Shown here: piece after piece, positions 1 to 64,000 of the stretch
Layout: each line of letters starts with the position of its first letter
Numbering within the stretch: the stretch's first letter is position 1
Origin: Streptomyces sp. TG1A-60
GTDB lineage: Bacteria; Actinomycetota; Actinomycetes; Streptomycetales; Streptomycetaceae
Assembly (NCBI RefSeq): GCF_037201975.1
Contig: NZ_CP147520.1
Span: 930,001 to 994,000, forward strand
Direction of reading: 5' to 3'
DNA length: 64,000 nt
Translations under genes and position numbers: made by a program
The notes under the pieces: model-generated
The model's database searches: none
Seen by the model: the letters and a program-made list of their open reading frames with translations, nothing else
Told to the model about the DNA's origin: nothing

Positions 1-687
1 CACCGTGGCGCGGGTGAGCCCGGCGGTGGCCTCGGGGGTGAGTGACCTGAGCGTGGTGACCGGGCGGGCCTTGGCGGCGACCCGGGCGAGGTGGCGGGCG
101 CTCTCGCCGGTGGCCTCGCCGGGGCGGCGGGCCACCACGACCAGGACGCACATCTCCGTCAGGCGCTCGGCGACGGCGGACAGCCAGTGCAGGGTCTCCT
201 GGTCGGCCCAGTGGACGTCGTCGATGAACAGCACGAGCGGCCAGGTCCGCCGGGCGAGCCGGTTCACGGCGGCGACCAGTCCGTAGCACACGGCCTGCGG
301 GTCGGCCGGGCCCGCGCCCGGCTCGGCGAGCCCCAGGGCGGGTCCGGCGATGTCGTACCAGTCGCCCGGGTACTCGCGCGTCTCCTCTGCCAACAGGCCC
401 AGCAGCGCGGGTTGCAGCAACTGCCGTACGACGTTGAAGGGGACGGATGTGACGGTCTCGCCGCCGCGTGCGTACCAGGCCGTGCAGCCTCGCTCCTCGG
501 CGATCCGGCGGGCCTCGGCGAGCAGTGCGGTCTTGCCGATGCCCGCCTCGCCGCTGAACACCAGGACACTGCCGGGTGACGCCTTGCCGACGCGGAGTTC
601 GTCGATCGCCCGGGTGATGGCGGAGATCTCCGCGTCGCGCTCCCACAGGGAAGCCGAGGCGGCCCCGTCGGACCGTCCCTCCGTCAT
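1..687 (-). CDS. AAA-ATPase transcriptional regulator, LuxR/LAL type (3' part outside window)
   Basis: The frame starts at ATG 687 behind a GGGGAGG ribosome site and runs off the left edge, so only the N-terminal ~229 residues are present. A P-loop GEAGIGKT lies at residues 46-53 and a Walker B strand LVLFIDDVHWAD at about 151-162. This pair is characteristic of the large ATP-binding regulators of the LuxR family (LAL/MalT-like), which end in a LuxR helix-turn-helix; that domain would lie beyond base 1 and is not seen. The effector is unknown. An AfsR/SARP-type or other STAND regulator is the alternative. Confidence 0.85.
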   Translation of the reverse strand, partial: MTEGRSDGAASASLWERDAEISAITRAIDELRVGKASPGSVLVFSGEAGIGKTALLAEARRIAEERGCTAWYARGGETVTSVPFNVVRQLLQPALLGLLAEETREYPGDWYDIAGPALGLAEPGAGPADPQAVCYGLVAAVNRLARRTWPLVLFIDDVHWADQETLHWLSAVAERLTEMCVLVVVARRPGEATGESARHLARVAAKARPVTTLRSLTPEATAGLTRATV

Positions 688-888
688 CCCGCCACCTCCC
701 CGGGTCGCCCGAACGGCGTACAGGTCATCGAGCGTAGCCCCCTGGCCGCCGGAGTGGAGGCCGGTCCGGGCACCGATTGCCGTGTCGGGTGACATCGGGG
801 CCGTGAGGCGACGCATCCGGCCGCCCACCTGCCGCGTTGGAGTGATGGACAGTCAACTGCCCGTGATCCGACACCTTCCGGCGTCGAC

Positions 889-1309
889 AGGGCGACGATC
901 ACCACGGCGCGGTTCTTCACCCCGAGGGGCACTGAGGTGGAGGGGCTGGTGAGGACGTACGCGTCGTTCGCGCCGGCGTTCTTCTTCCGGCCGGTGGGCG
1001 CCGCGCTGTTCGGCCGGATCGGCGACCGGATCGGGCACCGTCCGGTGCTGGTCCTGGTGGCCGCCCTGATGACGGCCGCGACGACCCTGATCGGCGTCCT
1101 GCCCACGTACGAGACGATCGGCGCCCTCGCGCCCTGGCCGCTGCCCTTCCTCCGGGTACTCCAAGGTCTGTCCTCCTGCGGGGAGTTTGGGGGCGCGGTG
1201 CCGGTGATGGCGGAGTTCGCGCCACCGGGCCGCTGCGTGGGCTGTACGGGTCGTCGGATTCGGCGGCGGCATGACCGTCGCGGGGGCGATTGGGGCGGCG
1301 AGGGCGTGA
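889..1309 (+). pseudogene. Decayed MFS transporter (metabolite:H+ symporter family)
   Basis: From about 889 the frame reads ARFFTPRGTEVEGLV, then a hydrophobic helix, RPVGAALFGRIGDRIGHR (the MFS loop 2-3 signature), a second helix, and RVLQGLSSCGEFGGAVPVM, the RxLQGxxxGGEWGG element of the metabolite:H+ symporter family (ShiA/ProP/KgtP-like). After APPGR the homology hops to another frame (LRGLYGS) and then a third (VVGFGGGMTVAGAIGA) before a stop at 1307. Start, first helices and the C-terminal half are missing. This is a two-frameshift fragment of a gene normally over 400 codons, and is not expected to be functional. Confidence 0.75.
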
Positions 1310-1360
1310 AAAGCCGTCGCTTCTCATCCGCTTCTCACTCCGGCCTCATACGGTTGCCCC

Positions 1361-2335
1361 ATGACGCAGGTGACTCCTCCCGGCTGGTACCCCGACCCCG
1401 GCCAGACAAGTGACGCGCCCCCCACCGAGCGCTGGTGGGACGGCAAGGCATGGACGGACCAGATCCGGCCCGCGGGCCAGGCCGCAGGGTTCGGTCCTCC
1501 GGCCTACGCGCCGGGGGCCGGACCGTATCCGCCGGGGACGGGGGCATATCCCGGGCACCCGGGGTACCCGGCCGCGGCTCCTCGACGCGGCCTGCGCACC
1601 GGGATAGCCGTCGCCGTGGCGGCGGCGGTCCTGGCCAGCATCGGGGTCGGCGTGTACGCCCTGGCCGGCAACGGCGGCGACAGCGGTACGACGTCCCGTG
1701 GCCCCGGTGGACAGGACGGCCAGGGCGGTGCCGACGGCGGCCCGGGTGGTCAGAGCCCTGCGCCCGACGGATCCGGGCAGCCGCCGCAGACCGAGGAGGG
1801 GTACGCCACCGACACGGTCAGCGGCATCAGCATCCCGGTGCCCGACGGCTGGGTCACCTCGCCCCTGCGGATCGGGGCGCAGGTGACCACGGAGGCGTCG
1901 TACGACTGCCCGGCCGACAAGTCGAAGACGTGCACGCGCGGTGGTGCCTACTCGATGCCCGCCGAGTTGCTGGAGCTGAAGGCCACCACAGCCGAGGCGG
2001 CGGCCAAGGAGGACATCCCCAAGAACGCCGAGGACGCCTACGGCGCCGAGGGCTACGGGAAGATCACCTCGCACGACGAACTGGCGTCCAAGGCCGTCAC
2101 CGTGGCCGGTGAGAAGGGCTATCTGGTCCGCTGGAAGGTGGTCACGAGCAAGGGCGACGACGGCTACGTCGAGTCGCTCGCCTTCCCCTCCCCCGCCGAC
2201 TCCTCACGGCTCGTCGTGGTCCGCTTCGGCATCGACGTCAGCGACGAGGCGCCCGAGCAGTCGGTGATCGACGACATCACCAAGGGGATCAAGAAGGCGT
2301 CGATCAGCGGCGGCGGCAGCGGCCAGGACGTGTGA
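1361..2335 (+). CDS. DUF2510-domain membrane-anchored protein
   Basis: The 324-residue protein opens with PPGWYPDPG and RWWDGKAWTDQ (residues 6-35), the signature of the short DUF2510 domain common in actinomycete membrane proteins. A Pro/Gly/Tyr-rich stretch follows, then one membrane helix around residues 80-105 (IAVAVAAAVLASIGVGVYAL), a Gly/Ser/Asp-rich linker, and an extracellular domain of ~190 residues with two Cys (YDCPADKSKTC). The C-terminal region resembles secreted lipoprotein-like domains. No partner genes adjoin it and a strong hairpin follows, so it appears monocistronic. Function unknown. Confidence 0.85.
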   Translation: MTQVTPPGWYPDPGQTSDAPPTERWWDGKAWTDQIRPAGQAAGFGPPAYAPGAGPYPPGTGAYPGHPGYPAAAPRRGLRTGIAVAVAAAVLASIGVGVYALAGNGGDSGTTSRGPGGQDGQGGADGGPGGQSPAPDGSGQPPQTEEGYATDTVSGISIPVPDGWVTSPLRIGAQVTTEASYDCPADKSKTCTRGGAYSMPAELLELKATTAEAAAKEDIPKNAEDAYGAEGYGKITSHDELASKAVTVAGEKGYLVRWKVVTSKGDDGYVESLAFPSPADSSRLVVVRFGIDVSDEAPEQSVIDDITKGIKKASISGGGSGQDV

Positions 2336-2374
2336 CTCTGCCCGCCCCGAACGACCTCCACCTCGAACGAGTCG

Positions 2375-2417
2375 GCCGGGTGGGGTGCCTCTCCGCTCCG
2401 GAGGAACCCCACCCGGC
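2375..2417. terminator. Hairpin terminator after the DUF2510 gene
   Basis: A perfect 12-bp inverted repeat, GCCGGGTGGGGT (2375-2386) and ACCCCACCCGGC (2406-2417), is separated by 19 bases and lies 40 bp past the DUF2510 stop codon. It lacks a clear U-run, as is usual for streptomycete terminators. The next 290 bases up to the CoA-transferase stop hold nothing I recognise. Confidence 0.65.
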
Positions 2418-2707
2418 GGGGGGTACGCGCCGCCCCCGTCCCCACGGTGCGGCGCGATCAGGTCATCGCCGGGGCAGACCAGCGGACGGCTGCCTGAGTC
2501 ACGGTCGAGGCCCGGTGCGGGGAGCACCGCCGGCTCCTCGGTGATCAGCACGTGGCAGGAGTGGGGACGGGGGTGTCGCCGTACTCCTGGGGAACGGCGA
2601 GGCCGTGGTCACCGAGTTGCTTCGGGCGCTCGGCCGGCGCCTCGGGGTGGGCGTCGGCGTGCTCATGCGGTGACGCTCCCCGCTGGGTCCCGCGGCGGTC
2701 GGCCGCC

Positions 2708-3907
2708 TCAGATGGAATGGTCGGCCCTGAGGCCTTCGATGTCGGCCGTGCTGTAGCCCAGTTCGGCCAGGATGCCGTCGGTGTGCTCGCCGGCCGCGGG
2801 GACGGGGTCCATGCGCGGCGCGACTCCGTCCAGATCCGCGGGGGGCAGCAGCGCGGGCACCATGGCTCCGCCGGGGATCCGTACGTCCCGCCAGCGGTCG
2901 CGTTCGGCGAGTACGGGGTGGGCGAGGAAGTCCTCGACGTCGTTGACGCCAGCGTTGGCGATGCCCGCCGCGTCCAGCAGGTCCATCGCCTCCCCGCTGT
3001 CCAGTCGGCCGAACCGCTCGGCCACGATCGCGTTCACCTCCGTACGGTGGGCGACGCGGGCGGACCCGGTGGCGAACCGGGGATCCGAGACGAGCCCCGG
3101 CAGCCCGAGGAACCGTTCGCACAGGGCGGCCCATTCGCGTTCGTTCTGGATGGAGAACAGCACGTCCTTGCCGTCGGCCGCGGTGTAGGCGCCGTACGGG
3201 GCGATCGTGGCGTGCTGAGTGCCGACGCGTGGGGGCTGGGTGCCGCCGAACCGGGTGTAGTACGCGGGCTGGCCCATCCACTCCGCCAGCGCCTCGAACA
3301 GCGAGACCTCCACAGCGTGTACGGCACCGGTGGTGGCCCGGGTGAACAGGGCGGTGAGGATGCCGGAGCAGGCGTACATGCCGGCGGCGATGTCGGCGAC
3401 GGACACGCCCACGCGGGCGGAGCCGTGTGCGTTGCCGGTGAGGGAGACCAGGCCGGTCTGGCACTGCACCAGCAGGTCGTACGCCTTGCGGTCGGCCCAG
3501 GGGCCGCTGGAGCCGTAGCCGGAGATCGAGCACGGGATGAGGGTGGGGAACCGCTCGGCGAGGGCCTTCGCGCCGAGGTCCATCCGGACTGCCGCGCCCG
3601 GTGCCAGGTTCTGCACGAACACGTCGGCGCCGGCGAGCAGCCGTTCCAGGACGGCCCGTCCCGCGTCCGCCTTCAGGTCGAGTGTCAGGGACTCCTTGGA
3701 CCGGTTGAGCCACACGAAGTAGCTGGACTCACCGTGCACGGTGGTGTCGTAACGACGGGCGAAGTCTCCTCCTCCGGGGCGCTCCACCTTGATCACCCGG
3801 GCGCCGAGGTCGGCGAGCTGCCGGGTGGCGAAGGGAGCGGCGACGGCCTGCTCGATACTCACGACGGTGATGCCGGCGAGCGGCCGTGCTTCGGGGAGCT
3901 CGGTCAT
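2708..3907 (-). CDS. CaiB/BaiF family (family III) CoA-transferase
   Basis: This 399-residue enzyme should move CoA between acyl-CoA and a carboxylic acid in the cytoplasm; the substrate cannot be told. The N-terminus ITVVSIEQAVAAPFATRQLADLGARVIKVE is the family's nucleotide-like fold, followed by SLTLDLK and the strand-loop SISGYGSSGPW; the catalytic Asp is in KAYDLLVQ (Asp144). The length is normal for the family. I start at ATG 3907 because GGAGG sits 7 bases upstream; an in-frame start 16 codons earlier has no such site. No acyl-CoA dehydrogenase or transporter adjoins it. Confidence 0.9.
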   Translation of the reverse strand: MTELPEARPLAGITVVSIEQAVAAPFATRQLADLGARVIKVERPGGGDFARRYDTTVHGESSYFVWLNRSKESLTLDLKADAGRAVLERLLAGADVFVQNLAPGAAVRMDLGAKALAERFPTLIPCSISGYGSSGPWADRKAYDLLVQCQTGLVSLTGNAHGSARVGVSVADIAAGMYACSGILTALFTRATTGAVHAVEVSLFEALAEWMGQPAYYTRFGGTQPPRVGTQHATIAPYGAYTAADGKDVLFSIQNEREWAALCERFLGLPGLVSDPRFATGSARVAHRTEVNAIVAERFGRLDSGEAMDLLDAAGIANAGVNDVEDFLAHPVLAERDRWRDVRIPGGAMVPALLPPADLDGVAPRMDPVPAAGEHTDGILAELGYSTADIEGLRADHSI

Positions 3908-4251
3908 GGGGTTGGCCTCCAGAAGGGGTGGTCCCGCGCGGGGAGTGCCATTCAATAGCAGTCACGCAGGCGCCTGTGGGACAGCAGCTCGCCATGACGT
4001 GGGCGAAGCCCCGGCGGTGGCAGTCGAAGGAGGTCCGCGGACCCTGACCGGTGGTGAAGCGGCAGAACGGGTCGCCGGCGTGCGAAAGCACGCATACCCG
4101 GGCCGGAATGGGCAACCCGGGGAGGGAGACGCACAGCTGGGCAGGCCCCGGCCGCGGCACCCCACCATGGCGTTCCAGGGAGGTCTCACGGTGAACCGAC
4201 CCTGGCAGGAGGCGTCTGGGCGACAAGACATACAAGTAGAGGGGCACGGAG

Positions 4252-4401
4252 ATGGAATGGTGGATCTGGCTGATCATCGCACTCGCCATCCTTCTGGTTG
4301 TCGCGGCCTTCGTCGTGTCGCTTCAGGCACGGCGTCGCTCCGGTGGTGTCATCGCCCAGGGGCGTCGGCAGCAGGGACGAGGAGGAGGGCAGCAGCGGTG
4401 A
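4252..4401 (+). CDS. Small single-pass membrane protein, 49 aa
   Basis: ATG 4252, preceded by GAGGGGCACGGAG, opens a 49-codon frame with one strongly hydrophobic helix (WWIWLIIALAILLVVAAFVV) and a basic Arg/Gln/Gly-rich tail. Its stop overlaps the GTG start of the PRC-barrel gene (GTGA at 4398-4401), implying translational coupling. I know no named family. The 344 bases upstream (3908-4251) hold no convincing gene and probably contain the operon promoter. Confidence 0.6.
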   Translation: MEWWIWLIIALAILLVVAAFVVSLQARRRSGGVIAQGRRQQGRGGGQQR

Positions 4402-4967
4402 CCGCTTACATACGAGCAAGTGAGATCGCCAAGAAGCCGGTGGTCACCCTGTCGGGGGAGGACCTCGGGCAGATCAAGGACCTCGTCTTCGATCCCGGGA
4501 CGGGCAGCATCAGGTGCTTCACCCTCGCGGGCCGGGGCCTGCTGGCAGGAAAGCTCCACCGTGCCCTGCTGTGGGAGAAGGTCCATTCCCTGGGGCCGGA
4601 CGCGGTCATGGTGCGCGACGAAAGCGCACTGGAGGACGACGACGCAGCCGCCCGGTCGGACGCCAAGGAGTCGGGCGGGGGCGACGTGCTGGGTGTCACG
4701 GTCACCACCCGCGGCGGCACACGGCTGGGGACTGTCACCGATGCCGTCGTCGAGACCGGCAGGTCACCGGTGGTGGCGGGCTACGAGATCGAAACCGCCG
4801 AGCGTCGCCACGTTCTGCTGCCCGTGACCGGGCCGGTCACCGTCTCCGGCGAACGTGTACTCGTTCCGGACGCCACCGCGCAGCACAGCGCCGGCGACCT
4901 GGGCGGGTTCGGTGCCGCCGCAGAACACCTGCGCGACCATCTCCAGGACGACCCGCAGGAGGACTGA
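4398..4967 (+). CDS. PRC-barrel domain protein
   Basis: This 189-residue protein begins at GTG 4398, overlapping the stop of the small membrane protein. Residues ~1-75 (YIRASEIAKKPVVTLSGEDL then GQIKDLVFDP) match the PRC-barrel domain, a small beta-barrel found in photosynthetic reaction-centre H subunits and RimM. A second PRC-like repeat follows at ~97-165 (VLGVTVTTRGGTRLGTVTDAVVE). The tail is acidic. PRC proteins in actinomycetes are often stress-related; the precise role is unknown. It is likely co-transcribed with the next PRC gene, 3 bases downstream. Confidence 0.85.
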   Translation: MTAYIRASEIAKKPVVTLSGEDLGQIKDLVFDPGTGSIRCFTLAGRGLLAGKLHRALLWEKVHSLGPDAVMVRDESALEDDDAAARSDAKESGGGDVLGVTVTTRGGTRLGTVTDAVVETGRSPVVAGYEIETAERRHVLLPVTGPVTVSGERVLVPDATAQHSAGDLGGFGAAAEHLRDHLQDDPQED

Positions 4968-4970
4968 CCG

Positions 4971-5411
4971 ATGTTGTTCACCAAGGCCCAGGGCCGAGCC
5001 GTCATGGACCTCACCACAGCCCAGACCGTGGGAACGGTCGCCGCGTGCACCGTCGCGCCGTCGCCCGCGCGCATCGCCGGACTGCGTCTCAAGACCCCGG
5101 GCCGTCGGCACCACACGCTGGACTGGAACGACGTGCGGTCGTTCGGCCCCGACGAAGTCGCCGTCGACGAGGCCGGTCGCATCCGGGACGAGAAGTCCAT
5201 CGATCCCGGCGACGACACCCACGCGACGCACGACCCCATCGGGAAAGCGGTACTCACCGAGACAGGACTCGACCAGGGCACCGTGCTCGACATCGAATTC
5301 GACGGGAACACGGGACACATCGCCCACCTGCTCACCGACAAGGAGCAGATTCCCGGTGACGCTCTCCTCGGAGTGGGCAGCTACGCGGTCGTGGTCGCCA
5401 CCCCGCAATGA
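4971..5411 (+). CDS. PRC-barrel-like protein
   Basis: The 146-residue product starts 3 bases after the previous gene. It shows the same barrel pattern twice: RAVMDLTTAQTVGTVAACTV near the N-terminus and GKAVLTETGLDQGTVLDIEF at ~90-112, joined by an acidic linker that includes the DDTHATHD segment. A paired role with the upstream PRC protein is likely from spacing alone. No catalytic motif is seen. Confidence 0.75.
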   Translation: MLFTKAQGRAVMDLTTAQTVGTVAACTVAPSPARIAGLRLKTPGRRHHTLDWNDVRSFGPDEVAVDEAGRIRDEKSIDPGDDTHATHDPIGKAVLTETGLDQGTVLDIEFDGNTGHIAHLLTDKEQIPGDALLGVGSYAVVVATPQ

Positions 5412-5481
5412 CGCCTCGGGGCGCTCGGCTTCCCCGCCTCCCCCACAAGGCCCGGTGCCTCATCCGGTACCTCCGCCTCCC

Positions 5482-6627
5482 TCACATGGCCCGGCGCCGC
5501 CAGGCGGACGAGGACATCAGCCAGGAGGTCACCCGGCTGATGTCCGAGGAGGTGACGATGCCGGCCAGGCGGCCTCCCTCCAGTACGAGGGCGCGGTGGA
5601 CGGAGCCTGCCTGCAACTCGGGCACGAGCCGCGCCAGCGGATCGTCGGGGCGGGGGGTCGGCAGCTCGTCGACCGGCACCATCACGTCCGCGACGGTACG
5701 GGAGGCACGCTCCGGCTCCGTGACCGCGTCGGCGTCCTTCAGGGTGACCAGACCGACCGCGGTGTCCCCGTCGTCGACCACGGGGAAGGCCGAGTGACGG
5801 TAGCGCAGACGCGGGTCGGCGAGGAACTCTCTGACGGTGCTGGCGGCCGGGACGGTCACCGGGTCCGGCGTCATAGCGTCGCTCACCGGGATTCCGCCCA
5901 GCAGTTCGCGGAGCCGTGCCTGCCCGCCTTCCGCCGTGGCCATGGCGATGACGAACCAGCCGATGATCACCAGCCAGATGCCGCTGAAAACGGCTCCGAA
6001 GAGGACGAGATACACCCCGATGCCGACCAGCAGCCATCCGAGCACCCGTCCCGCGGCCGTGGCCACGGCGGTGGCGCGCAGCGGGCTGCCGGTCTTCCAC
6101 CACACGATCGCCCGCAGCAGCCGGCCACCGTCCAGCGGCGCGGCGGGCAGGGCGTTGAAGATAGCCAGCAGGATGTTGATCGCCGCCAGCCAGGCCAGCG
6201 CCCCCACTGCGAGACCCGCGTCGGACAACCCGGCCAGAAGCCCGGCCGCCACAGCGAACAGCCCCCCGAGCACCAGGCTGACCAGCGGTCCCACGCCGGC
6301 AATGCGCAGTTCCGCCCCGGGGGTGGCTGCCTCGTTCCGGAGCCGGGCGAGTCCGCCGAGCAGCCACAGGGTGATGCCGTCGACGGACACACCGTTGCGG
6401 CGGGCCACCAGCGCATGACTGAGCTCATGAGCCAGCAGCGACAGCAGGAAGACCGCCGCGGTCACCGCTGAGGCAGCCCAGTACTGCCACACCGGTCGAT
6501 CCGGATGGGCTTCCCGGAAGCCGCCCTCTGCCAGCCCCACCAGGATCACGCCGAAGATGACCAGAACACTCCAGTGCACGCCCACCCGGATACCGGCCAC
6601 GCGGCCCAGTGAGAACGTCGCCCGCAC
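5482..6627 (-). CDS. M50 site-2 protease family membrane metalloprotease with CBS domains
   Basis: A 381-residue intramembrane protease of the Rip3/SpoIVFB-like subgroup. Residues ~15-35 form a first helix; zinc site HELSH is at 67-71 in a second helix, and the third ligand region NALPAAPLDGGR at ~158-169 supplies Asp166. After more helices come two CBS motifs (SDAMTPDPVTVPAASTVREF and VADVMVPVDELPTPRPDD) that may bind nucleotides and gate activity. The substrate is probably a membrane anti-sigma or stress factor, unproved here. I chose GTG 6627, behind GGGAGG; GTG 6636 is also possible. It stands alone. Confidence 0.9.
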   Translation of the reverse strand: MRATFSLGRVAGIRVGVHWSVLVIFGVILVGLAEGGFREAHPDRPVWQYWAASAVTAAVFLLSLLAHELSHALVARRNGVSVDGITLWLLGGLARLRNEAATPGAELRIAGVGPLVSLVLGGLFAVAAGLLAGLSDAGLAVGALAWLAAINILLAIFNALPAAPLDGGRLLRAIVWWKTGSPLRATAVATAAGRVLGWLLVGIGVYLVLFGAVFSGIWLVIIGWFVIAMATAEGGQARLRELLGGIPVSDAMTPDPVTVPAASTVREFLADPRLRYRHSAFPVVDDGDTAVGLVTLKDADAVTEPERASRTVADVMVPVDELPTPRPDDPLARLVPELQAGSVHRALVLEGGRLAGIVTSSDISRVTSWLMSSSAWRRRAM

Positions 6628-6717
6628 AGCAGCCACCTCCCTCCTTCGTCCCCGACGGGCCGGCCCCGGGTCGGCGGGAGCGCCGAACTGGTCACGCGGA
6701 CGCGGTCAGCCCCGTGT

Positions 6718-7170
6718 TCAGGGCGCAGTGCTCCGGTGCTCGGGTTCTATCAGGGCGAGCCCGAGATCCGGGTGGTAGACCTTGGCGAGCGGAGGCCGGA
6801 CGCTGCGCACGATCACCTCCAGGGTGGGCCAAACCTGGCCATGCAGGAGGTGGCCGCCCCGAGTCCGACCGTCAGACATGCCGAGGACGGCATGCAGGTG
6901 CGGCGTCGGCCCGTCGTCACCGTCGGCGATGTCGCCCACCAGGGACAGCACCTCGCACTGCTCGCCCACGGGGATGGGCCGGTAGTCGTGCGTCTCCCGG
7001 TCGAACCACCCCACCACGGCGCCCTCGAACGCCCCCACAGCGGTGATCTGTGCCGCGCGGATGTCGTGGGTCCGGGCGAAGTCCGTCAACGCCTGTACGG
7101 GTTCCTCGCCCGGTTCGAGCACGACAACGTGCGTGGCACCCCGGACGTCGTCGAGTCGTTGCCATCTCAT
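6718..7170 (-). CDS. PPC (DUF296) domain protein
   Basis: This 150-residue protein consists of one PPC domain: VVLEPGEEPVQALTDFA, then AAQITAVGAFEGAVVGWFD, EVLSLVGDIADGDDGPTPHL and HLHAVLGMSDGRTRGGHLL, ending VIVRSVRPPLAKVYHPDLGL. In plants the domain accompanies AT-hook DNA-binding proteins; the bacterial stand-alone proteins form trimers with unknown ligands. The conserved His residues in TPHLHAVLG and GGHLLHG could bind metal. Start chosen at ATG 7170, where domain homology begins. The 302 bases between it and the next gene show nothing recognisable. Confidence 0.85.
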   Translation of the reverse strand: MRWQRLDDVRGATHVVVLEPGEEPVQALTDFARTHDIRAAQITAVGAFEGAVVGWFDRETHDYRPIPVGEQCEVLSLVGDIADGDDGPTPHLHAVLGMSDGRTRGGHLLHGQVWPTLEVIVRSVRPPLAKVYHPDLGLALIEPEHRSTAP

Positions 7171-7472
7171 GCGCCGCCGGGTACCCACCCCTCCCACCGA
7201 TACGCGGTGTGCCCGCAGCCGGATTCTCCGCTTGCGGACCCCGCAGAAGGCGCGGCCGTTGGGCCAGGCGCTCCCGGCGGCTCCGGCTTCCGGCGTGGTG
7301 ACCTGGTGACCGGCGTGGTCCGCCCCCCGATCCGCCGCCCTTGCGGAGCCTGCGCTCACGGTCGCTTCTGGCGGCGCTGATCGGTGTACGGCGGGGGCCT
7401 GGACATGGAGGCCCCGACGGGCTCGGCGTCGGCCGTCCCGACTCGCCTCACGGGCGATCACGGCACACTTGC

Positions 7473-7874
7473 TCAAGGCCGCCCTTCGAGGACGTCGGAG
7501 ATTGCGGGCGGAGCCAGCCCGTTCGGCTGCAGCGGCTCCTGTTTGCCGCCGGGTGACGACAGGACCGCGGTGAGCAGCATTCCGAGGACGGCCACGGCGA
7601 CGAACACCACGACGATCACGGTGGTCCATGAGCGACTGTCGCCGCCGTCTTCGGGCCGGTCGGCCGGGTCTTCCTCGACGGCCTTGTCCGTGGCCCGGTC
7701 GTCAGTGCTGTGGTCCGTGAGCCGCTCGTCGACTTGTGCCGTGACGCGTTCGCCGGCCAGGTCGGTGAACTGACTGTTGATGGCGTTGATGCGCTGTGCC
7801 AGTTCGGGGTCGTCACGCGCGAGACGCCGTTCGATCCGGGCGAAGGCCTGCCTTTCGTTCATCGCGGAACTCAT
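7473..7874 (-). CDS. DUF3040-type membrane protein
   Basis: The 133-residue protein starts MSSAMNERQAFARIERRLARDDPELA, the amphipathic N-terminal element of the DUF3040 family, in which a short helical region precedes membrane helices. A single hydrophobic segment TTVIVVVFVAVAVLGMLLTAVL lies at ~85-106. The middle is acidic. It ends 58 bases downstream of nothing coding on its own strand and follows the SPFH gene by 57 bases, so it could be the last gene of that operon. Function unknown. Confidence 0.75.
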   Translation of the reverse strand: MSSAMNERQAFARIERRLARDDPELAQRINAINSQFTDLAGERVTAQVDERLTDHSTDDRATDKAVEEDPADRPEDGGDSRSWTTVIVVVFVAVAVLGMLLTAVLSSPGGKQEPLQPNGLAPPAISDVLEGRP

Positions 7875-7931
7875 ACCGGTCACCTCGTTGTTGAGTGGCG
7901 AAAGCCCGCAGACCCGTCTCACGGAGAGTGG

Positions 7932-8723
7932 TCATGGTGACTTCTTCGCGGTGGCAGGGGTCTGGTCGGACGGGCGAAGCATGTCGACCAGGCGCAGCAC
8001 CTCCATGGGGAGCGGGAAGATGAGCGTGGAGTTCCGTTCCTCGGAGATCTCGGCCATGGTGGACAGAATCCGCAGGTGCATGGCCGCCGGGTGGCCTTCG
8101 AGGCGGTCGGCGGCGTCGGCCAGGGTTTCGGCGGCCTCGTATTCGCCTTTGGCGTGGATGACCTTGGCGCGCCGGTCGCGCTCGGCCTCGGCCTGGCGGG
8201 CCATGGCACGGCGCATGGGCTGGGGCAGTTCGACGTCCTTGACCTCGACGAGGGTGACCTTGACGCCCCAGGGGTTGGTGACGCGGTCGATGATCTGCTG
8301 CAGCCGTTGGTTGATCTCGTCCCGGTTGACCAGCAATTCGTCGAGATCGATCTGGCCGAGGATGCTGCGCAGGGTGGTCTGGGCGACCTGCGAGGTGCCC
8401 TTGACATGGTCCTCGATGGCGACCACCGAGCGATTGGGGTCGACGACGTTGAAGTAGGTGACGGCGTTGACCCGTACGGTGACGTTGTCCTTGGTGATGA
8501 CGTCCTGGGGCGGGATGTCCATCGTGACGGTCCGCAGGGAGACACGGACCATTCGGTCGACGAAGGGAATGATCACGAAGAGGCCCGGCCCCTTGGCTCC
8601 GATGATGCGTCCGAGACGGAAGATCACTCCGCGTTCGTACTCGGGAACGATCTTGACGGCCATGAGCAGGAGCAGCAGCGCGACGGCCGCCGCGACGATG
8701 ATGCCGGTCAGTGCGCCGTTCAT
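7932..8723 (-). CDS. SPFH/band 7 (stomatin/prohibitin-like) protein
   Basis: This 263-residue protein has one N-terminal helix (IIVAAAVALLLLLMAVKIV) and an SPFH domain starting VPEYERGVIFRLGR, with PFVDRMVRVSLRTVTMDIPP and VTKDNVTVRVNAVTYF; a coiled-coil AMARQAEAERDRRAKVIHAK follows. Such slipin-type proteins oligomerise on membranes and pair with NfeD. Its ATG overlaps the stop of the upstream nfeD-like gene (8720-8723), which is the classic slipin-NfeD operon seen across bacteria. The order here (nfeD first) and the 4-base overlap indicate coupled synthesis. Confidence 0.93.
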   Translation of the reverse strand: MNGALTGIIVAAAVALLLLLMAVKIVPEYERGVIFRLGRIIGAKGPGLFVIIPFVDRMVRVSLRTVTMDIPPQDVITKDNVTVRVNAVTYFNVVDPNRSVVAIEDHVKGTSQVAQTTLRSILGQIDLDELLVNRDEINQRLQQIIDRVTNPWGVKVTLVEVKDVELPQPMRRAMARQAEAERDRRAKVIHAKGEYEAAETLADAADRLEGHPAAMHLRILSTMAEISEERNSTLIFPLPMEVLRLVDMLRPSDQTPATAKKSP

Positions 8724-10069
8724 GTTTCCTCCTCCGTGGGATCCCGGCCCTCGCCGGGTGAGGATGCGCCCTCGACGACGAGGTCGAGTCCCTCGCGGGC
8801 CACCACGCGCACGCGCCTCCCTTCGGCCACCGGGGCATCGCGTCCGCGTACCGTCCACCACGCTCCGTCGAGCAGGACCTGACCGGCACCGCCCTCGATG
8901 CGCGAGACCACCGCCTCGCGCCCCACCAGTGCGTCCTCGCCGCCCAGCGTGGGAGCGCGGCGTGCCCGCCAGGCGAGGCGGCCCGCGATGAGTGCGCCGC
9001 CTCCGACGACCAGTGCGGTGGGCCAGAGAACGGCCGGATCGACGCGGAGCTCCCCCTGGAACAGCAGGATCCCCGCCATCACCAGCGAAGCGGTCCCCCC
9101 AGCGGCGAACACGCCGACTCCCGGCGTGAGGACTTCGCCGACGAACAGTCCGGCGGCCAGCAGGAGCAGCAGCAGGCCTCCGGCGTTGAACGGCAGCACA
9201 CTCAGCGCCACGAAGCCGAGGACCAGCAGGATGCCGCCGACGATGCCGGCGAAGCCGATGCCCGGCGCGGCCAGCTCGTACAGCACGGCCAGGGTTCCGA
9301 TCGACAGGAACAGGAACGCCAGTTCCGGGCTCGCCAGCCACTGGCGCAGGTTGCCGAAGAATCCCAGGTCGTGCTCGACGACCCGGGCGTTCGACGTGTG
9401 CAGCTCCACTTCGCGGGTGGCGTCCTGCGGTCCCACGACGACCGTGCGTCCGTCCAGGTCGTCGAGCAGGGCATCCCTGGAGGGGGCCACAAGGTCGACG
9501 ACGTCGTCCCGCAGGGCCTCCCGGTCGGCGACCGATGTTCCGTCACGCACCATGCTCTCGGCGAACTCGGTGTTCCGGTCACGGCGCTCGGCGATCGACA
9601 CGGCGAACGCGGCGGAGTCGTTGACGACCTTGTCGCTGGCCTCGTCCCCCTCCCCGGTCACCGGTGTTCCCGCGCCGATGTGTGTGCCGGGTGCCATCGC
9701 GGCGATGTGCGCGGACATCGTGATGTAGGCGCCGGCCGACGCCGCCCTCGCACCCGAGGGCGTCACGTAAGCGATGACCGGCACGGGCGAGGACAGGAAG
9801 TCCTGCACGATCTCCCTGGTGGAGACCAGCAGCCCGCCCGGTGTGTCGATCTCCACCACGTACGCGGCGTGACCGTCTCGTTCCGCGGTGCGCAGTCCCT
9901 CCTCCAGATGATCCGCGATGACCGGCGTGATCGTGTCGTCCACCTGCGTCACCAGCACACGCGACTCCTGCGCCGCACCGGCGGCGGGCAGACCGAGCAC
10001 ACACGCCAGGGCGACCAGGAGCGCCCGGGCGAACATCCCGGCCATCGACCGAGGGCCGCAGCCAGCCAC
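8720..10069 (-). CDS. NfeD-like membrane protein with ClpP-class serine protease domain
   Basis: The 449-residue product has a signal sequence (FARALLVALACVLGLPAAGA), then a ClpP/crotonase-like protease domain: YVVEIDTPGGLLVSTREIV, VIAYVTPSGARAASAGAYIT with the nucleophile Ser in ARAASAGA, and THIGAGTPV. Four or more helices follow (from ~250), then a C-terminal OB-fold NfeD domain (EDALVGREAVVSRIEGGAGQ). In archaea the long NfeD cleaves the C-terminus of the partner stomatin. Start GTG 10069 has an AAGGGAG site 8 bases upstream; ATG 10045 is the alternative. It is coupled to the SPFH gene. Confidence 0.9.
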   Translation of the reverse strand: MAGCGPRSMAGMFARALLVALACVLGLPAAGAAQESRVLVTQVDDTITPVIADHLEEGLRTAERDGHAAYVVEIDTPGGLLVSTREIVQDFLSSPVPVIAYVTPSGARAASAGAYITMSAHIAAMAPGTHIGAGTPVTGEGDEASDKVVNDSAAFAVSIAERRDRNTEFAESMVRDGTSVADREALRDDVVDLVAPSRDALLDDLDGRTVVVGPQDATREVELHTSNARVVEHDLGFFGNLRQWLASPELAFLFLSIGTLAVLYELAAPGIGFAGIVGGILLVLGFVALSVLPFNAGGLLLLLLAAGLFVGEVLTPGVGVFAAGGTASLVMAGILLFQGELRVDPAVLWPTALVVGGGALIAGRLAWRARRAPTLGGEDALVGREAVVSRIEGGAGQVLLDGAWWTVRGRDAPVAEGRRVRVVAREGLDLVVEGASSPGEGRDPTEEET

Positions 10070-10767
10070 CGCATCCACTCCCTTCCGACGCCTCTTTTTC
10101 CGGAACTGAACCTTCCGTTTCGACGCCGTAGCCGAGTACCCCTCTGCGGCGCGTGAAGCGCACGGGGTGCGGGGAACTCGGCCATCGCGGATGTGGCCGC
10201 CCTGGCGAGTCTTGGCAACGAAGGGCGCAGCAGCCGTACGGGGGGTGTTTCGAACGGCCCCGCCTCCGGTTCGTCGCCGTGTCGGCGGCGGAGGCTGCTT
10301 TGGCCGCTTGGATCGGCCGGCGACTCCCGGATTCGAGACGGCCGTCGTCAGGATTCCGCCAGGAGTCGCTCCTCTTCCGGCAGAACCATCACCGGCATTC
10401 GGCAGGCCGGACCGGGCGCGGGTTCCCGGACGAGTCGTCCGCCGGCGGCCGGGGCCTTCCATCCGGCGCGCTGACGGCTCGGAGGCGCGTTCCGGTGGCG
10501 CCGTCGGCAAGAGGCACATGGAAAGCGTGGCGCTCATCCCGTGGCCACCAAGGCCTCCGTCCCCACCCGCCCGGCCAGGGCGCGACCTCGGCCGTCACCG
10601 ATCAGTCCGTGGTGCGACAGGAAGGTGACCCTCGCGGCGTGTGGTGGCTGCCAGAGCACCACAAGAATCGCCACAACATGCCCGAATCGCCACACCAGGG
10701 GATAATCGACGCATCGTGGCGACGCGTGACCGTCGCCCCCACTGACAACGAACAGGCAGGTCGGTCC

Positions 10768-11154
10768 ATGTCGAAGAAATCACGTTCGTCCGAGTCGCGG
10801 CACGGCAAGGGCCCCGGCCGTCACCAGGGCGCCGGGCAGCACGGCTGGTCGCCCGATGTGGATGAGACGCGCCAGCAGGACAACCCGAGCGCCCACCGCT
10901 CCTTCCATACCGCTGAAGAAGCCGGCGACAGAGGCCGGGGCCGGACGAAGTCCGCGGAGGAGACGAAGTCCGTTCCCGGTGACACGGTCGAGAGTCGCGG
11001 TGCGCGCGGCGAGGAGCACGGTGACGCGTCCGAGGAGGGCAGGCGCGGCACCGGACGCAAGGGCCGCTCCCAGCGCCCCAGCGGCACGAAGGACGCTTCC
11101 GCCACGACCGGCGTGGACCCACAGGACCCGCCGTCCGGGCGCCGGGCGGACTGA
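10768..11154 (+). CDS. Hydrophilic low-complexity protein, unknown function
   Basis: A 128-residue protein starting MSKKSRSSESRHGKGPGRHQ; about half the residues are Gly, Arg, Ser, Glu or Lys, with no predicted membrane helix or globular core. Such disordered proteins are annotated in many streptomycetes as hypothetical. It faces hypE tail-to-tail. The 698 bases upstream (10070-10767) hold no convincing gene; they include two copies of GAATCGCCACA (10668 and 10684 area), 18 bases apart, which may be regulatory. Confidence 0.5.
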   Translation: MSKKSRSSESRHGKGPGRHQGAGQHGWSPDVDETRQQDNPSAHRSFHTAEEAGDRGRGRTKSAEETKSVPGDTVESRGARGEEHGDASEEGRRGTGRKGRSQRPSGTKDASATTGVDPQDPPSGRRAD

Positions 11155-11204
11155 CGGTCCGATCGGCGCCCGGAGGACCGGCTCCTCGACGGGCGACGCC
11201 TCCG

Positions 11205-12284
11205 TCAGCAGATCCGCGGCAGTTGCTCCCCGATCGGCAGATCGACCACCCGCGTTCCCCCGAGGCCGGTGCGGGCCACGACCATGCCGGGATGCGCCTC
11301 GACGGCCTCACCGATGATCACGGAGTCCGCGCCCAGGGGGTGCGCTCGCATCGCCTCGAGGACGGCGTCGGCGTGCTCGCGTGGTACGAAGGCCACCAGC
11401 TTGCCCTCGTTGGCGATGTACAGGGGGTCCAGTCCGAGGATGGCGCAGGCGTTGACCACGGCCGACGGGACCGGGACGTCGCGTTCCCGGATGACCACCC
11501 CGGTGCCGGAGGCCTCCGCGATCTCGTTGAGCGCGGCCGCCAGGCCCCCTCGGGTGGGATCGCGCAGCACGTGCAGATCCGGGGTGACGGCGAGCATGGC
11601 GTCGACCAGGCCGCCGAGCGCCGCGCAGTCGCTCTTGATCTCCACTTCGAACTCCAGGCCCTCGCGAACGCTCATGACCGCCACCCCGTGGACACCGATG
11701 GTGCCGCTGACGATCACGACGTCGCCGGGGACGACCCGCTGAGGACGCAGATCGACGCCCGCGGGGACGAGACCGATGCCGGCCGTGTTGATGAAGATCC
11801 CGTCGCCGTGGCCGGACTCCACCACCTTGGTGTCGCCGGTGGCCACCTCCACACGGGCGGTGCGCGCGGCCTCCCCCAGCGCCTCGGCCACCCGCGTGAC
11901 CACGTCCAGCTCGACGCCCTCCTCCAGGATGAATCCGCAGGAGAGGTAGGCGGCACGGGCGCCGCTCATGGCGAGGTCGTTGACGGTGCCGTTGACCGCC
12001 AGGTCGCCGATGCTTGCGCCGGGGAAGAACAACGGCCGCACCACGTAGGAGTCGGTGGAGAACGCCAGCCGGGCACCACCCAGGGAGAGGACGGCGGCGT
12101 CACCCATCTGGGCGAGCACGTCGCCCCCGAAGGCGGGGGCGAAGATCTGCCGGACCAGTTCGGCGGAAAGGGCCCCGCCACCACCGTGGCCCATGACGAC
12201 GCGGGGCAGGTCGCGCACCGGTGCCGGGCAGGTCCACGCTGCGGGGTCCGGGGCGGGGACGGGGAGATCGGTGGTGTCAGACAA
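11205..12284 (-). CDS. hypE: Hydrogenase maturation protein HypE
   Basis: HypE dehydrates the carboxamide on its own C-terminal Cys to a thiocyanate that gives the CN ligands of the [NiFe] site. The 359-residue protein carries the ATP-binding AIR-synthase fold ([72 protein letters not shown]) and ends in PRIC, the essential terminal Cys. Start: TTG 12284, overlapping the end of hypD, has GGGAGG 9 bases upstream; no ATG or GTG fits the expected N-terminus. It is the last gene of the hydrogenase cluster. Confidence 0.95.
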
Positions 12285-13404
12285 CGGGGCTCGCCTCCCG
12301 GGCCTTGGTGGCGGGCAGGTCCAGCCGCCGGTAGAGGTAGTACGCCGCGCAGGCGCCCTCGCTGGAGACCATGGTGGCTCCCAGGGGGGTGCGAGGGGTG
12401 CACAGGGTGCCGAAGGCCTCGCACTCGTGCGGCTTGAGCAGCCCCTGCAGGACCTCTCCACTGCGGCACTCGGCGGGTTCGGCCGTCCGGATTCCGCCGA
12501 CCGCGAAGCGGTACTCGGCGTCGTGGTCGCGGTACTTCGACGACAGCCGCCAGCCGCTGTCGGGGATCACCCCGATGCCGCGCCAGGCGCGGTCGGTGAC
12601 CTCGAAGACATCCTCCAGCATGGTCCGGGCGGCCGGGTTGCCCTCCGGGCGAACCGCACGGGCGTAGGCGTTGTCGACGGTGTGCTCACCGCGTTCCAGC
12701 TGGCGGACGGCCCGGCGCACACCTTCGAGGATGTCCAGTGGTTCGAAGCCCGTCACGACGATCGGAACGCGGAAGCGCTCGGCGAGTTCCGGGTACTCCC
12801 CCACGCCCATCACGCTGCAGACGTGCCCGGCCGCGAGGAAGCCCTGCACCCGGCAGCTCGGCGACGACATGATCGCCTCGATGGCCGGTGGCACGCGGAC
12901 ATGGGACACCAGCATGCTGAAGTTCTCGATGCCCAGCTTCCGGGCCTGATGGACCGTCATGGCGTTGGGAGGTGCCGTCGTCTCGAAGCCGATGCCGAAG
13001 AACACCACCTCACGGTCCGGGCTCTGCTGGGCGATCCGCAGCGCGTCCAGCGGCGAGTAGACGACGCGTACGTCACCGCCTTCCCCGCGGACCTGGAACA
13101 GGTCCCGTCCCGTGCCCGGCACGCGCAGCATGTCACCGAAGGAACAGAAGACCACTTCCGGCCGGGAGGCGATCTCCAGAGCCTTGTCGATGACCTCCAG
13201 CGGGGTCACGCACACCGGACAGCCAGGCCCGTGAATCAGCTCGACCTCCTCCGGCAGGAGCTGGTCGATGCCGTGGCGGATGATGCTGTGCGTCTGCCCT
13301 CCGCACACCTCCATCAGGGCCCACGGCCTGGTCACCGTGGCGTGGATGTCGTCGAGGAGCCGGCGTGCCAGCCCCGGGTCCTGGAACTCGTCGATGTACT
13401 TCAC
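12277..13404 (-). CDS. hypD: Hydrogenase maturation protein HypD
   Basis: HypD is the [4Fe-4S] scaffold, with HypC, on which the Fe(CN)2CO group is assembled. The 375-residue product has the conserved [28 protein letters not shown] (Cys-rich active site), [10 protein letters not shown] and the C-terminal cluster-ligand region with [23 protein letters not shown] and [25 protein letters not shown] 13404 overlaps the hypC stop by 4 bases; the stop overlaps hypE. Confidence 0.96.
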
Positions 13405-13706
13405 GACTTGCGCACCTCTTCCACCGGGTCCACGCCCGCCTCCATCGCCGCCGTCTCCCAGGCATCGCCGAACTCCTCCTGCAACATTCCGAGTTCGGCG
13501 AAGAGATCGAGCGTCTGCCGCGCCGACTCCTCGTCCAGCCGTTGCAGGGCGAAACCGACGTGGACGATGGCGTACTCGCCGACCTGGAGGTCGGGCAGGT
13601 ACTCCAGGCACACCTCCTTGACCACGCCGCCGAAGTCGACGGTGGCCATCCGGGTGCCGTCCCGTTCCTCGATGTCCATCACTCTGCCGGGTACCGCCAG
13701 GCACAT
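13401..13706 (-). CDS. hypC: Hydrogenase maturation chaperone HypC
   Basis: This 101-residue chaperone begins MCLAVPGRV, where Cys2 is the conserved residue that holds the iron centre and contacts HypD and the large subunit. The small beta-barrel is followed by the helix [12 protein letters not shown]. The C-terminus is ~20 residues longer than the shortest HypC proteins. It lies 31 bases after hypF and overlaps hypD by 4. Confidence 0.96.
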
Positions 13707-13737
13707 GAGCCTCTCCTCGCTGTGGGACGCGCGTGGG

Positions 13738-16118
<2,381 letters not shown>

Positions 16119-16122
<4 letters not shown>

Positions 16123-16874
16123 GAGTGGGTGTGGGCCATGGTGCCGGTGGCCTCCGGGTGCGCGTGGGTGTGACCGTGGTGGTGGGGCGGGCGGGCCATG
16201 ACCGGCGCGTGGAGGGGTGCGCCGTCCGCGGCTGCCATCGCCCTGTCGAGCAGCGCGCCGACGCCCTGCCCCCGACGTGCCGAGGTCAGGACCACCTCGA
16301 CTCCGGGGTTGACCTGCTCCACATGCGCGCGGAACAAGGCCTCGTCGAACTCGACGGCCTCGGCGATGTCGGTCTTGGTGACCACGACCAGGTGGGCGAG
16401 ACCGAAGGCGGTGGGGTACTTGAGCGGCTTGTCCTCCCCCTCCGTCACGGAGGCGAGGGTGACCCTCAGCGTCTCCCCCAGGTCGTAGGAGGCCGGGCAG
16501 ACCAGGTTGCCGACGTTCTCCACGAACAGCAGCCGGGTGTCGTCGGGCAGCCACCCGTCCAGGTGCCCGGCGAGCATCCCCGCTTCCAGATGACACAGTC
16601 CGTCGGTGAGCACCTGCTTGACCGGGACACCGGAACGCGCCAGGCGTGCCGCGTCATTCTCGGTGGCTAGATCGGCGCTCAGCGCCGCGACGGGAACGGA
16701 CCGCTCCCGTGCCCGCAGCAGTTCGCCCTCCAGCAGTGCGGTCTTGCCGCTGCCGGGACTGGACAGCAGGTTGACGACCGCGGTGCCTCGGGCGGCGAGG
16801 CGGGCACGCAGTTCGTGGGCGCTCGCGTCGTTCCTCGCGAGTACGGTCCGGCGCAGATCGACGACTCGGCACAT
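16119..16874 (-). CDS. hypB: Nickel-insertion GTPase HypB, His-rich tail at the C-terminus
   Basis: HypB is the GTPase that, with HypA, inserts nickel into the large subunit. The 251 residues start [19 protein letters not shown]; the P-loop SSPGSGKT is at 38-45, with [17 protein letters not shown] (metal site) and [11 protein letters not shown] (G4) following. Nickel-storing HypB proteins usually carry a His-rich stretch near the N-terminus; here it is at the extreme C-terminus ([20 protein letters not shown]). Three bases separate it from hypA, and the stop overlaps hypF. Confidence 0.96.
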
Positions 16875-16877
16875 GGT

Positions 16878-17276
16878 TCAGCGCTCCTCCGGGATCGGTT
16901 CGTGGGCGGGCGTGGGAGCGGGGTCGCCGTCCTCCCAGTGCACGTCGAGGATCTGCAGTTCCCGGCCCGTGAGCAGTTCGGTGCGTGTCCCGCCGCACTC
17001 GGCGCAGGTCAGCCGGGGTGGCATGCCGACGGCCCATTCGTGGGCACAGGGCGTGCACCGGGCCCGCCCCGGCACCGCTTCGGTGACCAGTTCGGCACCT
17101 TCCAGCGGGGTTCCGGCGCAGGCCAGTTCGAAGCAGAAGGCGAGCGCATCGGGTACGACTCCGGCCAGTTCGCCCACCTGGAGCCGTACCGACCGCACCG
17201 CCGTGACGTCTCCGGCACGCGTGGCGGCCTCTGCCACCTGGTCCACGACGGCCAGCGCGACGGACATCTCGTGCAT
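16878..17276 (-). CDS. hypA: Nickel metallochaperone HypA
   Basis: HypA delivers nickel to the hydrogenase precursor. The 132-residue protein begins MHEMSVA, with His2 the conserved nickel ligand, followed by VRLQVGELAGVVPDALAFCF and a zinc domain with two CxxC pairs (RCTPCAH and LTCAECGG). A 20-residue acidic/proline-rich tail extends past the usual length. Start ATG 17276 is fixed by the invariant MHE motif. Confidence 0.95.
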   Translation of the reverse strand: MHEMSVALAVVDQVAEAATRAGDVTAVRSVRLQVGELAGVVPDALAFCFELACAGTPLEGAELVTEAVPGRARCTPCAHEWAVGMPPRLTCAECGGTRTELLTGRELQILDVHWEDGDPAPTPAHEPIPEER

Positions 17277-17421
17277 GACCCTCCGTCCTTGCGCAGCCTG
17301 CCTCCGGTCGGGCTTCATTAGAGGCGCGCGCATCCGGGGCGCACGGCCCGGCACGCCGTCGCCTGGCCGCAGGTACGCCGTTCGACGCAACGGCACGGCG
17401 CCACCGGGCGGCGCCCGTGGT

Positions 17422-17526
17422 TCACATCCGTCGGATCCGCAGGTAGCGCCTCAGGTCGGGAAGCACCTGGGCGCCGAGAGCGACCATGGCGGCGAGGGCC
17501 GCTCCGCCGATGACGATCTTCTTCAT
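17422..17526 (-). CDS. 34-aa membrane peptide of the hydrogenase cluster (DUF6893-like)
   Basis: ATG 17526, with GGAGAG 6 bases upstream, encodes MKKIVIGGAALAAMVALGA followed by QVLPDLRRYLRIRRM: one short membrane helix and a basic C-terminal arm. I recall small proteins of this form under DUF6893 in streptomycete annotation, often near hydrogenase genes. It begins 11 bases after the endopeptidase stop, so it belongs to the operon. Role unknown; anchoring or assembly is a guess. Confidence 0.6.
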   Translation of the reverse strand: MKKIVIGGAALAAMVALGAQVLPDLRRYLRIRRM

Positions 17527-17537
17527 CCCGTCTCTCC

Positions 17538-18089
17538 TCATGTCGAGATCTCCCCGGCCGTGGCCCGCGGCGCGGACTCTCCCGGCTCCCCGTCGTGCAA
17601 CAGCTCTTCGATCAGCCGGACGGCCTCCGGTACGGCGTCGGACACCGGCGCGCTGAGACCGATGCGTTCGTCCACCGAGGCCGGTTCGCATCCGACGACC
17701 AGGACGCGGCGTGGTGGCGCGCCGCCGATCCCGGCGCAGAGGGTGCCCAGGAGCGCCAGGACGGTGTCGGGGGTCATCCGGTGGCCGTCCAGCGCGGGGG
17801 CGCCGGGCGAAGGGCTCCGGCCGCCGACGTCGTGTTCGATCACGTACAGCGTGCCGGGGGCTTCGCCGCGTGCGGTGGCGTCCACGAGGACGAGGGTGTC
17901 GTAGCCGTCCAGGAGCTGGTAGGCGAGGTGCACCCCACGCACGCCGATGTCCACGACCTCGATGTGTCCGGGCAGGTCGCGCCCGGCGAGCCGGCGCACG
18001 GTCTCCACGCCGAAGCCGTCGTCTCCGAGGAAGATGTTGCCGATGCCCGCCACGAGAGTCCTTGGGCCTGCCGGTGGGGGAAGGTTCAT
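17538..18089 (-). CDS. [NiFe] hydrogenase maturation endopeptidase (HyaD/HybD family)
   Basis: This protease removes the C-terminal extension of the large subunit once nickel is in place, which closes the active site. The 183-residue protein shows GIGNIFLGDDGFGVETVRRL (metal-binding Asp in GDD), VDIGVRGVHLAYQLL, LVLVDATARG and the His in LDGHRMTPDTVL, the three regions that hold nickel in HybD. ATG 18089 overlaps the stop of the 475-aa gene. Its expected target is the 23-residue tail of the large subunit encoded upstream. Confidence 0.92.
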   Translation of the reverse strand: MNLPPPAGPRTLVAGIGNIFLGDDGFGVETVRRLAGRDLPGHIEVVDIGVRGVHLAYQLLDGYDTLVLVDATARGEAPGTLYVIEHDVGGRSPSPGAPALDGHRMTPDTVLALLGTLCAGIGGAPPRRVLVVGCEPASVDERIGLSAPVSDAVPEAVRLIEELLHDGEPGESAPRATAGEIST

Positions 18090-19513
18090 GCGTCGTCCTC
18101 CAGCGGTGTGACCTCGTCGGGCTGGAAGTACAGGAACCGTCCCTGCTCGCGGCGGATGTCGGCGCCCGGGTCGCCCTCGACCGTGACCGCCAGGTGCACG
18201 CCGCCGTCGACGTCGTGCAGCACCGCCTCGACCTTCGCGGTGCGGTCCCGCAGGAAGATGTCCTGTGCGTCGGTGCGCCGCAGGCCCGGGTGCAGCTCGA
18301 CGCGGCTGCCCTTGCCGACCGACCGGCCGTCGACCACCACACGATCGTGCGCCGGGTCGAAGCCCGCCTCGCTCGCGGGATCCCACCAGGGGGTGTCCGG
18401 CCGCCGCACCCCGTACTCGTCGGGGAAACCGCCGTCCGATGCTGCGGGGTCCGGTCCGGTCACCTCGCGCAGGCTCCGCACCGCCCCGTGCAGACGCTCC
18501 AGCACCTCGGGCGGCATCGAGTCCGCCAGCTCGATCACGGCGGCTGCTCGGTCGTCGGTGCCCCGGGCCTCGCGTTTCTCCTCGTCGGTGAGGGCCGCGG
18601 TGCGCAGCGCGAGGATCTCGTCGATCTCGGTTGCGTCGTAGAGGGCACCGGGGCTCTCCGGTGCGATGGCCGGATGGTCCTCCAGGATGATCGGCGAGGA
18701 CAGCACGAGGTCGGCGCGACCGGGTTCGCCGGCGAGTACGGGCCAGGTGTGGAGGTTGCGGCAGGCGGCGACCGCGCCCTTGGCCCACTCGGGGGGATCG
18801 GTCATCGACAGGAACGATCCGGAGCTGAGGGCCATGAGGAGGTGGGTGGCCATCAGGGAGTGCGGCAGCGCCTCGTCCCGGTCGGCGCCGCGGCCCCCTG
18901 GCTTCCAGTCGCTGGTGTTCTCGACGACGGCGGTCAGCCGCAGGGCCCGATAGGGGCCGTCGAGTTCGCGGGCGGACAGCCGGATCGTCCCGCTGATCCC
19001 CTCGCACCGCCGGACCAGTCGGCCCACGGTCCGGCCGGCCGCGTCCAGCACGGGTGCGGTGCCCTCCTGGGCCGGGCGTCGGAAGGCATGGGTGACGCCG
19101 TCGCCGAGGAGTTCGTCCACCGAGGCGACCACCTCGACGCGTTCCTCGCGTCCCTCGTCCCAGGGCACCAGCACCCGGTCGTCGAGGCGGAGCTCGGCGA
19201 CCGTGTCGAAGCCGCCGTCCGGGCGGGCCCGCTGCACCGTGCGCCGTCGGGCGTGCAGGAAACGCACCTCGACCGAGAGGGTCGCGCCCGCCTTCGGTTC
19301 CATCAGGCATTCGGTGTGCTGGAAGTCGTGCTCCTCGCACTCGGCGCCCCAGCCTGGCGGCACGAGCACCCCGAACTGCCAGCGCAGCCGGTTCTTGGCG
19401 GCCGAGGCCCGGTACGGGTAGAGCACATACCCCTCGAAGAGGACGGCGTCGGCCACCTGCCGGGCGAGCGCGAACCGCTCCTCCGTCTCGGGGGCGAACG
19501 CGGTCAGGGTCAC
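18086..19513 (-). CDS. Conserved 475-aa protein of the hydrogenase cluster, unknown function
   Basis: A soluble protein with no recognised domain. Notable stretches: FEGYVLYPYRASAAKNRLRW near residues 28-47, FGVLVPPGWGAECEEHDFQH with the only clustered Cys/His, then ATHLLMALSSGSFLSMTDPP and NLHTWPVLAGEPG. GTG 19513 overlaps the preceding stop and its own stop overlaps the endopeptidase, so it is translationally locked into the operon. No nucleotide-binding or Fe-S motif is evident. I would expect homologues next to other group 1h hydrogenases; function should not be guessed further. Confidence 0.8.
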   Translation of the reverse strand: MTLTAFAPETEERFALARQVADAVLFEGYVLYPYRASAAKNRLRWQFGVLVPPGWGAECEEHDFQHTECLMEPKAGATLSVEVRFLHARRRTVQRARPDGGFDTVAELRLDDRVLVPWDEGREERVEVVASVDELLGDGVTHAFRRPAQEGTAPVLDAAGRTVGRLVRRCEGISGTIRLSARELDGPYRALRLTAVVENTSDWKPGGRGADRDEALPHSLMATHLLMALSSGSFLSMTDPPEWAKGAVAACRNLHTWPVLAGEPGRADLVLSSPIILEDHPAIAPESPGALYDATEIDEILALRTAALTDEEKREARGTDDRAAAVIELADSMPPEVLERLHGAVRSLREVTGPDPAASDGGFPDEYGVRRPDTPWWDPASEAGFDPAHDRVVVDGRSVGKGSRVELHPGLRRTDAQDIFLRDRTAKVEAVLHDVDGGVHLAVTVEGDPGADIRREQGRFLYFQPDEVTPLEDDA

Positions 19514-20202
19514 GGATCCGTCCTTCCGGTGGTGCCGGTGAGCGCGCGGAAGGGGTCGCTCCGGGGCGGGTCCGCGGCCCCGCCGGCGTCCAGCAGTGCG
19601 TTGAGGGCGGCTTCCCATGAGGGCAGGGCGTGCCGGGAGCGGTAGGCGAGGAGGGCGTCCATGGTCTCGCGCGGAAGCCGGATCCAGCCGCACCCGGGGA
19701 AGTGCTGCTCCACCATCTCCCGCCAGGTGGCGACCGGCAGCCGGAAGGCCGCCTCCCGGTCCCACGGGACCGGCTCGACCTGGAATCCGCCGGCTCCGGT
19801 GAACGCCGTGCCGGAGAAGAGCATCAGCAGTGGCGCCTCACCACCGGTGAGGGCGGTGAGGTAGCGGGTGGCGGCGATGTCCATGTCGTAGGTGCAGGGC
19901 ACGACGAGGTCGGCTTCGGTCTCTCCGGTGAAGCCGGGGACCATGAGCGAGACCTGGGCGAACTGCACCGGCTGGAGCGTGCTGCCCCAGCGTGAGCGCT
20001 CGCCGAAGAGGTCCGCCAGCCCGTCGGCCTCGACGGGCTCGTAGCCGCGGCGGGCGGGTTCGACGCGGATCTGGCAGCGCAGCGCGAGGGCGTGCACGCG
20101 TGCGTTGCCGGCGGCGGTGACGCGCAGCCGGAAGACGAGGGTCGGACCGGCGGCGTACCGGTCGGCGCGGACGCCGGTGCAGGCGAAGGAGAACTCGGTC
20201 AC
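19510..20202 (-). CDS. Conserved protein of the hydrogenase cluster (DUF6084-like)
   Basis: A 230-residue protein: TEFSFACTGVRADRYAAGPT, FRLRVTAAGNARVHALALRC, IRVEPARRGYEPVEADGLAD and a GCGWIRLPRETMDALLAYRS region near 165. The beta-rich first half resembles an immunoglobulin-like or C2-like fold by pattern only. I recall this as DUF6084, but the number is from memory. GTG 20202 overlaps the DUF5947-like stop and the stop overlaps the 475-aa gene. Role in hydrogenase assembly or electron transfer is inferred from position only. Confidence 0.75.
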   Translation of the reverse strand: MTEFSFACTGVRADRYAAGPTLVFRLRVTAAGNARVHALALRCQIRVEPARRGYEPVEADGLADLFGERSRWGSTLQPVQFAQVSLMVPGFTGETEADLVVPCTYDMDIAATRYLTALTGGEAPLLMLFSGTAFTGAGGFQVEPVPWDREAAFRLPVATWREMVEQHFPGCGWIRLPRETMDALLAYRSRHALPSWEAALNALLDAGGAADPPRSDPFRALTGTTGRTDP

Positions 20203-20855
20203 GGCCGCACCGCCTCGTCCACGGGCCGGGCGCGGCGCGAGACGTCCGCGAAGAACGCGTCCAGAGCGGCACGGGCCTCGGCTCCGCCGTCGAAGCCCTG
20301 CCACAACAGGCGCATGCGGCCCACGAGTTCGTAGCAGATGTCGATCGGGACGAGGTGACACTCGCAGCGGCCGTCGGTGCGGCGCAGCAGCAGCGCCTCC
20401 ACGTCGGGTTCGAGCAGTTCGGCGAGACGGCTGCCACCGAGGACCGCTGTCCACGTGGCCGGTTCGAGTTCGCTCTCGGTGGCTCCGGCCGGGCTCGGGT
20501 AGAGGGCGACCAGCCGGTCGAGTGCCGCGTTGCGGAAGAGGAAGGCGACGCCGACCGGGATCTGCAACGCGCCCCACGCGTCGTCGTCGAGGCGGTGTGC
20601 GGGGTCGGTGAGGTAGCGGGCGGGGACCGTGCGGAAGCGGCCCGCGGCGGCGCCAGGCTGTTCCATCAGCAGCGCGCAGGCGGTGCAGGCGCAGACGAGA
20701 GCACGTTTCTCGGTGTCCACCAGGTGGCGGTGGTCCGCTTCCGTCACGGGCACCGCGCACAGTTCACATCGCTCGGGCCGGGGCGGACGCTCGGTGAGGT
20801 ATCTCCGCAGCCCGGAGGGGCGCGCACGCCGGGCGGGCGCCTGGGACGCGCTCAC
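20199..20855 (-). CDS. Conserved cysteine-containing protein of the hydrogenase cluster (DUF5947-like)
   Basis: The 218-residue protein starts at GTG 20855, overlapping the NifU-like stop. Residues ~27-60 hold CELCAVPV, HRHLVDTEKRALVCACTACA, a possible zinc or Fe-S site (CxxC, CxC, CxxC). Further on are AFLFRNAALDRLVALYPSPA, a CECHLVPIDICYELVGRMR segment and a C-terminal helix with WQGFDGGAEARAALDAFF. I recall the family as DUF5947. The metal-type Cys pattern suggests metal handling or electron transfer for the hydrogenase; this is inference. Confidence 0.75.
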   Translation of the reverse strand: MSASQAPARRARPSGLRRYLTERPPRPERCELCAVPVTEADHRHLVDTEKRALVCACTACALLMEQPGAAAGRFRTVPARYLTDPAHRLDDDAWGALQIPVGVAFLFRNAALDRLVALYPSPAGATESELEPATWTAVLGGSRLAELLEPDVEALLLRRTDGRCECHLVPIDICYELVGRMRLLWQGFDGGAEARAALDAFFADVSRRARPVDEAVRP

Positions 20856-21397
20856 CGGGTCCTCGTCGGTGCCGGACCGGTACCGATCTGGAGCAGCGCG
20901 GGCCCGGCGGGCTCGGTCTGTACGTCGACGGCCCTGACCTCCGGTGCGAAGCAGGCGAGCGCGGCCTCCGCGGCCTCCCGGGCGCCCGCTCCGGATCCGG
21001 ATCCGCAACCGCAGCCGCCGGTCTCCCGGGCCCGCAGCGTCAGGGTGCCGCTCTCCTCGTCGAAGTCCACGACGTCCAGGGCGTGTTCCCGGACGCTGTC
21101 GAGGGCCCGGACGACGCGGGTGTCGCGGTCCTCGGGATGCAGGTCGTGCAGGACGAGCAGGCCGGCGACCAGTTCGTCACCGAGCAGTGCATCCGAAGGC
21201 GCTCCGGGGGCGGAGGACAGCAGACGGAGGATGCGGGCCAGGCCGGCACCGTAGAAGTCCATGAGGGACCGGACGAGTTCCTCCGCCGCCGCGGCGGCGG
21301 CCGGGTCGCCGCTCGCGGTCAGTCGTTCCAGCACCTCCTCGACACGGCGTCCGGTCTGCTCCGCGTCGACCGGCGCCACCGCCGTCACCGCGCTCAT
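20852..21397 (-). CDS. NifU-like C-terminal domain protein of the hydrogenase cluster
   Basis: A 181-residue protein. Helices in the first ~110 residues (LERLTASGDPAAAAAAEELV, LMDFYGAGLARILRLL) precede a segment with VVDFDEESGTLTLRARETGG and CGCGSGSGAGAREAAEAALA that resembles the NifU Fe-S scaffold domain, although the usual CxxC is CxC here. An accessory role in Fe-S assembly for the hydrogenase is plausible. ATG 21397 overlaps the large-subunit stop (ATGA) and the stop overlaps the DUF5947-like gene. Confidence 0.7.
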   Translation of the reverse strand: MSAVTAVAPVDAEQTGRRVEEVLERLTASGDPAAAAAAEELVRSLMDFYGAGLARILRLLSSAPGAPSDALLGDELVAGLLVLHDLHPEDRDTRVVRALDSVREHALDVVDFDEESGTLTLRARETGGCGCGSGSGAGAREAAEAALACFAPEVRAVDVQTEPAGPALLQIGTGPAPTRTR

Positions 21398-23178
21398 CCG
21401 CCCAGTCCGCTCAGGCCGGTGGGCACGTGCATCGACTTCACCGTCTTGCCGCCGCCGACGTACATGTGGACGCCACAGGGCAGGCAGGGGTCGAAGCTGC
21501 GGACGGTGCGCATGATGTCGATGCCCTTGAAGTTCTCCGGGGTGTTCTCCTCGAAGATGGGGGTGTTCTGCACGGCGTCCTCGTACGGGCCCGGCGTGCC
21601 GAAGGTGTCTCTGGTGCTGGCGTTCCAGGGGGTCGGCGGATACGGGTGGTAGTTGGCGATCTTGCGGTCGCGGATCACCATGTGATGGGAGAGCACGCCC
21701 CGGACCGCCTCGGTGAAGCCGACGCCGATGCCCTCGTCCGGGACCTCGAACCTCTCCCAGGTCTGGGTGCGTCCGGCCCGGACCTCCTCCAGGCCCTTCT
21801 CCGCGCAGTGCAGGGCGACGGCGGCGGCGTACGCCTGGAAGTACGTGCGGGCGCGGTTGCGCTCCAGCGCGTTGGACCACTTCGGGATCTTCCACTCGAA
21901 GGTGGTCTCCGGCTTGGTCATGGTGCGGGGCAGGTTGATGACCACGCTGTGGCCGGTGGCCTTGATGTACCCGATGTCGACGAGTCCGGACAGGGCGGTG
22001 GACCACAGGCGGGCGATGGGGCCGCCGCCGGTGTCCAGGGCGAGGTGGTCCTTGCCGTCGAACCAGCGGGGCGACATCACCCAGCTGTACTTGTCGTCGA
22101 AGTTCCGCTTCTGCGGGGCGGGGATGGTGTGCTGGTTCCACGGGTGGCGCGGGTCCACCGGGTTGCCGAGCGGGTCGTGGGTGACGAACTGCTCCTGGCC
22201 CTGCCAGTCCTCGTAGTAGGAGCTGCCCAGCAGGATGCGGATGCCGAGGTTGATCTCGGTGAGGTCGCTGGTGACGAGTTCGCCGTCGACGACGATGCCG
22301 GGTGTGACGAACATGCGCCGGCCCCAGTCCGTCATGTTCGCGTAGGTGAAGTCGCAGTACTCGGGGTCGTTGAGCGCTCCCCAGCAGCCGAGCAGGACAC
22401 GTCGGCGGCCCACTTCCTCGTAGCCGGGCAGCGCCTCGTAGAAGAAGTCGAACAGGTCGTCGTGCAGGGGCACGACGCGCTTCATGAACTCCACGTAGCG
22501 CATCAGCCGGCTGAGGTAGTCCGTGAAGAGCTGCACGGAGGCGATCGTTCCGACGCCGCCCGGGTAGAGCGTGGAGGGGTGCACATGGCGGCCCTCCATG
22601 AGGCAGAACATCTCCCGCGTGTAGCGGCTCACCTGCAGGGCCTCGCGGTAGAACTCGCCCTCCAGGGGGTTGAGCGAGCGCATGATGTCGGCGATCGTGC
22701 GGTAACCGTGCTCCGCGGCGTGCGGGGCCTCGGTGCGCTCGGCGAGTTCGAGGACACCGGGGTTGGTCTCCTTGACCATCTTCTCGCAGTAGTCGACCCC
22801 GACCAGGTTCTCCTGGAAGATGTTGTGGTCGAACATGTACTCCGCGGACTCGCCGAGATTGATGATCCACTCGCCGAGGTGCGGGGGCTTCACGCCGTAC
22901 GCCATGTTCTGCGCGTACACCGAGCAGGTGGCGTGGTTGTCCCCGCAGATCCCGCAGATGCGACTGGTGATGAAGTGGGCGTCGCGGGGGTCCTTGCCGC
23001 GCATGAAGACGCTGTAGCCCCGGAAGACCGACGACGTGCTGTAGCACTCCGCGACCCGCTTCTGCTTGAAGTCGATCTTCGTGTGGATGCCGAGGCTGCC
23101 CACGATCCGTGTGATCGGGTCCCAGGCCATCTCCACCAGGCCGCTGCCGTCGCCGGACGCCTTCGTCGTCGGTGCCAT
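21394..23178 (-). CDS. hhyL: [NiFe] hydrogenase large subunit, group 1h (actinobacterial, high-affinity type)
   Basis: The 594-residue catalytic subunit carries both nickel-binding motifs: L1 SRICGICGDNHAT (Cys75, Cys78) and L2 DPCLPCGVH (Cys565, Cys568, His571). A 23-residue tail after His571 should be removed by the endopeptidase encoded downstream. The sequence style (MAWDPITRIVGSLGIHTKID, FHVHPSTLYPGGVGT-like segments) fits the group 1h (formerly group 5) enzymes that oxidise atmospheric H2 in streptomycetes and mycobacteria; subgroup assignment is from recall. It follows the small subunit by 81 bases. Confidence 0.93.
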   Translation of the reverse strand: MAPTTKASGDGSGLVEMAWDPITRIVGSLGIHTKIDFKQKRVAECYSTSSVFRGYSVFMRGKDPRDAHFITSRICGICGDNHATCSVYAQNMAYGVKPPHLGEWIINLGESAEYMFDHNIFQENLVGVDYCEKMVKETNPGVLELAERTEAPHAAEHGYRTIADIMRSLNPLEGEFYREALQVSRYTREMFCLMEGRHVHPSTLYPGGVGTIASVQLFTDYLSRLMRYVEFMKRVVPLHDDLFDFFYEALPGYEEVGRRRVLLGCWGALNDPEYCDFTYANMTDWGRRMFVTPGIVVDGELVTSDLTEINLGIRILLGSSYYEDWQGQEQFVTHDPLGNPVDPRHPWNQHTIPAPQKRNFDDKYSWVMSPRWFDGKDHLALDTGGGPIARLWSTALSGLVDIGYIKATGHSVVINLPRTMTKPETTFEWKIPKWSNALERNRARTYFQAYAAAVALHCAEKGLEEVRAGRTQTWERFEVPDEGIGVGFTEAVRGVLSHHMVIRDRKIANYHPYPPTPWNASTRDTFGTPGPYEDAVQNTPIFEENTPENFKGIDIMRTVRSFDPCLPCGVHMYVGGGKTVKSMHVPTGLSGLGG

Positions 23179-23259
23179 CTGTGTGCCGTGCCCTTCGTTG
23201 CGCGGGAGGTTCGTGTGGGGGGTGCACGAAGCAAGGAGCGGACTACTTGCGGCGGATAC

Positions 23260-24348
23260 TCACCACGGGGGTCGGTATCCAGTGGTGATCTTGTCTCCGG
23301 TGCGGCGCCACTTGGGCTCCTTGTCCACCGTCCTGGCCGTGATCGACCGCAGCTTGCGGACCACGGCGCCGTAGGCTCCGCTGGCGTTGCTCGACACCTT
23401 GGCGCCGGGTGGCTCGTCCATGAACGGCATGAACTTGTCGGGGAAGCCGGGCATGGTGCAGGCGATGCAGATGCCGCCGACGTTGGGGCAGCCGCCGATC
23501 CCGTTCATCCAGCCGCGCTTGGGCACGTTGCACTTGACGACCGGGCCCCAGCAGCCGAGCTTGACCAGGCACGTCGGCGAGTCGTACGACAGGGCGAACT
23601 GGCCTTGTTCGTAGTAGCCCGCGCGGTCGCAGCCCTCGTGCACGGTGGCCCCGAAGAGCCAGGTGGGACGCAGTTTGTCGTCCAGCGGGATCATCGGGGC
23701 GGCGCCGGCCGCCTGGTAGAGCAGATAGGTGAGCGTCTCGGAGAAGTTGTCGGGCTGGATCGGACAGCCGGGGACGCACACGATGGGGATGCCGGCGTGG
23801 GACTTCCAGTCCCAGCCGAGGTAGTCCGGCACGCCCATCGCGCCGGTCGGGTTGCCCGCCATGGCGTGGATGCCGCCGTAGGTGGCGCAGGTGCCGATGG
23901 CGACGACCGCCAGTGCCTTCGGGGCGAGCCGGTCGATCCACTCGCTGGTGGTGATCGGCTGACCGGTCTCCGGGTTGTCGCCGAAGCCGCACCAATAGCC
24001 CTCGGGCTTGATCGCCTCGTTGGGGATGGAGCCCTCGACGACCAGGACGAACGGGTCGATCTCGCCGCGCTCCCCCTTGAAGAACCACTCGATGAACGTG
24101 TCCGAGCCGCCGACCGGGCCGCACTCGAAGTCGATGAGCGGCCAGTGGACGGCGATCTTCGGGAGCCCCGGCAGCGCACCCAGCACGATCTCCTCGATGG
24201 TGGGCTGCATGGCCGCCGTCAACGCGACCGAGTCGCCGTCGCAGCTCAGCCCCGCGTTGATCCAGAGAATGTGGATCGTGGGTGTCTCGTCGGCGGGCGC
24301 GCCGCCTGCGTCCGCGGCATCGACTGTGCCCGGCGTCGCCTCAGTCAT
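23260..24348 (-). CDS. hhyS: [NiFe] hydrogenase small subunit, group 1h
   Basis: This 362-residue Fe-S subunit has no Tat signal or membrane anchor. The proximal cluster motif reads NAGLSCDGDS: Cys36 with Asp39 where most hydrogenases have the second Cys, the 3Cys-1Asp arrangement known for the oxygen-tolerant actinobacterial-type enzyme of Ralstonia. Other ligands are visible in AIGTCATYGG, CVPGCPIQPDN, HEGCDR, and the CLVKLGCWGPVVKCN and GGCPNVGGICIACTMPGFPD stretches. It lies between hypX and hhyL in one orientation. Confidence 0.93.
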   Translation of the reverse strand: MTEATPGTVDAADAGGAPADETPTIHILWINAGLSCDGDSVALTAAMQPTIEEIVLGALPGLPKIAVHWPLIDFECGPVGGSDTFIEWFFKGERGEIDPFVLVVEGSIPNEAIKPEGYWCGFGDNPETGQPITTSEWIDRLAPKALAVVAIGTCATYGGIHAMAGNPTGAMGVPDYLGWDWKSHAGIPIVCVPGCPIQPDNFSETLTYLLYQAAGAAPMIPLDDKLRPTWLFGATVHEGCDRAGYYEQGQFALSYDSPTCLVKLGCWGPVVKCNVPKRGWMNGIGGCPNVGGICIACTMPGFPDKFMPFMDEPPGAKVSSNASGAYGAVVRKLRSITARTVDKEPKWRRTGDKITTGYRPPW

Positions 24349-24411
24349 GGGACCGCCTCCTGGGGAGGTAAGGGATGAAGGCCTGTATTTCGACCGTCAG
24401 CCTTCTTCGTA

Positions 24412-26181
24412 TCAGTCGTTCGCCCGTGACGAGACGTCATCGGGGGCCGTTCCGGTGACATGCGCGGCAGAGGGCATCGGAGCCGTTCGCGCAGCCGGGG
24501 CCGGACCGAGGTGCGGCGGGGTGCGCGGTGGTCGCTCCTTGTGGACGAAGGAGCGACGCAGAGCGTGATACGGGGCGTCCGGGTCGTCGAAGGTGCGGCG
24601 CATCCGGACCAGCTCCCGCTCGCGGAAGCCGGCGAGCGGGGTCGCACTCTCCAGCCGGTCCAGCTCCGTCTTCTTCGCGGTGATCCGTGACGCCGTAGCC
24701 GGACGTGAGGCCAGTCGCGCGGCCAGGCCGCCGACCTCCCCCGCGAACTCGCCAGGACCACATCCGATCACGCGGTCGACGAGCCCGAGGCGCAGTGCGC
24801 TCGCCGAACTCACCGGCAGAGCCTCACGCATGAGCCGCTCGGCGGTCGCGGGACCCACCCTGCGTGGCAGAGTGCGCGTCCAGTACTCCGAGCCGTACAG
24901 GCCCATCAGACGGTAGTGAGGGTTCAGCACGGCGCCCGAGCGGCACCACACCTCGTCGGCCGCCAGGGCGAGCATCACCCCGCCCGCCGCGGCGTTGCCC
25001 GCGACCGCCGAGACCACCAGCCGGTCCGTCGTCGTCAGGACCGCCTCGACCAGGTCGTCGATGGCGTTGATGTTCGCCCAGGACTCGGCAGCGGGGTCGT
25101 CGGCGGCCTCGATGACGTTGAGGTGGATCCCGTTGGAGAAGAGGTCCCGTTCGCCGCCCAGCACCAGCACAGACGTGGGCCGCGCGCACGCTTCCCGGTA
25201 GGCGTCCAGCAGGCGTCGGCACTGCTCGGTGCTCATGGCGCCGCCGGGGAAGGAGAACGAGAGGAAGCCCACGTTCCCGTCCTCCCGGTAGCGGATGTCC
25301 GTCCAGGTACGGTGCCGCACCTCGGGCAACGGGGGCAGGGCATGCTCGGGCAGCGGCGGCAGCCGGTCGCCCAGTGCCCGCACGGCAGGCAGTTTGAAGG
25401 TGGAGGGCTGCCCGGACCCGCGCCGGGGCCGTAGCTCGGGGATCCACACGGCGCCGTCCTTGGTGGCCCGGCAGAGCGCCCCGGCGCGGGTGGCCAGCAG
25501 TTCGCCCGGACGGCCGCGCAACACGCTCTCGGGGTGACCGCCGTGCAGATACCACTCACCGCCGAGCAGCACGTCCAGCACACCGGGCTGCGAATCCGCT
25601 GCCCTCAGCTTGCGCAGGACGTCCTGTGTGGAGTCCTCTGTCCAGTCGATCCGCCGGACGCTCTGGTCGAGGTACGGACGCGTGCCGACCGTATCGTCGG
25701 CGTCCTGTTGGCGCGGTGCGTGGGTTCCCCCGGCGAAGCGCTCCACCGCGAGCATGACGGCCTCGAGCGCGGCGTCGGCGATCTCGCCCCGGTACAGCTC
25801 GCTCTTGGACACCTGAGGAATCCGACACGGTACGCAGGCCCACACGTCACCGGCGTCCATCTCCCCGTCGGCCTGCAGGACGGTGACGCCCCACTGTTCG
25901 ACGCCCTCGTGGATCGCCCAGTCCAGGGAGGACGGCCCGCGGTCGCCCATGGGCCCCGGATGGACGACGAGGCACGTGTGCGCCGTCCACACCTCCTCGG
26001 GAATCGCCGTCTTCAGCATCGGCGCCACGATGAGCTGCGGTGCGTGCCGCCGCACGGCTTCCGGCAACGGGCTGCCGGGCAGGGCGAGTTCCACCGCCAC
26101 CGTGTGGCCACGGTCGCGCAGTTCGGCGTGGAGGCGCTGGGTGAGGCTGTTGAACGCGCTGGCTAGGAGCAGGATGTGCAC
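24412..26181 (-). CDS. hypX: HypX, CO-ligand-forming maturation enzyme
   Basis: HypX converts formyl-tetrahydrofolate to CO for the active-site iron under aerobic conditions (known for Aquifex and Ralstonia HypX). The 589 residues show an N-terminal formyltransferase-like domain (VHPGPMGDRGPSSLDWAI, EMDAGDVWA) and a crotonase-like domain (GFLSFSFPGGAMSTEQCRRL, VLVLGGERDLFSNGIHLNVI, AVAGNAAAGGVMLALAADEV). GTG 26181 has GGAGG 6 bases upstream. It stands 63 bases before hhyS, so is probably co-transcribed. The C-terminal ~40 residues are Pro/Ala-rich and likely disordered. Confidence 0.93.
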   Translation of the reverse strand: MHILLLASAFNSLTQRLHAELRDRGHTVAVELALPGSPLPEAVRRHAPQLIVAPMLKTAIPEEVWTAHTCLVVHPGPMGDRGPSSLDWAIHEGVEQWGVTVLQADGEMDAGDVWACVPCRIPQVSKSELYRGEIADAALEAVMLAVERFAGGTHAPRQQDADDTVGTRPYLDQSVRRIDWTEDSTQDVLRKLRAADSQPGVLDVLLGGEWYLHGGHPESVLRGRPGELLATRAGALCRATKDGAVWIPELRPRRGSGQPSTFKLPAVRALGDRLPPLPEHALPPLPEVRHRTWTDIRYREDGNVGFLSFSFPGGAMSTEQCRRLLDAYREACARPTSVLVLGGERDLFSNGIHLNVIEAADDPAAESWANINAIDDLVEAVLTTTDRLVVSAVAGNAAAGGVMLALAADEVWCRSGAVLNPHYRLMGLYGSEYWTRTLPRRVGPATAERLMREALPVSSASALRLGLVDRVIGCGPGEFAGEVGGLAARLASRPATASRITAKKTELDRLESATPLAGFRERELVRMRRTFDDPDAPYHALRRSFVHKERPPRTPPHLGPAPAARTAPMPSAAHVTGTAPDDVSSRAND

Positions 26182-26368
26182 GGCTGCCTCCGGGCGGACG
26201 AACGGCAGGCAGGGATGACCGCCGACCGCGATCCTCGGCCACGGCGGCCTGCCGTCACCGGCGGCAGACGGTGACGTCATCCGAAAGCGGGCGCCGATCC
26301 GCCGTCCGGCCTCACCGGTCATCGCCCGCGACGAGGACCCCGCGCACCGAGGCAGCCGTCGCGGATGA

Positions 26369-26626
26369 TCACCGTCGTCGCAGGCCGCTGGTGATGCGCT
26401 CCCACGGTGAGCGGGTGGCACCGAAATGGGTCTCGTGGGTCCAGATGTGGGTGCACGACCGGCACTGCAGGTGGAGCAGGCTGCCGACGTTGGAGAGCAG
26501 GTAGCGCCAGTGCTCGGAGCAGGTGCGACCCTGCTCGCAGGTGCCGCACCCGCGGCGGTCGTCGCAGTTCGGGCAGGCCACCCAGGCGCGACGCCCGACG
26601 TCGGCCTGCGGGTCAAGCGGCAGCAT
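26369..26626 (-). CDS. Small Cys-rich zinc-ribbon-like protein
   Basis: An 85-residue protein with CPNCDDRRGCGTCEQGRTCS and QCRSCTHIWTHETHFG: eight Cys and several His in CxxC-type pairs, suggesting one or two zinc or Fe-S sites. The N-terminal ATG 26626 overlaps the end of the upstream 104-aa gene by 14 bases, so the two are co-translated. It sits at the 5' end of the hydrogenase cluster, 187 bases before hypX. No family name recognised. Confidence 0.7.
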   Translation of the reverse strand: MLPLDPQADVGRRAWVACPNCDDRRGCGTCEQGRTCSEHWRYLLSNVGSLLHLQCRSCTHIWTHETHFGATRSPWERITSGLRRR

Positions 26627-26927
26627 GGCCGTCCCCTCTCCGCGGGAGGACACCGGCCGCGACCAGCTCGTCGTACACGCGCTGCTGCTCCGCGCTGAGG
26701 CCGGAATAGAGCAGCTCATACGCCGCTTCCTCGCCGCGTAGTGCGGCGAGGGGGTCCCAGTCGGGGCCGAGGGCGTCCAGGACGTGAGCGCGCCGGAGCA
26801 GTTCGTGTGAGCTCAGGTCGACGTCCAGGTCTACCAGGGGGCGGGCGCCAGGCCGGTCCGCCGCAGGCCTGCTCGCCTCGGCGGGTTCGTCCGGTTCGCC
26901 AGGAAGGGCTCGGCCGTGGGAGGACAT
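26613..26927 (-). CDS. Conserved 104-aa protein at the head of the hydrogenase cluster (DUF6400-like)
   Basis: The protein has a disordered Pro/Ala/Glu-rich N-terminus and a compact C-terminal helical domain: DLSSHELLRRAHVLDALGPD, WDPLAALRGEEAAYELLYSG, then SAEQQRVYDELVAAGVLP. I recall this pattern as DUF6400 (from memory). It is the most 5' intact gene on the minus strand here, so the promoter of the hydrogenase cluster may lie in 26928-27430, where I see nothing else. Confidence 0.65.
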   Translation of the reverse strand: MSSHGRALPGEPDEPAEASRPAADRPGARPLVDLDVDLSSHELLRRAHVLDALGPDWDPLAALRGEEAAYELLYSGLSAEQQRVYDELVAAGVLPRRGDGHAAA

Positions 26928-27429
26928 GCGACCGAACGTAGGTAAGCGTTCCTCGCCCCGGCAAGAGCAGGTGGGAGAAGTCACAGCAGACCCGCGGCCC
27001 CGGACACCCTGACGCGGACCTCGTATCGGCCGGGTGGAGCGGGGCGCTCTCCTCGCACACACGGGTACGCCACCGGCAGACGGCTCGCTGCGGGCCCGAC
27101 CCGCGATCCCCCGGCCGACGCACGGCAGTGGGCGGCGCCTCGCCGGACAGCACCCGCGCCTGACGGCACCCCAAGGGAGTGGGGCCCGACTCGTGGACGG
27201 GTGCACGACCTGTGGGGCGCGCGACACCGTCCATCCTCCGGTCCGGCCGGCCGCCGGACCTGTCGGCGGGCCCCGGGCCGCGTCTCCACGACAGGAGGAA
27301 GGTCGCCAAGGAGCTGAGGTCCCGGCATCGGCTCCGAGGATCGAGATCCGGACCACCCACGGCCCGGCCACCCCGCCGACGGTGCTCCAGGCATCGTTCC
27401 TCCCGGTCAACGGCGGTGTGGCGCGTGTA

Positions 27430-27669
27430 CCACCGTGAGACGAAGAAGCCGCCGGTCGCGCGCCTGGCCGTCGCCACGTCACGGCTGAAGTCCGCCTTGT
27501 TCTCGGGGACGGGGATCCTCAGTGCGGAGAACCCCAGCCGGCCCTCGCCGGTACCGAACGCCGTGTCCCGCTGGGCGGCCGTCAGGTCACCGATCCAGGC
27601 CGTGTGGGTCATACCGCCGAAGCCTCGGATCGTCTGCCGCCGCGCCGACGGATCAATGACCTGATCACC
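27430..27669 (-). pseudogene. Remnant of a GH30-family glycosidase
   Basis: On the minus strand the frame reads VIDPSARRQTIRGFGGMTHT, AWIGDLTAAQRDTAFGTGEG, LGFSALRIPVPENKADFSRD and VATARRA. This matches the N-terminal (beta/alpha)8 start of secreted GH30 beta-1,6-glucanase or glucuronoxylanase-type enzymes. The homology breaks off after TARRA, where the next barrel strand should appear, and there is no signal peptide or start upstream. About 75 of ~450 residues remain, so it is a decayed fragment. Confidence 0.65.
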
Positions 27670-27782
27670 AAGAGCGAGCGGAGCACTGGCCCGACTTCAC
27701 GCGCGCGCCGGTGTGGGGCGGATGTTCGGTGGTACATGAGTGCCGACCACTCCGCGCTACCACGTACCGACGAAGGGCCGCC

Positions 27783-28823
27783 ATGCTCACACCGCTGACC
27801 GACTTGTGGCCACTGAGCTGGAGCATCGTGGTCTTCCTCGTGGCCACGGCCGTGACCGTGGTGTGCAGCGTCCGGCTCGCGGGGCTGGGTGACACCCTCG
27901 CCGACCGAACCGGCTGGGGAGAGGCCCTGTTCGGCGCGGTGTTGTTCGGCCTCGTGACGTCCCTCTCGGGCATTGTGATGACCGCGGTGAGCGCCGCCGC
28001 GGACCAGCCTCGTCTCGCGTACAGCAACGCCGTGGGCGGTATCGCGGCGCAGACCGTCGCGATCGTCGTCGCCGACGCCTTCCTGCGGAAGGTCAATCTC
28101 GAACACGCCGCCGCGTCACTGTCGAACATGCTGTTCGGCTGCCTGCTCGTCGGGCTGCTGGGCATCGCTCTCATGGCGACGTTCAGCCCGCCCGTCACCT
28201 TTGTGGGCCTGCATCCGGCGTCGGTGGTGATGGTGGCCTTCTACGTCGGCGGCATACGGCTCATCCGTAGCCGTGCCGAACCCATGTGGCGGGCGGTGCC
28301 CACCAGGGACACTCTTCCCGATGTCCCGGACGAGGACACCGAGGGACTCGGCGCCCATTCGACATCACGGCTGTGGGGCCAGTTCGCGGCGGTGGCCGGC
28401 CTCGTCGTGATCGGTGGCTGGGCGGTGGCCCGTGCCGCGGAAGGAATTGTGGAGCACACGGGTCTGAGCGCCGGTCTCGTGGGGGCTGTGTTCATGGGTC
28501 TTGTCAACGCTCTCCCTGAGACGGTCACGTCCATCGCCGCCGTCCGGCGTGGCGCTGTCACGTTGGCCATCGCCGCCATCGTCGGCGGGAACTGTCTGGA
28601 CGCGCTCAACCTGGTCGTCGGCGACATCGCCTATCGAGGCGGGTCCCTGTTCCATGCCGCGGACCCCGACGAGTTGTTCCTCACCAGCGGTGCGCTGGTC
28701 ATGACGGCGGTCCTGCTCGGTGGACTGCTCATACGCCAGAAGCGCGGCTGGCTCAGAATCGGCTTCGACGGCATCCTGCTCATCGCCGTCTACGCGAGCA
28801 CGGTTGCCGTGCTCGCTGTCTGA
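27783..28823 (+). CDS. Sodium/calcium exchanger family membrane protein
   Basis: The 346-residue protein has about ten helices and two inverted halves, each with the family's alpha-repeat: GEALFGAVLFGLVTSLSGIV in the first, and GAVFMGLVNALPETVTSIAA in the second, supplying the conserved Glu. A hydrophilic loop of ~40 residues joins the halves. It should exchange Ca2+ or another cation for Na+ or H+ across the membrane. ATG 27783 follows GAAGGG at a normal distance. It stands alone between the GH30 remnant and the stress-protein gene. Confidence 0.85.
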   Translation: MLTPLTDLWPLSWSIVVFLVATAVTVVCSVRLAGLGDTLADRTGWGEALFGAVLFGLVTSLSGIVMTAVSAAADQPRLAYSNAVGGIAAQTVAIVVADAFLRKVNLEHAAASLSNMLFGCLLVGLLGIALMATFSPPVTFVGLHPASVVMVAFYVGGIRLIRSRAEPMWRAVPTRDTLPDVPDEDTEGLGAHSTSRLWGQFAAVAGLVVIGGWAVARAAEGIVEHTGLSAGLVGAVFMGLVNALPETVTSIAAVRRGAVTLAIAAIVGGNCLDALNLVVGDIAYRGGSLFHAADPDELFLTSGALVMTAVLLGGLLIRQKRGWLRIGFDGILLIAVYASTVAVLAV

Positions 28824-28909
28824 AAGCCACCCGCACCAGGGGGTGCACGCGCCCTTCATGCCCTCGGAGCCGTAGGCCCAGCTCCCTCGCGGAGGTCCAC
28901 CAGGGCTGG

Positions 28910-29794
28910 CTACTCGCCTGCCCTGGTGGCCCGTACGACACCGACAGGGCAGTGGGCCTGGTGGAGGACCGCCTGGCTGACCGATCCCAGAAGCAGTCCC
29001 GTGAAGCCGCCGTGCCCTCGTGCCCCCACGACCAGCAGCTGGGCCCCTTCGCTCTCCTCGACCAACGACTGACGCACAGGGCCCCGCACCAGGCGGCGGC
29101 CCACCCTCATTCCTGTCTGCGGCACGCTCAAGCCCCTCAGCACCTCGGTGAGCACCTGTTCCCCCTCTGCTCGGAGCCGGGCGGCGTGCTCCTCCTCCGC
29201 CGGGAGCCCAGGCATCAGCTCGGAGCGATCCCCACGGGTCCCCCACACGTGCACAGCGACCAGTTCGGCGCCCCGCAGTGCGGCCTCGGTGCAGGCGAAC
29301 GCCGCAGCGGCCCGGCTCCCCGGTGAGCCGTCCACGCCCATCAGCACCGGTCCTGCCGGTCCGGGTCTGCCCCGCACCACCATGACCGGGCAGTGAGCAC
29401 GTCCCGCCAGGTGCATCGCCACCGAGCCCACCAGCACTCCGGCGAAGCGCCCGTGCCCCGTGTCGCCGACCACGAGCAGGGCCGCGTCGTGTGACTGCCC
29501 CTCCAGCACCGCCAGTGCCTCGCCGACGATCACCGCGTGGGTGACGTCCACGTCCGGTGCCCGGGTTCTGGCTCGCTGCACCGCTTCCATCACCATGTGC
29601 TCGACCTGTTCACGCAACGCGCTGTGCGCCGGGCCCAACGGGGACGGGCCGACTGGTGGGTGCAGGGCGGGCCAGGTGAATCCGTGCACGACACGCAGTC
29701 CCGCTGACCGCGACCGCGCTTCCCGCACCGCGACGTCCACCGCGGCAAGGCTCGATGGCGAACCGTCCACCCCGACAACCACGAGCCCACTCAT
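28910..29794 (-). CDS. Tandem universal stress protein
   Basis: A 294-residue protein built of two UspA domains. Each ends with the ATP-binding G-x2-G-x9-GS motif: VVGDTGHGRFAGVLVGSVAM near residue 110 and VVGARGHGGFTGLLLGSVSQ near 262. Each starts with a VxGVDGSPxSxAA strand-loop. Tandem Usp proteins of actinomycetes are linked to dormancy, hypoxia and redox stress. ATG 29794 has AAGGG upstream; a GTG two codons earlier is possible. No adjacent partner. Confidence 0.9.
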   Translation of the reverse strand: MSGLVVVGVDGSPSSLAAVDVAVREARSRSAGLRVVHGFTWPALHPPVGPSPLGPAHSALREQVEHMVMEAVQRARTRAPDVDVTHAVIVGEALAVLEGQSHDAALLVVGDTGHGRFAGVLVGSVAMHLAGRAHCPVMVVRGRPGPAGPVLMGVDGSPGSRAAAAFACTEAALRGAELVAVHVWGTRGDRSELMPGLPAEEEHAARLRAEGEQVLTEVLRGLSVPQTGMRVGRRLVRGPVRQSLVEESEGAQLLVVGARGHGGFTGLLLGSVSQAVLHQAHCPVGVVRATRAGE

Positions 29795-29998
29795 GGGCAC
29801 GCATCCCTTCCCGTGGACAACAGGGACTCGTCACGTCGGCAGTCCCTCGGCGTCGCAGGCCGCGCCTCTCCACGCTCCTCCAGCGTCTCTCCGGACTGCG
29901 CCCCTCGCCACATACCCAGTCGCCCGTCCGTGCGACGCCGCCCCCCCTGTGCCGCACCCGCCCGCCGACTGCGGGACGGCCCGCCGCCCTGCCGCCGC

Positions 29999-30100
29999 TC
30001 ACATGCCAACGCCCGACGGCCGCAGGGAGGACTCGGCCACGACGAACAGGGCACAGGCCAGGGTGAGGAGGAGGGCCCGCAGGAGCAGGATCTCGGTCAC
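29999..30100 (-). CDS. Possible 33-aa membrane peptide
   Basis: GTG 30100, with GAGGG 8 bases upstream, opens a frame giving VTEILLLRALLLTLACALFV then VAESSLRPSGVGM: a single hydrophobic helix with a short polar tail, the build of membrane microproteins. It lies in the otherwise empty stretch 29795-30276. No homologue is known to me, so only the ribosome site and composition support it. Confidence 0.35.
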   Translation of the reverse strand: MTEILLLRALLLTLACALFVVAESSLRPSGVGM

Positions 30101-30276
30101 CGTGCCACCCTCGATCTCTCACGCACAGGCGGTGCGGGCTGCGGCCGGTACGGCGCAAAGGGCCGCCAAAACGTCGAGGTCAGGTTTCTGGCCGGCCTCC
30201 AGGGGCGACTCTTTTCGGACTTTCCCGCGGCGGCCGTCAGGACACGGCGTGGACCGGTCCCGGCGACCCTATGCTT

Positions 30277-30290
30277 CTACGTGTCTGTAG
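30277..30290. promoter_or_regulatory. BlaI-type operator 1 (before the HHH-like gene)
   Basis: CTACGTGTCTGTAG is an imperfect 14-bp palindrome 76 bases before the start codon. It matches operators 2 and 3 in this island and the TACA...TGTA half-sites of BlaI/MecI operators. The blaI gene lies 3.7 kb downstream. Confidence 0.65.
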
Positions 30291-30365
30291 AGGCAACGGG
30301 CGACTCCTACGGGTGTCCCCGGCAGCCGCACGCCTCTCACCTGCTCGCACGACGGAAGAGGACGC

Positions 30366-30584
30366 ATGGCTTCGATCGACCTGGACAAGGTGCTCGACAA
30401 CGCGTGGGTGGACAAGAACCTGACCGAGATCCTGGCCGCGCCCGTGGGCGCGCTCAAGGGGGTCTCCGAGCGCGACGGCGAGTTGCTGCAGGAGGCGTTC
30501 GGGGTCAAGACCGTGGCCGACCTGGCCGACTTGAAGTACGTCCGCTGGGCGCAGGCGCTGGCCGCCCTCGACGCGGCCCGGTAG
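30366..30584 (+). CDS. Small helix-hairpin-helix-like protein
   Basis: The 72-residue protein begins MASIDLDKVLDNAWVDKNLT, and its second half, GVSERDGELLQEAFGVKTVA then DLADLKYVRWAQALAAL, has the alternation of a helix-hairpin-helix (SAM-like) domain. The palindromic operator lies upstream, and Spo0M follows 96 bases later with no obvious terminator between, so they may form one operon. DNA binding or protein docking are the usual roles of this fold; neither is shown. Confidence 0.7.
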   Translation: MASIDLDKVLDNAWVDKNLTEILAAPVGALKGVSERDGELLQEAFGVKTVADLADLKYVRWAQALAALDAAR

Positions 30585-30680
30585 CCACCTCGCACACGAC
30601 CCGCGGTGCCGCCGCACCCACACGGGCCACGCGGCACCGCCCTCACGAAACACACGCACGTATAAGGAGTGGACGCCACG

Positions 30681-31679
30681 ATGGTGTTCAAACGACTGCT
30701 CGGCTCGCTCGGCGTGGGCGGCCCCACGGTCGACACGGTCCTCGATCCCGGTGCGGTCCGTCCCGGGGGCGCACTGACCGGACAGGTCCATCTCAAGGGC
30801 GGTGACGCCGACTTCGACATCGAGCACATCACGCTGGAGCTGATGGCGCGGGTCGAGGCCGAGCACGAGGAGGGCGAGAGCGAGGGTGTCGCCGTCTTCG
30901 AACGGTTCATCGTCGGCGGCGGCTTCCGGCTCGCTGCGGGCGAGGTACGGAGTGTTCCGTTCAACGGGATGCTGCCGTGGGAGACCCCGGTCACCGAGCT
31001 GTACGGGCAGGGGCTGGGCATCGTCCTCGGGGTACGCACCGAGCTGGCGGTGGCCGGCGCGAAGGACAAGGGCGACCTCGACCAGCTGACCGTGGCCCCG
31101 CTGCCCGTACAGGAGGCGATCCTCGAAGCCCTCGGCCAACTCGGCTTCGGCTTCAAGTCCGCCGATCTGGAGTTCGGACATATCCGTGGCACCGGCCAGC
31201 AACTGCCCTTCTACCAGGAGATCGAGCTCACCCCCTCCCCGCAGTACGCGCACCAGGCCAACGAGATCGAGCTGACCTTCCTCGCCACCCCGGGCGGCAT
31301 GGAGGTGATCCTGGAGGCCGACAAGCGCGGCGGCCTGTTCTCCGAAGGACACGACACGGTCACCCGCTTCACCGTCTCCCACGACGGGATCGAGCACCAG
31401 GACTGGAACACCCTGGTCGACGGATGGATCCGGCAGCTGGTCGAACACCGGGCGCCGCACGGCTCGCACGGGCACGAAGGCCACTACGGGCACCACAGCG
31501 GTCACGGCCACGACGACCACCACCACGGCGGTCACCGTTCCGGTCCCGGCATGGGCACCGCCGTCGCCGCGGGTGCGGCCGGGCTCGCGGTCGGTGTCGT
31601 CGGGGGCATGGTCGCGGCCGAAGTCGTCGACGAGGTGGGGGACTTCTTCGAAGGCGACGAGGAGGAAGAAGAGGGCTGA
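30681..31679 (+). CDS. Spo0M-like arrestin-fold protein with His-rich tail
   Basis: A 332-residue sporulation-control protein of the SpoOM family: VFKRLLGSLGVGGPTVDTVL, GALTGQVHLKGGDADFDIEH (arrestin-like beta sandwich) and the second lobe ending FTVSHDGIEHQDWNTLVDGW. Beyond ~255 the family domain ends. A His/Gly run (HGHEGHYGHHSGHGHDDHHH, ~260-280) follows, then a Gly/Ala hydrophobic segment AVAAGAAGLAVGVVGGMVAA and an acidic tail. The run should bind metal ions, and the hydrophobic segment could insert in membrane. ATG 30681 follows AAGGAG. Confidence 0.88.
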   Translation: MVFKRLLGSLGVGGPTVDTVLDPGAVRPGGALTGQVHLKGGDADFDIEHITLELMARVEAEHEEGESEGVAVFERFIVGGGFRLAAGEVRSVPFNGMLPWETPVTELYGQGLGIVLGVRTELAVAGAKDKGDLDQLTVAPLPVQEAILEALGQLGFGFKSADLEFGHIRGTGQQLPFYQEIELTPSPQYAHQANEIELTFLATPGGMEVILEADKRGGLFSEGHDTVTRFTVSHDGIEHQDWNTLVDGWIRQLVEHRAPHGSHGHEGHYGHHSGHGHDDHHHGGHRSGPGMGTAVAAGAAGLAVGVVGGMVAAEVVDEVGDFFEGDEEEEEG

Positions 31680-31682
31680 CTA

Positions 31683-31759
31683 GCCGACACGGGCCGGGAG
31701 GCGCGGTCAGCTGCCGACTGCCCGCAGAAGGCGATCGGCGTCTCCCGGCCCGTGTCGGC
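31683..31759. terminator. Long perfect inverted repeat, 18-bp arms
   Basis: GCCGACACGGGCCGGGAG (31683-31700) pairs perfectly with CTCCCGGCCCGTGTCGGC (31742-31759) across a 41-base spacer that can fold internally. It starts 3 bases after the Spo0M stop. It is a strong terminator or RNA-stabilising hairpin, or a mobile-element-like inverted repeat. Confidence 0.6.
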
Positions 31760-32065
31760 CGTCCGAGCCGCGACCGGGGTCCGCGGGCACGGCGGATCCT
31801 GGTCGTGGCGAACCCGCACGACCTGCCCGCCTCGTCTTCGATGCGAGCCTCCCCGCGGGAGACCTCCACGACGGTCCGGGAGTCGTCGGCCTTGGTGAGG
31901 GCCGGTCTGTAGCGGGGTGGCACGGCCACAGGGACGCGGTCGCGCCGACATCACCAACCGGCTGGGTACCTTCCGGGTCCGCCGTCGCGGGCCCCGCAGG
32001 ACGGTCGGCGACTCACTGCCGAACATCTGGAAATGCCGGGAACTTATCCGCCGAGCCGCTAGTTT

Positions 32066-32079
32066 CTACATTGCTGTAG
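32066..32079. promoter_or_regulatory. BlaI-type operator 2 (before terB)
   Basis: CTACATTGCTGTAG lies 62 bases before the terB start, flanked by TTT and ATATTTT: an AT-rich island in high-GC DNA, as expected for a promoter overlapped by an operator. Confidence 0.7.
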
Positions 32080-32141
32080 ATATTTTCGGGAGTCCGAACC
32101 GCTACGAGCGGGCCGGGCCCAACCGACCACATGGAGTTCTC

Positions 32142-32597
32142 ATGGCCCTCTGGGACCGTCTCAAGGAGTCCGCGTCGACGATGCAGACCCAGCTGATGGC
32201 GAAGAAGAACGACCTCAAGAGTGGCGCCTTCCGCGACGCGAGCATGGCGATGTGCGCGCTCGTCGCCGCGGCTGACGGCACCATCGACCCTTCTGAGCGA
32301 CAGCGAGTGGCCCAACTGATCGCCACCAACGAGGTCTTGCAGAACTTCGACGCCATGGATCTTCAGCGGCGCTTCGACGAGAACCTGAACAAGCTCACCG
32401 CCGACTTCGCCTTCGGCAAGGTCAGCGTCCTGCAGGAAGTCGCCAAGGCGAAGAAGAAGCCCGCCGAGGCCCGCGCCGTCATCCAGATCGGCATCGTCAT
32501 CGGTGGTGCCGACGGCGACTTCGACAAGACCGAGCAGGCCGTCGTCCGAGAAGCCTGTTTCACCCTCGACCTGCCGCCGCACGAGTTCGACCTCTGA
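32142..32597 (+). CDS. terB: TerB-family tellurite-resistance protein
   Basis: The 151-residue all-helical protein matches TerB in length and pattern: MALWDRLKESASTMQTQLMA, AMCALVAAADGTIDPSERQR and GIVIGGADGDFDKTEQAVVR, the last two holding the paired acidic loops that bind metal in TerB. In Ter systems TerB works at the membrane with TerC and with TerD-family Ca2+-binding proteins, and responds to envelope, phage and oxidant stress. GGAG lies 5 bases before ATG. Operator 2 precedes it, and it is monocistronic before a terminator. terC is not in the window. Confidence 0.92.
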   Translation: MALWDRLKESASTMQTQLMAKKNDLKSGAFRDASMAMCALVAAADGTIDPSERQRVAQLIATNEVLQNFDAMDLQRRFDENLNKLTADFAFGKVSVLQEVAKAKKKPAEARAVIQIGIVIGGADGDFDKTEQAVVREACFTLDLPPHEFDL

Positions 32598-32694
32598 TCG
32601 TCCCACAGCCGCTCCGTCGGCCTCCGACACGAACGGTCACCGGAGTTCGTCGAGGTCGAGGTCCGACCCGACGACCAGGGTCACCCGGGCTCGG

Positions 32695-32745
32695 CTTGAC
32701 CTTCAACCCCGACAAGAGACGATCTCGTCGGGGTTGAACGTCAAG
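32695..32745. terminator. Bidirectional terminator between terB and the M56 gene
   Basis: Outer arms CTTGAC/GTCAAG and inner arms TTCAACCCCGAC/GTCGGGGTTGAA are separated by a single C-C mismatch, so 18 of 19 pairs form around a GAGA/TCTC core with a CGA loop. The hairpin starts 98 bases past the terB stop and lies directly against the M56 stop, so it serves both convergent genes. Confidence 0.8.
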
Positions 32746-32746
32746 T

Positions 32747-33679
32747 TCAGAGAGGCGTCGCCGCGTACAGGATGAGCGCCATCGTCACCGCGGAGTTCGC
32801 GGACGACAGCGCGGACACGACGGTGCCCGCAGCCGCGCCCCAGGCGGCCAGACCCACACTCGTGAACACCGATGGCCAGCTTCGCATCGCGGGCGCGGGG
32901 CCGAGCAGGGCGGCCACCCGGCGCGGCACCGGCCCCGGGGCCGCCAAGCCCGCGAGCGTCCCCACCGGGGTACCCCGGGAGACCAGTGCGGCCTTGCCGA
33001 TCGCGCACGCAACCGCCCTGCGACTGCCGACGGTCCGGGCCGCCTCCTCGTCCGCCCACCGTTCCGTGGTGTAGGACACGGCCGTGTGCAGGGGCCGCAG
33101 GAACGGGTTTGCGTGTGCGGCCAGTTGGACGGCGAGCAGGAACCGGTGGTGGCGGGCGCCCAGATGGGCCCGCTCATGGGCGAACAGGGCGCGCCGCTCG
33201 GTCGGTTCGAGGCAGGACAGCATGCCGGTGGTCACCACCACCCGACCCCGCCGCCTCCCGGGGAGCGCGTACGCGTACGGCACCTCGTCGGGCAGTACGG
33301 CCACCTCCGTGCCCGGCAGCCCGGCCAGGGCCCGGTGGGCCCCACGGCGGACCCGACCGTGCCGCCACCCTGTTCGACCACAGGCCAGGAGCACCGCGAT
33401 CAGCGCCGGGATGGCCAGTCTCCCGGCGACCTCGTCATACGGAACCGCTTCGCGCACCTCGGGGTCCGACCAGCCGTCGGGCAGCGGGTTGCCCGGCAGT
33501 TGGGCGGTACCGACCACCATCAGCAGCCCCAGAGACACCGTGCTGCACGCCGCCATCACCACGGCCACGCCGGTCAGCAGTCGAGTGGCGGTCCGTGGAT
33601 GCAGCCGCTGCTCGGCCAGACGCGCGATCGGCCACGTCGTGAACGGCAGGACCAGCGGCAGAAAGACGAACACCCCCAT
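32747..33679 (-). CDS. M56-family (BlaR1-like) membrane metallopeptidase
   Basis: A 310-residue integral membrane protease with N-terminal helices (~2-20, 35-58), a third near 85-100, the cytoplasmic zinc site FAHERAHLGARHH (His168, Glu169, His172), and C-terminal helices. There is no extracellular beta-lactam sensor domain as in BlaR1, so the trigger must differ. M56 peptidases cleave the BlaI-type repressor when a signal arrives. It starts 6 bases after blaI, as in other blaI-M56 operons of actinomycetes. Confidence 0.88.
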   Translation of the reverse strand: MGVFVFLPLVLPFTTWPIARLAEQRLHPRTATRLLTGVAVVMAACSTVSLGLLMVVGTAQLPGNPLPDGWSDPEVREAVPYDEVAGRLAIPALIAVLLACGRTGWRHGRVRRGAHRALAGLPGTEVAVLPDEVPYAYALPGRRRGRVVVTTGMLSCLEPTERRALFAHERAHLGARHHRFLLAVQLAAHANPFLRPLHTAVSYTTERWADEEAARTVGSRRAVACAIGKAALVSRGTPVGTLAGLAAPGPVPRRVAALLGPAPAMRSWPSVFTSVGLAAWGAAAGTVVSALSSANSAVTMALILYAATPL

Positions 33680-33685
33680 GAGGCC

Positions 33686-34069
33686 TCAGTCTTCCCCTTC
33701 GCCCTTCGGCTGACCCAACAGTTCCCGCAGGAGCCGTTCGTCGTCCGGGTCCAGGGAGGTGACGAAGCTGGCCAGCACCGCCTCGCGGTCGCTCTGGCCG
33801 TCGAGCACCTTGTGCATCTTGTGCGCGGCCAGGCCCGCCTGGTCGGAGGCCGAGGTCCACGCGAAGGAGCGGCCGGCGCGCTCGCGGGTCACCGCGCCCT
33901 TGGCCAGAAGCCGGGTCAGGATCGTGATCACGGTCGTGTAGGCGAGGTCCCCACCGAGCCTCTCCTGCACCCATCCCGCGCTCTTGGGGCCGTCCGCCTC
34001 GCGCAGCGCGGACAGGACGAGCGCCTCCAGCTCACCCTGCCCCCGCCGGGGACGCTGATGGTCCGTCAC
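33686..34069 (-). CDS. blaI: BlaI/MecI/CopY-family transcriptional repressor
   Basis: The 127-residue repressor reads RGQGELEALVLSALREADGP, GWVQERLGGDLAYTTVITIL (recognition helix: AYTTVITILTRL), AKGAVTRERAGRSFAWT, then a C-terminal dimer domain. It would bind a palindrome and be inactivated by the adjacent M56 protease. GTG 34069, preceded by GGAG, is chosen over an upstream ATG that would add 20 unrelated residues. The three CTAC...GTAG palindromes in this island are its likely targets. Confidence 0.9.
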   Translation of the reverse strand: MTDHQRPRRGQGELEALVLSALREADGPKSAGWVQERLGGDLAYTTVITILTRLLAKGAVTRERAGRSFAWTSASDQAGLAAHKMHKVLDGQSDREAVLASFVTSLDPDDERLLRELLGQPKGEGED

Positions 34070-34296
34070 ACCCTGTCTCCCTTCCGCTGACCCCGAATCC
34101 ACGGGTGGTCCATCGTATAGACGCCCCACAGCCGGCCGCCGCGGAGCGGCCTGACCGCCGCAGTCCCCACTTCGCCGTCCCGCCCGGACGCGGCCCGGGC
34201 GGCCTCATCGGTACGCCATCCTCACCGCACCGACCGCTTCCCCGCCAGACACGGCACAGCCGAACCGCGCGGGCCGGACAAACCCTTCCCCTTTTT

Positions 34297-34310
34297 CTAC
34301 AGTGCTGTAG
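34297..34310. promoter_or_regulatory. BlaI-type operator 3 (before terD)
   Basis: CTACAGTGCTGTAG, a perfect palindrome apart from its central TG, sits in an AT-rich patch (TTTTTC...TTTTTAC) 69 bases before the terD start. It is also 228 bases upstream of the divergent blaI start. Confidence 0.75.
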
Positions 34311-34379
34311 TTTTTACTCCGGGTCCCTCCGGATCCGACTGACGCGTCAAGACATCAAGGCTTCGAGAAGGAGTACGCA

Positions 34380-34955
34380 GTGGGAGTTTCCCTGTCCAAG
34401 GGCGGCAACGTCTCGCTCAGCAAAGAGGCACCGGGCCTGACGGCCGTCCTGGTCGGTCTGGGCTGGGACGTGCGCACGACCACCGGCACCGACTACGACC
34501 TCGACGCCTCGGCACTACTGCTCGACGCCGCCGGGAAGGTCCCCTCCGACGGGCACTTCGTCTTCTACAACAACCTCACCAGCCCGGACGGTTCGGTCGA
34601 GCACACCGGCGACAACCTCACCGGTGAGGGGGAGGGCGACGACGAGGTGGTCAAGGTGAACCTCGCGGCCGTGCCCGCCGAGATCCACCGGATCGTCTTC
34701 CCGGTCTCGATCCACGACGCCGCGAACCGCGGCCAGAGCTTCGGCCAGGTCCGCGGCGCCTTCATCCGCGTCGTGAACCAGGCGGGCGGCGCCGAGATCG
34801 CCCGCTACGACCTGTCCGAGGACGCCGCCACCGAGACCGCGATGGTCTTCGGCGAGCTGTACCGCAACGACGCCGAGTGGAAGTTCCGCGCCGTCGGACA
34901 GGGTTACGCCTCGGGGCTGACCGGGATCGCCTCCGACTTCGGCGTCAACGTCTGA
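34380..34955 (+). CDS. terD: TerD-family tellurium-resistance protein
   Basis: A 191-residue TerD domain: [46 protein letters not shown] (Ca2+ ligands in the DYDLDAS element) and [20 protein letters not shown], the second Ca2+ loop. TerD proteins bind calcium and are induced by oxidant or tellurite stress; streptomycetes carry many paralogues. GTG 34380 follows AAGGAG. It is divergent from blaI with operator 3 in between, and is terminated by a hairpin. Confidence 0.95.
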
Positions 34956-34962
34956 CACCGGG

Positions 34963-34998
34963 GGCCCGCCCCCGGGACCGTGTCTCCGGGGGCGGGCC
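34963..34998. terminator. Hairpin terminator after terD
   Basis: GGCCCGCCCCCGG (34963-34975) and CCGGGGGCGGGCC (34986-34998) form a perfect 13-bp stem with a 10-base loop, 7 bases past the terD stop. Confidence 0.8.
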
Positions 34999-35044
34999 GC
35001 ACCACAGGGCGAGTACGGCACGTACCTGTCGTGTCGCGCCCTGA

Positions 35045-35260
35045 ACGCGTCCACCGAGGAACCTGGTCAGCGCACTCGTACTCGGTCACCTGCTCCGGCT
35101 GACCGACGTGCACGGGACGTTGCCCGACTCACTCATGACCGCCGGCTGGCCCCTCGCGTTCGTCGCGGCCCTGAGCGCCTACCTCACCCTGCCCGCGCTG
35201 CTGGGCACGGCGATAGGCAAGCGCGGCATGCTGCCGCGCCGGCCTGGACGGCCGAGCGAG
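35045..35260 (+). pseudogene. Remnant of an unidentified membrane protein
   Basis: The frame upstream of the second terD, open after a stop at 35042, reads RNLVSALVLGHLLRLTDVHG, TLPDSLMTAGWPLAFVAALS and AYLTLPALLGTAIGKRG: two hydrophobic segments with a loop, ending in a basic motif like a transporter C-terminus. There is no plausible start with a ribosome site. I cannot name the family; it looks like a truncated gene left between the two terD genes. Confidence 0.35.
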
Positions 35261-35317
35261 CAGTTCCGGACAGTTCACAGACCACAGCGCCACAGATCCG
35301 AAGGAGAACCAATCCGC

Positions 35318-35905
35318 ATGTCGGTCAACATGACCAAGGGGCAGCAGATCAGCCTGAACAAGGCCGACGGCACCGCCCTGGCCTCGGTCCGGATGGGCCT
35401 CGGCTGGCAGGCAGCGCCCCGCAAGGGTTTCCTCGCCAAGCTCACCGGTGGCGGAGCCGACATCGACCTGGATGCCTCGGCCGTCCTTTTCGCCGCCGAC
35501 CAGCCCACGGACGTCGTCTTCTTCCAGCATCTGGTCAGCGACGACGGCTCCGTCCGGCACACGGGCGACAACCTCACCGGCGGAGCCGGCGCCGGAGGCG
35601 ACGACGAAGTCATCCTCGTCGACCTGGCCCGCGTGCCCCCGCACATCGACCAGATCGTCTTCACCGTCAACTCCTTCACCGGTCAGACCTTCGGCGAAGT
35701 GCAGAACGCCTTCTGCCGCCTGGTCGACGAGACGACGGGAGCCGAACTGGCCCGCTACACCCTCACCGGCGGCGGCAACCACACCGCCCAGATCATGGCC
35801 AAGGTCCACCGCGCCGACGGCGGCTGGCAGATGAAGGCCATCGGCGAACCCGCCACCGGCCGCACCTTCCAGGACCTGCTGCCGTTCATCTCCACTCACC
35901 TGTAG
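35318..35905 (+). CDS. TerD-family tellurium-resistance protein (second copy)
   Basis: A 195-residue TerD paralogue: SVNMTKGQQISLNKADGTAL, VRMGLGWQAAPRKGFLAKLT, then DIDLDASAVLFAADQ and [20 protein letters not shown] with both Ca2+ sites. It differs from the first copy by a short basic insert (RKGFLAKLTGGG) before the first site, as in the TerZ-like or CABP-like branch. ATG 35318 follows AAGGAG by 11 bases. No CTACA-type palindrome precedes it closely; it may be read from its own promoter in 34999-35300. Confidence 0.93.
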   Translation: MSVNMTKGQQISLNKADGTALASVRMGLGWQAAPRKGFLAKLTGGGADIDLDASAVLFAADQPTDVVFFQHLVSDDGSVRHTGDNLTGGAGAGGDDEVILVDLARVPPHIDQIVFTVNSFTGQTFGEVQNAFCRLVDETTGAELARYTLTGGGNHTAQIMAKVHRADGGWQMKAIGEPATGRTFQDLLPFISTHL

Positions 35906-35983
35906 ACCAGGGCCCCCGCACCCGGCAGCCACCAACGGGCTCGGGCCATCCGGGCCGGGCCACACGCAGAAGACAGGACCCGC

Positions 35984-36277
35984 ATGTTCGGACTGAGCGA
36001 ACTCGCCGTCATCCTCATCGTCGTCATAGCCGTCCTCGCCGCCAAGAAGCTCCCCGACCTCGCCCGCTCGGCAGGCAAGTCCGCCCGCATCCTCAAAGCC
36101 GAGGCCCGTGCGATGAACAACGACGAGACCCAGGCGGACGCGGCTCCCCAGGCCGTCCCGGGCGAGACCACCATCTCGGTCGGCGGCGCGGCGGGAACCT
36201 CCGAGCAGGACGGCAGACCGCCCCAGAACACGCCGACTACGGCCGGGACCAGGAGCACGCCCGCACCGCCGGAGTAG
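35984..36277 (+). CDS. TatA/TatE-family twin-arginine translocase protein
   Basis: A 97-residue protein starting MFGLSELAVILIVVIAVLAA, then KKLPDLARSAGKSARILKAE: membrane helix plus amphipathic helix, the TatA pattern (FGxxE, KLPxLxRxxGK). The remaining ~55 residues are disordered Pro/Thr/Ala. It starts 78 bases after the second terD and may share its transcript. It is probably a paralogue of the main tatA, which is not near here. Confidence 0.88.
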   Translation: MFGLSELAVILIVVIAVLAAKKLPDLARSAGKSARILKAEARAMNNDETQADAAPQAVPGETTISVGGAAGTSEQDGRPPQNTPTTAGTRSTPAPPE

Positions 36278-36284
36278 GGAATCC

Positions 36285-36615
36285 GGGCAGGACCTGGTCC
36301 AGTTGTTCGAGATCGACGGCGACCCGGTGACTGACGGTCGCGGGAGTCGCCAGGACCACGCAGCGGGCCTCGACCGCCCCCTCGACACCGTCCTGCCGGT
36401 AACGGACCACGACGGAGCCGTTCTTCTGGACGACCTCGTCGACGGTCGCGTTCAACCGCACCCGGTCCGTCAGGGCCGCGGCGATGCCCTCGGTGAGAGT
36501 GGACGGCCCGCCGAGGATGCTCTGCGAGAGCCCGGCGCCGATGTTCCAGACAAGGCTGAAGTAGCCCACGCCCGCGCCGGCCGACAGCTGGTCGATGTCG
36601 GCGGCGGAGCGGGTC
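36285..36615 (-). pseudogene. Remnant of an FAD-dependent amine oxidase/protoporphyrinogen oxidase-like gene
   Basis: The minus-strand frame reads DIDQLSAGAGVGYFSLVWNI, GAGLSQSILGGPSTLTEGIA, LTDRVRLNATVDEVVQKNGS and VVLATPATVSHRVAVDLEQL, the substrate and second FAD-contact region of flavin amine oxidase-like enzymes. The N-terminal dinucleotide-binding fold and the C-terminus are missing. About 110 residues of ~450 survive. Confidence 0.65.
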
Positions 36616-36714
36616 ACCGTGCACCGACGCGATGAACCTTCGGCCCCGTCGGGCGCATCTCCGACTCGCCGGCGCACAAGCGGGTTGTCGGCCTCACAAC
36701 CGCGCAGCGCCGTC

Positions 36715-37395
36715 TCAGACGGCTCCGCGGATGGCCCGTTCGAAGCCCTCGACGTGACTGCGGGCGAGCTGTGCCGCTCTGTCGGGGTCCCCTGCGACGA
36801 TCGCCTCGATCAGCGGTCCGTGCTCTTCGACGTGGCCCGCCATGTCGGACAGGCGGTCGATGAACAGGCACCAGATGCGGGTGGCCAGGTTGTCGTGGCG
36901 GACGAGGGTGTCCTCCAGGTACGGATTGTGCGTGGCGGCGTAGATGGCGCGGTGGACCTGAAGGTCCAGGTGCATGAGCTCGGCGGCGTGGTGCCGAGCG
37001 GGATGCGCGCTCTCCAGCTCCCGCCGCAGGGCCGCCAGGATCGCACGGTCCGTGGCCGTGGCACGCCGCGCGGCCTGGGCCGCGGCCAGGGGCTCCAGTT
37101 CCTGGCGCACCTCGGAGATGTGGGCCAGGTCGGTGATGTGGACATCGGTGGCGAAGGTGCCGCGTCGAGGGTAGGTCGTGATGAGGCGCTCGTACTGGAG
37201 CCGCTTGAGTGCCTCGCGCACCGGCGTCCGTCCGACGCCGAGGGACTGCGCCAGTTGGTCCTCGTTGATCGGCGCGCCGGGGCGGATCTCCAGCATGACG
37301 AGCCGGTCACGGATGGCGCGGTAGGCGCGTTCGGCGAGGGACAGCTCCCCGCCCCCCGGTTCCCCGCCCCTGGGCTCGGTCGCCATCTGCTGCAT
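36715..37395 (-). CDS. GntR-family (FadR/FCD subfamily) regulator
   Basis: A 226-residue regulator with a winged helix (AYRAIRDRLVMLEIRPGAPI, QSLGVGRTPVREALKRLQYE, ITTYPRRGTF) and an all-helical FCD domain with the metal-binding Asp and His residues (LDLQVHRAIYAATHN, HGPLIEAIVAGD). Start ATG 37395 has AAGGGGG upstream. It is divergent from glyA-soxBDAG and is the likely regulator of sarcosine/glycine catabolism; the intervening sequence carries GATATATCAGTTG (37446-37458), a short AT-rich candidate operator. Confidence 0.92.
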   Translation of the reverse strand: MQQMATEPRGGEPGGGELSLAERAYRAIRDRLVMLEIRPGAPINEDQLAQSLGVGRTPVREALKRLQYERLITTYPRRGTFATDVHITDLAHISEVRQELEPLAAAQAARRATATDRAILAALRRELESAHPARHHAAELMHLDLQVHRAIYAATHNPYLEDTLVRHDNLATRIWCLFIDRLSDMAGHVEEHGPLIEAIVAGDPDRAAQLARSHVEGFERAIRGAV

Positions 37396-37572
37396 GAAGC
37401 CCCCTTGACCTGTCCGGCGAGCTCCCATACCTTACCGCAGAGGCTGATATATCAGTTGCTCTTCAGTTGACTCTCAGGATGGTGCGTAGATGGCAACGAA
37501 CCCGTCGATCACCACGGACGCCTCCCCCTCTCCCTCCCGCTCAGCGAGCTCGACCCGGAGGTCGCCACCGCG

Positions 37573-38805
37573 GTGGACGCCGAGCTGCGCCGTCAGCAGT
37601 CCACCCTCGAGATGATCGCCTCGGAGAACTTCGCCCCGGCCGCCGTCATGGAGGCCCAAGGCTCGGCACTGACCAACAAGTACGCCGAGGGCTACCCGGG
37701 CCGCCGCTACTACGGCGGCTGCGAACACGTCGACGTCATCGAGCAGTTGGCCATCGTCCGGGTGAAGGAGCTGTTCGGCGCCGAGGCCGCGAACGTGCAG
37801 CCGCACTCGGGCGCCCAGGCCAACGCGGCCGCTATGTTCGCGCTGCTGAAGCCCGGCGACACGATCCTCGGCCTCGACCTGGCGCACGGCGGTCACCTGA
37901 CCCACGGCATGCGGATCAACTACTCCGGCAAGCTGTACAACGTCGTGCCGTATCACGTGCGCGAGTCCGACATGCGCATCGACATGGACGAGGTCGAGCG
38001 GCTCGCTCTCGCCCACCGGCCCAAGATGATCGTCGCCGGTTGGTCGGCCTACCCCCGTCGGCTGGACTTCGCCGCGTTCCGGCGGATCGCCGACGCGGTG
38101 GGCGCGTATCTGATGGTGGACATGGCGCACTTCGCCGGGCTGGTGGCCGCGGGCCTCCACCCGAACCCGGTGCCGTACGCCGACGTCGTGACGACGACCA
38201 CGCACAAGACGCTCGGCGGCCCGCGCGGCGGGGTGATCCTCAGCCGTGCCGGCCTGGCCAAGAAGATCGACTCAGCGGTCTTCCCGGGCCAGCAGGGCGG
38301 CCCGTTGGAGCACGTCATCGCGGCGAAGGCGGTGGCCTTCAAGGTGGCGGCGAGCGAGGAGTTCAAGGAGCGCCAGCGGCGCACCCTGGACGGCGCCCGC
38401 ATCCTCGCCGGACGGCTGCTGGCCGACGACGTGGCCGAGGCCGGGATCACCGTGCTGACCGGCGGCACCGAAGTCCACCTGGTCCTCGTCGACCTGCGGA
38501 ACTCCGCGCTCGACGGGAAGCAGGCCGAGGACCGGCTGCACCGCGTCGGCATCACCGTCAACCGCAACGCGGTGCCGTTCGACCCCCGCCCGCCGATGGT
38601 CTCCTCGGGTCTGCGGATCGGCACCCCGGCGCTGGCCACCCGGGGCTTCGGCGCGCCGGAGTTCCGCGAGGTCGCCGACATCATCGCCCAGGCGCTGAAG
38701 GACGAGCAACTCGGGGACGAGCGCGCGGGCCTGCTGCGTGACCGGGTCGAGAAGCTCGCCGGCGCGTTCCCCCTCTACGCCCACCTGAACGGAGGCGCGG
38801 CATGA
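37573..38805 (+). CDS. glyA: Serine hydroxymethyltransferase (sarcosine-cluster paralogue; N-terminus out of frame)
   Basis: This PLP enzyme interconverts serine and glycine with tetrahydrofolate. From GTG 37573 it gives 410 residues: [55 protein letters not shown] (PLP lysine) and [19 protein letters not shown]. Homology continues upstream of that GTG ([16 protein letters not shown]), yet no start codon lies in frame back to a stop at 37468. ATG 37490 ([13 protein letters not shown]) is one frame off, so the true N-terminus is joined through a frameshift near 37530-37545, or translation starts inside. It is coupled to soxB by a 4-base overlap. Confidence 0.9.
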
Positions 38806-40022
38806 CCACCAAGCCGCTGCCGGAGCACCCGGACTGGCTCTGGCGCAACCCCGAGCCGCGCTCCTCGTACGACGTCGTCATCGTCGGCGCGGGCGGCCAC
38901 GGCCTGGCCACCGCCTACTACCTCGCCAAGAACCACGGCGTCACCAACGTCGCCGTCCTCGAGAAGGGCTGGCTGGCCGGCGGCAACATGGCCCGCAACA
39001 CCACGATCATCCGCTCCAACTACCTGTGGGACGAGAGCGCGGCGATCTACGAGTACGCGCTCAAGCTGTGGGAGCGGCTCCCGGAGGAACTGGACTACGA
39101 CTTCCTGTTCAGCCAGCGCGGCGTCCTGAACCTCGCGCACACGCCGCAGGACGTCCGCGAGGGGATGCGCCGCGTGGGCGCCAACCGCCTCAACGGAGTC
39201 GACGCCCAATGGCTCGAACCGGACGAGGTCGCCAAGGTCTGCCCCATCCTCAACGTCTCGTCCCGCACCCGGTATCCGGTTCTGGGCGGCACCTTCCAGC
39301 CGCGGGCCGGCATCGCCAAGCACGACCACGTCGCCTGGGCCCTGGCCCGCCGGGCCGACGAGATGGGCGTGGACCTGATCCAGGGGTGCGAGGTCACCGG
39401 CTTCCTCAAGGACGGCGACCGGGTCGTGGGCGTCGAGACCAACCGCGGGCGCATACTCGCCGGCCGGGTCGGCCTCGCGTCCGCCGGGCACAGCAGCGTG
39501 CTGGCCGAGCGGGCCGGCGTCCGGCTGCCGGTGCAGTCCCATCCGTTGCAGGCGCTGGTCTCCGAGCTGCACGAGCCGGTGCACCCCACGGTTGTCATGT
39601 CGAACCACGTCCACGTGTACGTCTCCCAGGCGCACAAGGGCGAGCTGGTGATGGGTGCGGGCGTCGACTCGTACAACGGCTACGGGCAGCGCGGCTCCTT
39701 CCACGTGATCGAGCAGCAGATGGCCGCCGCCGTCGAACTGTTCCCCGTCTTCGCCCGCGCGCACGTGCTGCGGACCTGGGGCGGCACCGTCGACGTCAGT
39801 CCGGACGCCTCCCCGATCATCGGCACCACCCCCGTCGAGAACCTCTACGTCAACTGCGGCTGGGGCACGGGCGGGTTCAAGGCCACCCCGGCCGCCGGCT
39901 GGACCTTCGCCCACACCATCGCCACGGGCGAGCCGCATCCACTGAACGCCCCCTTCGCCCTCGATCGGTTTACGACAGGTGCGTTGATCGACGAACACGG
40001 CGCAGCAGCCGTGGCCCACTGA
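38802..40022 (+). CDS. soxB: Sarcosine oxidase beta subunit
   Basis: SoxB holds the covalently attached FMN and the sarcosine site of the heterotetrameric oxidase (sarcosine to glycine and a methylene-THF/formaldehyde unit). The 406-residue protein has the FAD-binding [20 protein letters not shown] at ~26-45, [20 protein letters not shown] with the covalent-flavin His replaced in this loop by Asn-Thr as is usual for SoxB, and the C-terminal [20 protein letters not shown]. It overlaps glyA by 4 bases. Confidence 0.95.
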
Positions 40023-40045
40023 GAGCCTGTTGAGAGAAGGACACC

Positions 40046-40342
40046 GTGCTGCTGATCAGCTGCCCATGGTGCGGTCCCCGTGACGAGACCGAGTACCACT
40101 ACGGGGGACAGGCCCACGTCCCCTACCCCGAGAACCCCTCGGACCTCACCGACGAGCAGTGGGCCGAGTACGTCTTCTACCGCGACAACCCCAAGGGTCC
40201 CTTCGCCGAGCGGTGGATGCACAGCACCGGCTGCCGCCGCTGGTTCAACGTCCTGCGGGACACCGCCACCTACGAGGTACTGACCTCCTACCGGCTCGAC
40301 GAGCCTCGCCCCGAACTGCCCCAGGCCGGAGGGATCCGATGA
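40046..40342 (+). CDS. soxD: Sarcosine oxidase delta subunit
   Basis: The 98-residue zinc subunit reads [64 protein letters not shown], His in YHYGG and the C-terminal Cys are the zinc ligands known from the Stenotrophomonas structure. It starts 23 bases after soxB and its stop overlaps soxA (ATGA). Confidence 0.95.
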
Positions 40343-43224
40343 CCGACCAGCGCTTCCGGCTCCGGCAGGGTGGCCGTATCGATCGCGGCACCGTGCTGCG
40401 GTTCACCGTCGACGGGCGGGAACTGACCGGGCACCCCGGTGACACCGTCGCCTCGGCGATGCTGGCGAACGGGATCGTCGAGGTCGCCCCGTCGCTCTAC
40501 CGCGGCCGCCCGCGCGGCATCGTCGCCGCGGGCGTCGAGGAGCCCAACGCCCTGGTGCAGCTCGGCGGTTCGTGCTCGGAGGGCATGCTCCCGGCCACGA
40601 CGGTGGAGCTGCACGACGGCCTGTCCGCCACGACGCTGTCCGGGATGGGCCGGCTCGACCCGACCCCCGACCCCGCCGTCTACGACAAGAAGTACGTGCA
40701 CACCGACGTCCTGGTCATCGGCGCCGGACCGGCCGGGCTCGCGGCGGCCGCCGCTGCCGTCGGCTCCGGTGCCCGTGTGATCCTCGTCGACGACCAGCCC
40801 GAGCCCGGCGGTTCACTGCTCTCCGCGAGCACCGAAAGGGTCGGCGCGCAGAGCGCCCTGGAGTGGGTCGCCGACGTCCGTGCGGCGCTCGACGCCGCCC
40901 CCGAGGCCGTCGTCCTGCGGCGCACCACGGCCTTCGGCAGTTACGACGACAACTACGTGCTGGCCCTGCAGCGGCGCACCGACCACCTCGGAACCGACGC
41001 CCCCGAAGGCATCTCGCGCCAGCGGCTGTGGCACATACGGGCCCGCCAGGTGGTTCTGGCGACCGGCGCGCACGAGCGTCCGCTCGTCTTCGCCGGCAAC
41101 GACCGCCCCGGGGTGATGCTCGCCGCGGCCGTGCGCTCGTACCTCAACCGGTACGCCGTGGCTCCGGGCACGCGGGCCTTGGTGAGCACGACCAACGACA
41201 GTGCCTACGACACGGTCGCCGATCTCCACGCCGCGGGGATCGACGTCGCCGCCGTCGTGGACGCGCGCCCCGAACTGTCCGACCGGGCCGCCGAGGTCGC
41301 CGTGGCGACCGGGGTGCCCGTACTGACGGGCAGTGCGGTGGTGGACACCGAGGCGGACGGCCGACTCACCCGCGTCACCGTCCAGGCTCTCGACGAGAGG
41401 GGTCGACTCACCGGTGAACCGCAGTCGTTCGACTGTGACCTGCTCGCCGTCTCGGGCGGCTGGAGCCCGGTGGTGCACCTGCACAGCCAGCGCCAGGGCC
41501 GGCTGCGCTGGAACGAGGACCTGGTCGCCTTCGTCCCCGACGGCACGGTACGGGACCAGCAGGTCGTCGGTGCGGCCCGGGGGACGTACGGTCTCGACGG
41601 CTGTCTTACCGAAGGAGCGCGGGCCGGTGCGCGCGCCGCGACGGACGCCGGGTTCGCGGTTCCCGTACCGTCGCCCGGCGATGCGCGGTCCGAAGTCGGC
41701 CCGACACACGCACTGTGGCTGGTGCCCTCCCCCGACGGCGAACCCGGCAGCTGGGACACCCACTTCGTCGACCTGCAACGCGACGTCACCGTCGCCGACG
41801 TCTGGCGCTCCACCGGCGCCGGCATGCGTGGTGTCGAACACGTCAAGCGCTACACCTCGCTCGGCACGGCGAACGACCAGGGCAAGACGTCCGGCGTCAA
41901 CGCTATCGGCGTGATCGCCGAGGCCCTCGGCGCGGGCGCGTCTCCCGGGGAGATCGGCACCACGGCCTACCGGGCGCCGTACACACCGGTGGCCTTCGCC
42001 GCCCTGGCCGGACGTGAGCGCGGCGAGCTGTTCGATCCCGAACGCACCACCTCCATCCACAGCTGGCACGTCGCGCACGGCGCGGAGTTCGAGGACGTCG
42101 GGCAGTGGAAGCGCCCCTGGTACTACCCCCGGCCCGGTGAGGACATGGACACGGCCGTGGCCCGTGAGTGCCGCGCGGCCCGTGAGCAGGTGGCGTTCAT
42201 GGACGCCTCCACCCTCGGCAAGATCGAGATCTGGGGCGCGGACGCGGGCGAGTTCCTCAACCGCGTCTACACCAACGCCTTCAAGAAGCTGAAGCCCGGC
42301 ATGGCCCGCTACGGCGTGATGTGCAAGCCGGACGGGATGATCTTCGACGACGGCGTGACGCTCCGCCTCGACGACAACCGCTACTTCATGACCACTACGA
42401 CCGGCGGCGCCGCCGGCGTCCTGGACTGGCTGGAGGAGTGGCTGCAGACCGAATGGCCCGGGCTCGACGTCCACTGCACCTCGGTGACCGAGCAGTGGTC
42501 GACGATCGCCGTCGTCGGCCCTCGCTCGCGCGAGGTCGTCGCCCGGCTCGCACCCGACGTCGACCTGTCCACCGAGGCGTTCCCCTTCATGGCCTTCCGC
42601 GACACCACCCTGGCCTCCGGCATCCCGGCCCGCGTCTGCCGGATCTCCTTCTCCGGCGAACTCGCCTACGAGATCAACGTCTCCGCGTGGTACGGCCTGG
42701 CCGTCTGGGAGCAGGTGTACGAGGCCGGGAGGCCCTACGGCATCACGCCGTACGGCACCGAGACCATGCACGTCCTGCGGGCCGAGAAGGGCTACATCAT
42801 CGTCGGCCAGGACACCGACGGCACCGTCACCCCGCAGGACGCGGGCATGTCCTGGGTGGTCTCGAAACAGAAGGACTTCGTCGGAAAGCGCTCCCACGCC
42901 CGCGCCGACACCTCCCGCACCGACCGTAAGCAGCTGGTGGGTCTGCTGCCGGCCGACCGCAGGACCCGGCTGCCCGAGGGCACCCAGCTCGTCGCGCCGG
43001 ACGTGCCCGTCACGCCCGAGGCCGGTCCGGTCCCGATGCTCGGCCACGTCACCTCCAGCTACCACAGCCCCGCCCTCGGCCGCCCCTTCGCACTCGCCCT
43101 CGTCGCCGACGGACGGGCGAGGATCGGCGAGACCCTGCTCGCCCCGGTGGGCGAGGACCTGGTGCCCGTCGAGGTGGCCGACTGCGTCCTCTACGACCCC
43201 GAAGGGACCAAGCGAGATGGCTGA
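40339..43224 (+). CDS. soxA: Sarcosine oxidase alpha subunit
   Basis: The 961-residue alpha subunit binds NAD+ and folate. It starts with a ferredoxin-like segment ([20 protein letters not shown]), then a pyridine nucleotide-disulfide fold ([38 protein letters not shown]), [20 protein letters not shown], and a C-terminal GcvT-like aminomethyltransferase domain from ~600 ([15 protein letters not shown]-like region, [14 protein letters not shown]). Length is normal. It overlaps soxD and soxG. Confidence 0.96.
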
Positions 43225-43846
43225 CCCGACCATCGACACAGGCGCGGGCCCGGTGGCCCTGCGCACCAGCCCCCTGGCACATCTGGAGGAGCGGATGCGT
43301 GCCGCCACCGTCACCGGCGCCCGCGGCGTCGCGCTGGCCGAGTGGCCGTTCATCACCATGATGAACCTGCGCGTCGACCCCGCTTCCGCAGCGGCCGACC
43401 GCATCGAGAAGACCCTGGGGGCACCGCTCCCGCGGCAGTGCGGCCACACCAGCGCGTCCGGCCCCCACACGCTCGTCTGGCTCGGCCCCGACGAATGGCT
43501 CGTGCTGTCCCAGGCCGCTGCGAGCGCTGTGGCCGGCGCGTTGGGGGAGGCACTCGCGGGAGCCCCCGGCTCGGTCGTGGACGTCTCGGCGAACCGCACC
43601 ACGCTGGAGCTGAGCGGCCCGGCGGCTCGGCAGGTGCTGGAGAAGGGCTGCCCGCTGGACCTGCGTCCTCGGACCTTCGGCCCCGGTCAGGCGGTGTCGA
43701 CCACGGTGGGACCCGTCGCGGTGCTGCTCTGGCAGGTCGACGACGCGCCGACGTACCGGCTCTTCCCGCGCTCCTCGTTCGCCGACTACCTGGCCCGCTG
43801 GCTCATCGACGCGATGAGCGAGTACCGCGGCCCGGAGATCCCCTGA
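43217..43846 (+). CDS. soxG: Sarcosine oxidase gamma subunit
   Basis: The 209-residue gamma subunit packs against Sox[55 protein letters not shown] and [20 protein letters not shown], a GcvT-like fold without a catalytic site. It begins 8 bases inside soxA. Its stop (43844-43846) overlaps the ATG of the decayed sdaA stub. Confidence 0.95.
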
Positions 43847-44040
43847 TGGCGTTGAGCGCGTTCGATCCGTACCCGGCCGGCCTCGGCCCCTTCTTCTCAC
43901 ACGTTGGGGCCGGTGCGGACGGCGCGACGCTTCGGCAGGCTCCTGGACAGTGAGGGTCTCCTGCCCTCCACCAGCCGAGTGCGGGCCGAACTGTTCGGGT
44001 CGCTCGGGGTGGCGGTCTCCGTCTCCGATGCAGCGGTCGG
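43846..44040 (+). pseudogene. sdaA: L-serine ammonia-lyase (sdaA) remnant
   Basis: ATG 43846 overlaps the soxG stop and reads [18 protein letters not shown], matching the SdaA start (MAISVFDLFSIGIGPSSSHT). Near 43897 the match shifts frame to SHTLGPVRTARRFGRLLDSE, then GLLPSTSRVRAELFGSLG, and ends by 44040. Only ~60 of ~455 codons survive. In related genomes, from recall, sdaA ends the glyA-sox operon and feeds serine to pyruvate; here that step is lost at this locus. Confidence 0.8.
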
Positions 44041-44149
44041 CTGTCAGGGCAAGGCCGGTTCCACCTGCTCCATGCGGCCGGGGCGCTGCGCGAGGCCCTC
44101 GGCGGAACGCCGGCGCAGGTCGAGAACGTTGAACGACCGGGGCGGGCCG

Positions 44150-44310
44150 GGTCGCCCCTCGGCCGTCGGCGTGCGGGCGAGGAGTACGGCGAGTGCGGCG
44201 ACGGCCGGGAGGGCGGTGAGGACGACGAGGGCGGGGCCGTAGTGGCCGGTGATGTCACCCGTCGTCTTGCCGGGCGCGGTCGGCGCCATCGCCAGCGCGC
44301 TGTAGGCGAC
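44150..44310 (-). pseudogene. Possible C-terminal remnant of a major-facilitator transporter
   Basis: The minus frame reads VAYSALAMAPTAPGKTTGDI then TGHYGPALVVLTALPAVAAL and AVLLARTPTAEGR: a G-x-TGDxTGxY loop between the last two helices and a charged tail, as at MFS C-termini. There is no start and no other helix. It is a weak call resting on about 50 residues. Confidence 0.35.
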
Positions 44311-44324
44311 GATTCGCCAGCCGT

Positions 44325-44362
44325 CACAACGCCCGCCGGACAAGCTGTCGGCGGGCGTTGTG
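44325..44362. terminator. Perfect 14-bp hairpin
   Basis: CACAACGCCCGCCG (44325-44338) and CGGCGGGCGTTGTG (44349-44362) flank a 10-base loop. It lies between remnants of sdaA and an MFS gene, so it may be an old terminator of either. Confidence 0.6.
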
Positions 44363-44514
44363 GCGGAGTCGGCTTGCACGCGGAACGGCTTGGCGGCGCG
44401 GCTCAGGGTTCCTCCGCCCGGCCGCTTCCTCGTCCCCGAGGAGCGGCACCGGATGCGCGGACCGGGCTCTGGGTCGTTGAGGGCATTGTCCCGGGCCAGG
44501 GCCGTACGCGGAAA

Positions 44515-44557
44515 GGCCGCCCTCCCCCGCTGCGTCCGTGGTCGGGGAAGGGCGGCC
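44515..44557. terminator. Terminator after the SulP gene
   Basis: GGCCGCCCTCCCCCG (44515-44529) and CGGGGAAGGGCGGCC (44543-44557) pair with one mismatch across a 13-base loop, 12 bases past the sulP stop on the minus strand. Confidence 0.75.
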
Positions 44558-44568
44558 GGTCCGGTCGG

Positions 44569-46071
44569 TCAGTGGCTGCCGGTCAGCTGTCCGGCGAGGC
44601 GCCCGTGCATGTCGGCGCTGGGCTTGTTCAGGCCGACGATGGTGACCTTCTTGCCGCGCTGGGCGTACTTGGTCTCGATGGCGTCCAGGGCGGCGACGGT
44701 GGAGGCGTCCCAGATGTGGGCGTCGGAGAGGTCTATGACGACGTCGTCCGGGTCGTCCTTGTAGTCGAACTGGTAGACGAGGTCGTTGGAGGAGGCGAAG
44801 AACAGCTCGCCGGTGACCGCGTACACCACCTGGTTCCCGTCGGGGTCGACCACGCCGGTGACGTTGACCAGGTGCGCGACACGCTTGGCGAAGATCACCA
44901 TGGCGGTGATGCAGCCCACGACGACGCCGATGGCGAGGTTGTGGGTGGCCACCACGCACGCGACCGTGATGACCATGACGGCCATCTCGCCGACCGGCAT
45001 CCGCTTGACGGTCTTCGGGGCGACGGAGTGCCAGTCGAAGGTGGCCACCGACACCATGATCATCACGGCGACCAGGGCGGCCATCGGGATGTCGGAGACG
45101 ACCGGCCCGAAGGCGATGCACAGCACCATCAGGAACACGCCGGACAGGAACGTCGACAGCCGGGTGCGGGCCCCGGAGACCCGCACGTTGATCATCGTCT
45201 GGCCGATCATGGCGCAGCCGCCCATGCCGCCGAAGAAGCCGGTGATGATGTTGGCGGCGCCCTGGCCGAGCGATTCGCGGGTCTTGTTCGAGTGGGTGTC
45301 GGTGATGTCGTCGACCAGCTTGGCCGTCATCAGCGACTCCATCAGCCCGACCAGCGCGAACGCGAACGCGTACGGGGCGATGGTGCTCAGCGTGTCCATC
45401 GTGAACGGCACATCCGGCAGGCCCGGCACCGGCAGCGAGGACGGCAGATCGCCCTTGTCACCGACATTCGGCACCGCGATCCCGGCCGCCACCGTGATCA
45501 CCGTCAGGACGACGATGGAGACCAGCGGCGCCGGGATCACCGTGGTGACCTTCGGGAAGAACACCATCAGCGCCAGGCCGGCGGCGATGAGCGGATAGAC
45601 GGCCCAGGGCACGTCCCGCATCTCCGGCACCTGCGCCATGAAGATCAGGATCGCGAGGGCGTTGACGAAGCCGACCATGACGCTGCGCGGCACGAACCGC
45701 ATCAGCTTCGCCACTCCCAGCGCACCCAGGACCACCTGGAAGACGCCGCCGAGGATGACGGCCGCGATCAGGTACCCGAGGCCGTACTCGTGGTTAAGCG
45801 GGGCGATGACCAGGGCCATCGCACCCGTCGCGGCGGAGATCATCGCCTTACGGCCACCCACGACGGAGATGACCACGGCCATCGTGAACGACGCGAAGAG
45901 ACCCACGGCCGGGTCGACCCCGGCGATGATGGAGAAGGAGATCGCCTCGGGGATCAGCGCCAGGGCGACGACCAGGCCGGCCAGCACCTCGGTACGGAAC
46001 ACCTTGGGCGAGTCGAGCCAGTCGGGCTTGGACAGGCGGAACTTGGGGGCCGCGGGCAGCAGTGAGGACAT
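44569..46071 (-). CDS. SulP-family anion transporter with STAS domain
   Basis: The 500-residue protein starts with the SulP core: [55 protein letters not shown]. There are ~12-14 helices, then a C-terminal STAS domain ([40 protein letters not shown]) with the phosphoacceptor-like Ser replaced by IWDAST. SulP proteins carry sulfate, bicarbonate or other anions; no substrate can be told here. ATG 46071 is chosen by homology; its ribosome site is weak. It diverges from a MerR gene. Confidence 0.93.
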
Positions 46072-46332
46072 GCAACCGTTTCTGTTCGGGTGTGCATCCA
46101 TGCCGCCGGACGCACAGCGTCGTACTCCTTGGTTCCACAAAGTGTGGGAATCTCCGGCCGTAAGGCTCCGCGCCGAGGCGGGAGCCGGGTGCCGGGCAGA
46201 ACGGCAACCTCTGGTTGCCGGGTCGGGCGTCATCGCCCGGAAGTCTTCAGGGCCGCCCGGGGCCCGATCGGGGCCCGCTCTACGGCAGGATCACCTCTAC
46301 CGTGGACTGGACGGCGGGGGCGAACACGTCAA

Positions 46333-46360
46333 CACTCTACCCTGACGTGACGAGAGAGTG
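46333..46360. promoter_or_regulatory. Candidate MerR operator between sulP and merR
   Basis: CACTCTACCCTGACGTGACG (46333-46352) ends at a mirrored AGAGTG (46355-46360). The core CTACCCTGACGT recurs at 47850 and 50231, the last being a clear palindrome in front of the paralogous merR. It lies 121 bases before the merR start. Confidence 0.5.
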
Positions 46361-46480
46361 CGAGCGGTGGCTTGCGAAACGCAGGCAAACCCCCGCCAAG
46401 ACCCTGTGATTGATCTCACGTAGACTGACTCACTTCACAGTTCTGAAACCTGGGCGGACGACAAAGGGAGAGGCTCGGCG

Positions 46481-46894
46481 ATGAGCGAGCGGCAGATGCA
46501 GATCGGCGAGGTGGCCGAGCGGACCGGTTTGTCGCTGCGCACCATCCGCCACTACGAGGAAGTGGGTCTGGTGATCCCCTCGGCCCGCAGCAAGGGCGGC
46601 TTCCGGCTGTATACGGAGTCCGACGTCGAGCGACTGATGGTGATCCGCCGGATGAAGCCGCTGGACTTCTCCCTGGAGGAGATGCGCGACCTGCTTCAGA
46701 TCAACGACCGCCTCGCCGCCACGGACGGCCCGCCGGCCGGCGAGGAGCTGGAACGGCTGCGGGAGCGGCTGGACTCCTACCGCAAGGTGGTCGACGCCCG
46801 CTGCGAGACCCTCCGGGCCCGTCTGGAGATGGCCGAGGACTTCGCCGCCACACTGCGCCGCCGCCTCCATGCGGACGTCCGCTCCGGCGCATGA
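46481..46894 (+). CDS. MerR-family transcriptional regulator (sulP-linked)
   Basis: A 137-residue MerR protein: MQIGEVAERTGLSLRTIRHY, GLVIPSARSKGGFRLYTESD (wing), RMKPLDFSLEEMRDLL and a long coiled coil ending LRARLEMAEDFAATLRRRLH. No Cys cluster or effector domain is present, so a small-molecule or protein signal is expected. Its DNA-binding half is close to the MerR at 49738-50181. Divergence from sulP suggests it controls that transporter. Confidence 0.92.
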   Translation: MSERQMQIGEVAERTGLSLRTIRHYEEVGLVIPSARSKGGFRLYTESDVERLMVIRRMKPLDFSLEEMRDLLQINDRLAATDGPPAGEELERLRERLDSYRKVVDARCETLRARLEMAEDFAATLRRRLHADVRSGA

Positions 46895-47014
46895 GCCGCT
46901 CCGGCCGCGATACGCCGCGAAGGGCCCGCCCCGCGCTCCTCAAGGCATCGCCCCGGCCGTACCGCGAGCAGCCGCCGACGGCACCCGGTTCGGCGTTTCC
47001 CTTCTTCAGCCGTT

Positions 47015-47806
47015 TCATGAGCGGAGTCCTGCTGCCGGGTCGGAGGCGAGCCAGCCTCGGGCACCCCAGAAGTCGATGGCGCGGCAGATCGTGGTGAGGG
47101 CCCGCTGGGCGCGGTCACCGCCGTCTCCCCAGTGCCCGTGACACCAGTCGGCGAGCCGGTCGGGGGCGCCGTCCTGCTCCAGGACGCCGAGCCGGTTGTG
47201 GGAGCCGAGGTGGGTGCCCAGCAGCAGCATCGCGGTGGCGTCGGCCTCGCCCGACGCCTCGGTCATGAAGGCGGCGATGGCCTGCCGGACGGTGGGCACC
47301 ACGGACGGCGACGACCCCGCCTTCGGCCTGCTCGGCCGTCGGGGCGGCGGCGGTGAACTCTTCGCCGCCGCAGCCGGTTTCGCCGCGGGCGCGGGAGCGG
47401 GCTTCGGGTCGGTCGGCAAAGTGGGCTTCGGGGCGGGTACGGGCACCGCCGGTGCCGTGTCGGGAGTCTCCGCCGGTCCACGGGCCGCACCCAGACAGGC
47501 GGCGACGTAGTCACCGGGGACGGGCACGTTCTGAGCGATGGAGGTCTCCAGCGCCGCGGCGTCGCAGGTCCGGCACAGCGGCAGGTCGCGCCATCCGATG
47601 ATGGACAGCTGGGTTCCGCGCGAGTGGCGGGTCATCGCCTGCGGGCGGTGCGCGATGTCCCGGCCGCCGCAACTCGCACAGCGCGGGGCGCCGCGCATCC
47701 ACTGGGCATCGCAGCGCAGACACGTGACCCTGATGTCGCCTTCATCCGGCTCGCCGCGCAGTTCCTCATGCTCACCGCACGACGGGCACGTCATCGCGCC
47801 TGCCAT
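47015..47806 (-). CDS. Zinc-ribbon protein with Pro/Ala-rich linker
   Basis: The 263-residue product has three Cys pairs in ~100 residues: MTCPSCGEHEELRG, VTCLRCDAQWMRGAPRCASC and LCRTCDAAALETSIAQ, so one or more zinc ribbons. A 90-residue linker rich in Pro, Ala and Lys follows, and a C-terminal helical domain starts TVRQAIAAFMTEASGEADAT. ATG 47806 follows GGAAGGTGAGG. No enzyme motif is seen. The operator-like palindrome at 47850-47869 stands 44 bases upstream. Confidence 0.7.
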   Translation of the reverse strand: MAGAMTCPSCGEHEELRGEPDEGDIRVTCLRCDAQWMRGAPRCASCGGRDIAHRPQAMTRHSRGTQLSIIGWRDLPLCRTCDAAALETSIAQNVPVPGDYVAACLGAARGPAETPDTAPAVPVPAPKPTLPTDPKPAPAPAAKPAAAAKSSPPPPRRPSRPKAGSSPSVVPTVRQAIAAFMTEASGEADATAMLLLGTHLGSHNRLGVLEQDGAPDRLADWCHGHWGDGGDRAQRALTTICRAIDFWGARGWLASDPAAGLRS

Positions 47807-47849
47807 GACCCTCACCTTCCACGCCGACTCCCCCGGACACCAAAAAACT

Positions 47850-47869
47850 CTACCGTGACGTGAAGGTAG
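47850..47869. promoter_or_regulatory. Candidate MerR operator before the zinc-ribbon gene
   Basis: CTACCGTGACGTGAAGGTAG is a 20-bp partial palindrome (arms CTACC/GGTAG, centre ACGT), 44 bases from the zinc-ribbon gene's start. It shares CTACCnTGACGT with the sites at 46335 and 50231. The bases from 47870 to 48139 hold nothing I recognise. Confidence 0.6.
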
Positions 47870-48139
47870 GCTCCGTGTCCCGAGGTGGCCGCCCTCGACG
47901 GCCTCAGGAATCCGCCCGGCGATCGGCACCCGAGTGGCTGCGGCGGAGCGCCGCCCCCCGCACCGCCTGCGGCTTTGGCCGGGGCGTCGCACACGACGTC
48001 CCCTCCGTACGCCGTGGTCGGTCTCTCCCCCGCTCGATGGTCCGCGCCGGTGCCCATGCCGGACTCGGCCCGGGTGTCCCAGCGGTCGAGCGCACGGGCG
48101 CAGGGCGGCCCTCGGCGGCGTCGCGGGCACCGCTCGCCG

Positions 48140-49741
48140 TCAGTCGTGGGCGGCGATGAGGTGGTCGAGCCGGGCGTCGGGGAACTCCCGCTCGAAGGAG
48201 TTCGCCTGCCAGCGGTCGGGGAACAGGGCGAGCTGGGCCTTGTCCCGTACACGGGTGAGGGCCTCGCCCTTGACGAGGCGGGAGCGGTTGAGAGCCTCCG
48301 CACCGGACGTGTCGGTGGCGCGGGCCAGGTGATACGGCAGCGTCTCCAGTCGCACGGCGGCGGAGAACTCCCCGGCCATGCGGGCGCTGACGACGTCGAA
48401 CTGCATCGGTCCGACCGCGGCGAGCACCGGTGCCTGGTCTCCTCGCAGATCGGAGACGAGGACCTGGACCACACCCTCCTCGTCCAGTTGAGCGATGCCT
48501 CGCCGGAACTGCTTGGAGCGGGAGAGGTCGACCGGGCGGACGACGGCGAAGTGCTCCGGTGCGAAGGTCGGCATCGGCGGGAACACCGCCGCCTGGTCCG
48601 CGTACAAGGTGTCGCCCACCCGCAGTGCGGTGGCGTTGACGAGGCCGACGACGTCGCCGGGGTAGGCGATGTCGACCATGGAGCGGTCCTGACCGAAGAC
48701 GCTGTGCGCGTACTTGGTGGCGAACGGCTTGCCGGAAGCGGCGCGAGTGACGGTCATGCCGCGCTCGAAGATCCCCGAGCAGACCCGCATGAACGCGATC
48801 CGGTCGCGGTGAGCGGGGTCCATGTTGGCCTGCACCTTGAACACCAACCCCGAGAACGGCGCGTCCACCGGACGGCTGCCGCCCCCTTCCAGCTCCCGGG
48901 GTGACGGTGGCGGGGCGAGGTCCACGACGGCGTCCAGCAGGAGCCGTACACCGATGTTGGAGATCGCCGCGCCGAAGAACACCGGCGTGGTCCGGCCCGC
49001 CAGGAACGACTCCTGGTCGTGCACGGCGTCGTCGGCGTGCAGCAGTTCCACTTCCTCGGTGGCCTTGTCCCAGTCCGCACCGTCCTCGGCGGCTGCCTGC
49101 TCGGCCGGGACGGTCTCCTCGATCGCCTCGTGGGCGCCGCCGGGGGCACGGGTGTAGCGCAGCATCCGCCCGGGTTGACGTACGTCGATCAGGCCGCGCA
49201 TGTATCCGGCGTCGCCGACCGGCCAGACGACGGGAGTGGGCTTGAGACGGAACTCGCGTTCGATCTCGTCCAGCAGCTCCAGCGCCTCACGGCCGGGCCG
49301 GTCCCACTTGTTGACGAACGTGATCACCGGGATGCCGCGGTGCCGGCAGACGTCGAAGAGCTTGCGGGTCTGCTCCTCCAGGCCCTTGGCCGCGTCGACG
49401 AGCATCACCGCGCAGTCCACCGCCGCCAGCACCCGGTAGGTGTCCTCGGAGAAGTCCGCGTGACCGGGCGTGTCCAGCAGATTGAGCACACAGTCGCGGT
49501 GGGCGAACTGCAGCACGGCGGAGGTGACGGAGATACCCCGGGTCTTCTCCATCTCCATCCAGTCCGAGGCCACCCCGCGCCGCCCCGACTTGCCGTGCAC
49601 CGCACCCGCCTTGGTGATCGCGTGCGCGTGCAGGGCGAGGGCCTCGGTCAGGGTGGACTTGCCCGCGTCGGGGTGGCTGATCACCGCGAACGTACGCCGC
49701 CGGCCGCCCTCGGACGCCGCCCAGTCGCTGCTCGCACTCAT
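48140..49741 (-). CDS. prfC: Peptide chain release factor 3
   Basis: RF3 is a translational GTPase that recycles RF1/RF2. The 533-residue protein has G1 ISHPDAGKSTLTEALAL (~18-34), the switch motif EKTRGISVTSAVLQFAH, G3 LNLLDTPGHADFSEDT and G4 FVNKWDRPGREALEL, then the domain II/III core (FEVQ-like VFKVQANMDPAHRDRIAFMR, AVGPMQFDVVSARMAGEFSA). ATG 49741 overlaps the MerR stop (ATGA), so RF3 synthesis is coupled to a MerR regulator. Confidence 0.95.
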   Translation of the reverse strand: MSASSDWAASEGGRRRTFAVISHPDAGKSTLTEALALHAHAITKAGAVHGKSGRRGVASDWMEMEKTRGISVTSAVLQFAHRDCVLNLLDTPGHADFSEDTYRVLAAVDCAVMLVDAAKGLEEQTRKLFDVCRHRGIPVITFVNKWDRPGREALELLDEIEREFRLKPTPVVWPVGDAGYMRGLIDVRQPGRMLRYTRAPGGAHEAIEETVPAEQAAAEDGADWDKATEEVELLHADDAVHDQESFLAGRTTPVFFGAAISNIGVRLLLDAVVDLAPPPSPRELEGGGSRPVDAPFSGLVFKVQANMDPAHRDRIAFMRVCSGIFERGMTVTRAASGKPFATKYAHSVFGQDRSMVDIAYPGDVVGLVNATALRVGDTLYADQAAVFPPMPTFAPEHFAVVRPVDLSRSKQFRRGIAQLDEEGVVQVLVSDLRGDQAPVLAAVGPMQFDVVSARMAGEFSAAVRLETLPYHLARATDTSGAEALNRSRLVKGEALTRVRDKAQLALFPDRWQANSFEREFPDARLDHLIAAHD

Positions 49742-50181
49742 CGCACGGCCTCCGTACCGTCGTCGGCTGCCGCGGCAGCGTTCACGAGGCGGGCCAAGTG
49801 ACCGTGCAGGGACTGGGCGAACCCCTCCGCCCGCCCCAACTGTCGGCGCAGATCCTCGCACCGCGCGTCCGCTTCGACCCAGTACTTGCGCAACTGTTCC
49901 ACCAATTTCTCGTGTGCTTGCCCGTCGTTCTCCGGCAGAGGTCCCCCACCCTCGGGCAGCTTCTCCAGCAGGACCCGTACGTCCTCCAGACAGAAGCCCA
50001 GTGGCCGCATCCGACGTACCAGCGCCAGCCGACGCACCTCGGCCTCGGCGTAGAGGCGGAAGCCGCCCATACTGCGCTCACTGGGCGCCACCACGCCTAC
50101 GTCCTCGTAGTGGCGGATCGTCCGCAGGGAAAGCCCCGTCCGTTCGGACACCTCGCCGATCTGCATCAGCCTTCCGGTCAC
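49738..50181 (-). CDS. MerR-family transcriptional regulator coupled to prfC
   Basis: The 147-residue regulator starts MQIGEVSERTGLSLRTIRHY a few residues in, with the wing GGFRLYAEAEVRRLALVRRM and a C-terminal coiled coil (LVEQLRKYWVEADARCEDLR). It resembles the sulP-linked MerR across the DNA-binding domain. Start GTG 50181 is behind GAGG; ATG 50166 is the alternative. A 26-bp palindrome 48 bases upstream is probably its own operator. Confidence 0.9.
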   Translation of the reverse strand: MTGRLMQIGEVSERTGLSLRTIRHYEDVGVVAPSERSMGGFRLYAEAEVRRLALVRRMRPLGFCLEDVRVLLEKLPEGGGPLPENDGQAHEKLVEQLRKYWVEADARCEDLRRQLGRAEGFAQSLHGHLARLVNAAAAADDGTEAVR

Positions 50182-50228
50182 GACCCCACCGCCTCGCGTC
50201 GTCCGCCCGGCACCCTTGCCGGACCACA

Positions 50229-50254
50229 AACCTACCCTGACGTTAGGGTAGGTT
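50229..50254. promoter_or_regulatory. MerR operator (26-bp palindrome)
   Basis: AACCTACCCT and AGGGTAGGTT are perfectly complementary 10-bp arms around GACGTT, an arrangement typical of MerR operators between elongated -35/-10 spacers. It lies upstream of the merR-prfC operon. Confidence 0.75.
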
Positions 50255-50550
50255 GGCAATCGTTGCCACGAAGGCGGCCCCGACCGTCCGTCGACGTCAG
50301 GCGGTGCCGGCCTCTTTCCCCCGAGAGGCGGCGCCGTCCCCCGGGGCCCAACGGGCGGTGGCCGACCGCGCCGTCGGCCACTGGCAGGCCACGGGCCACG
50401 CCGTCCTCGCCGACGCGCCGTATGCAGGCCGTCTTCACCTGAGCACTGTGGACGGTACAGGTCCGGGACCAGTTCCCGCGGGCGTCGACAGCCGTTCGCC
50501 CCGCAAGCGAGGTACCCGCCCGCCCTGCCCTCCCGGGGCGTCGGCGCCTC

Positions 50551-51010
50551 TCACGGGTGCAACAGGTGCAGGCGGCCCGGGAAGGTCTCGATGCGCAGGG
50601 GGCGTGGACGTCGTGCACGGGCGTGCCGTCGACGTCCAGCCGGTAGGCGCCCCAGACCCGCTCGAAGCGCAGGCGCGCCAGTACCGGGAACCGAAGGCGT
50701 CGCCACCGCCCCTGAGCAGGCCCCCGTCGGTCAGGGTGACGCGCAGAGGCTGGTCCCCGGGCGCGGTGATCTTCTCGTTGTCCAGGATGAGGCGCACCCT
50801 GCCGGGCTGCGGCTGCGGCTGCGGCTGCGGCTGCGGCTGCGGCTGCGGCTGCGGCTGCGGCTGCGGAGAGACGATCGCCGCCTCGCGCACCGCGACGTCT
50901 TAGGTACCGGCGGGTAGAAGCTCCGATTCGTCGGCGTACGCCTCGGCGAGCTGGTCGATCTGCTCGTTCGGGTGTGAACCGAAGAACAGCGCCACCCTCG
51001 TCTGCGCTGG
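50551..51010 (-). pseudogene. Decayed gene of unknown family with an internal dipeptide repeat
   Basis: Reading the minus strand: ALFFGSHPNEQIDQLAEAYA, DESELLPAGT, an in-frame TAA, then DVAVREAAIVS, a Pro-Gln repeat, GRVRLILDNEKITAPGDQPL and RVTLTDGGLLRGGGDAF. The sense continues in a second frame (RFPVLARLRFERVWGAYRLD) and a third (LRIETFPGRLHLLHP, stop at 50551). One nonsense codon and two frameshifts make it non-functional. I do not recognise the family. Bases 51011-51169 hold nothing clear. Confidence 0.55.
50805..50864. repeat. (GGCTGC)10 hexanucleotide repeat
   Basis: Ten perfect tandem copies of GGCTGC, 60 bp, inside the pseudogene. In the minus-strand gene frame they encode alternating Pro-Gln. 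A perfect run of this length is prone to slippage and is the only one in the window. Confidence 0.95.
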
Positions 51011-51169
51011 TGGGCACCGTCAGGCGAACCCCTGCCCTGACCAGCCCTTCCACGGAAGACCTTCCGTCTGGCAGAAGCCGCCTTGCCGAGCCGCCCCAAG
51101 CATCACGACCCTGATTCCAACCACGGCACGCGGGGCGCCGACGCCCCGCCGACAGGGACGGGAACCCCC

Positions 51170-52234
51170 ATGCCTCACATGACCGCCTTCGCCAGGAACC
51201 AGTGGTACGTCGCCGCCTACGCCCAAGAGGTGGGGCGGGAGCTGCTCGGTCGTACGATCCTGGGCGAGCCGCTCGTCTTCTACCGGACCGAGGAGGAGGG
51301 GACGCCGGTGGCGCTGCACGACCGGTGTGTGCACCGGCGGTACCCGCTGTCGGAGAGCGGGCTGGACGGGGACCGGATCGTGTGCGGGTACCACGGCTTC
51401 ACGTACGACACGACGGGCGCGTGTGTGTACGTGCCGGGGCAGAAGCGGATCCCGCGGACGGCGCGGGTCGCCTCGTACCCGGTGGTCGAGCAGGACTCGC
51501 TGATCTGGGTGTGGATAGGTGACCCCGCGCTCGCCGACCCGCAGAGCATCCCGCGCGCCAGGCATCTGGCCACCCCCGGCTGGGTCACCGTGCGCGGCAT
51601 GGAGCCGATCGACGCCGACTACGGGCTGCTGGTCGACAATCTCCTGGACCTCTCGCACGAGACCTATCTGCACGGCGGCTACATCGGCACCCCGGAGGTC
51701 GCCGAGACGCCGATCACCACCGAGGTCGACGAGGGCGCGGGCATCGTGCGGGTGAGCCGGCACATGGACGACGCCGAGTGCCCGCCGTTCTACGCGAGGT
51801 CGACCGGCATCGAGGGCCGGATCACGCGCTGGCAGGACATCGAGTACCTCGCCCCGTGTCTGTATCTGCTGCACAGCCGGATCGCCCCGGTGGGTGTGCT
51901 GCCGGAGGCGGACGGCAGTGACCCGAACGGCTTCCACACGGAGATCACGTACGCCATCACACCGTCGTCGGACGGCAAGGTGTACGACTTCTGGATGGTC
52001 TCGCGGGACTGGGCGACCGGGGACGAGGAGGTCTCCGAGTTCCTCAGGAACAACAACCACACGGTCGTCATGCAGGACGTCAACGCGCTGAACCTCCTCC
52101 AGGAGACGCTGGGCACCGAGCGGACCGGCTACCAGGAGCTGAGCATCAACATCGACACCGGCGGTCTGGCCGCCCGCCGCATCCTCGCCCGGCTGGTCGA
52201 GCAGGGCGAGAAGCCGGTGGAGAAGGTCCAGTGA
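51170..52234 (+). CDS. vanA: Rieske-type aromatic O-demethylase oxygenase (VanA-like)
   Basis: This terminal oxygenase demethylates vanillate or a similar methoxy-aromatic. The 354-residue protein begins FARNQWYVAAYAQEV, has the Rieske cluster ligands Cys53-x-His55 and Cys72-x2-His75 (CVH ... CGYHG), and the non-heme iron region DNLLDLSHETYLHGG. Start ATG 51170 is set by the family's N-terminus. A 60-aa gene and vanB follow with 4-base overlaps. Vanillate is the usual substrate but not proved. Confidence 0.93.
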   Translation: MPHMTAFARNQWYVAAYAQEVGRELLGRTILGEPLVFYRTEEEGTPVALHDRCVHRRYPLSESGLDGDRIVCGYHGFTYDTTGACVYVPGQKRIPRTARVASYPVVEQDSLIWVWIGDPALADPQSIPRARHLATPGWVTVRGMEPIDADYGLLVDNLLDLSHETYLHGGYIGTPEVAETPITTEVDEGAGIVRVSRHMDDAECPPFYARSTGIEGRITRWQDIEYLAPCLYLLHSRIAPVGVLPEADGSDPNGFHTEITYAITPSSDGKVYDFWMVSRDWATGDEEVSEFLRNNNHTVVMQDVNALNLLQETLGTERTGYQELSINIDTGGLAARRILARLVEQGEKPVEKVQ

Positions 52235-52413
52235 GCACACCTCCCACGTTCGAGACCGGTGAGGTCTACCGCATCGACTGGCTGCCGGGCACGGACATCC
52301 TGCACGGCACCTGTCACTGCGGGCGCGAGCACACCGCGCAGGACCCCATCGAGATGTGGGAGTGGATGCTCGCCCACCCCCAAGGACACGAGCCGCAAGG
52401 AAACAGCTCATGA
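52231..52413 (+). CDS. Conserved small protein between vanA and vanB, 60 aa
   Basis: GTG 52231 overlaps the vanA stop and the product ends overlapping vanB, so the three genes are coupled. The protein holds GEVYRIDWLPGTDILHGTCH, CGREHTAQDPIEMWEWMLAH and PQGH: Cys-x-Cys plus several His residues, a candidate metal site. No annotated family comes to mind. A chaperone or electron-transfer accessory for the oxygenase is possible. Confidence 0.7.
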   Translation: MSTPPTFETGEVYRIDWLPGTDILHGTCHCGREHTAQDPIEMWEWMLAHPQGHEPQGNSS

Positions 52414-53363
52414 CCTCGCCATCCTCCGCGTCGCCGTACGAAAGCGAACTCGTCGTCGACAGACGGGAGTTCGCGGCTGACGGCGTACTCACCCTCACCC
52501 TGCGGCATCCACTGGGCGAGGAACTCCCGGCCTGGGAGCCGGGGGCGCACATCGACGCGCTGCTGGGGCCTGAGCTGGAGCGGCAGTACTCCCTGTGCGG
52601 CGACCCGGCGGACCGGAGGGCGTGGCGCATCGGGGTCCTCCGGGAGCCCGACGGACGCGGCGGATCGGCCTATGTACACACGGAGTTGGCGCCGGGCGAC
52701 AAGGTCCGGGTGCGTGGGCCGCGCAACAACTTCGCCCTGGAGCCGGCGCCCCGCTACCGGTTCGTGGCCGGCGGCATCGGCATCACGCCGATCCTGCCGA
52801 TGCTGGCAGCGGCCGAGGCGGCGGGCGCGCAGTGGTCGTTGCTGTACGGCGGGCGCAGCCGTGCGTCCATGGCGTTCCAGGAGGAGTTGGGCGCGTACGG
52901 GGAGCGGGTCACCGTCGCGCCGCAGGACGAGACCGGGCTGCTCGACCTGGGTCCGGTCCTCGACGACCTGCCCGAGGGCACCCTCGTCTACTGCTGCGGT
53001 CCCGGCCCGCTGCTCGACGCGGTCGAAGCTCGGTGTCCGGGGCGGGCGCTGCGGGTCGAGCGGTTCCAGCCGAAGGAGCAACAGACCGGTCCCGACAGCG
53101 AGTTCGAGGTGGTCCTGGAGCGGACGGGCAGAACCGTCACGGTTCCCGTCGGCGTCTCCGTGCTCGACACCGTGCGGGCCGCCGGGGTGGAGGTGCTCTA
53201 CTCCTGCGCCGAGGGCACCTGTGGAACGTGTGAGACGGACGTCCTGGAGGGCACCCCCGACCACCGCGACTCGGTGCTGAGCGACGAGGAGCGCGAGGCC
53301 GGGGAGACCATGCTCATCTGTGTGTCCCGGTGCCGGGGGTCACGGCTGGTGCTCGACCTGTAG
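52410..53363 (+). CDS. vanB: VanB-type ferredoxin reductase of the O-demethylase
   Basis: The 317-residue reductase passes electrons from NAD(P)H to VanA. FMN-binding RQYSLCGDPADRRAWRIGVL, nucleotide-binding FVAGGIGITPILPMLAAAEA, and a C-terminal plant-type [2Fe-2S] site (CAEGTCGTCE with a later Cys in MLICVSRCRG) appear in the usual phthalate-dioxygenase-reductase order. ATG 52410 overlaps the small gene (ATGA). Confidence 0.94.
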   Translation: MTSPSSASPYESELVVDRREFAADGVLTLTLRHPLGEELPAWEPGAHIDALLGPELERQYSLCGDPADRRAWRIGVLREPDGRGGSAYVHTELAPGDKVRVRGPRNNFALEPAPRYRFVAGGIGITPILPMLAAAEAAGAQWSLLYGGRSRASMAFQEELGAYGERVTVAPQDETGLLDLGPVLDDLPEGTLVYCCGPGPLLDAVEARCPGRALRVERFQPKEQQTGPDSEFEVVLERTGRTVTVPVGVSVLDTVRAAGVEVLYSCAEGTCGTCETDVLEGTPDHRDSVLSDEEREAGETMLICVSRCRGSRLVLDL

Positions 53364-53374
53364 CGGCGCCGGGC

Positions 53375-53590
53375 TCATGGCGGCGCCCGGCCGCCCGTGG
53401 GCGGCCCGGCCACGCAGAGGTCGGCCTCGATCCGGGCGACGGCGGCCGGCAGAGGGGGCAGCAGGTCTGTCTCGGCGTACCGACTCCACGGAGGTGCGGC
53501 CGGCGTGCACGGGGATGTTCACGCCGGCCACCACCTCGCCGGCCCGCTCCCGTACGGGACGGCGACCGACCTGAGCCCCTCCTCCAGGCG
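53375..53590 (-). pseudogene. Remnant of an IclR-family regulator beside vanB
   Basis: In pieces: GLRSVAVP, then in a second frame VRERAGEVVAGVNIPVHAGR and TSVESVRRD, then in a third frame DLLPPLPAAVARIEADLCVA ending at a stop at 53375. This is the C-terminal effector domain end of IclR/PcaR-type regulators, broken by two frameshifts. The N-terminal HTH is absent, so control of the van genes must be elsewhere. Confidence 0.75.
53389..53406. terminator. Short hairpin after vanB
   Basis: GGCCGCCC GT GGGCGGCC is a perfect 8-bp stem with a 2-base loop, 25 bases past the vanB stop and within the IclR remnant. Confidence 0.5.
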
Positions 53591-53594
53591 CGGC

Positions 53595-54278
53595 TCACCT
53601 CTCGGGTGAGGGCACCACGCTCAGGTGGCCCGCCGGGGCGCGCCGGGTGTGGCGCGGCCTGCGTACGGGTTCGGGCTGCCGGCTGACCTCGCGCAGGACC
53701 AGGGTCATACGGGTGTAGCCCATGTCGCGAAGCGCGTCGGAGGTCTCGGCGACGACCCGGCAGAAGGTGGCGCCCCAGCGCGGGTCGGGGTGGATCAGGG
53801 GGCGCACGGCGCCGTCGTGCCGGCCCGCCTCGGGGCCGGCCGTGCGGAGCCAGTGCGGGAGGCCGTGGCGGTAGGCGGCGTCCATGATCGGGTCCTGGGC
53901 GATGTCCCGACGGGTGGACTGCAGGCCCCGATCCTGGGGGTGCCGTTCCACGGCGGCGGCGAAGTGGGCGAGCATCGGCAGGCACCAGCTGGGCTCGTGG
54001 TCGCCGAGGATGGTGGCGGCGTCCGGGTGGAACAGCACGAAGCGGAGGAAGTTGTCGCCAGGCATGGCGCTCGGGTGCGGTCCCACGCCGCCGAAGAGCG
54101 CGTGGAACGCGGGGTTGGCGAGAACGACGTCCCAGCGGTGGTCGAGGACTACGGACGGGAACGGAACGGACTGCAGCAGCGCGGCGTAGTCCTGGAGGTA
54201 CGCCTGTGCTTCCTGGGCTTCGAGACTGTCGGGGACGGGCCGCGGTACCGACCGCTGCCCTCCTGCCTGATATGCCAT
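53595..54278 (-). CDS. MmyB-like ligand-binding domain protein lacking the HTH
   Basis: A 227-residue protein with the MmyB ligand-binding core: LLQSVPFPSVVLDHRWDVVL, ANPAFHALFGGVGPHPSAMP, GDNFLRFVLFHPDAATILGD and FAAAVERHPQDRG. The usual MmyB proteins start with an XRE helix-turn-helix of ~70 residues; here the first 25 residues are different and contain no HTH. Either it is a truncated regulator or a stand-alone ligand-binding protein. ATG 54278 has GGTGACC-type leader, weakly supported. Confidence 0.8.
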   Translation of the reverse strand: MAYQAGGQRSVPRPVPDSLEAQEAQAYLQDYAALLQSVPFPSVVLDHRWDVVLANPAFHALFGGVGPHPSAMPGDNFLRFVLFHPDAATILGDHEPSWCLPMLAHFAAAVERHPQDRGLQSTRRDIAQDPIMDAAYRHGLPHWLRTAGPEAGRHDGAVRPLIHPDPRWGATFCRVVAETSDALRDMGYTRMTLVLREVSRQPEPVRRPRHTRRAPAGHLSVVPSPER

Positions 54279-54552
54279 CGGGAGGTCACCCCTCTTGCCT
54301 ATGCGGCCTTCACGCGGCGCCTTGATCCTCCTGCCCTGAGCGGAGTCGTGTCAACTATCGTGGCATTTAGTGCCGGTTGACGGCTGAATCTCGCCACAGT
54401 TGTGGCGATGTCTGGATGGGGGTTCGACCGAACCGCTAGTCTCCCCGCAGTTCACGGTGTACTTGCCGGGACCAGGGTCTCGCGCCAGGCTTGGATCCAC
54501 GGATTCCGCAGTACCGCGAAATTGGCCTGAGAGAGACGTAGGAGATCTGTCG

Positions 54553-55209
54553 GTGACGGATGGCTTCGAGGTTCCGGACGCCGCGGCGACGGTTCTGCTG
54601 CCGGCCGTCGTGGCCCGTGTCACCGCGCTGGCGGACAAGTTGCGCGTACCGCACGCGGAGGTCTTCGACACCCGACGGCTCTCGGTCGCCTCCGGTGTGC
54701 CGGAGGCGGTGGTGAAGTCCCTGCTGAGCGGGCAGCGCGCCGGCGAGCCGGACATCCAGGCCCGTTTCCTGCAGCGCCTGGACCTGCTGCGACGCACCCG
54801 GCTCAAGCCGGGCGGCCGCAAGTACACCCAGCAGGAGATCGCTGACGGCGCCGGAATGTCGCGCCAGCAGGCGGGCGCCCTGATCAACGGGGACCGGCGC
54901 CCCACGATGGAGCACTGCGACGCCATCCAGCGTTTCTTCAGAGTGCACGCCGGTTTCCTCACCGCCGAGGATCCCGAGGCGCTGGCGAGCGCCCTGATGC
55001 GGACCGAGCAGGAGCTCCTCCAGCAGCTCGCCGACCGTGAGCGCGCGGCGGTCGAGGCCGTCGACGACCCGTTGCAGCGGCTGCTGCAGAACCACGGTGT
55101 GCGCTCCATCGCCTGGCGGGCGGCGCAGCTGCCCACCGACCAGCACCGCGACAAGGTCGCGGAGTGGCTGGACATGCTGCTGGAGAGCGTCAAGCGGCCC
55201 GAGTCCTGA
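54553..55209 (+). CDS. XRE-like helix-turn-helix protein
   Basis: The 218-residue protein has an HTH around RKYTQQEIADGAGMSRQQAG, ALINGDRRPTMEHCDAIQRF (~95-135), preceded by a domain with LRVPHAEVFDTRRLSVASGV. Start GTG 54553 has GGAGAT upstream. ImmA/IrrE protease begins 13 bases downstream, a regulator-protease pair like those of phage/ICE immunity switches and stress systems. It is the first gene of a five-gene run. Confidence 0.88.
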   Translation: MTDGFEVPDAAATVLLPAVVARVTALADKLRVPHAEVFDTRRLSVASGVPEAVVKSLLSGQRAGEPDIQARFLQRLDLLRRTRLKPGGRKYTQQEIADGAGMSRQQAGALINGDRRPTMEHCDAIQRFFRVHAGFLTAEDPEALASALMRTEQELLQQLADRERAAVEAVDDPLQRLLQNHGVRSIAWRAAQLPTDQHRDKVAEWLDMLLESVKRPES

Positions 55210-55222
55210 CCGGGGGAGATCT

Positions 55223-55771
55223 GTGGGCATCGGAAAGGAAATGCGTCGTCTGTGCGGCGAGTTGGTCGGCGAACTCACCCTGCCGGCACCGGCGGACCCC
55301 GCCGACCTCTATGGCGCCCTGTGCGACGCCATGAGCAGACGCCGCGGCCGTCCCGTCCAGTACCGCACGGCCGCCTTCCCGCCCGGCACCGCCAGCGGGC
55401 TGTGGCTGGACATGGCCGAGCAGGACCTGGTCGTCATCGAGGAACGCACCGCCCCCGACCACCAGTTGGTGATTCTCGGCCATGAGCTGTGGCACATGCA
55501 GGCCGGGCACTGCGGCCATCATGTGGAGGGCACCGCGGTCGCCGCGCGCTTATTGAGCCAGAACGCCGACCTCCGGGCGGCCGTGCTGAAGGTGGCCGCC
55601 CGCACCCGTTTCGACCTGGCGGACGAGCAGGACGCCGAGAGCTTCGGACTGCTGCTGGCCAGCAAGTGCCGTACGTGGCTCGCCGGTTCGGCGCTGCGCG
55701 GGCCCGTGCGCCGCGATCACCTGGCCGGCCGTATCGGGGCCTCGCTGGGCTACCGCGGACCGCAGGGCTGA
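55223..55771 (+). CDS. ImmA/IrrE-family metallo-endopeptidase
   Basis: The 182-residue protein carries the zinc motif LGHELWHMQAGH (His87, Glu88, His91) and an ADEQDAESFGLLLASKC helix with the third-ligand Glu. Such proteases cleave their cognate XRE repressor on a DNA-damage or other signal. The gene immediately follows the XRE gene, which is its expected target. GTG 55223 follows GGGGAG. Confidence 0.87.
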   Translation: MGIGKEMRRLCGELVGELTLPAPADPADLYGALCDAMSRRRGRPVQYRTAAFPPGTASGLWLDMAEQDLVVIEERTAPDHQLVILGHELWHMQAGHCGHHVEGTAVAARLLSQNADLRAAVLKVAARTRFDLADEQDAESFGLLLASKCRTWLAGSALRGPVRRDHLAGRIGASLGYRGPQG

Positions 55772-55774
55772 GCG

Positions 55775-55808
55775 GCCGAGACGCCGAGACGCCGAGAACG
55801 CCGAAGAC
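55775..55808 (+). repeat. Four tandem GCCGAGAC-type repeats
   Basis: Two exact GCCGAGAC units, then GCCGAGAAC and GCCGAAGAC, fill the 37 bases between the immA stop and the next ATG. Repeat number sets the spacing and sequence of the ribosome site (last unit GAAGAC), so copy-number change could alter translation. Confidence 0.7.
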
Positions 55809-57008
55809 ATGGACGGGTCCAGCTACTACGTTCCGGCCGCCGCGATGACGATCGCCCTCGCCCTCAAGCTGCCCGCGCTGCTGCGGAACTGGGGGGACCC
55901 CCTGATCAGGTCCGTGTGCGCGCTGATGACGCTGGCCGCCCTGGTCTTCTGCTTCGCCGCACCGCCTACGATCATCGAGGTCAACCGCGTCACCGGCGTC
56001 ACCAACATGTCGGCGGCCGTCGTCTACTTCCTGCTGAGTGCCTTCAGCGGCTCCTGTCTGGTGCTGATCACCAACTGGCGCGGCGGCCCGCCCGAGACGA
56101 CGCGCCGCCTCTCGCGCCGCTGGATCACCGGGTACGGCACGGTGTGTGCGGCGATCGTGCTGCTGTTCGTGCTCGGTGACGCCCCCGTGGAGCGGGTGCG
56201 GGACTTCGACACGTACTACGCCGGCACCCCGTTCCTGCGGGAGATGATCGTGCTGTATCTGGTCGGGTTCACCGTCGCGGGCGTCGCGATGAACGTGATG
56301 TGCTGGCGCTGGGCCCTCCAGGTACGCGGCTGGCTGCGCGCCGGACTGATGATCATCGCGCTCGGTTTCCTGGTCAACGTCCCGTTCGCCGCGGTCAAGC
56401 TGATCGCCGTGGTGGCCCGCTGGCAGGGCGGCGACCTGGACTACCTGAGCACGTACGTCGCCCCGGTGCTGTCGTCCGTGGGCGCCCAGGTGTGCGCGCT
56501 GGGTTTCTGTCTGCCGCTGGCGGGAGAGCGCCTCGGGGACTCCTGGACCACCTGGTCCATGTACCGCCGGCTCGGCCCGCTGTGGCGGGAGCTGCGCCCC
56601 GTCTGGGCACAGGCGAGCCATGATGTGCGGATCTCCTGGTGGGCGCCGGCCCAGCTCCAGATGACACAGCGCGAGTCCGACATCCACGACGGCATGCTCA
56701 GCCTGTACCCGTACTTCGACTCCGAGGTGCGGGCCAAGGCGTACGACGCCGCCGTCGCCGCGGGCTCCGAACCCGTCCAGGCGCGGGCCGAGGCCGACGC
56801 GGCGATGGTGACGGCGGCGGTGCGGGCCCGGGAGGACGACCCTGAGGGCAGGGTCATCAGCTCGGCCCCGGCCGACGCCCCCGCCCCGCCGGCCGAGAAC
56901 CCCCGTGACCTCGTACGGATGTCCATCGCCCTACGTCAGTCACCCGTTGTAGCGGCTGCCCGTGAATGGGCCGCCGCGACCAGGCCAGAGAGCGACTGCC
57001 ATGAGTGA
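55809..57008 (+). CDS. MAB_1171c-like integral membrane protein
   Basis: The 399-residue protein has about seven helices in the first 260 residues (MTIALALKLPALLRNW, AAVVYFLLSAFSGSCLVLIT, IVLYLVGFTVAGVAMNVMCW), then a cytoplasmic part (RESDIHDGMLSLYPYFDSEV) and a disordered C-terminal tail. It matches what I recall as the MAB_1171c family, found in XRE-ImmA operons of actinomycetes. It overlaps the next gene by 8 bases. Substrate unknown. Confidence 0.82.
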   Translation: MDGSSYYVPAAAMTIALALKLPALLRNWGDPLIRSVCALMTLAALVFCFAAPPTIIEVNRVTGVTNMSAAVVYFLLSAFSGSCLVLITNWRGGPPETTRRLSRRWITGYGTVCAAIVLLFVLGDAPVERVRDFDTYYAGTPFLREMIVLYLVGFTVAGVAMNVMCWRWALQVRGWLRAGLMIIALGFLVNVPFAAVKLIAVVARWQGGDLDYLSTYVAPVLSSVGAQVCALGFCLPLAGERLGDSWTTWSMYRRLGPLWRELRPVWAQASHDVRISWWAPAQLQMTQRESDIHDGMLSLYPYFDSEVRAKAYDAAVAAGSEPVQARAEADAAMVTAAVRAREDDPEGRVISSAPADAPAPPAENPRDLVRMSIALRQSPVVAAAREWAAATRPESDCHE

Positions 57009-58428
57009 ACCCGTTAGCGTCCCACCCGACACCGCCGTCACCGGTGCCCGGCGTGCCGTCGTCGTCGGCGCGGGCCTGGGCGGCCTGCTGGCCGCCGCCG
57101 CGCTGCGCGACCACGCCGAGGTCACCCTCGTCGAGCGGGACGCGCTGCCCGAGGGGCCGGAGCCCCGCAAGGGCGTCCCGCAGGCCCGTCACTCCCATCT
57201 GCTGTGGTCCGGGGGTGTCCGGGCGATGGAGGAACTGCTGCCCGGCGTCACGGACGCCTGGCTGGCGGCGGGGGCCCGGCGCATCCCGCTGCCGACGGGC
57301 CTGGTGTCCCTCTCGGCCCGGGGCTGGGTGCGGCGCTGGCCGGAGATGCAGTTCATGATCGCGTGCAGCCGCGATCTGCTGGAGTCGGTCGTCCGCGCGC
57401 GGCTCCTCGCCGGACCCGGGGTCACCGTGCTCGACCGCACCGAGATCGTGGGGCTGGACGGCGACGCCGCCCACGTCACGGGGGTGCGGATCCGTCCCGC
57501 CGAGGGCGAGGTGCGGGTCCTCGCCGCCGACCTGGTGGTGGACGCCGCCGGGCGCGGTTCGCGGGGCACCGCCTGGCTGGACGCCCTCGGCGTCGCGCCG
57601 GCGCCGATCGACGAGGTCGACTCGGGTCTCGTGTACGCCAGCCGGATCTTCCGGGCGCCCGCGGGAACCGAGGAGTACCCGGTGGTCAATGTGCAGCCGG
57701 ACGCGGCGCAGCCGGTGCCGGGGCGGAGCGCCACCCTCGTGCCCATCGAGGGCGGACGCTGGTTGGTGACGCTGTCGGGCACCCGCGGGGGGCAACCGAC
57801 CGCCGACGCCGACGAGTTCGAGGAGTTCGCGCGTGGCGTGCGGCATCCGGTCGTCGGCGAGCTGATAGCCCGCGCGGAACCGCTGACGGACGTCGTGGTC
57901 ACCCGCAGCACGATCAACCGGCGGCGCTTCTTCGAGAAGGTGTCCGGCTGGCCCGACGGGTTCGTCGCGATCGGCGACGCGGTCGCCACGTACAACCCGC
58001 TCTACGGCCACGGCATGTCGGTCGCCGCACAGAGCGCCCTCGCGCTGCGCGAGCGGGTCGCCGCGCACGGCCTCATGGCGCCCGGGCTCGCGCGCCGGGT
58101 CCAGCAGGCCGTGGCGGTGCCGGTGGGCCTCGCCTGGGAACTGGCCACCGGCACGGACATCCGCTACCCGGAGGCCATCGGCAAACAGCCGAACGCCCTG
58201 CGACAACTCTTCAGCCGCTACATGGAGCGCCTGACGCGCACCGCGGTGGGCCGCCCCCTGGTCTTCCGGGCCTTCGTCGGCGTGCTCACCCTGTCCGAGC
58301 CGGCCGGCGCCCTCGTCCGGCCGGAGGTCGCCCTGGCGGTTCTGCGCGGCCCGGTCAGACCACCGCTGACGGGACCGCCACTGACGGACCAGGAGCGGGA
58401 GACGGTGCTGGGCACATCACCGCGGTAG
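57001..58428 (+). CDS. FAD-dependent monooxygenase-like protein
   Basis: A 475-residue flavoprotein with RRAVVVGAGLGGLLAAAALR (~17-36), VVDAAGRGSRGTAWLDALGV and GDAVATYNPLYGHGMSVAAQ, the GxGxxG, DG and GD motifs of class A flavin monooxygenases. C-terminal ~80 residues are extra. Start 57001 overlaps the membrane protein. A substrate cannot be deduced; the operon context suggests a stress or specialised-metabolite role. Confidence 0.9.
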   Translation: MSEPVSVPPDTAVTGARRAVVVGAGLGGLLAAAALRDHAEVTLVERDALPEGPEPRKGVPQARHSHLLWSGGVRAMEELLPGVTDAWLAAGARRIPLPTGLVSLSARGWVRRWPEMQFMIACSRDLLESVVRARLLAGPGVTVLDRTEIVGLDGDAAHVTGVRIRPAEGEVRVLAADLVVDAAGRGSRGTAWLDALGVAPAPIDEVDSGLVYASRIFRAPAGTEEYPVVNVQPDAAQPVPGRSATLVPIEGGRWLVTLSGTRGGQPTADADEFEEFARGVRHPVVGELIARAEPLTDVVVTRSTINRRRFFEKVSGWPDGFVAIGDAVATYNPLYGHGMSVAAQSALALRERVAAHGLMAPGLARRVQQAVAVPVGLAWELATGTDIRYPEAIGKQPNALRQLFSRYMERLTRTAVGRPLVFRAFVGVLTLSEPAGALVRPEVALAVLRGPVRPPLTGPPLTDQERETVLGTSPR

Positions 58429-58625
58429 CCCCGGCGACGGCGGCCGTCACTCGTGGAGGGCGGCCGTCCCGCCTGGTGCCCCGAAGGCGTTTCCCTTCCG
58501 CTGAGCGAGCGAACCGGCGCGCGGGGAACGGGATTGTCAGTGGCGGACGGCAAGCTGGGGGTGTGCCACCCGTATGCCGGGACGGGCACGCAGTTGCGCC
58601 GATCCGACCAGGGGAGAGCCGTTCG

Positions 58626-58853
58626 ATGCCGACCGCCGTACTGACCGACCGCGAGCGCGCCGCCGTGCAGGCCTATCTGCGGCTGCTGGGGACCGTACGA
58701 GCCGCCCTCGACGGGCCGCCGCAGGCATGTCGGCCACCCGTGGTCCCGCCGACCGCGCTCGCCGAGGCGGAGCAGGCACTGACGGCGGCCGGACTCGCGG
58801 GCAACGAGGAGGAGTTCTTCGAGTTGCTGCGCAGTTGGTGCCCGGAGGTCTGA
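58626..58853 (+). CDS. Small helical protein, 75 aa
   Basis: Frame MPTAVLTDRERAAVQAYLRL then LGTVRAALDGPPQACRPPVV and a second half ending EEEFFELLRSWCPEV; a small two- or three-helix protein with no known name. It begins 197 bases after the FAD gene, separated by a non-coding stretch, and has a GGGGAGAG site before ATG 58626. The gene converges with the polyprenyl synthase gene. Confidence 0.55.
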   Translation: MPTAVLTDRERAAVQAYLRLLGTVRAALDGPPQACRPPVVPPTALAEAEQALTAAGLAGNEEEFFELLRSWCPEV

Positions 58854-58872
58854 GCGCCGATCGCGCCGGGTC

Positions 58873-59844
58873 CTACCTCAGGTACAGGCCGGATGCCTGG
58901 CCAACGAGCTGCCGCAGGGCCGGCACGTAGGTCTCGTCGCCGCCCAGTTCGTCGAGAAGGCGGTACGCCTCGTCGCGGAACGCGGCGAGGTCCCTCTCGT
59001 AGCGCCGCAGGACGGCGGGGGCGAGCAACAGGGCGCGGAGTTCCGTCCGGGCCTGTTCGGTACTCCGCGTGGCGACGCCGAGTTGCGCCACCCGCGCCCG
59101 GGCCGCGGTCGGTGTCTCTTCCAGGGCGCAGGCGAGGAGATGGGTGACCGTGCCGTTGCGCAGGTCCTCGTCACGGCCGGAGAGAATGTCCTCCTGGTCG
59201 TTGAAGAGCTGCCAGAGAATGCCGAAGACAACGCCGAACTCCCGCCACAGTTCGGTCCGTTCGGTCCCGGCGCCGGAGAGGATCGCGGCCATCGCGGTGA
59301 TCATTCTGAAGGGTGCGCCGGATTTCCCGCGATAAGCGGCGACGACCGCGTCCCGCGAGGCGTTCTCGACATCGCCGCGCAGGTCCCTCAACTGGCCTTC
59401 GACGGCGTGGATCCAGCAGTTGACGATCTCACCGGTGAGGGCGTTGCGCACCGAGTCGGGGACCGGCTGTGTCTGCACGACCCTGATGGGGAGGGCCTGT
59501 CCGCTGAGGACGGACGCCAACAGCGCCTCGTCCGTGCCGAGTCCGTCTGGAGTGCGGGTGCCGTGGCCGTCGGCGAGGTCGTCGAGATAGCAGGCGGAGG
59601 TCCACCACAGGACATGCACGGCCGACAGGGGAACGGCCGGCAGCGGGGTGCCGGTCTCGGCGGCGTGCACGAGCAGCGGGACGACGGACAGGGGGTATTT
59701 CATCTGCTGGTGGCCCAGCAGACGGGACACGGATCTCCGTACCGCGCCGGACGACGGGCCGAGATCGTCCAGAGCCGCCGCGATTTCCGCGTCGATGTCC
59801 GACGAGAATTGTCTGTGCAGGTCCACATAGGAGAGGGGGGTCAC
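58873..59844 (-). CDS. Polyprenyl synthetase-family prenyltransferase
   Basis: A 323-residue trans-prenyl synthase. The first Asp-rich motif reads DDLAD (88-92, in CYLDDLADGHGT) and the second is FNDQEDILSGRDEDL with Asn replacing the first Asp. It should join isopentenyl units to an allylic diphosphate; chain length cannot be told. GTG 59844 overlaps the phosphopantetheinyl transferase stop. The altered second motif is common among divergent streptomycete synthases and may mark a non-canonical one. Confidence 0.9.
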   Translation of the reverse strand: MTPLSYVDLHRQFSSDIDAEIAAALDDLGPSSGAVRRSVSRLLGHQQMKYPLSVVPLLVHAAETGTPLPAVPLSAVHVLWWTSACYLDDLADGHGTRTPDGLGTDEALLASVLSGQALPIRVVQTQPVPDSVRNALTGEIVNCWIHAVEGQLRDLRGDVENASRDAVVAAYRGKSGAPFRMITAMAAILSGAGTERTELWREFGVVFGILWQLFNDQEDILSGRDEDLRNGTVTHLLACALEETPTAARARVAQLGVATRSTEQARTELRALLLAPAVLRRYERDLAAFRDEAYRLLDELGGDETYVPALRQLVGQASGLYLR

Positions 59845-60548
59845 CTGGCGTCCTCGTCCTGGGCGGGGAAGGGAATCGAAACCGCCGTCGCCACCAGCCT
59901 CTGCCGGACGGTCCAGCTCCCGTCGAAGGCACCGATACGACGACCGTCCACCACCGGCCCCGGTACGAGGAGTTCGGCGCGCAGCCGGCCGGAGCGGCCG
60001 TCGGGGTCGACGGACACCTCGATGTCGGCCTCCGAGAAGTCCAGCCACCGCCCGGTGAGCGGGAACCAGGCCTTGTAGACGGACTCCTTGGCGCTGAACA
60101 GCAGCCGGTCCCAGTGGACCGAGGGGTGGTCGGCGGTCAGACGGCGCAGCCGGGCCTCCTCCGCGGGGAGCGCGATCGCCGTCAGGACGCCCTCGGGCAG
60201 GGCGTCGTGGAGCTCGGCGTCGATGCCGAGGGAGGCGAGGTCGGCGGCGCGGACCAGCGCGGCGGCGGCGTACCCCTCGCAGTGGGTCATGCTGCCGGTC
60301 AGCCCGTCCGGCCAGCCGGGGGCACCGCGCTCGCCGGGCACGACGGCCCGCGGCTGCAGGCCGAGCTTCTCCATGGCCTGCCGGGCACAGCCGCGTACGA
60401 CGGTGAACTCGCGGCGCCGCTTCGGCACCGCGCGGGCCATGACCGCCTCCTCCTCGGGGTACAGCTCGATCCCCTCGGCCGCGGCGGCCGGGTCATCGGT
60501 GTGCGCCTCCACGACCACGACCGACCCCGGAAGCAGCTCCTCGATCAC
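59841..60548 (-). CDS. 4'-phosphopantetheinyl transferase, EntD/Sfp type
   Basis: The 235-residue enzyme loads carrier proteins with phosphopantetheine. Motifs: SMTHCEGYAAAALVRA (substrate loop), LGIDAEL (Mg2+ ligands) and FSAKESVYKAWFPLTGRWLD (Mg2+/CoA site). Its last bases overlap the prenyl synthase start and its first 56 bases overlap the metallophosphoesterase end. It resembles in arrangement the SCO6673-type transferase of Streptomyces coelicolor beside a phosphoesterase, from memory. Confidence 0.93.
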   Translation of the reverse strand: MIEELLPGSVVVVEAHTDDPAAAAEGIELYPEEEAVMARAVPKRRREFTVVRGCARQAMEKLGLQPRAVVPGERGAPGWPDGLTGSMTHCEGYAAAALVRAADLASLGIDAELHDALPEGVLTAIALPAEEARLRRLTADHPSVHWDRLLFSAKESVYKAWFPLTGRWLDFSEADIEVSVDPDGRSGRLRAELLVPGPVVDGRRIGAFDGSWTVRQRLVATAVSIPFPAQDEDAR

Positions 60549-61404
60549 CGGTTCCGACCTCCATCGGCAGAATGCGGCGCAGCCTGCCCGGAGGTCCCGG
60601 ACGAGGCCGCCACTCGCGGGGGTAACCCACGGACACCTCTTCGAAGCGGACGCCGTCCAGCCAGGTGGTGCGCGGGATGTGCAGATGTCCGTAGACCATG
60701 ACCTCGACGTTGAAGCGCCGGTGCCAGTCGGCGGTCAGCTCCGTTCCGCACCACATGGCGAACTCGGGGTAGTGCAGGACGTCCGTCGGGTGCCGGTCCA
60801 GGGGGTAGTGGTTGACCAGCACCGTGGGCAGGTCGGGCGGCAGCTCGGCGAGCCGGCGCTCGGTCTCGGCGACCCGGGAGCGGCACCAGTCGTCGCGGCT
60901 CGGGTACGGGTCGGCATACAGCACACGCTCGTCGGCGCACACCACGCCGGTGCCGTACGCGTACTCCAGGCCCTCGTCCTTCGTCGCGCAGCCCTTGGGC
61001 AGGAACGAGTAGTCGTACAGCAGGAACAGCGGCGCGACGACCACCGGGCCGCCCGGTCCCTCCCAGCGGGGGTACGGGTCCTCGGGGGTGACGACGCCCA
61101 GTGCGCGGCAGAGGGCGACGAGGTGTTCGTACCGCTCGACGCCGCGGTGGGGGACGGTCTCGCTGGGGTGGGTCCACAGCTCGTGGTTGCCCGGCGCCCA
61201 CACGACCTTGGCGAAGCGGCCGGCGAGGGTCGCGAGGGCCCAGCGGATGTCGGCGACGGTCTCGGCGACGTCACCGGCCACGAGGAGCCAGTCGTCGGGC
61301 GACTCGGGGCGCATGCGCTCGACCAGGGCGCGGTTCTCGGGATAGCCGATGTGCAGATCGCTGATGGCCAGCAGACTCCCGTGACGGCCGGTTCTCGACT
61401 CCAC
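60493..61404 (-). CDS. Calcineurin-like metallophosphoesterase
   Basis: The 303-residue enzyme shows the dimetal pattern in order: ISDLHIGYPENRALV, VAGDVAETVADIRWALATL, WAPGNHELWTHPS, LVNHYPLDRHPTDVL and VYGHLHIPRTTWLDG. GTG 61404 has AAGGGAG upstream. The coding end overlaps the phosphopantetheinyl transferase by 56 bases in another frame. Substrate unknown; a link to pantetheine or acyl-carrier metabolism is suggested only by context. Confidence 0.92.
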   Translation of the reverse strand: MESRTGRHGSLLAISDLHIGYPENRALVERMRPESPDDWLLVAGDVAETVADIRWALATLAGRFAKVVWAPGNHELWTHPSETVPHRGVERYEHLVALCRALGVVTPEDPYPRWEGPGGPVVVAPLFLLYDYSFLPKGCATKDEGLEYAYGTGVVCADERVLYADPYPSRDDWCRSRVAETERRLAELPPDLPTVLVNHYPLDRHPTDVLHYPEFAMWCGTELTADWHRRFNVEVMVYGHLHIPRTTWLDGVRFEEVSVGYPREWRPRPGPPGRLRRILPMEVGTGDRGAASGVGRGRGGAHR

Positions 61405-61680
61405 CCGCGCTCCCTTCCGACCCTCGAATATCAACACGAGAACACATGAGCCCACCGGCCGACAAGACCGACCTGCCGAGCCGCCGGACACGTCGCGGCG
61501 CGCCCGCCTGACGAGGATTAACACGCGCGTGACCAAAACCGGGGTCCCGGTGGCCGTATGATCCCTCCTACACCACCGCCACGCCCCCGTTTCGCGTACG
61601 GCGGTTCGGCATACCTCCATCCCCCTCGGCCGGGCACGGCCTGCTCCGCCGCGCCCGCGAACCTTTGAAAGGCGGCCTGC

Positions 61681-62852
61681 ATGGTCTCTCCCGTACGCGT
61701 CTGGCTCAACCGCACGTACGCGGAGAACGTCTTCTTCATGGATCAGCTGCGGCATAATCCGCACGCTCGTTCGGTGGACATCCATGCCACGCACGGTGAC
61801 GCCGACTCCCCCGTCCTGGCCGCCGCCGACACCGCCGATCTGGAGCCCGAGGGCCTGTCCCCCGCCGCGTACGTCGAGTACGCGCTCGACCAGTGCGCCA
61901 AGCGCGGCATCGACGTGTTCGTGCCCCGGCTGCACCAGGCGGCCATCGCGGCGCACCGCGCGGAGTTCACTGCTGTCGGTACGGCCCTGCTGGCGCCGCC
62001 CGCCGAGGCCATCGAGGTCTTCGAGGACAAGGGGACCGCGTACGAGGCGGTCCAGGCGTACGGCATTCCGGTGCCGCCGTGGTTCCGGGTGACGAACGCC
62101 GACGAACTCCTCGCCGCTGTCGAGGAGTTGGAGGCCGACGGGCACAGGGCGTGCTTCAAGCCGGCGTCCGGGGCGGGCGGTGTGGGCTTCCGCGTCGTCA
62201 CGCGCGCCCCTTCTCTCTCACTCAGCTCAGCGGGTTTCCGACGCCGTACGTGCAGCTGGACATGGTCGTCGAGGCCGTGCGGGCGGCCGGGGAGCCCGTC
62301 GACTGGATGGTGATGCCGCGCCTCGAACAGCCGGAGGTGTCCGTCGACTGCCTCACCGGCCCCGACGGACGGATCCGCATGGCGGTGGGCCGCACCAAGA
62401 ACGGGCGGCGTCGGGGGTTCTCCCTCAACCCGCCGTGGATCGATCCGGCGCGACGGATCGCCGAGTCCTTCGCGCTCCACTATCTGACGAACATTCAGTT
62501 CCGGATGTACGGCGACGAGCCGGTCCTCATGGACGTCAACACGCGTCCGGCGGGCGGGCTGCACCAGCTCGCCCTGTGCGGGATCAACGCCCCTTGGGCG
62601 GCGGTGCGGTTGGCACTGGGCGAGGACCCGGGTGATGTCGTGCCGACGCGGCTGGGCCAGGACTACGCGGTGGTTTCGGGGGCGCGGCCGGTGCGGACCG
62701 TGACTCTGCCGCACCAGCCGGAGGCCCTGGCCGCCCCGGCGGTCGCCGCGGAGCCCGCGGAGGCGCGGCTCCTCGCCGTCGCGTCCCCGGACGCCCCGGC
62801 CTCCGGCCCGGTCGTGTGCAAGCCGTCCGCCGACCGCCCCCTGGCGGTCTGA
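61681..62852 (+). pseudogene. ATP-grasp ligase-like gene with one frameshift
   Basis: From ATG 61681: VRVWLNRTYAENVFFMDQLR, AYVEYALDQCAKRGIDVFVP, EVFEDKGTAYEAVQAYGIPV and GHRACFKPASGAGGVGFRVV (the ATP-grasp lysine-glycine loop). Near 62206-62211 a run of C is one base short: the match continues in another frame from FSLTQLSGFPTPYVQLDMVV through FRMYGDEPVLMDVNTRPAGG, the Mg2+ site, to a stop at 62852. Without the shift it would be a ~390-residue ATP-grasp protein. It may be a sequencing error or recent loss. Reaction unknown. Confidence 0.8.
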
Positions 62853-62969
62853 CTGTCGCGGGAGCCGCGTCCCCGCCGGGGATTTCGGCGTCCTCGACGT
62901 TGCCTTCGCTCCGTGCCCGGCACGGACATGGCAGATGGAGGACCCGGCAGGGCGCGGAGGCGCAGCGGG

Positions 62970-63176
62970 TCAGTCGGGGGAGCCCCAGGCCCCGGCCAGT
63001 TCCCTCAGGCGCGGTGGCAGGTCGGCGGTGGTGCCGGCCTGGCTGGCCGGATGGATGCGACCGGACTTGATGGTGGTGGACCAGTCGCCGAGTTGGGGGC
63101 GGAAGGTGCCGTGGTCCTGGGTGCCGTAGGTCGCGGCGGGCGGTGCACCCGCCGCGACCAGCTGATGTACCGCTTC
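62970..63176 (-). pseudogene. Unrecognised minus-strand coding fragment
   Basis: Downstream of the GH38 gene the minus strand is open as YGTQDHGTFRPQLGDWSTTI then KSGRIHPASQAGTTADLPPR and LRELAGAWGSPD, stopping at 62970, with no start codon and ribosome site of its own. It may be the tail of another gene or of a helicase-associated-like domain. I cannot identify it. Confidence 0.3.
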
Positions 63177-63177
63177 C

Positions 63178-64000
63178 TTAATTCTTGATGGGAAGGACTG
63201 CCAGCCGCAGCGTCTGCACCTCGAACGGGCGCAGCGTCACCGGGACGCCGTTCCCCTCCGTGGCCGCCTCCGCGAGCGGGCGCTCCAGCAGGTCGGCGAG
63301 CTGGGCCCCGGCGAGCGGGAAACCGGTGTGCAGGACGCCCCGGGCCCGGCCGCCGCGGGACTCGTAGAGCCGGACCACGACGTCGCCGGAGGCGTCGTCG
63401 GCGAGCTTGACCGCCTCGACGGTCACGCCCTCGCCGGTGACGGACACGACCGGTTCCGGGGCGCCCGCCGCGTCGGCGACGCGCAGCGGCAGGTTGAGGG
63501 CGTACCCCTCGGCGACCGCGTCGTCGATGCTCGCGCCGGGCAGGAGCGCGTAGGTGAGGCGGTGGCGGCCCTGGTCGGCCTCGGGGTCCGGGATGCGCGG
63601 GGCGCGGACCAGGCTGAGGCGGACGGTGGTGGTCGTACCGCCGTCCTCGCGGACCGTGCGGGAGACGTCGTGGCCGTACGTCGAGTCGTTGATGACCGCG
63701 ACGCCGTAGCCGGGTTCGGCGATGTGCACCCAGCGGTGGCCCGAGACCTCGAAGCGGGCCGCCTCCCAGCTGGTGTTGGTGTGGGTGGGACGCTGGATGT
63801 GGCCGAACTGGATCTCGGCGGAGGAGTGCGGGGCGCGGACGTCCACCGGGAAGGCCGCCTTGAGGAACTTCTCGGCCTCGTGCCAGTCGATGTCCGTCTC
63901 GAAGTCGATCCGGGGGCTGCCGGCGCGCAGGGTGATCGTCTGGGTGATCCGTGAGCCCTTGCCGAACGATCGCTCCACGCGGATCGCGCCGAGAAGGGGG
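63178..64000 (-). CDS. GH38 alpha-mannosidase, C-terminal part (5' end outside window)
   Basis: The frame is open to the right edge and gives the last ~274 residues: RVERSFGKGSRITQTITLRA, RIDFETDIDWHEAEKFLKAA, FPVDVRAPHSSAEIQFGHIQ, RPTHTNTSWEAARFEVSGHR and VINDSTYGHDVSRTV, the conserved C-terminal beta-domains of GH38 enzymes. It ends with an FEVQTLRLAVLP strand. The catalytic (beta/alpha)7 domain with its Asp nucleophile lies beyond base 64000. Confidence 0.9.
   Translation of the reverse strand, partial: PLLGAIRVERSFGKGSRITQTITLRAGSPRIDFETDIDWHEAEKFLKAAFPVDVRAPHSSAEIQFGHIQRPTHTNTSWEAARFEVSGHRWVHIAEPGYGVAVINDSTYGHDVSRTVREDGGTTTTVRLSLVRAPRIPDPEADQGRHRLTYALLPGASIDDAVAEGYALNLPLRVADAAGAPEPVVSVTGEGVTVEAVKLADDASGDVVVRLYESRGGRARGVLHTGFPLAGAQLADLLERPLAEAATEGNGVPVTLRPFEVQTLRLAVLPIKN

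Follow-up and report, generated by a model that had tools for sequence, protein, structure and literature searches.

Genetic organization of the locus

The window, namely the whole 64-kb stretch of Streptomyces sp. TG1A-60 DNA that was analysed, contains a block in which genes for Spo0M, TerB and TerD proteins lie beside a blaI-type repressor gene and an adjoining metalloprotease gene. Short palindromes, here called operators for their putative function, are interspersed among these genes. The features of the block are as follows.

30270..30275, +, TATGCT, candidate -10 hexamer immediately next to operator 1 (putative promoter role)
30276..30291, no strand, putative operator 1, TCTACGTGTCTGTAGA, one mismatch to TCTACA-N4-TGTAGA, 5' of HHH-like/spo0M
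30366..30584, +, small protein of 72 aa ("HHH-like"), first gene of the spo0M transcript
30681..31679, +, Spo0M family protein (PF07070, E 3.4e-78)
32039..32064, +, GGAAC-N18-GTT, candidate promoter element of ECF-sigma-like type, extending up to operator 2
32060..32065, +, TAGTTT, candidate -10 hexamer with a one-base overlap with operator 2 (putative promoter role)
32065..32080, no strand, putative operator 2, TCTACATTGCTGTAGA, exact TCTACA-N4-TGTAGA, 5' of terB
32142..32597, +, TerB (PF05099, E 5.6e-27)
32747..33679, -, membrane M48/M56-type zinc metalloprotease of 310 aa with a HERAH motif (PF01435)
33686..34069, -, BlaI-type repressor, with the GTG at 34069 adopted as start (PF03965, E 2e-23, over the cut-off)
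34296..34311, no strand, putative operator 3, TCTACAGTGCTGTAGT, one mismatch, between blaI and terD
34308..34313, +, TAGTTT, candidate terD -10 hexamer that overlaps operator 3 in its 3' arm (putative promoter role)
34380..34955, +, TerD (PF02342, E 2.5e-85)
35318..35905, +, second TerD, 3' of terD (PF02342, E 5.4e-46)
35891..35906, no strand, weak putative fourth operator, TCCACTCACCTGTAGA, two mismatches, 5' of the TatA-like gene
35984..36277, +, small TatA-like membrane protein that may belong to the regulon (PF02416)

The label "HHH-like" is that of an earlier note on this DNA; the 72-aa protein had no Pfam match at 0.001 and no NCBIfam match at 0.1. For the TatA-like protein, the NCBIfam TatA models scored below their cut-offs. 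The same note had described a blaI-M56 pair, and BlaI and an adjoining protease are indeed present, but Pfam assigns the latter to M48 and not to M56. As the note had also proposed, this protease is devoid of a beta-lactam sensor domain, PF01435 being the only Pfam match over its 310 aa. Its topology was derived from alignment and from the hydrophobic stretches revealed by hydropathy.

The palindromes as putative operator sequences

Three 14-mer palindromes occur exactly where they had been reported, at 30277, 32066 and 34297, and end 75, 62 and 69 bp 5' of the start codons of the HHH-like gene (30366), terB (32142) and terD (34380), consistent with the claimed distance of 62-76 bases. The arms CTAC-N6-GTAG were found at four places in the window, the fourth (50097) having a GC-rich centre, against 0.07 expected, and four places were reached in none of 100 shuffles. 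With up to one mismatch, CTAC-N4-CTGTAG gave six strand-wise matches at four places, including 35892, against 0.83 expected.

Across the whole genome, bare arms showed no enrichment (24 sites versus 50 for the reversed control) and thus define nothing by themselves; neither did CTACA-N4-TGTAG with up to one mismatch (20 versus 38) nor TCTACA-N4-TGTAGA with two mismatches (44 versus 48). The full 16-mer with up to one mismatch is, in contrast, concentrated at this locus, since just four sites exist in the genome and three of these are the window palindromes 5' of HHH/spo0M, terB and terD. The fourth stands 5' of an LCP-like cell-wall gene, whose homologues often carry the operator as well when they adjoin BlaI in relatives.

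Conservation was assessed in loci fetched from related genomes. CTAC-N6-GTAG was found 5' of terB in 69/82 copies and 5' of terD in 19/21, and within 250 bp upstream of all six HHH copies and of 11 of the 24 Spo0M copies. When spacers of 0-13 were compared between CTAC and GTAG, N6 alone recurred, and spacer 4 gave no site. Among 142 distinct sites, for which CTAC and GTAG were fixed beforehand by the search and the flanking letters were free, T precedes in 139 and A follows in 138, giving the consensus TCTACA-N4-TGTAGA. Operator sequence, spacing and place are thus conserved genus-wide in Streptomyces. The second TerD gene has no operator of its own in 6/7 copies.

The lack of genome-wide enrichment of bare arms and looser matches is what could be expected if the palindromes stood in promoters by chance. 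We give this reading almost no credence: besides the window statistics that speak against it, it is refuted by the conservation of a single spacer across the 80 fetched terB loci, which represent most, though not all, of the terB copies found by the search. Judged by its sequence, each of the three window palindromes is a real, non-chance instance of a predicted 16-bp operator, TCTACA-N4-TGTAGA.

A class-wide search supplied further terB copies. No 16-mer site within four mismatches was detected at 14 terB loci from other families (L371-L373, L375-L377, L379-L386). New terB copies from the same genus had a site with up to one mismatch in L360, L361, L363, L365, L368, L369 and L370 and no close site in L362, L364, L374 and L378 (best mismatches 3, 4, 5 and 6, respectively). 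The operator was present in four of the five new copies with a BlaI in view (L363, L364, L365, L368 and L370). These copies were left out of the terB-operator counts given below.

Promoter context and a published prediction of an RNA element

Across Streptomyces, the operators appear to overlap or adjoin the -10 elements of HHH/spo0M, terB and terD. In the Spo0M/HHH set, a -10-like pattern is formed by T at -6 (22/24), A at -5 (21/24) and T at -1 (21/24), and 5' of terB by T at -5 and A at -4 (54/72 each), T at -1 (64/72) and T at 0 (72/72). After the arm of the terD site, T16 and T17 are found in 34/37 and 35/37. GGAAC-N18-GTT, which we take to be an ECF-sigma-like element, was rejected as the common feature of terB promoters because it occurs in only 22/74 of those with an operator and 5/13 of those without.

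One of these palindromes is already in the literature under a different name. In S. viridochromogenes, an iron-responsive element (IRE) was predicted for SSQG_00725 as a target of the aconitase AcnA, and that study lists a CAGUG IRE located 64 bp 5' of a tellurium-resistance gene, the product of which increased 1.62-fold upon exposure to methyl viologen (PMC3912134). In S. viridochromogenes DSM 40736 (L287), terD begins 58 bp past the end of CTACAGTGCTGTAG, and CAGTG accordingly ends at 64, the published distance; the "IRE" coincides with the predicted TCTACA-N4-TGTAGA operator. The palindrome could then act as RNA, forming a CAGUG-loop hairpin in the terD leader that AcnA would bind, and sense-strand CAGTG is indeed common at terD (24/37 sites). 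Yet it is found in 32/142 sites overall, with 6/72 at terB, 0/15 at spo0M and 1/9 at HHH, and the arms are conserved letter by letter, without a single compensatory change in 134 contexts within three mismatches. Moreover, the terD arm overlaps a -10-like hexamer, so that the site would be upstream of the transcription start, and AcnA binding to the predicted IRE is deferred to later work in the passage concerned (PMC3912134). With a variable loop and no compensation, the hairpin was set aside as very improbable, and the published aconitase element gains a different reading.

Association with a subgroup of BlaI repressors

The terB operator (up to two mismatches) was present in 76/77 genomes with a group-A BlaI, defined by a best E of at most 1e-32, versus 3/15 without, a count covering 103 terB copies from 92 genomes, with G070 set aside. 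Similarly, exact CTACA-N4-TGTAG occurred in 108/119 genomes with a BlaI at E <=1e-15 and 4/31 without, as compared with 56/119 and 20/31 for the reversed control. At 80 named TerD loci, site and linked BlaI were found together in 21 and were both missing in 53, while five had the site only and one BlaI only. The BlaI of S. viridochromogenes DSM 40736 is 87% identical to that of the window. The palindrome occurring mainly in species with one particular group of BlaI-type repressors points to a putative shared control circuit, although part of this co-occurrence is due to shared ancestry, as gauged from the terB gene tree (83 rows). There, BlaI presence changes nine times and the operator seven times, leaving two to three independent contrasts on supported branches, nearly all in the same direction but below significance.

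Paralogous repressors extend this association. A site lies within 80 bp of the gene's own start in 16/22 group-B blaI genes versus 0/27 of the third, widespread group C, and the recognition-helix consensus TILTRL is common to groups A and B and absent from C. Nine of the 22 (L217-L222, L224, L226, L267) belong to loci fetched since a site had already been seen nearby; the remaining 13 were retrieved solely on account of their BlaI, and nine of them have a site with up to one mismatch. No ter or Spo0M gene was found in the group-B loci. As regards possible autoregulation, a site occurs within 150 bp of group-A blaI in 36/88 and within 80 bp in eight, and the region is often shared with a divergent gene.

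Several observations would fit another repressor or activator, encoded elsewhere, reading the sites, with BlaI merely a neighbour. In the window, no site overlaps the -10-like TACGAT of blaI itself, the nearest being 227 bp before the blaI start, and an exact site is missing from the vicinity of several blaI-protease pairs that lie apart from ter genes (L194, L197, L200, L202-L204, L206, L208, L209). The complete genome G136 retains exact sites with no group-A or group-B BlaI, and the operator spacing is atypical for BlaI. L364, where terB lies beside a 79% BlaI with no operator within three mismatches, also counts against BlaI, and G045, whose best terB operator has three mismatches, is a further exception. 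We nevertheless consider a distant regulator unlikely, as the sites track the BlaI subgroup across genomes and precede group-B blaI genes in loci devoid of ter genes. The regulator reading the operators is very probably the BlaI encoded adjacent to them. The comparative evidence, namely conservation, co-occurrence with the BlaI subgroup and the recurrence of such sites at paralogous blaI genes, supports the view that the palindromes are putative operators for the BlaI encoded beside them and mark out a single regulon.

A proposed envelope-stress circuit

The explanation that we favour, with good though incomplete confidence, combines BlaI operators at HHH-spo0M, terB and terD(-terD2), repression, and release by an envelope-sensing protease encoded next to the repressor. 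A BlaI dimer would sit on the -10/+1 region of these genes and keep them off. The sensorless membrane metalloprotease would perceive a disturbance of the envelope, the conserved loop at residues 57-72 being its likeliest means of doing so, and would inactivate BlaI, so that the whole gene set would be switched on together. In an alignment of 15 orthologues, residues 57-68 and 70-72 are invariant, as are H168, E169, H172, E206 and D210, and HERAH (HExxH) is kept in all. A variant compatible with the operator part of this scheme is that BlaI is the regulator while its release is due to a small ligand or a peptidoglycan fragment together with general proteolysis, and not directly to the adjoining protease, or that it also activates. 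A precedent exists in B. licheniformis, where a peptidoglycan dipeptide is described as inactivating BlaI in the section concerned (PMC3305447). Such a mode of release is a lesser possibility that deserves some weight, against which stand the invariant HExxH and the protease gene adjoining blaI in most fetched loci.

The earlier note had proposed a tellurite/stress regulon under a protease-relieved repressor. Shared operators and the BlaI link drawn by comparison support the regulon, but its targets suggest envelope stress and not tellurite in itself. TatA-like homologues in fetched loci have an operator with up to one mismatch within 180 bp in 17/48, and ion-channel genes carry the palindrome in relatives. 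The four ion-channel loci examined comprise two fetched for BlaI or TerB, L227 fetched for the site and L298 by TerD, and three of the four came to notice via the site itself. Because TatA-like and ion-channel genes carry the site, we read the putative regulon as an envelope-stress rather than a tellurite one. That BlaI, the widened operator and the sensorless protease form a Streptomyces-wide regulon coupling Ter, Spo0M, TatA-like, ion-channel and LCP proteins is somewhat favoured by these data.

A literature search found no description of a Ter/Spo0M BlaI regulon. If the regulon reading is true, the natural trigger of chromosomal Ter proteins would be a signal from the envelope that the invariant loop of the protease perceives. 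Now that an operator is defined and candidates for the repressor and the sensor-protease are at hand, TerB/TerD induction becomes directly testable in harmless Streptomyces.

Comparison with known BlaI-type systems

As in the BlaI/MecI-BlaR1/MecR1 circuits of S. aureus and B. licheniformis, a Penicillinase_R repressor adjoins a membrane zinc metalloprotease, an operator lies in a divergent intergenic region, and the half-sites, at which binding is predicted, are inverted TACA/TGTA. The BlaI/MecI-type arms described earlier are BlaI-like, but the spacer is 2 bp longer: published BlaI operators have a 2-bp centre (TACA-N2-TGTA), as opposed to TACA-N4-TGTA adjoining -10-like hexamers here, suggesting a second operator spacing within the family. 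Unlike in these circuits, a beta-lactam sensor domain was not matched, and the predicted targets, namely terB, terD, HHH-spo0M and probably the LCP and TatA-like genes, include neither a beta-lactamase nor a PBP gene. BlaI-protease circuits would thus extend past beta-lactams to an envelope gene set.

M. tuberculosis BlaI (Rv1846c), likewise an actinobacterial BlaI repressor, has a membrane protease partner. The promoters named as bound by it are those of Rv1303, a neighbour of ATP synthase genes, and of Rv2151c, and the passages devoted to it name no Ter or Spo0M gene, unlike the regulon proposed here (PMC12565901). The CopY/CopR copper repressors share the half-site, as in TACANNTGTA (PMC7253601), and belong to the same superfamily, but the operator centre is two bases longer here. 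CopY/TcrY membership was rejected for the window BlaI, which scores 24.3 against TIGR02698 (cut-off 121.95) and has no cysteine in its translation, hence no C-terminal CxC copper motif. In Clostridium thermocellum, BlaI_0696 and BlaI_1845 are described, in the sections concerned, as having small regulons, autoregulation and paired inverted repeats, with half-sites (GTCTAT/GACTAT) and targets that differ from those of the window (PMC8457756). Some group-B blaI genes are preceded by tandem sites 19 bp apart, which resemble these paired repeats in plan.

Palindromes and genes in the window

The window spans 930001-994000 of a genome of 7.83 Mb, a single contig. The named relatives closest to its TerD come almost entirely from Streptomyces, and the genus is assigned on this basis. 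The three palindromes that an earlier note had placed at 30277, 32066 and 34297 occur at exactly these positions. They end 75, 62 and 69 bp upstream of the starts of the HHH-like/Spo0M, TerB and TerD genes, respectively. Their bare arms, CTAC-N6-GTAG, are found at four places in the window against 0.07 expected. The fourth, at 50097-50110 (CTACGTCCTCGTAG), has a GC-rich centre and does not fit the longer 16-mer TCTACA-N4-TGTAGA. Outside the window, a pair of bare-arm palindromes 15 bp apart occupies G000:C1:912297-912325.

Window proteins and their Pfam families
Spo0M: PF07070
TerB: PF05099
BlaI: PF03965
TerD, two copies: PF02342
TatA_B_E: PF02416
Membrane protease: PF01435 (M48)

Profile searches (Pfam, NCBIfam) gave no match for the HHH-like protein.

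Conservation of the operator

Eighty terB loci of the genus were fetched and the window proteins mapped onto them; the counts include the window's own locus as well, a site being scored when CTAC-N6-GTAG lay at most 250 bp upstream of a gene. Sites preceded 69 of 82 TerB copies, 19 of 21 TerD copies, all six HHH copies, 11 of 24 Spo0M copies and 30 of 43 BlaI copies, as well as one of seven copies of the second TerD (TerD2) and none of the 40 protease genes. When spacers of 0 to 13 were compared, recurrence was observed at 6 only; for any one gene, the others yielded between 0 and 3 isolated hits. The consensus of 142 distinct sites is TCTACA-N4-TGTAGA, in which CTAC and GTAG were imposed by the search pattern; a T precedes the left arm in 139/142 and an A follows the right arm in 138/142.

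One instance of the palindrome seems to have been read as an RNA element. In S. viridochromogenes DSM 40736, to which we take the SSQG locus tags to belong, the palindrome ends 58 bp before terD (locus L287, terD at 6001) and its CAGTG ends at 64. In this species an iron-responsive element (IRE) with CAGUG has been predicted 64 bp upstream of SSQG_00725, a tellurium gene; the published account of this gene reports its protein up 1.62-fold with methyl viologen and defers aconitase binding to the predicted element to later work (PMC3912134). From the 64-bp distance and the place near 0.78 Mb, we infer that this terD is SSQG_00725, in which case the IRE would coincide with the BlaI-type palindrome. 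Across 134 contexts with up to three mismatches, where no letters were imposed, only single-side changes and no compensatory pairs were found, a pattern that fits a DNA operator but not an RNA stem.

BlaI as the candidate reader of the operator

Three lines of evidence from the sequences point to BlaI as the protein reading the site: its co-occurrence with the site across genomes, the pairing of the two at named TerD loci, and the sites before a paralogous BlaI group. The published operators of BlaI, MecI and CopY read TACANNTGTA (PMC7253601, PMC5772342), and the B. licheniformis OP1 probe includes TTACATATGTAA (PMC3305447). The half-site is common to these operators and the present 16-mer, whereas the spacing differs, the centre here being four bases; the earlier description as a BlaI-type palindrome is apt for the half-site but not for the spacing.

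Among 150 genomes of the genus, the exact CTACA-N4-TGTAG occurred in 108 of the 119 with a BlaI related to that of the window (E at most 1e-15) and in 4 of the 31 without, the corresponding figures for the reversed control pattern being 56/119 and 20/31. Since 30 of these 31 genomes still have some PF03965 protein, what matters is the BlaI subgroup. Group A, closest to the window BlaI, was defined per genome by a best E of at most 1e-32, G070 being left out because the tree placed it in group B. A terB operator with at most two mismatches was present in 76/77 genomes with group-A BlaI (the sole one missing it, G045, has three mismatches) and in 3/15 without, against a background of 17 in 1200 random 150-bp stretches. 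The three comprise G011, with two mismatches; G102, a draft assembly in 1420 contigs; and the complete genome G136. The last is a true exception: a search for group-A or group-B BlaI found none, and its locus L135 carries exact sites before terB and spo0M.

A later class-wide search revealed a locus of the same genus (L364, G304) with terB beside a 79% identical BlaI and no operator before terB. The operator was present at four other new loci of the genus with BlaI in view, and absent from 14 terB loci of other families. Eighty named TerD loci divided into 21 with site and linked BlaI, 5 with the site only, 1 with BlaI only and 53 with neither. Because the 53 probably include many paralogous TerD genes, the tally does not count as an independent test. 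On the terB gene tree, BlaI presence changes nine times and the operator seven, but only two to three of the contrasts fall on supported branches, which is not enough for a test.

In the paralogous group B (46-57% identical), 16 of 22 blaI genes have a site no more than 80 bp from their start; nine of the 22 lie in loci that were fetched because of a site, and 9 of the remaining 13 have one. The stretches examined around group-B loci contain no ter or Spo0M gene. Upstream of four group-B blaI genes (L221, L222, L224, L214), the operator-like palindrome occurs twice at a distance of 19 bp, an arrangement that would suit two dimers bound side by side. In the widespread group C, nearer the genome's other BlaI (L016/L017), no site lies within 80 bp of the start (0/27). 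The recognition-helix consensus TILTRL is common to groups A and B and is not found in C. For group A, the data fall short of establishing autoregulation: the -10-like TACGAT some 45-50 bp upstream of the window blaI start is not overlapped by an operator, and several blaI-protease pairs located away from ter genes lack a nearby exact site.

The membrane protease

The protease beside blaI had been described as an M56 protein lacking a beta-lactam sensor domain. The sensor is indeed absent, and no other domain was matched, but Pfam assigns the protein to M48. In BlaR1, the metalloprotease domain is cytoplasmic and a sensor domain, missing here, binds the beta-lactam (PMC9834060). The 310-residue protein has hydrophobic stretches near 1-22, 31-61, 82-103 and 271-304, and HERAH with a downstream E/D is invariant in 15 orthologues. 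Residues 57-68 (GTAQLPGNPLPD) and residues 70-72 are likewise invariant in 15/15. They lie between the second stretch and the third, in a loop that presumably faces outside and is a candidate sensing part.

Extent of the proposed regulon

A genome-wide scan with the 16-mer at up to one mismatch returned four sites only, the three palindromes and one at 7370545. The latter lies about 84 bp ahead of the earliest start codon in an LCP-like gene; as a stop codon within the site closes the reading frame of this gene, the site is upstream of it. Just before it, at G000:C1:7370128-7370388 (L399:229-489), an open frame ends in a stretch similar to the C-terminus of the window BlaI; this frame, which adjoins the operator and the LCP-like gene, seems to be what is left of a second BlaI locus. 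Over 214 residues, the LCP-like product shares 70% identity with an LCP protein (PF03816) of the relative G109, where the gene has an exact operator and adjoins a blaI-protease pair.

Of 16 further loci encoding LCP homologues (identity 56% or higher), seven had an operator with at most one mismatch within 300 bp, two of them partial matches. An operator with at most one mismatch was also present at 17/48 TatA-like homologues (the window gene has a two-mismatch site) and at 4/4 loci of Ion_trans channels, three noticed through the site; the window has no such channel. Some CNNM genes have a less convincing site at 150-280 bp. B. subtilis Spo0M is partly controlled by the stress factor sigma-W (PMC5325327). 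With membrane and cell wall as the common theme, the regulon may be one of envelope stress. The earlier note knew of no description of it, and likewise none was found in the open-access literature on BlaI with Streptomyces, TerD, Spo0M, M56 or envelope stress, most subscription papers being outside this scope. We class it with the BlaI-protease circuits, as a new form of them.

Position relative to the promoters

When the promoters were aligned on the site, a conserved -10-like hexamer touching it emerged, different for each class of gene. TATGCT stands directly ahead of it in HHH/Spo0M, TA-N2-TT (e.g., TAGCTT, TAGTTT) finishes in its first T in TerB, and TAG(A/T)TT overlaps its right arm in TerD. 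From this position, a protein bound at the site would block the promoter.

GGAAC-N18-GTT, a spacing that we take to be that of ECF sigma factors such as SigR, precedes terB at window 32039-32064. It occurs in 22/74 terB promoters with the operator and 5/13 without, being retained in some operator-less copies. One S. avermitilis sigma factor has a predicted regulon with a tellurium resistance gene among its members and a -10 that does not resemble TANNNT (PMC8780764).
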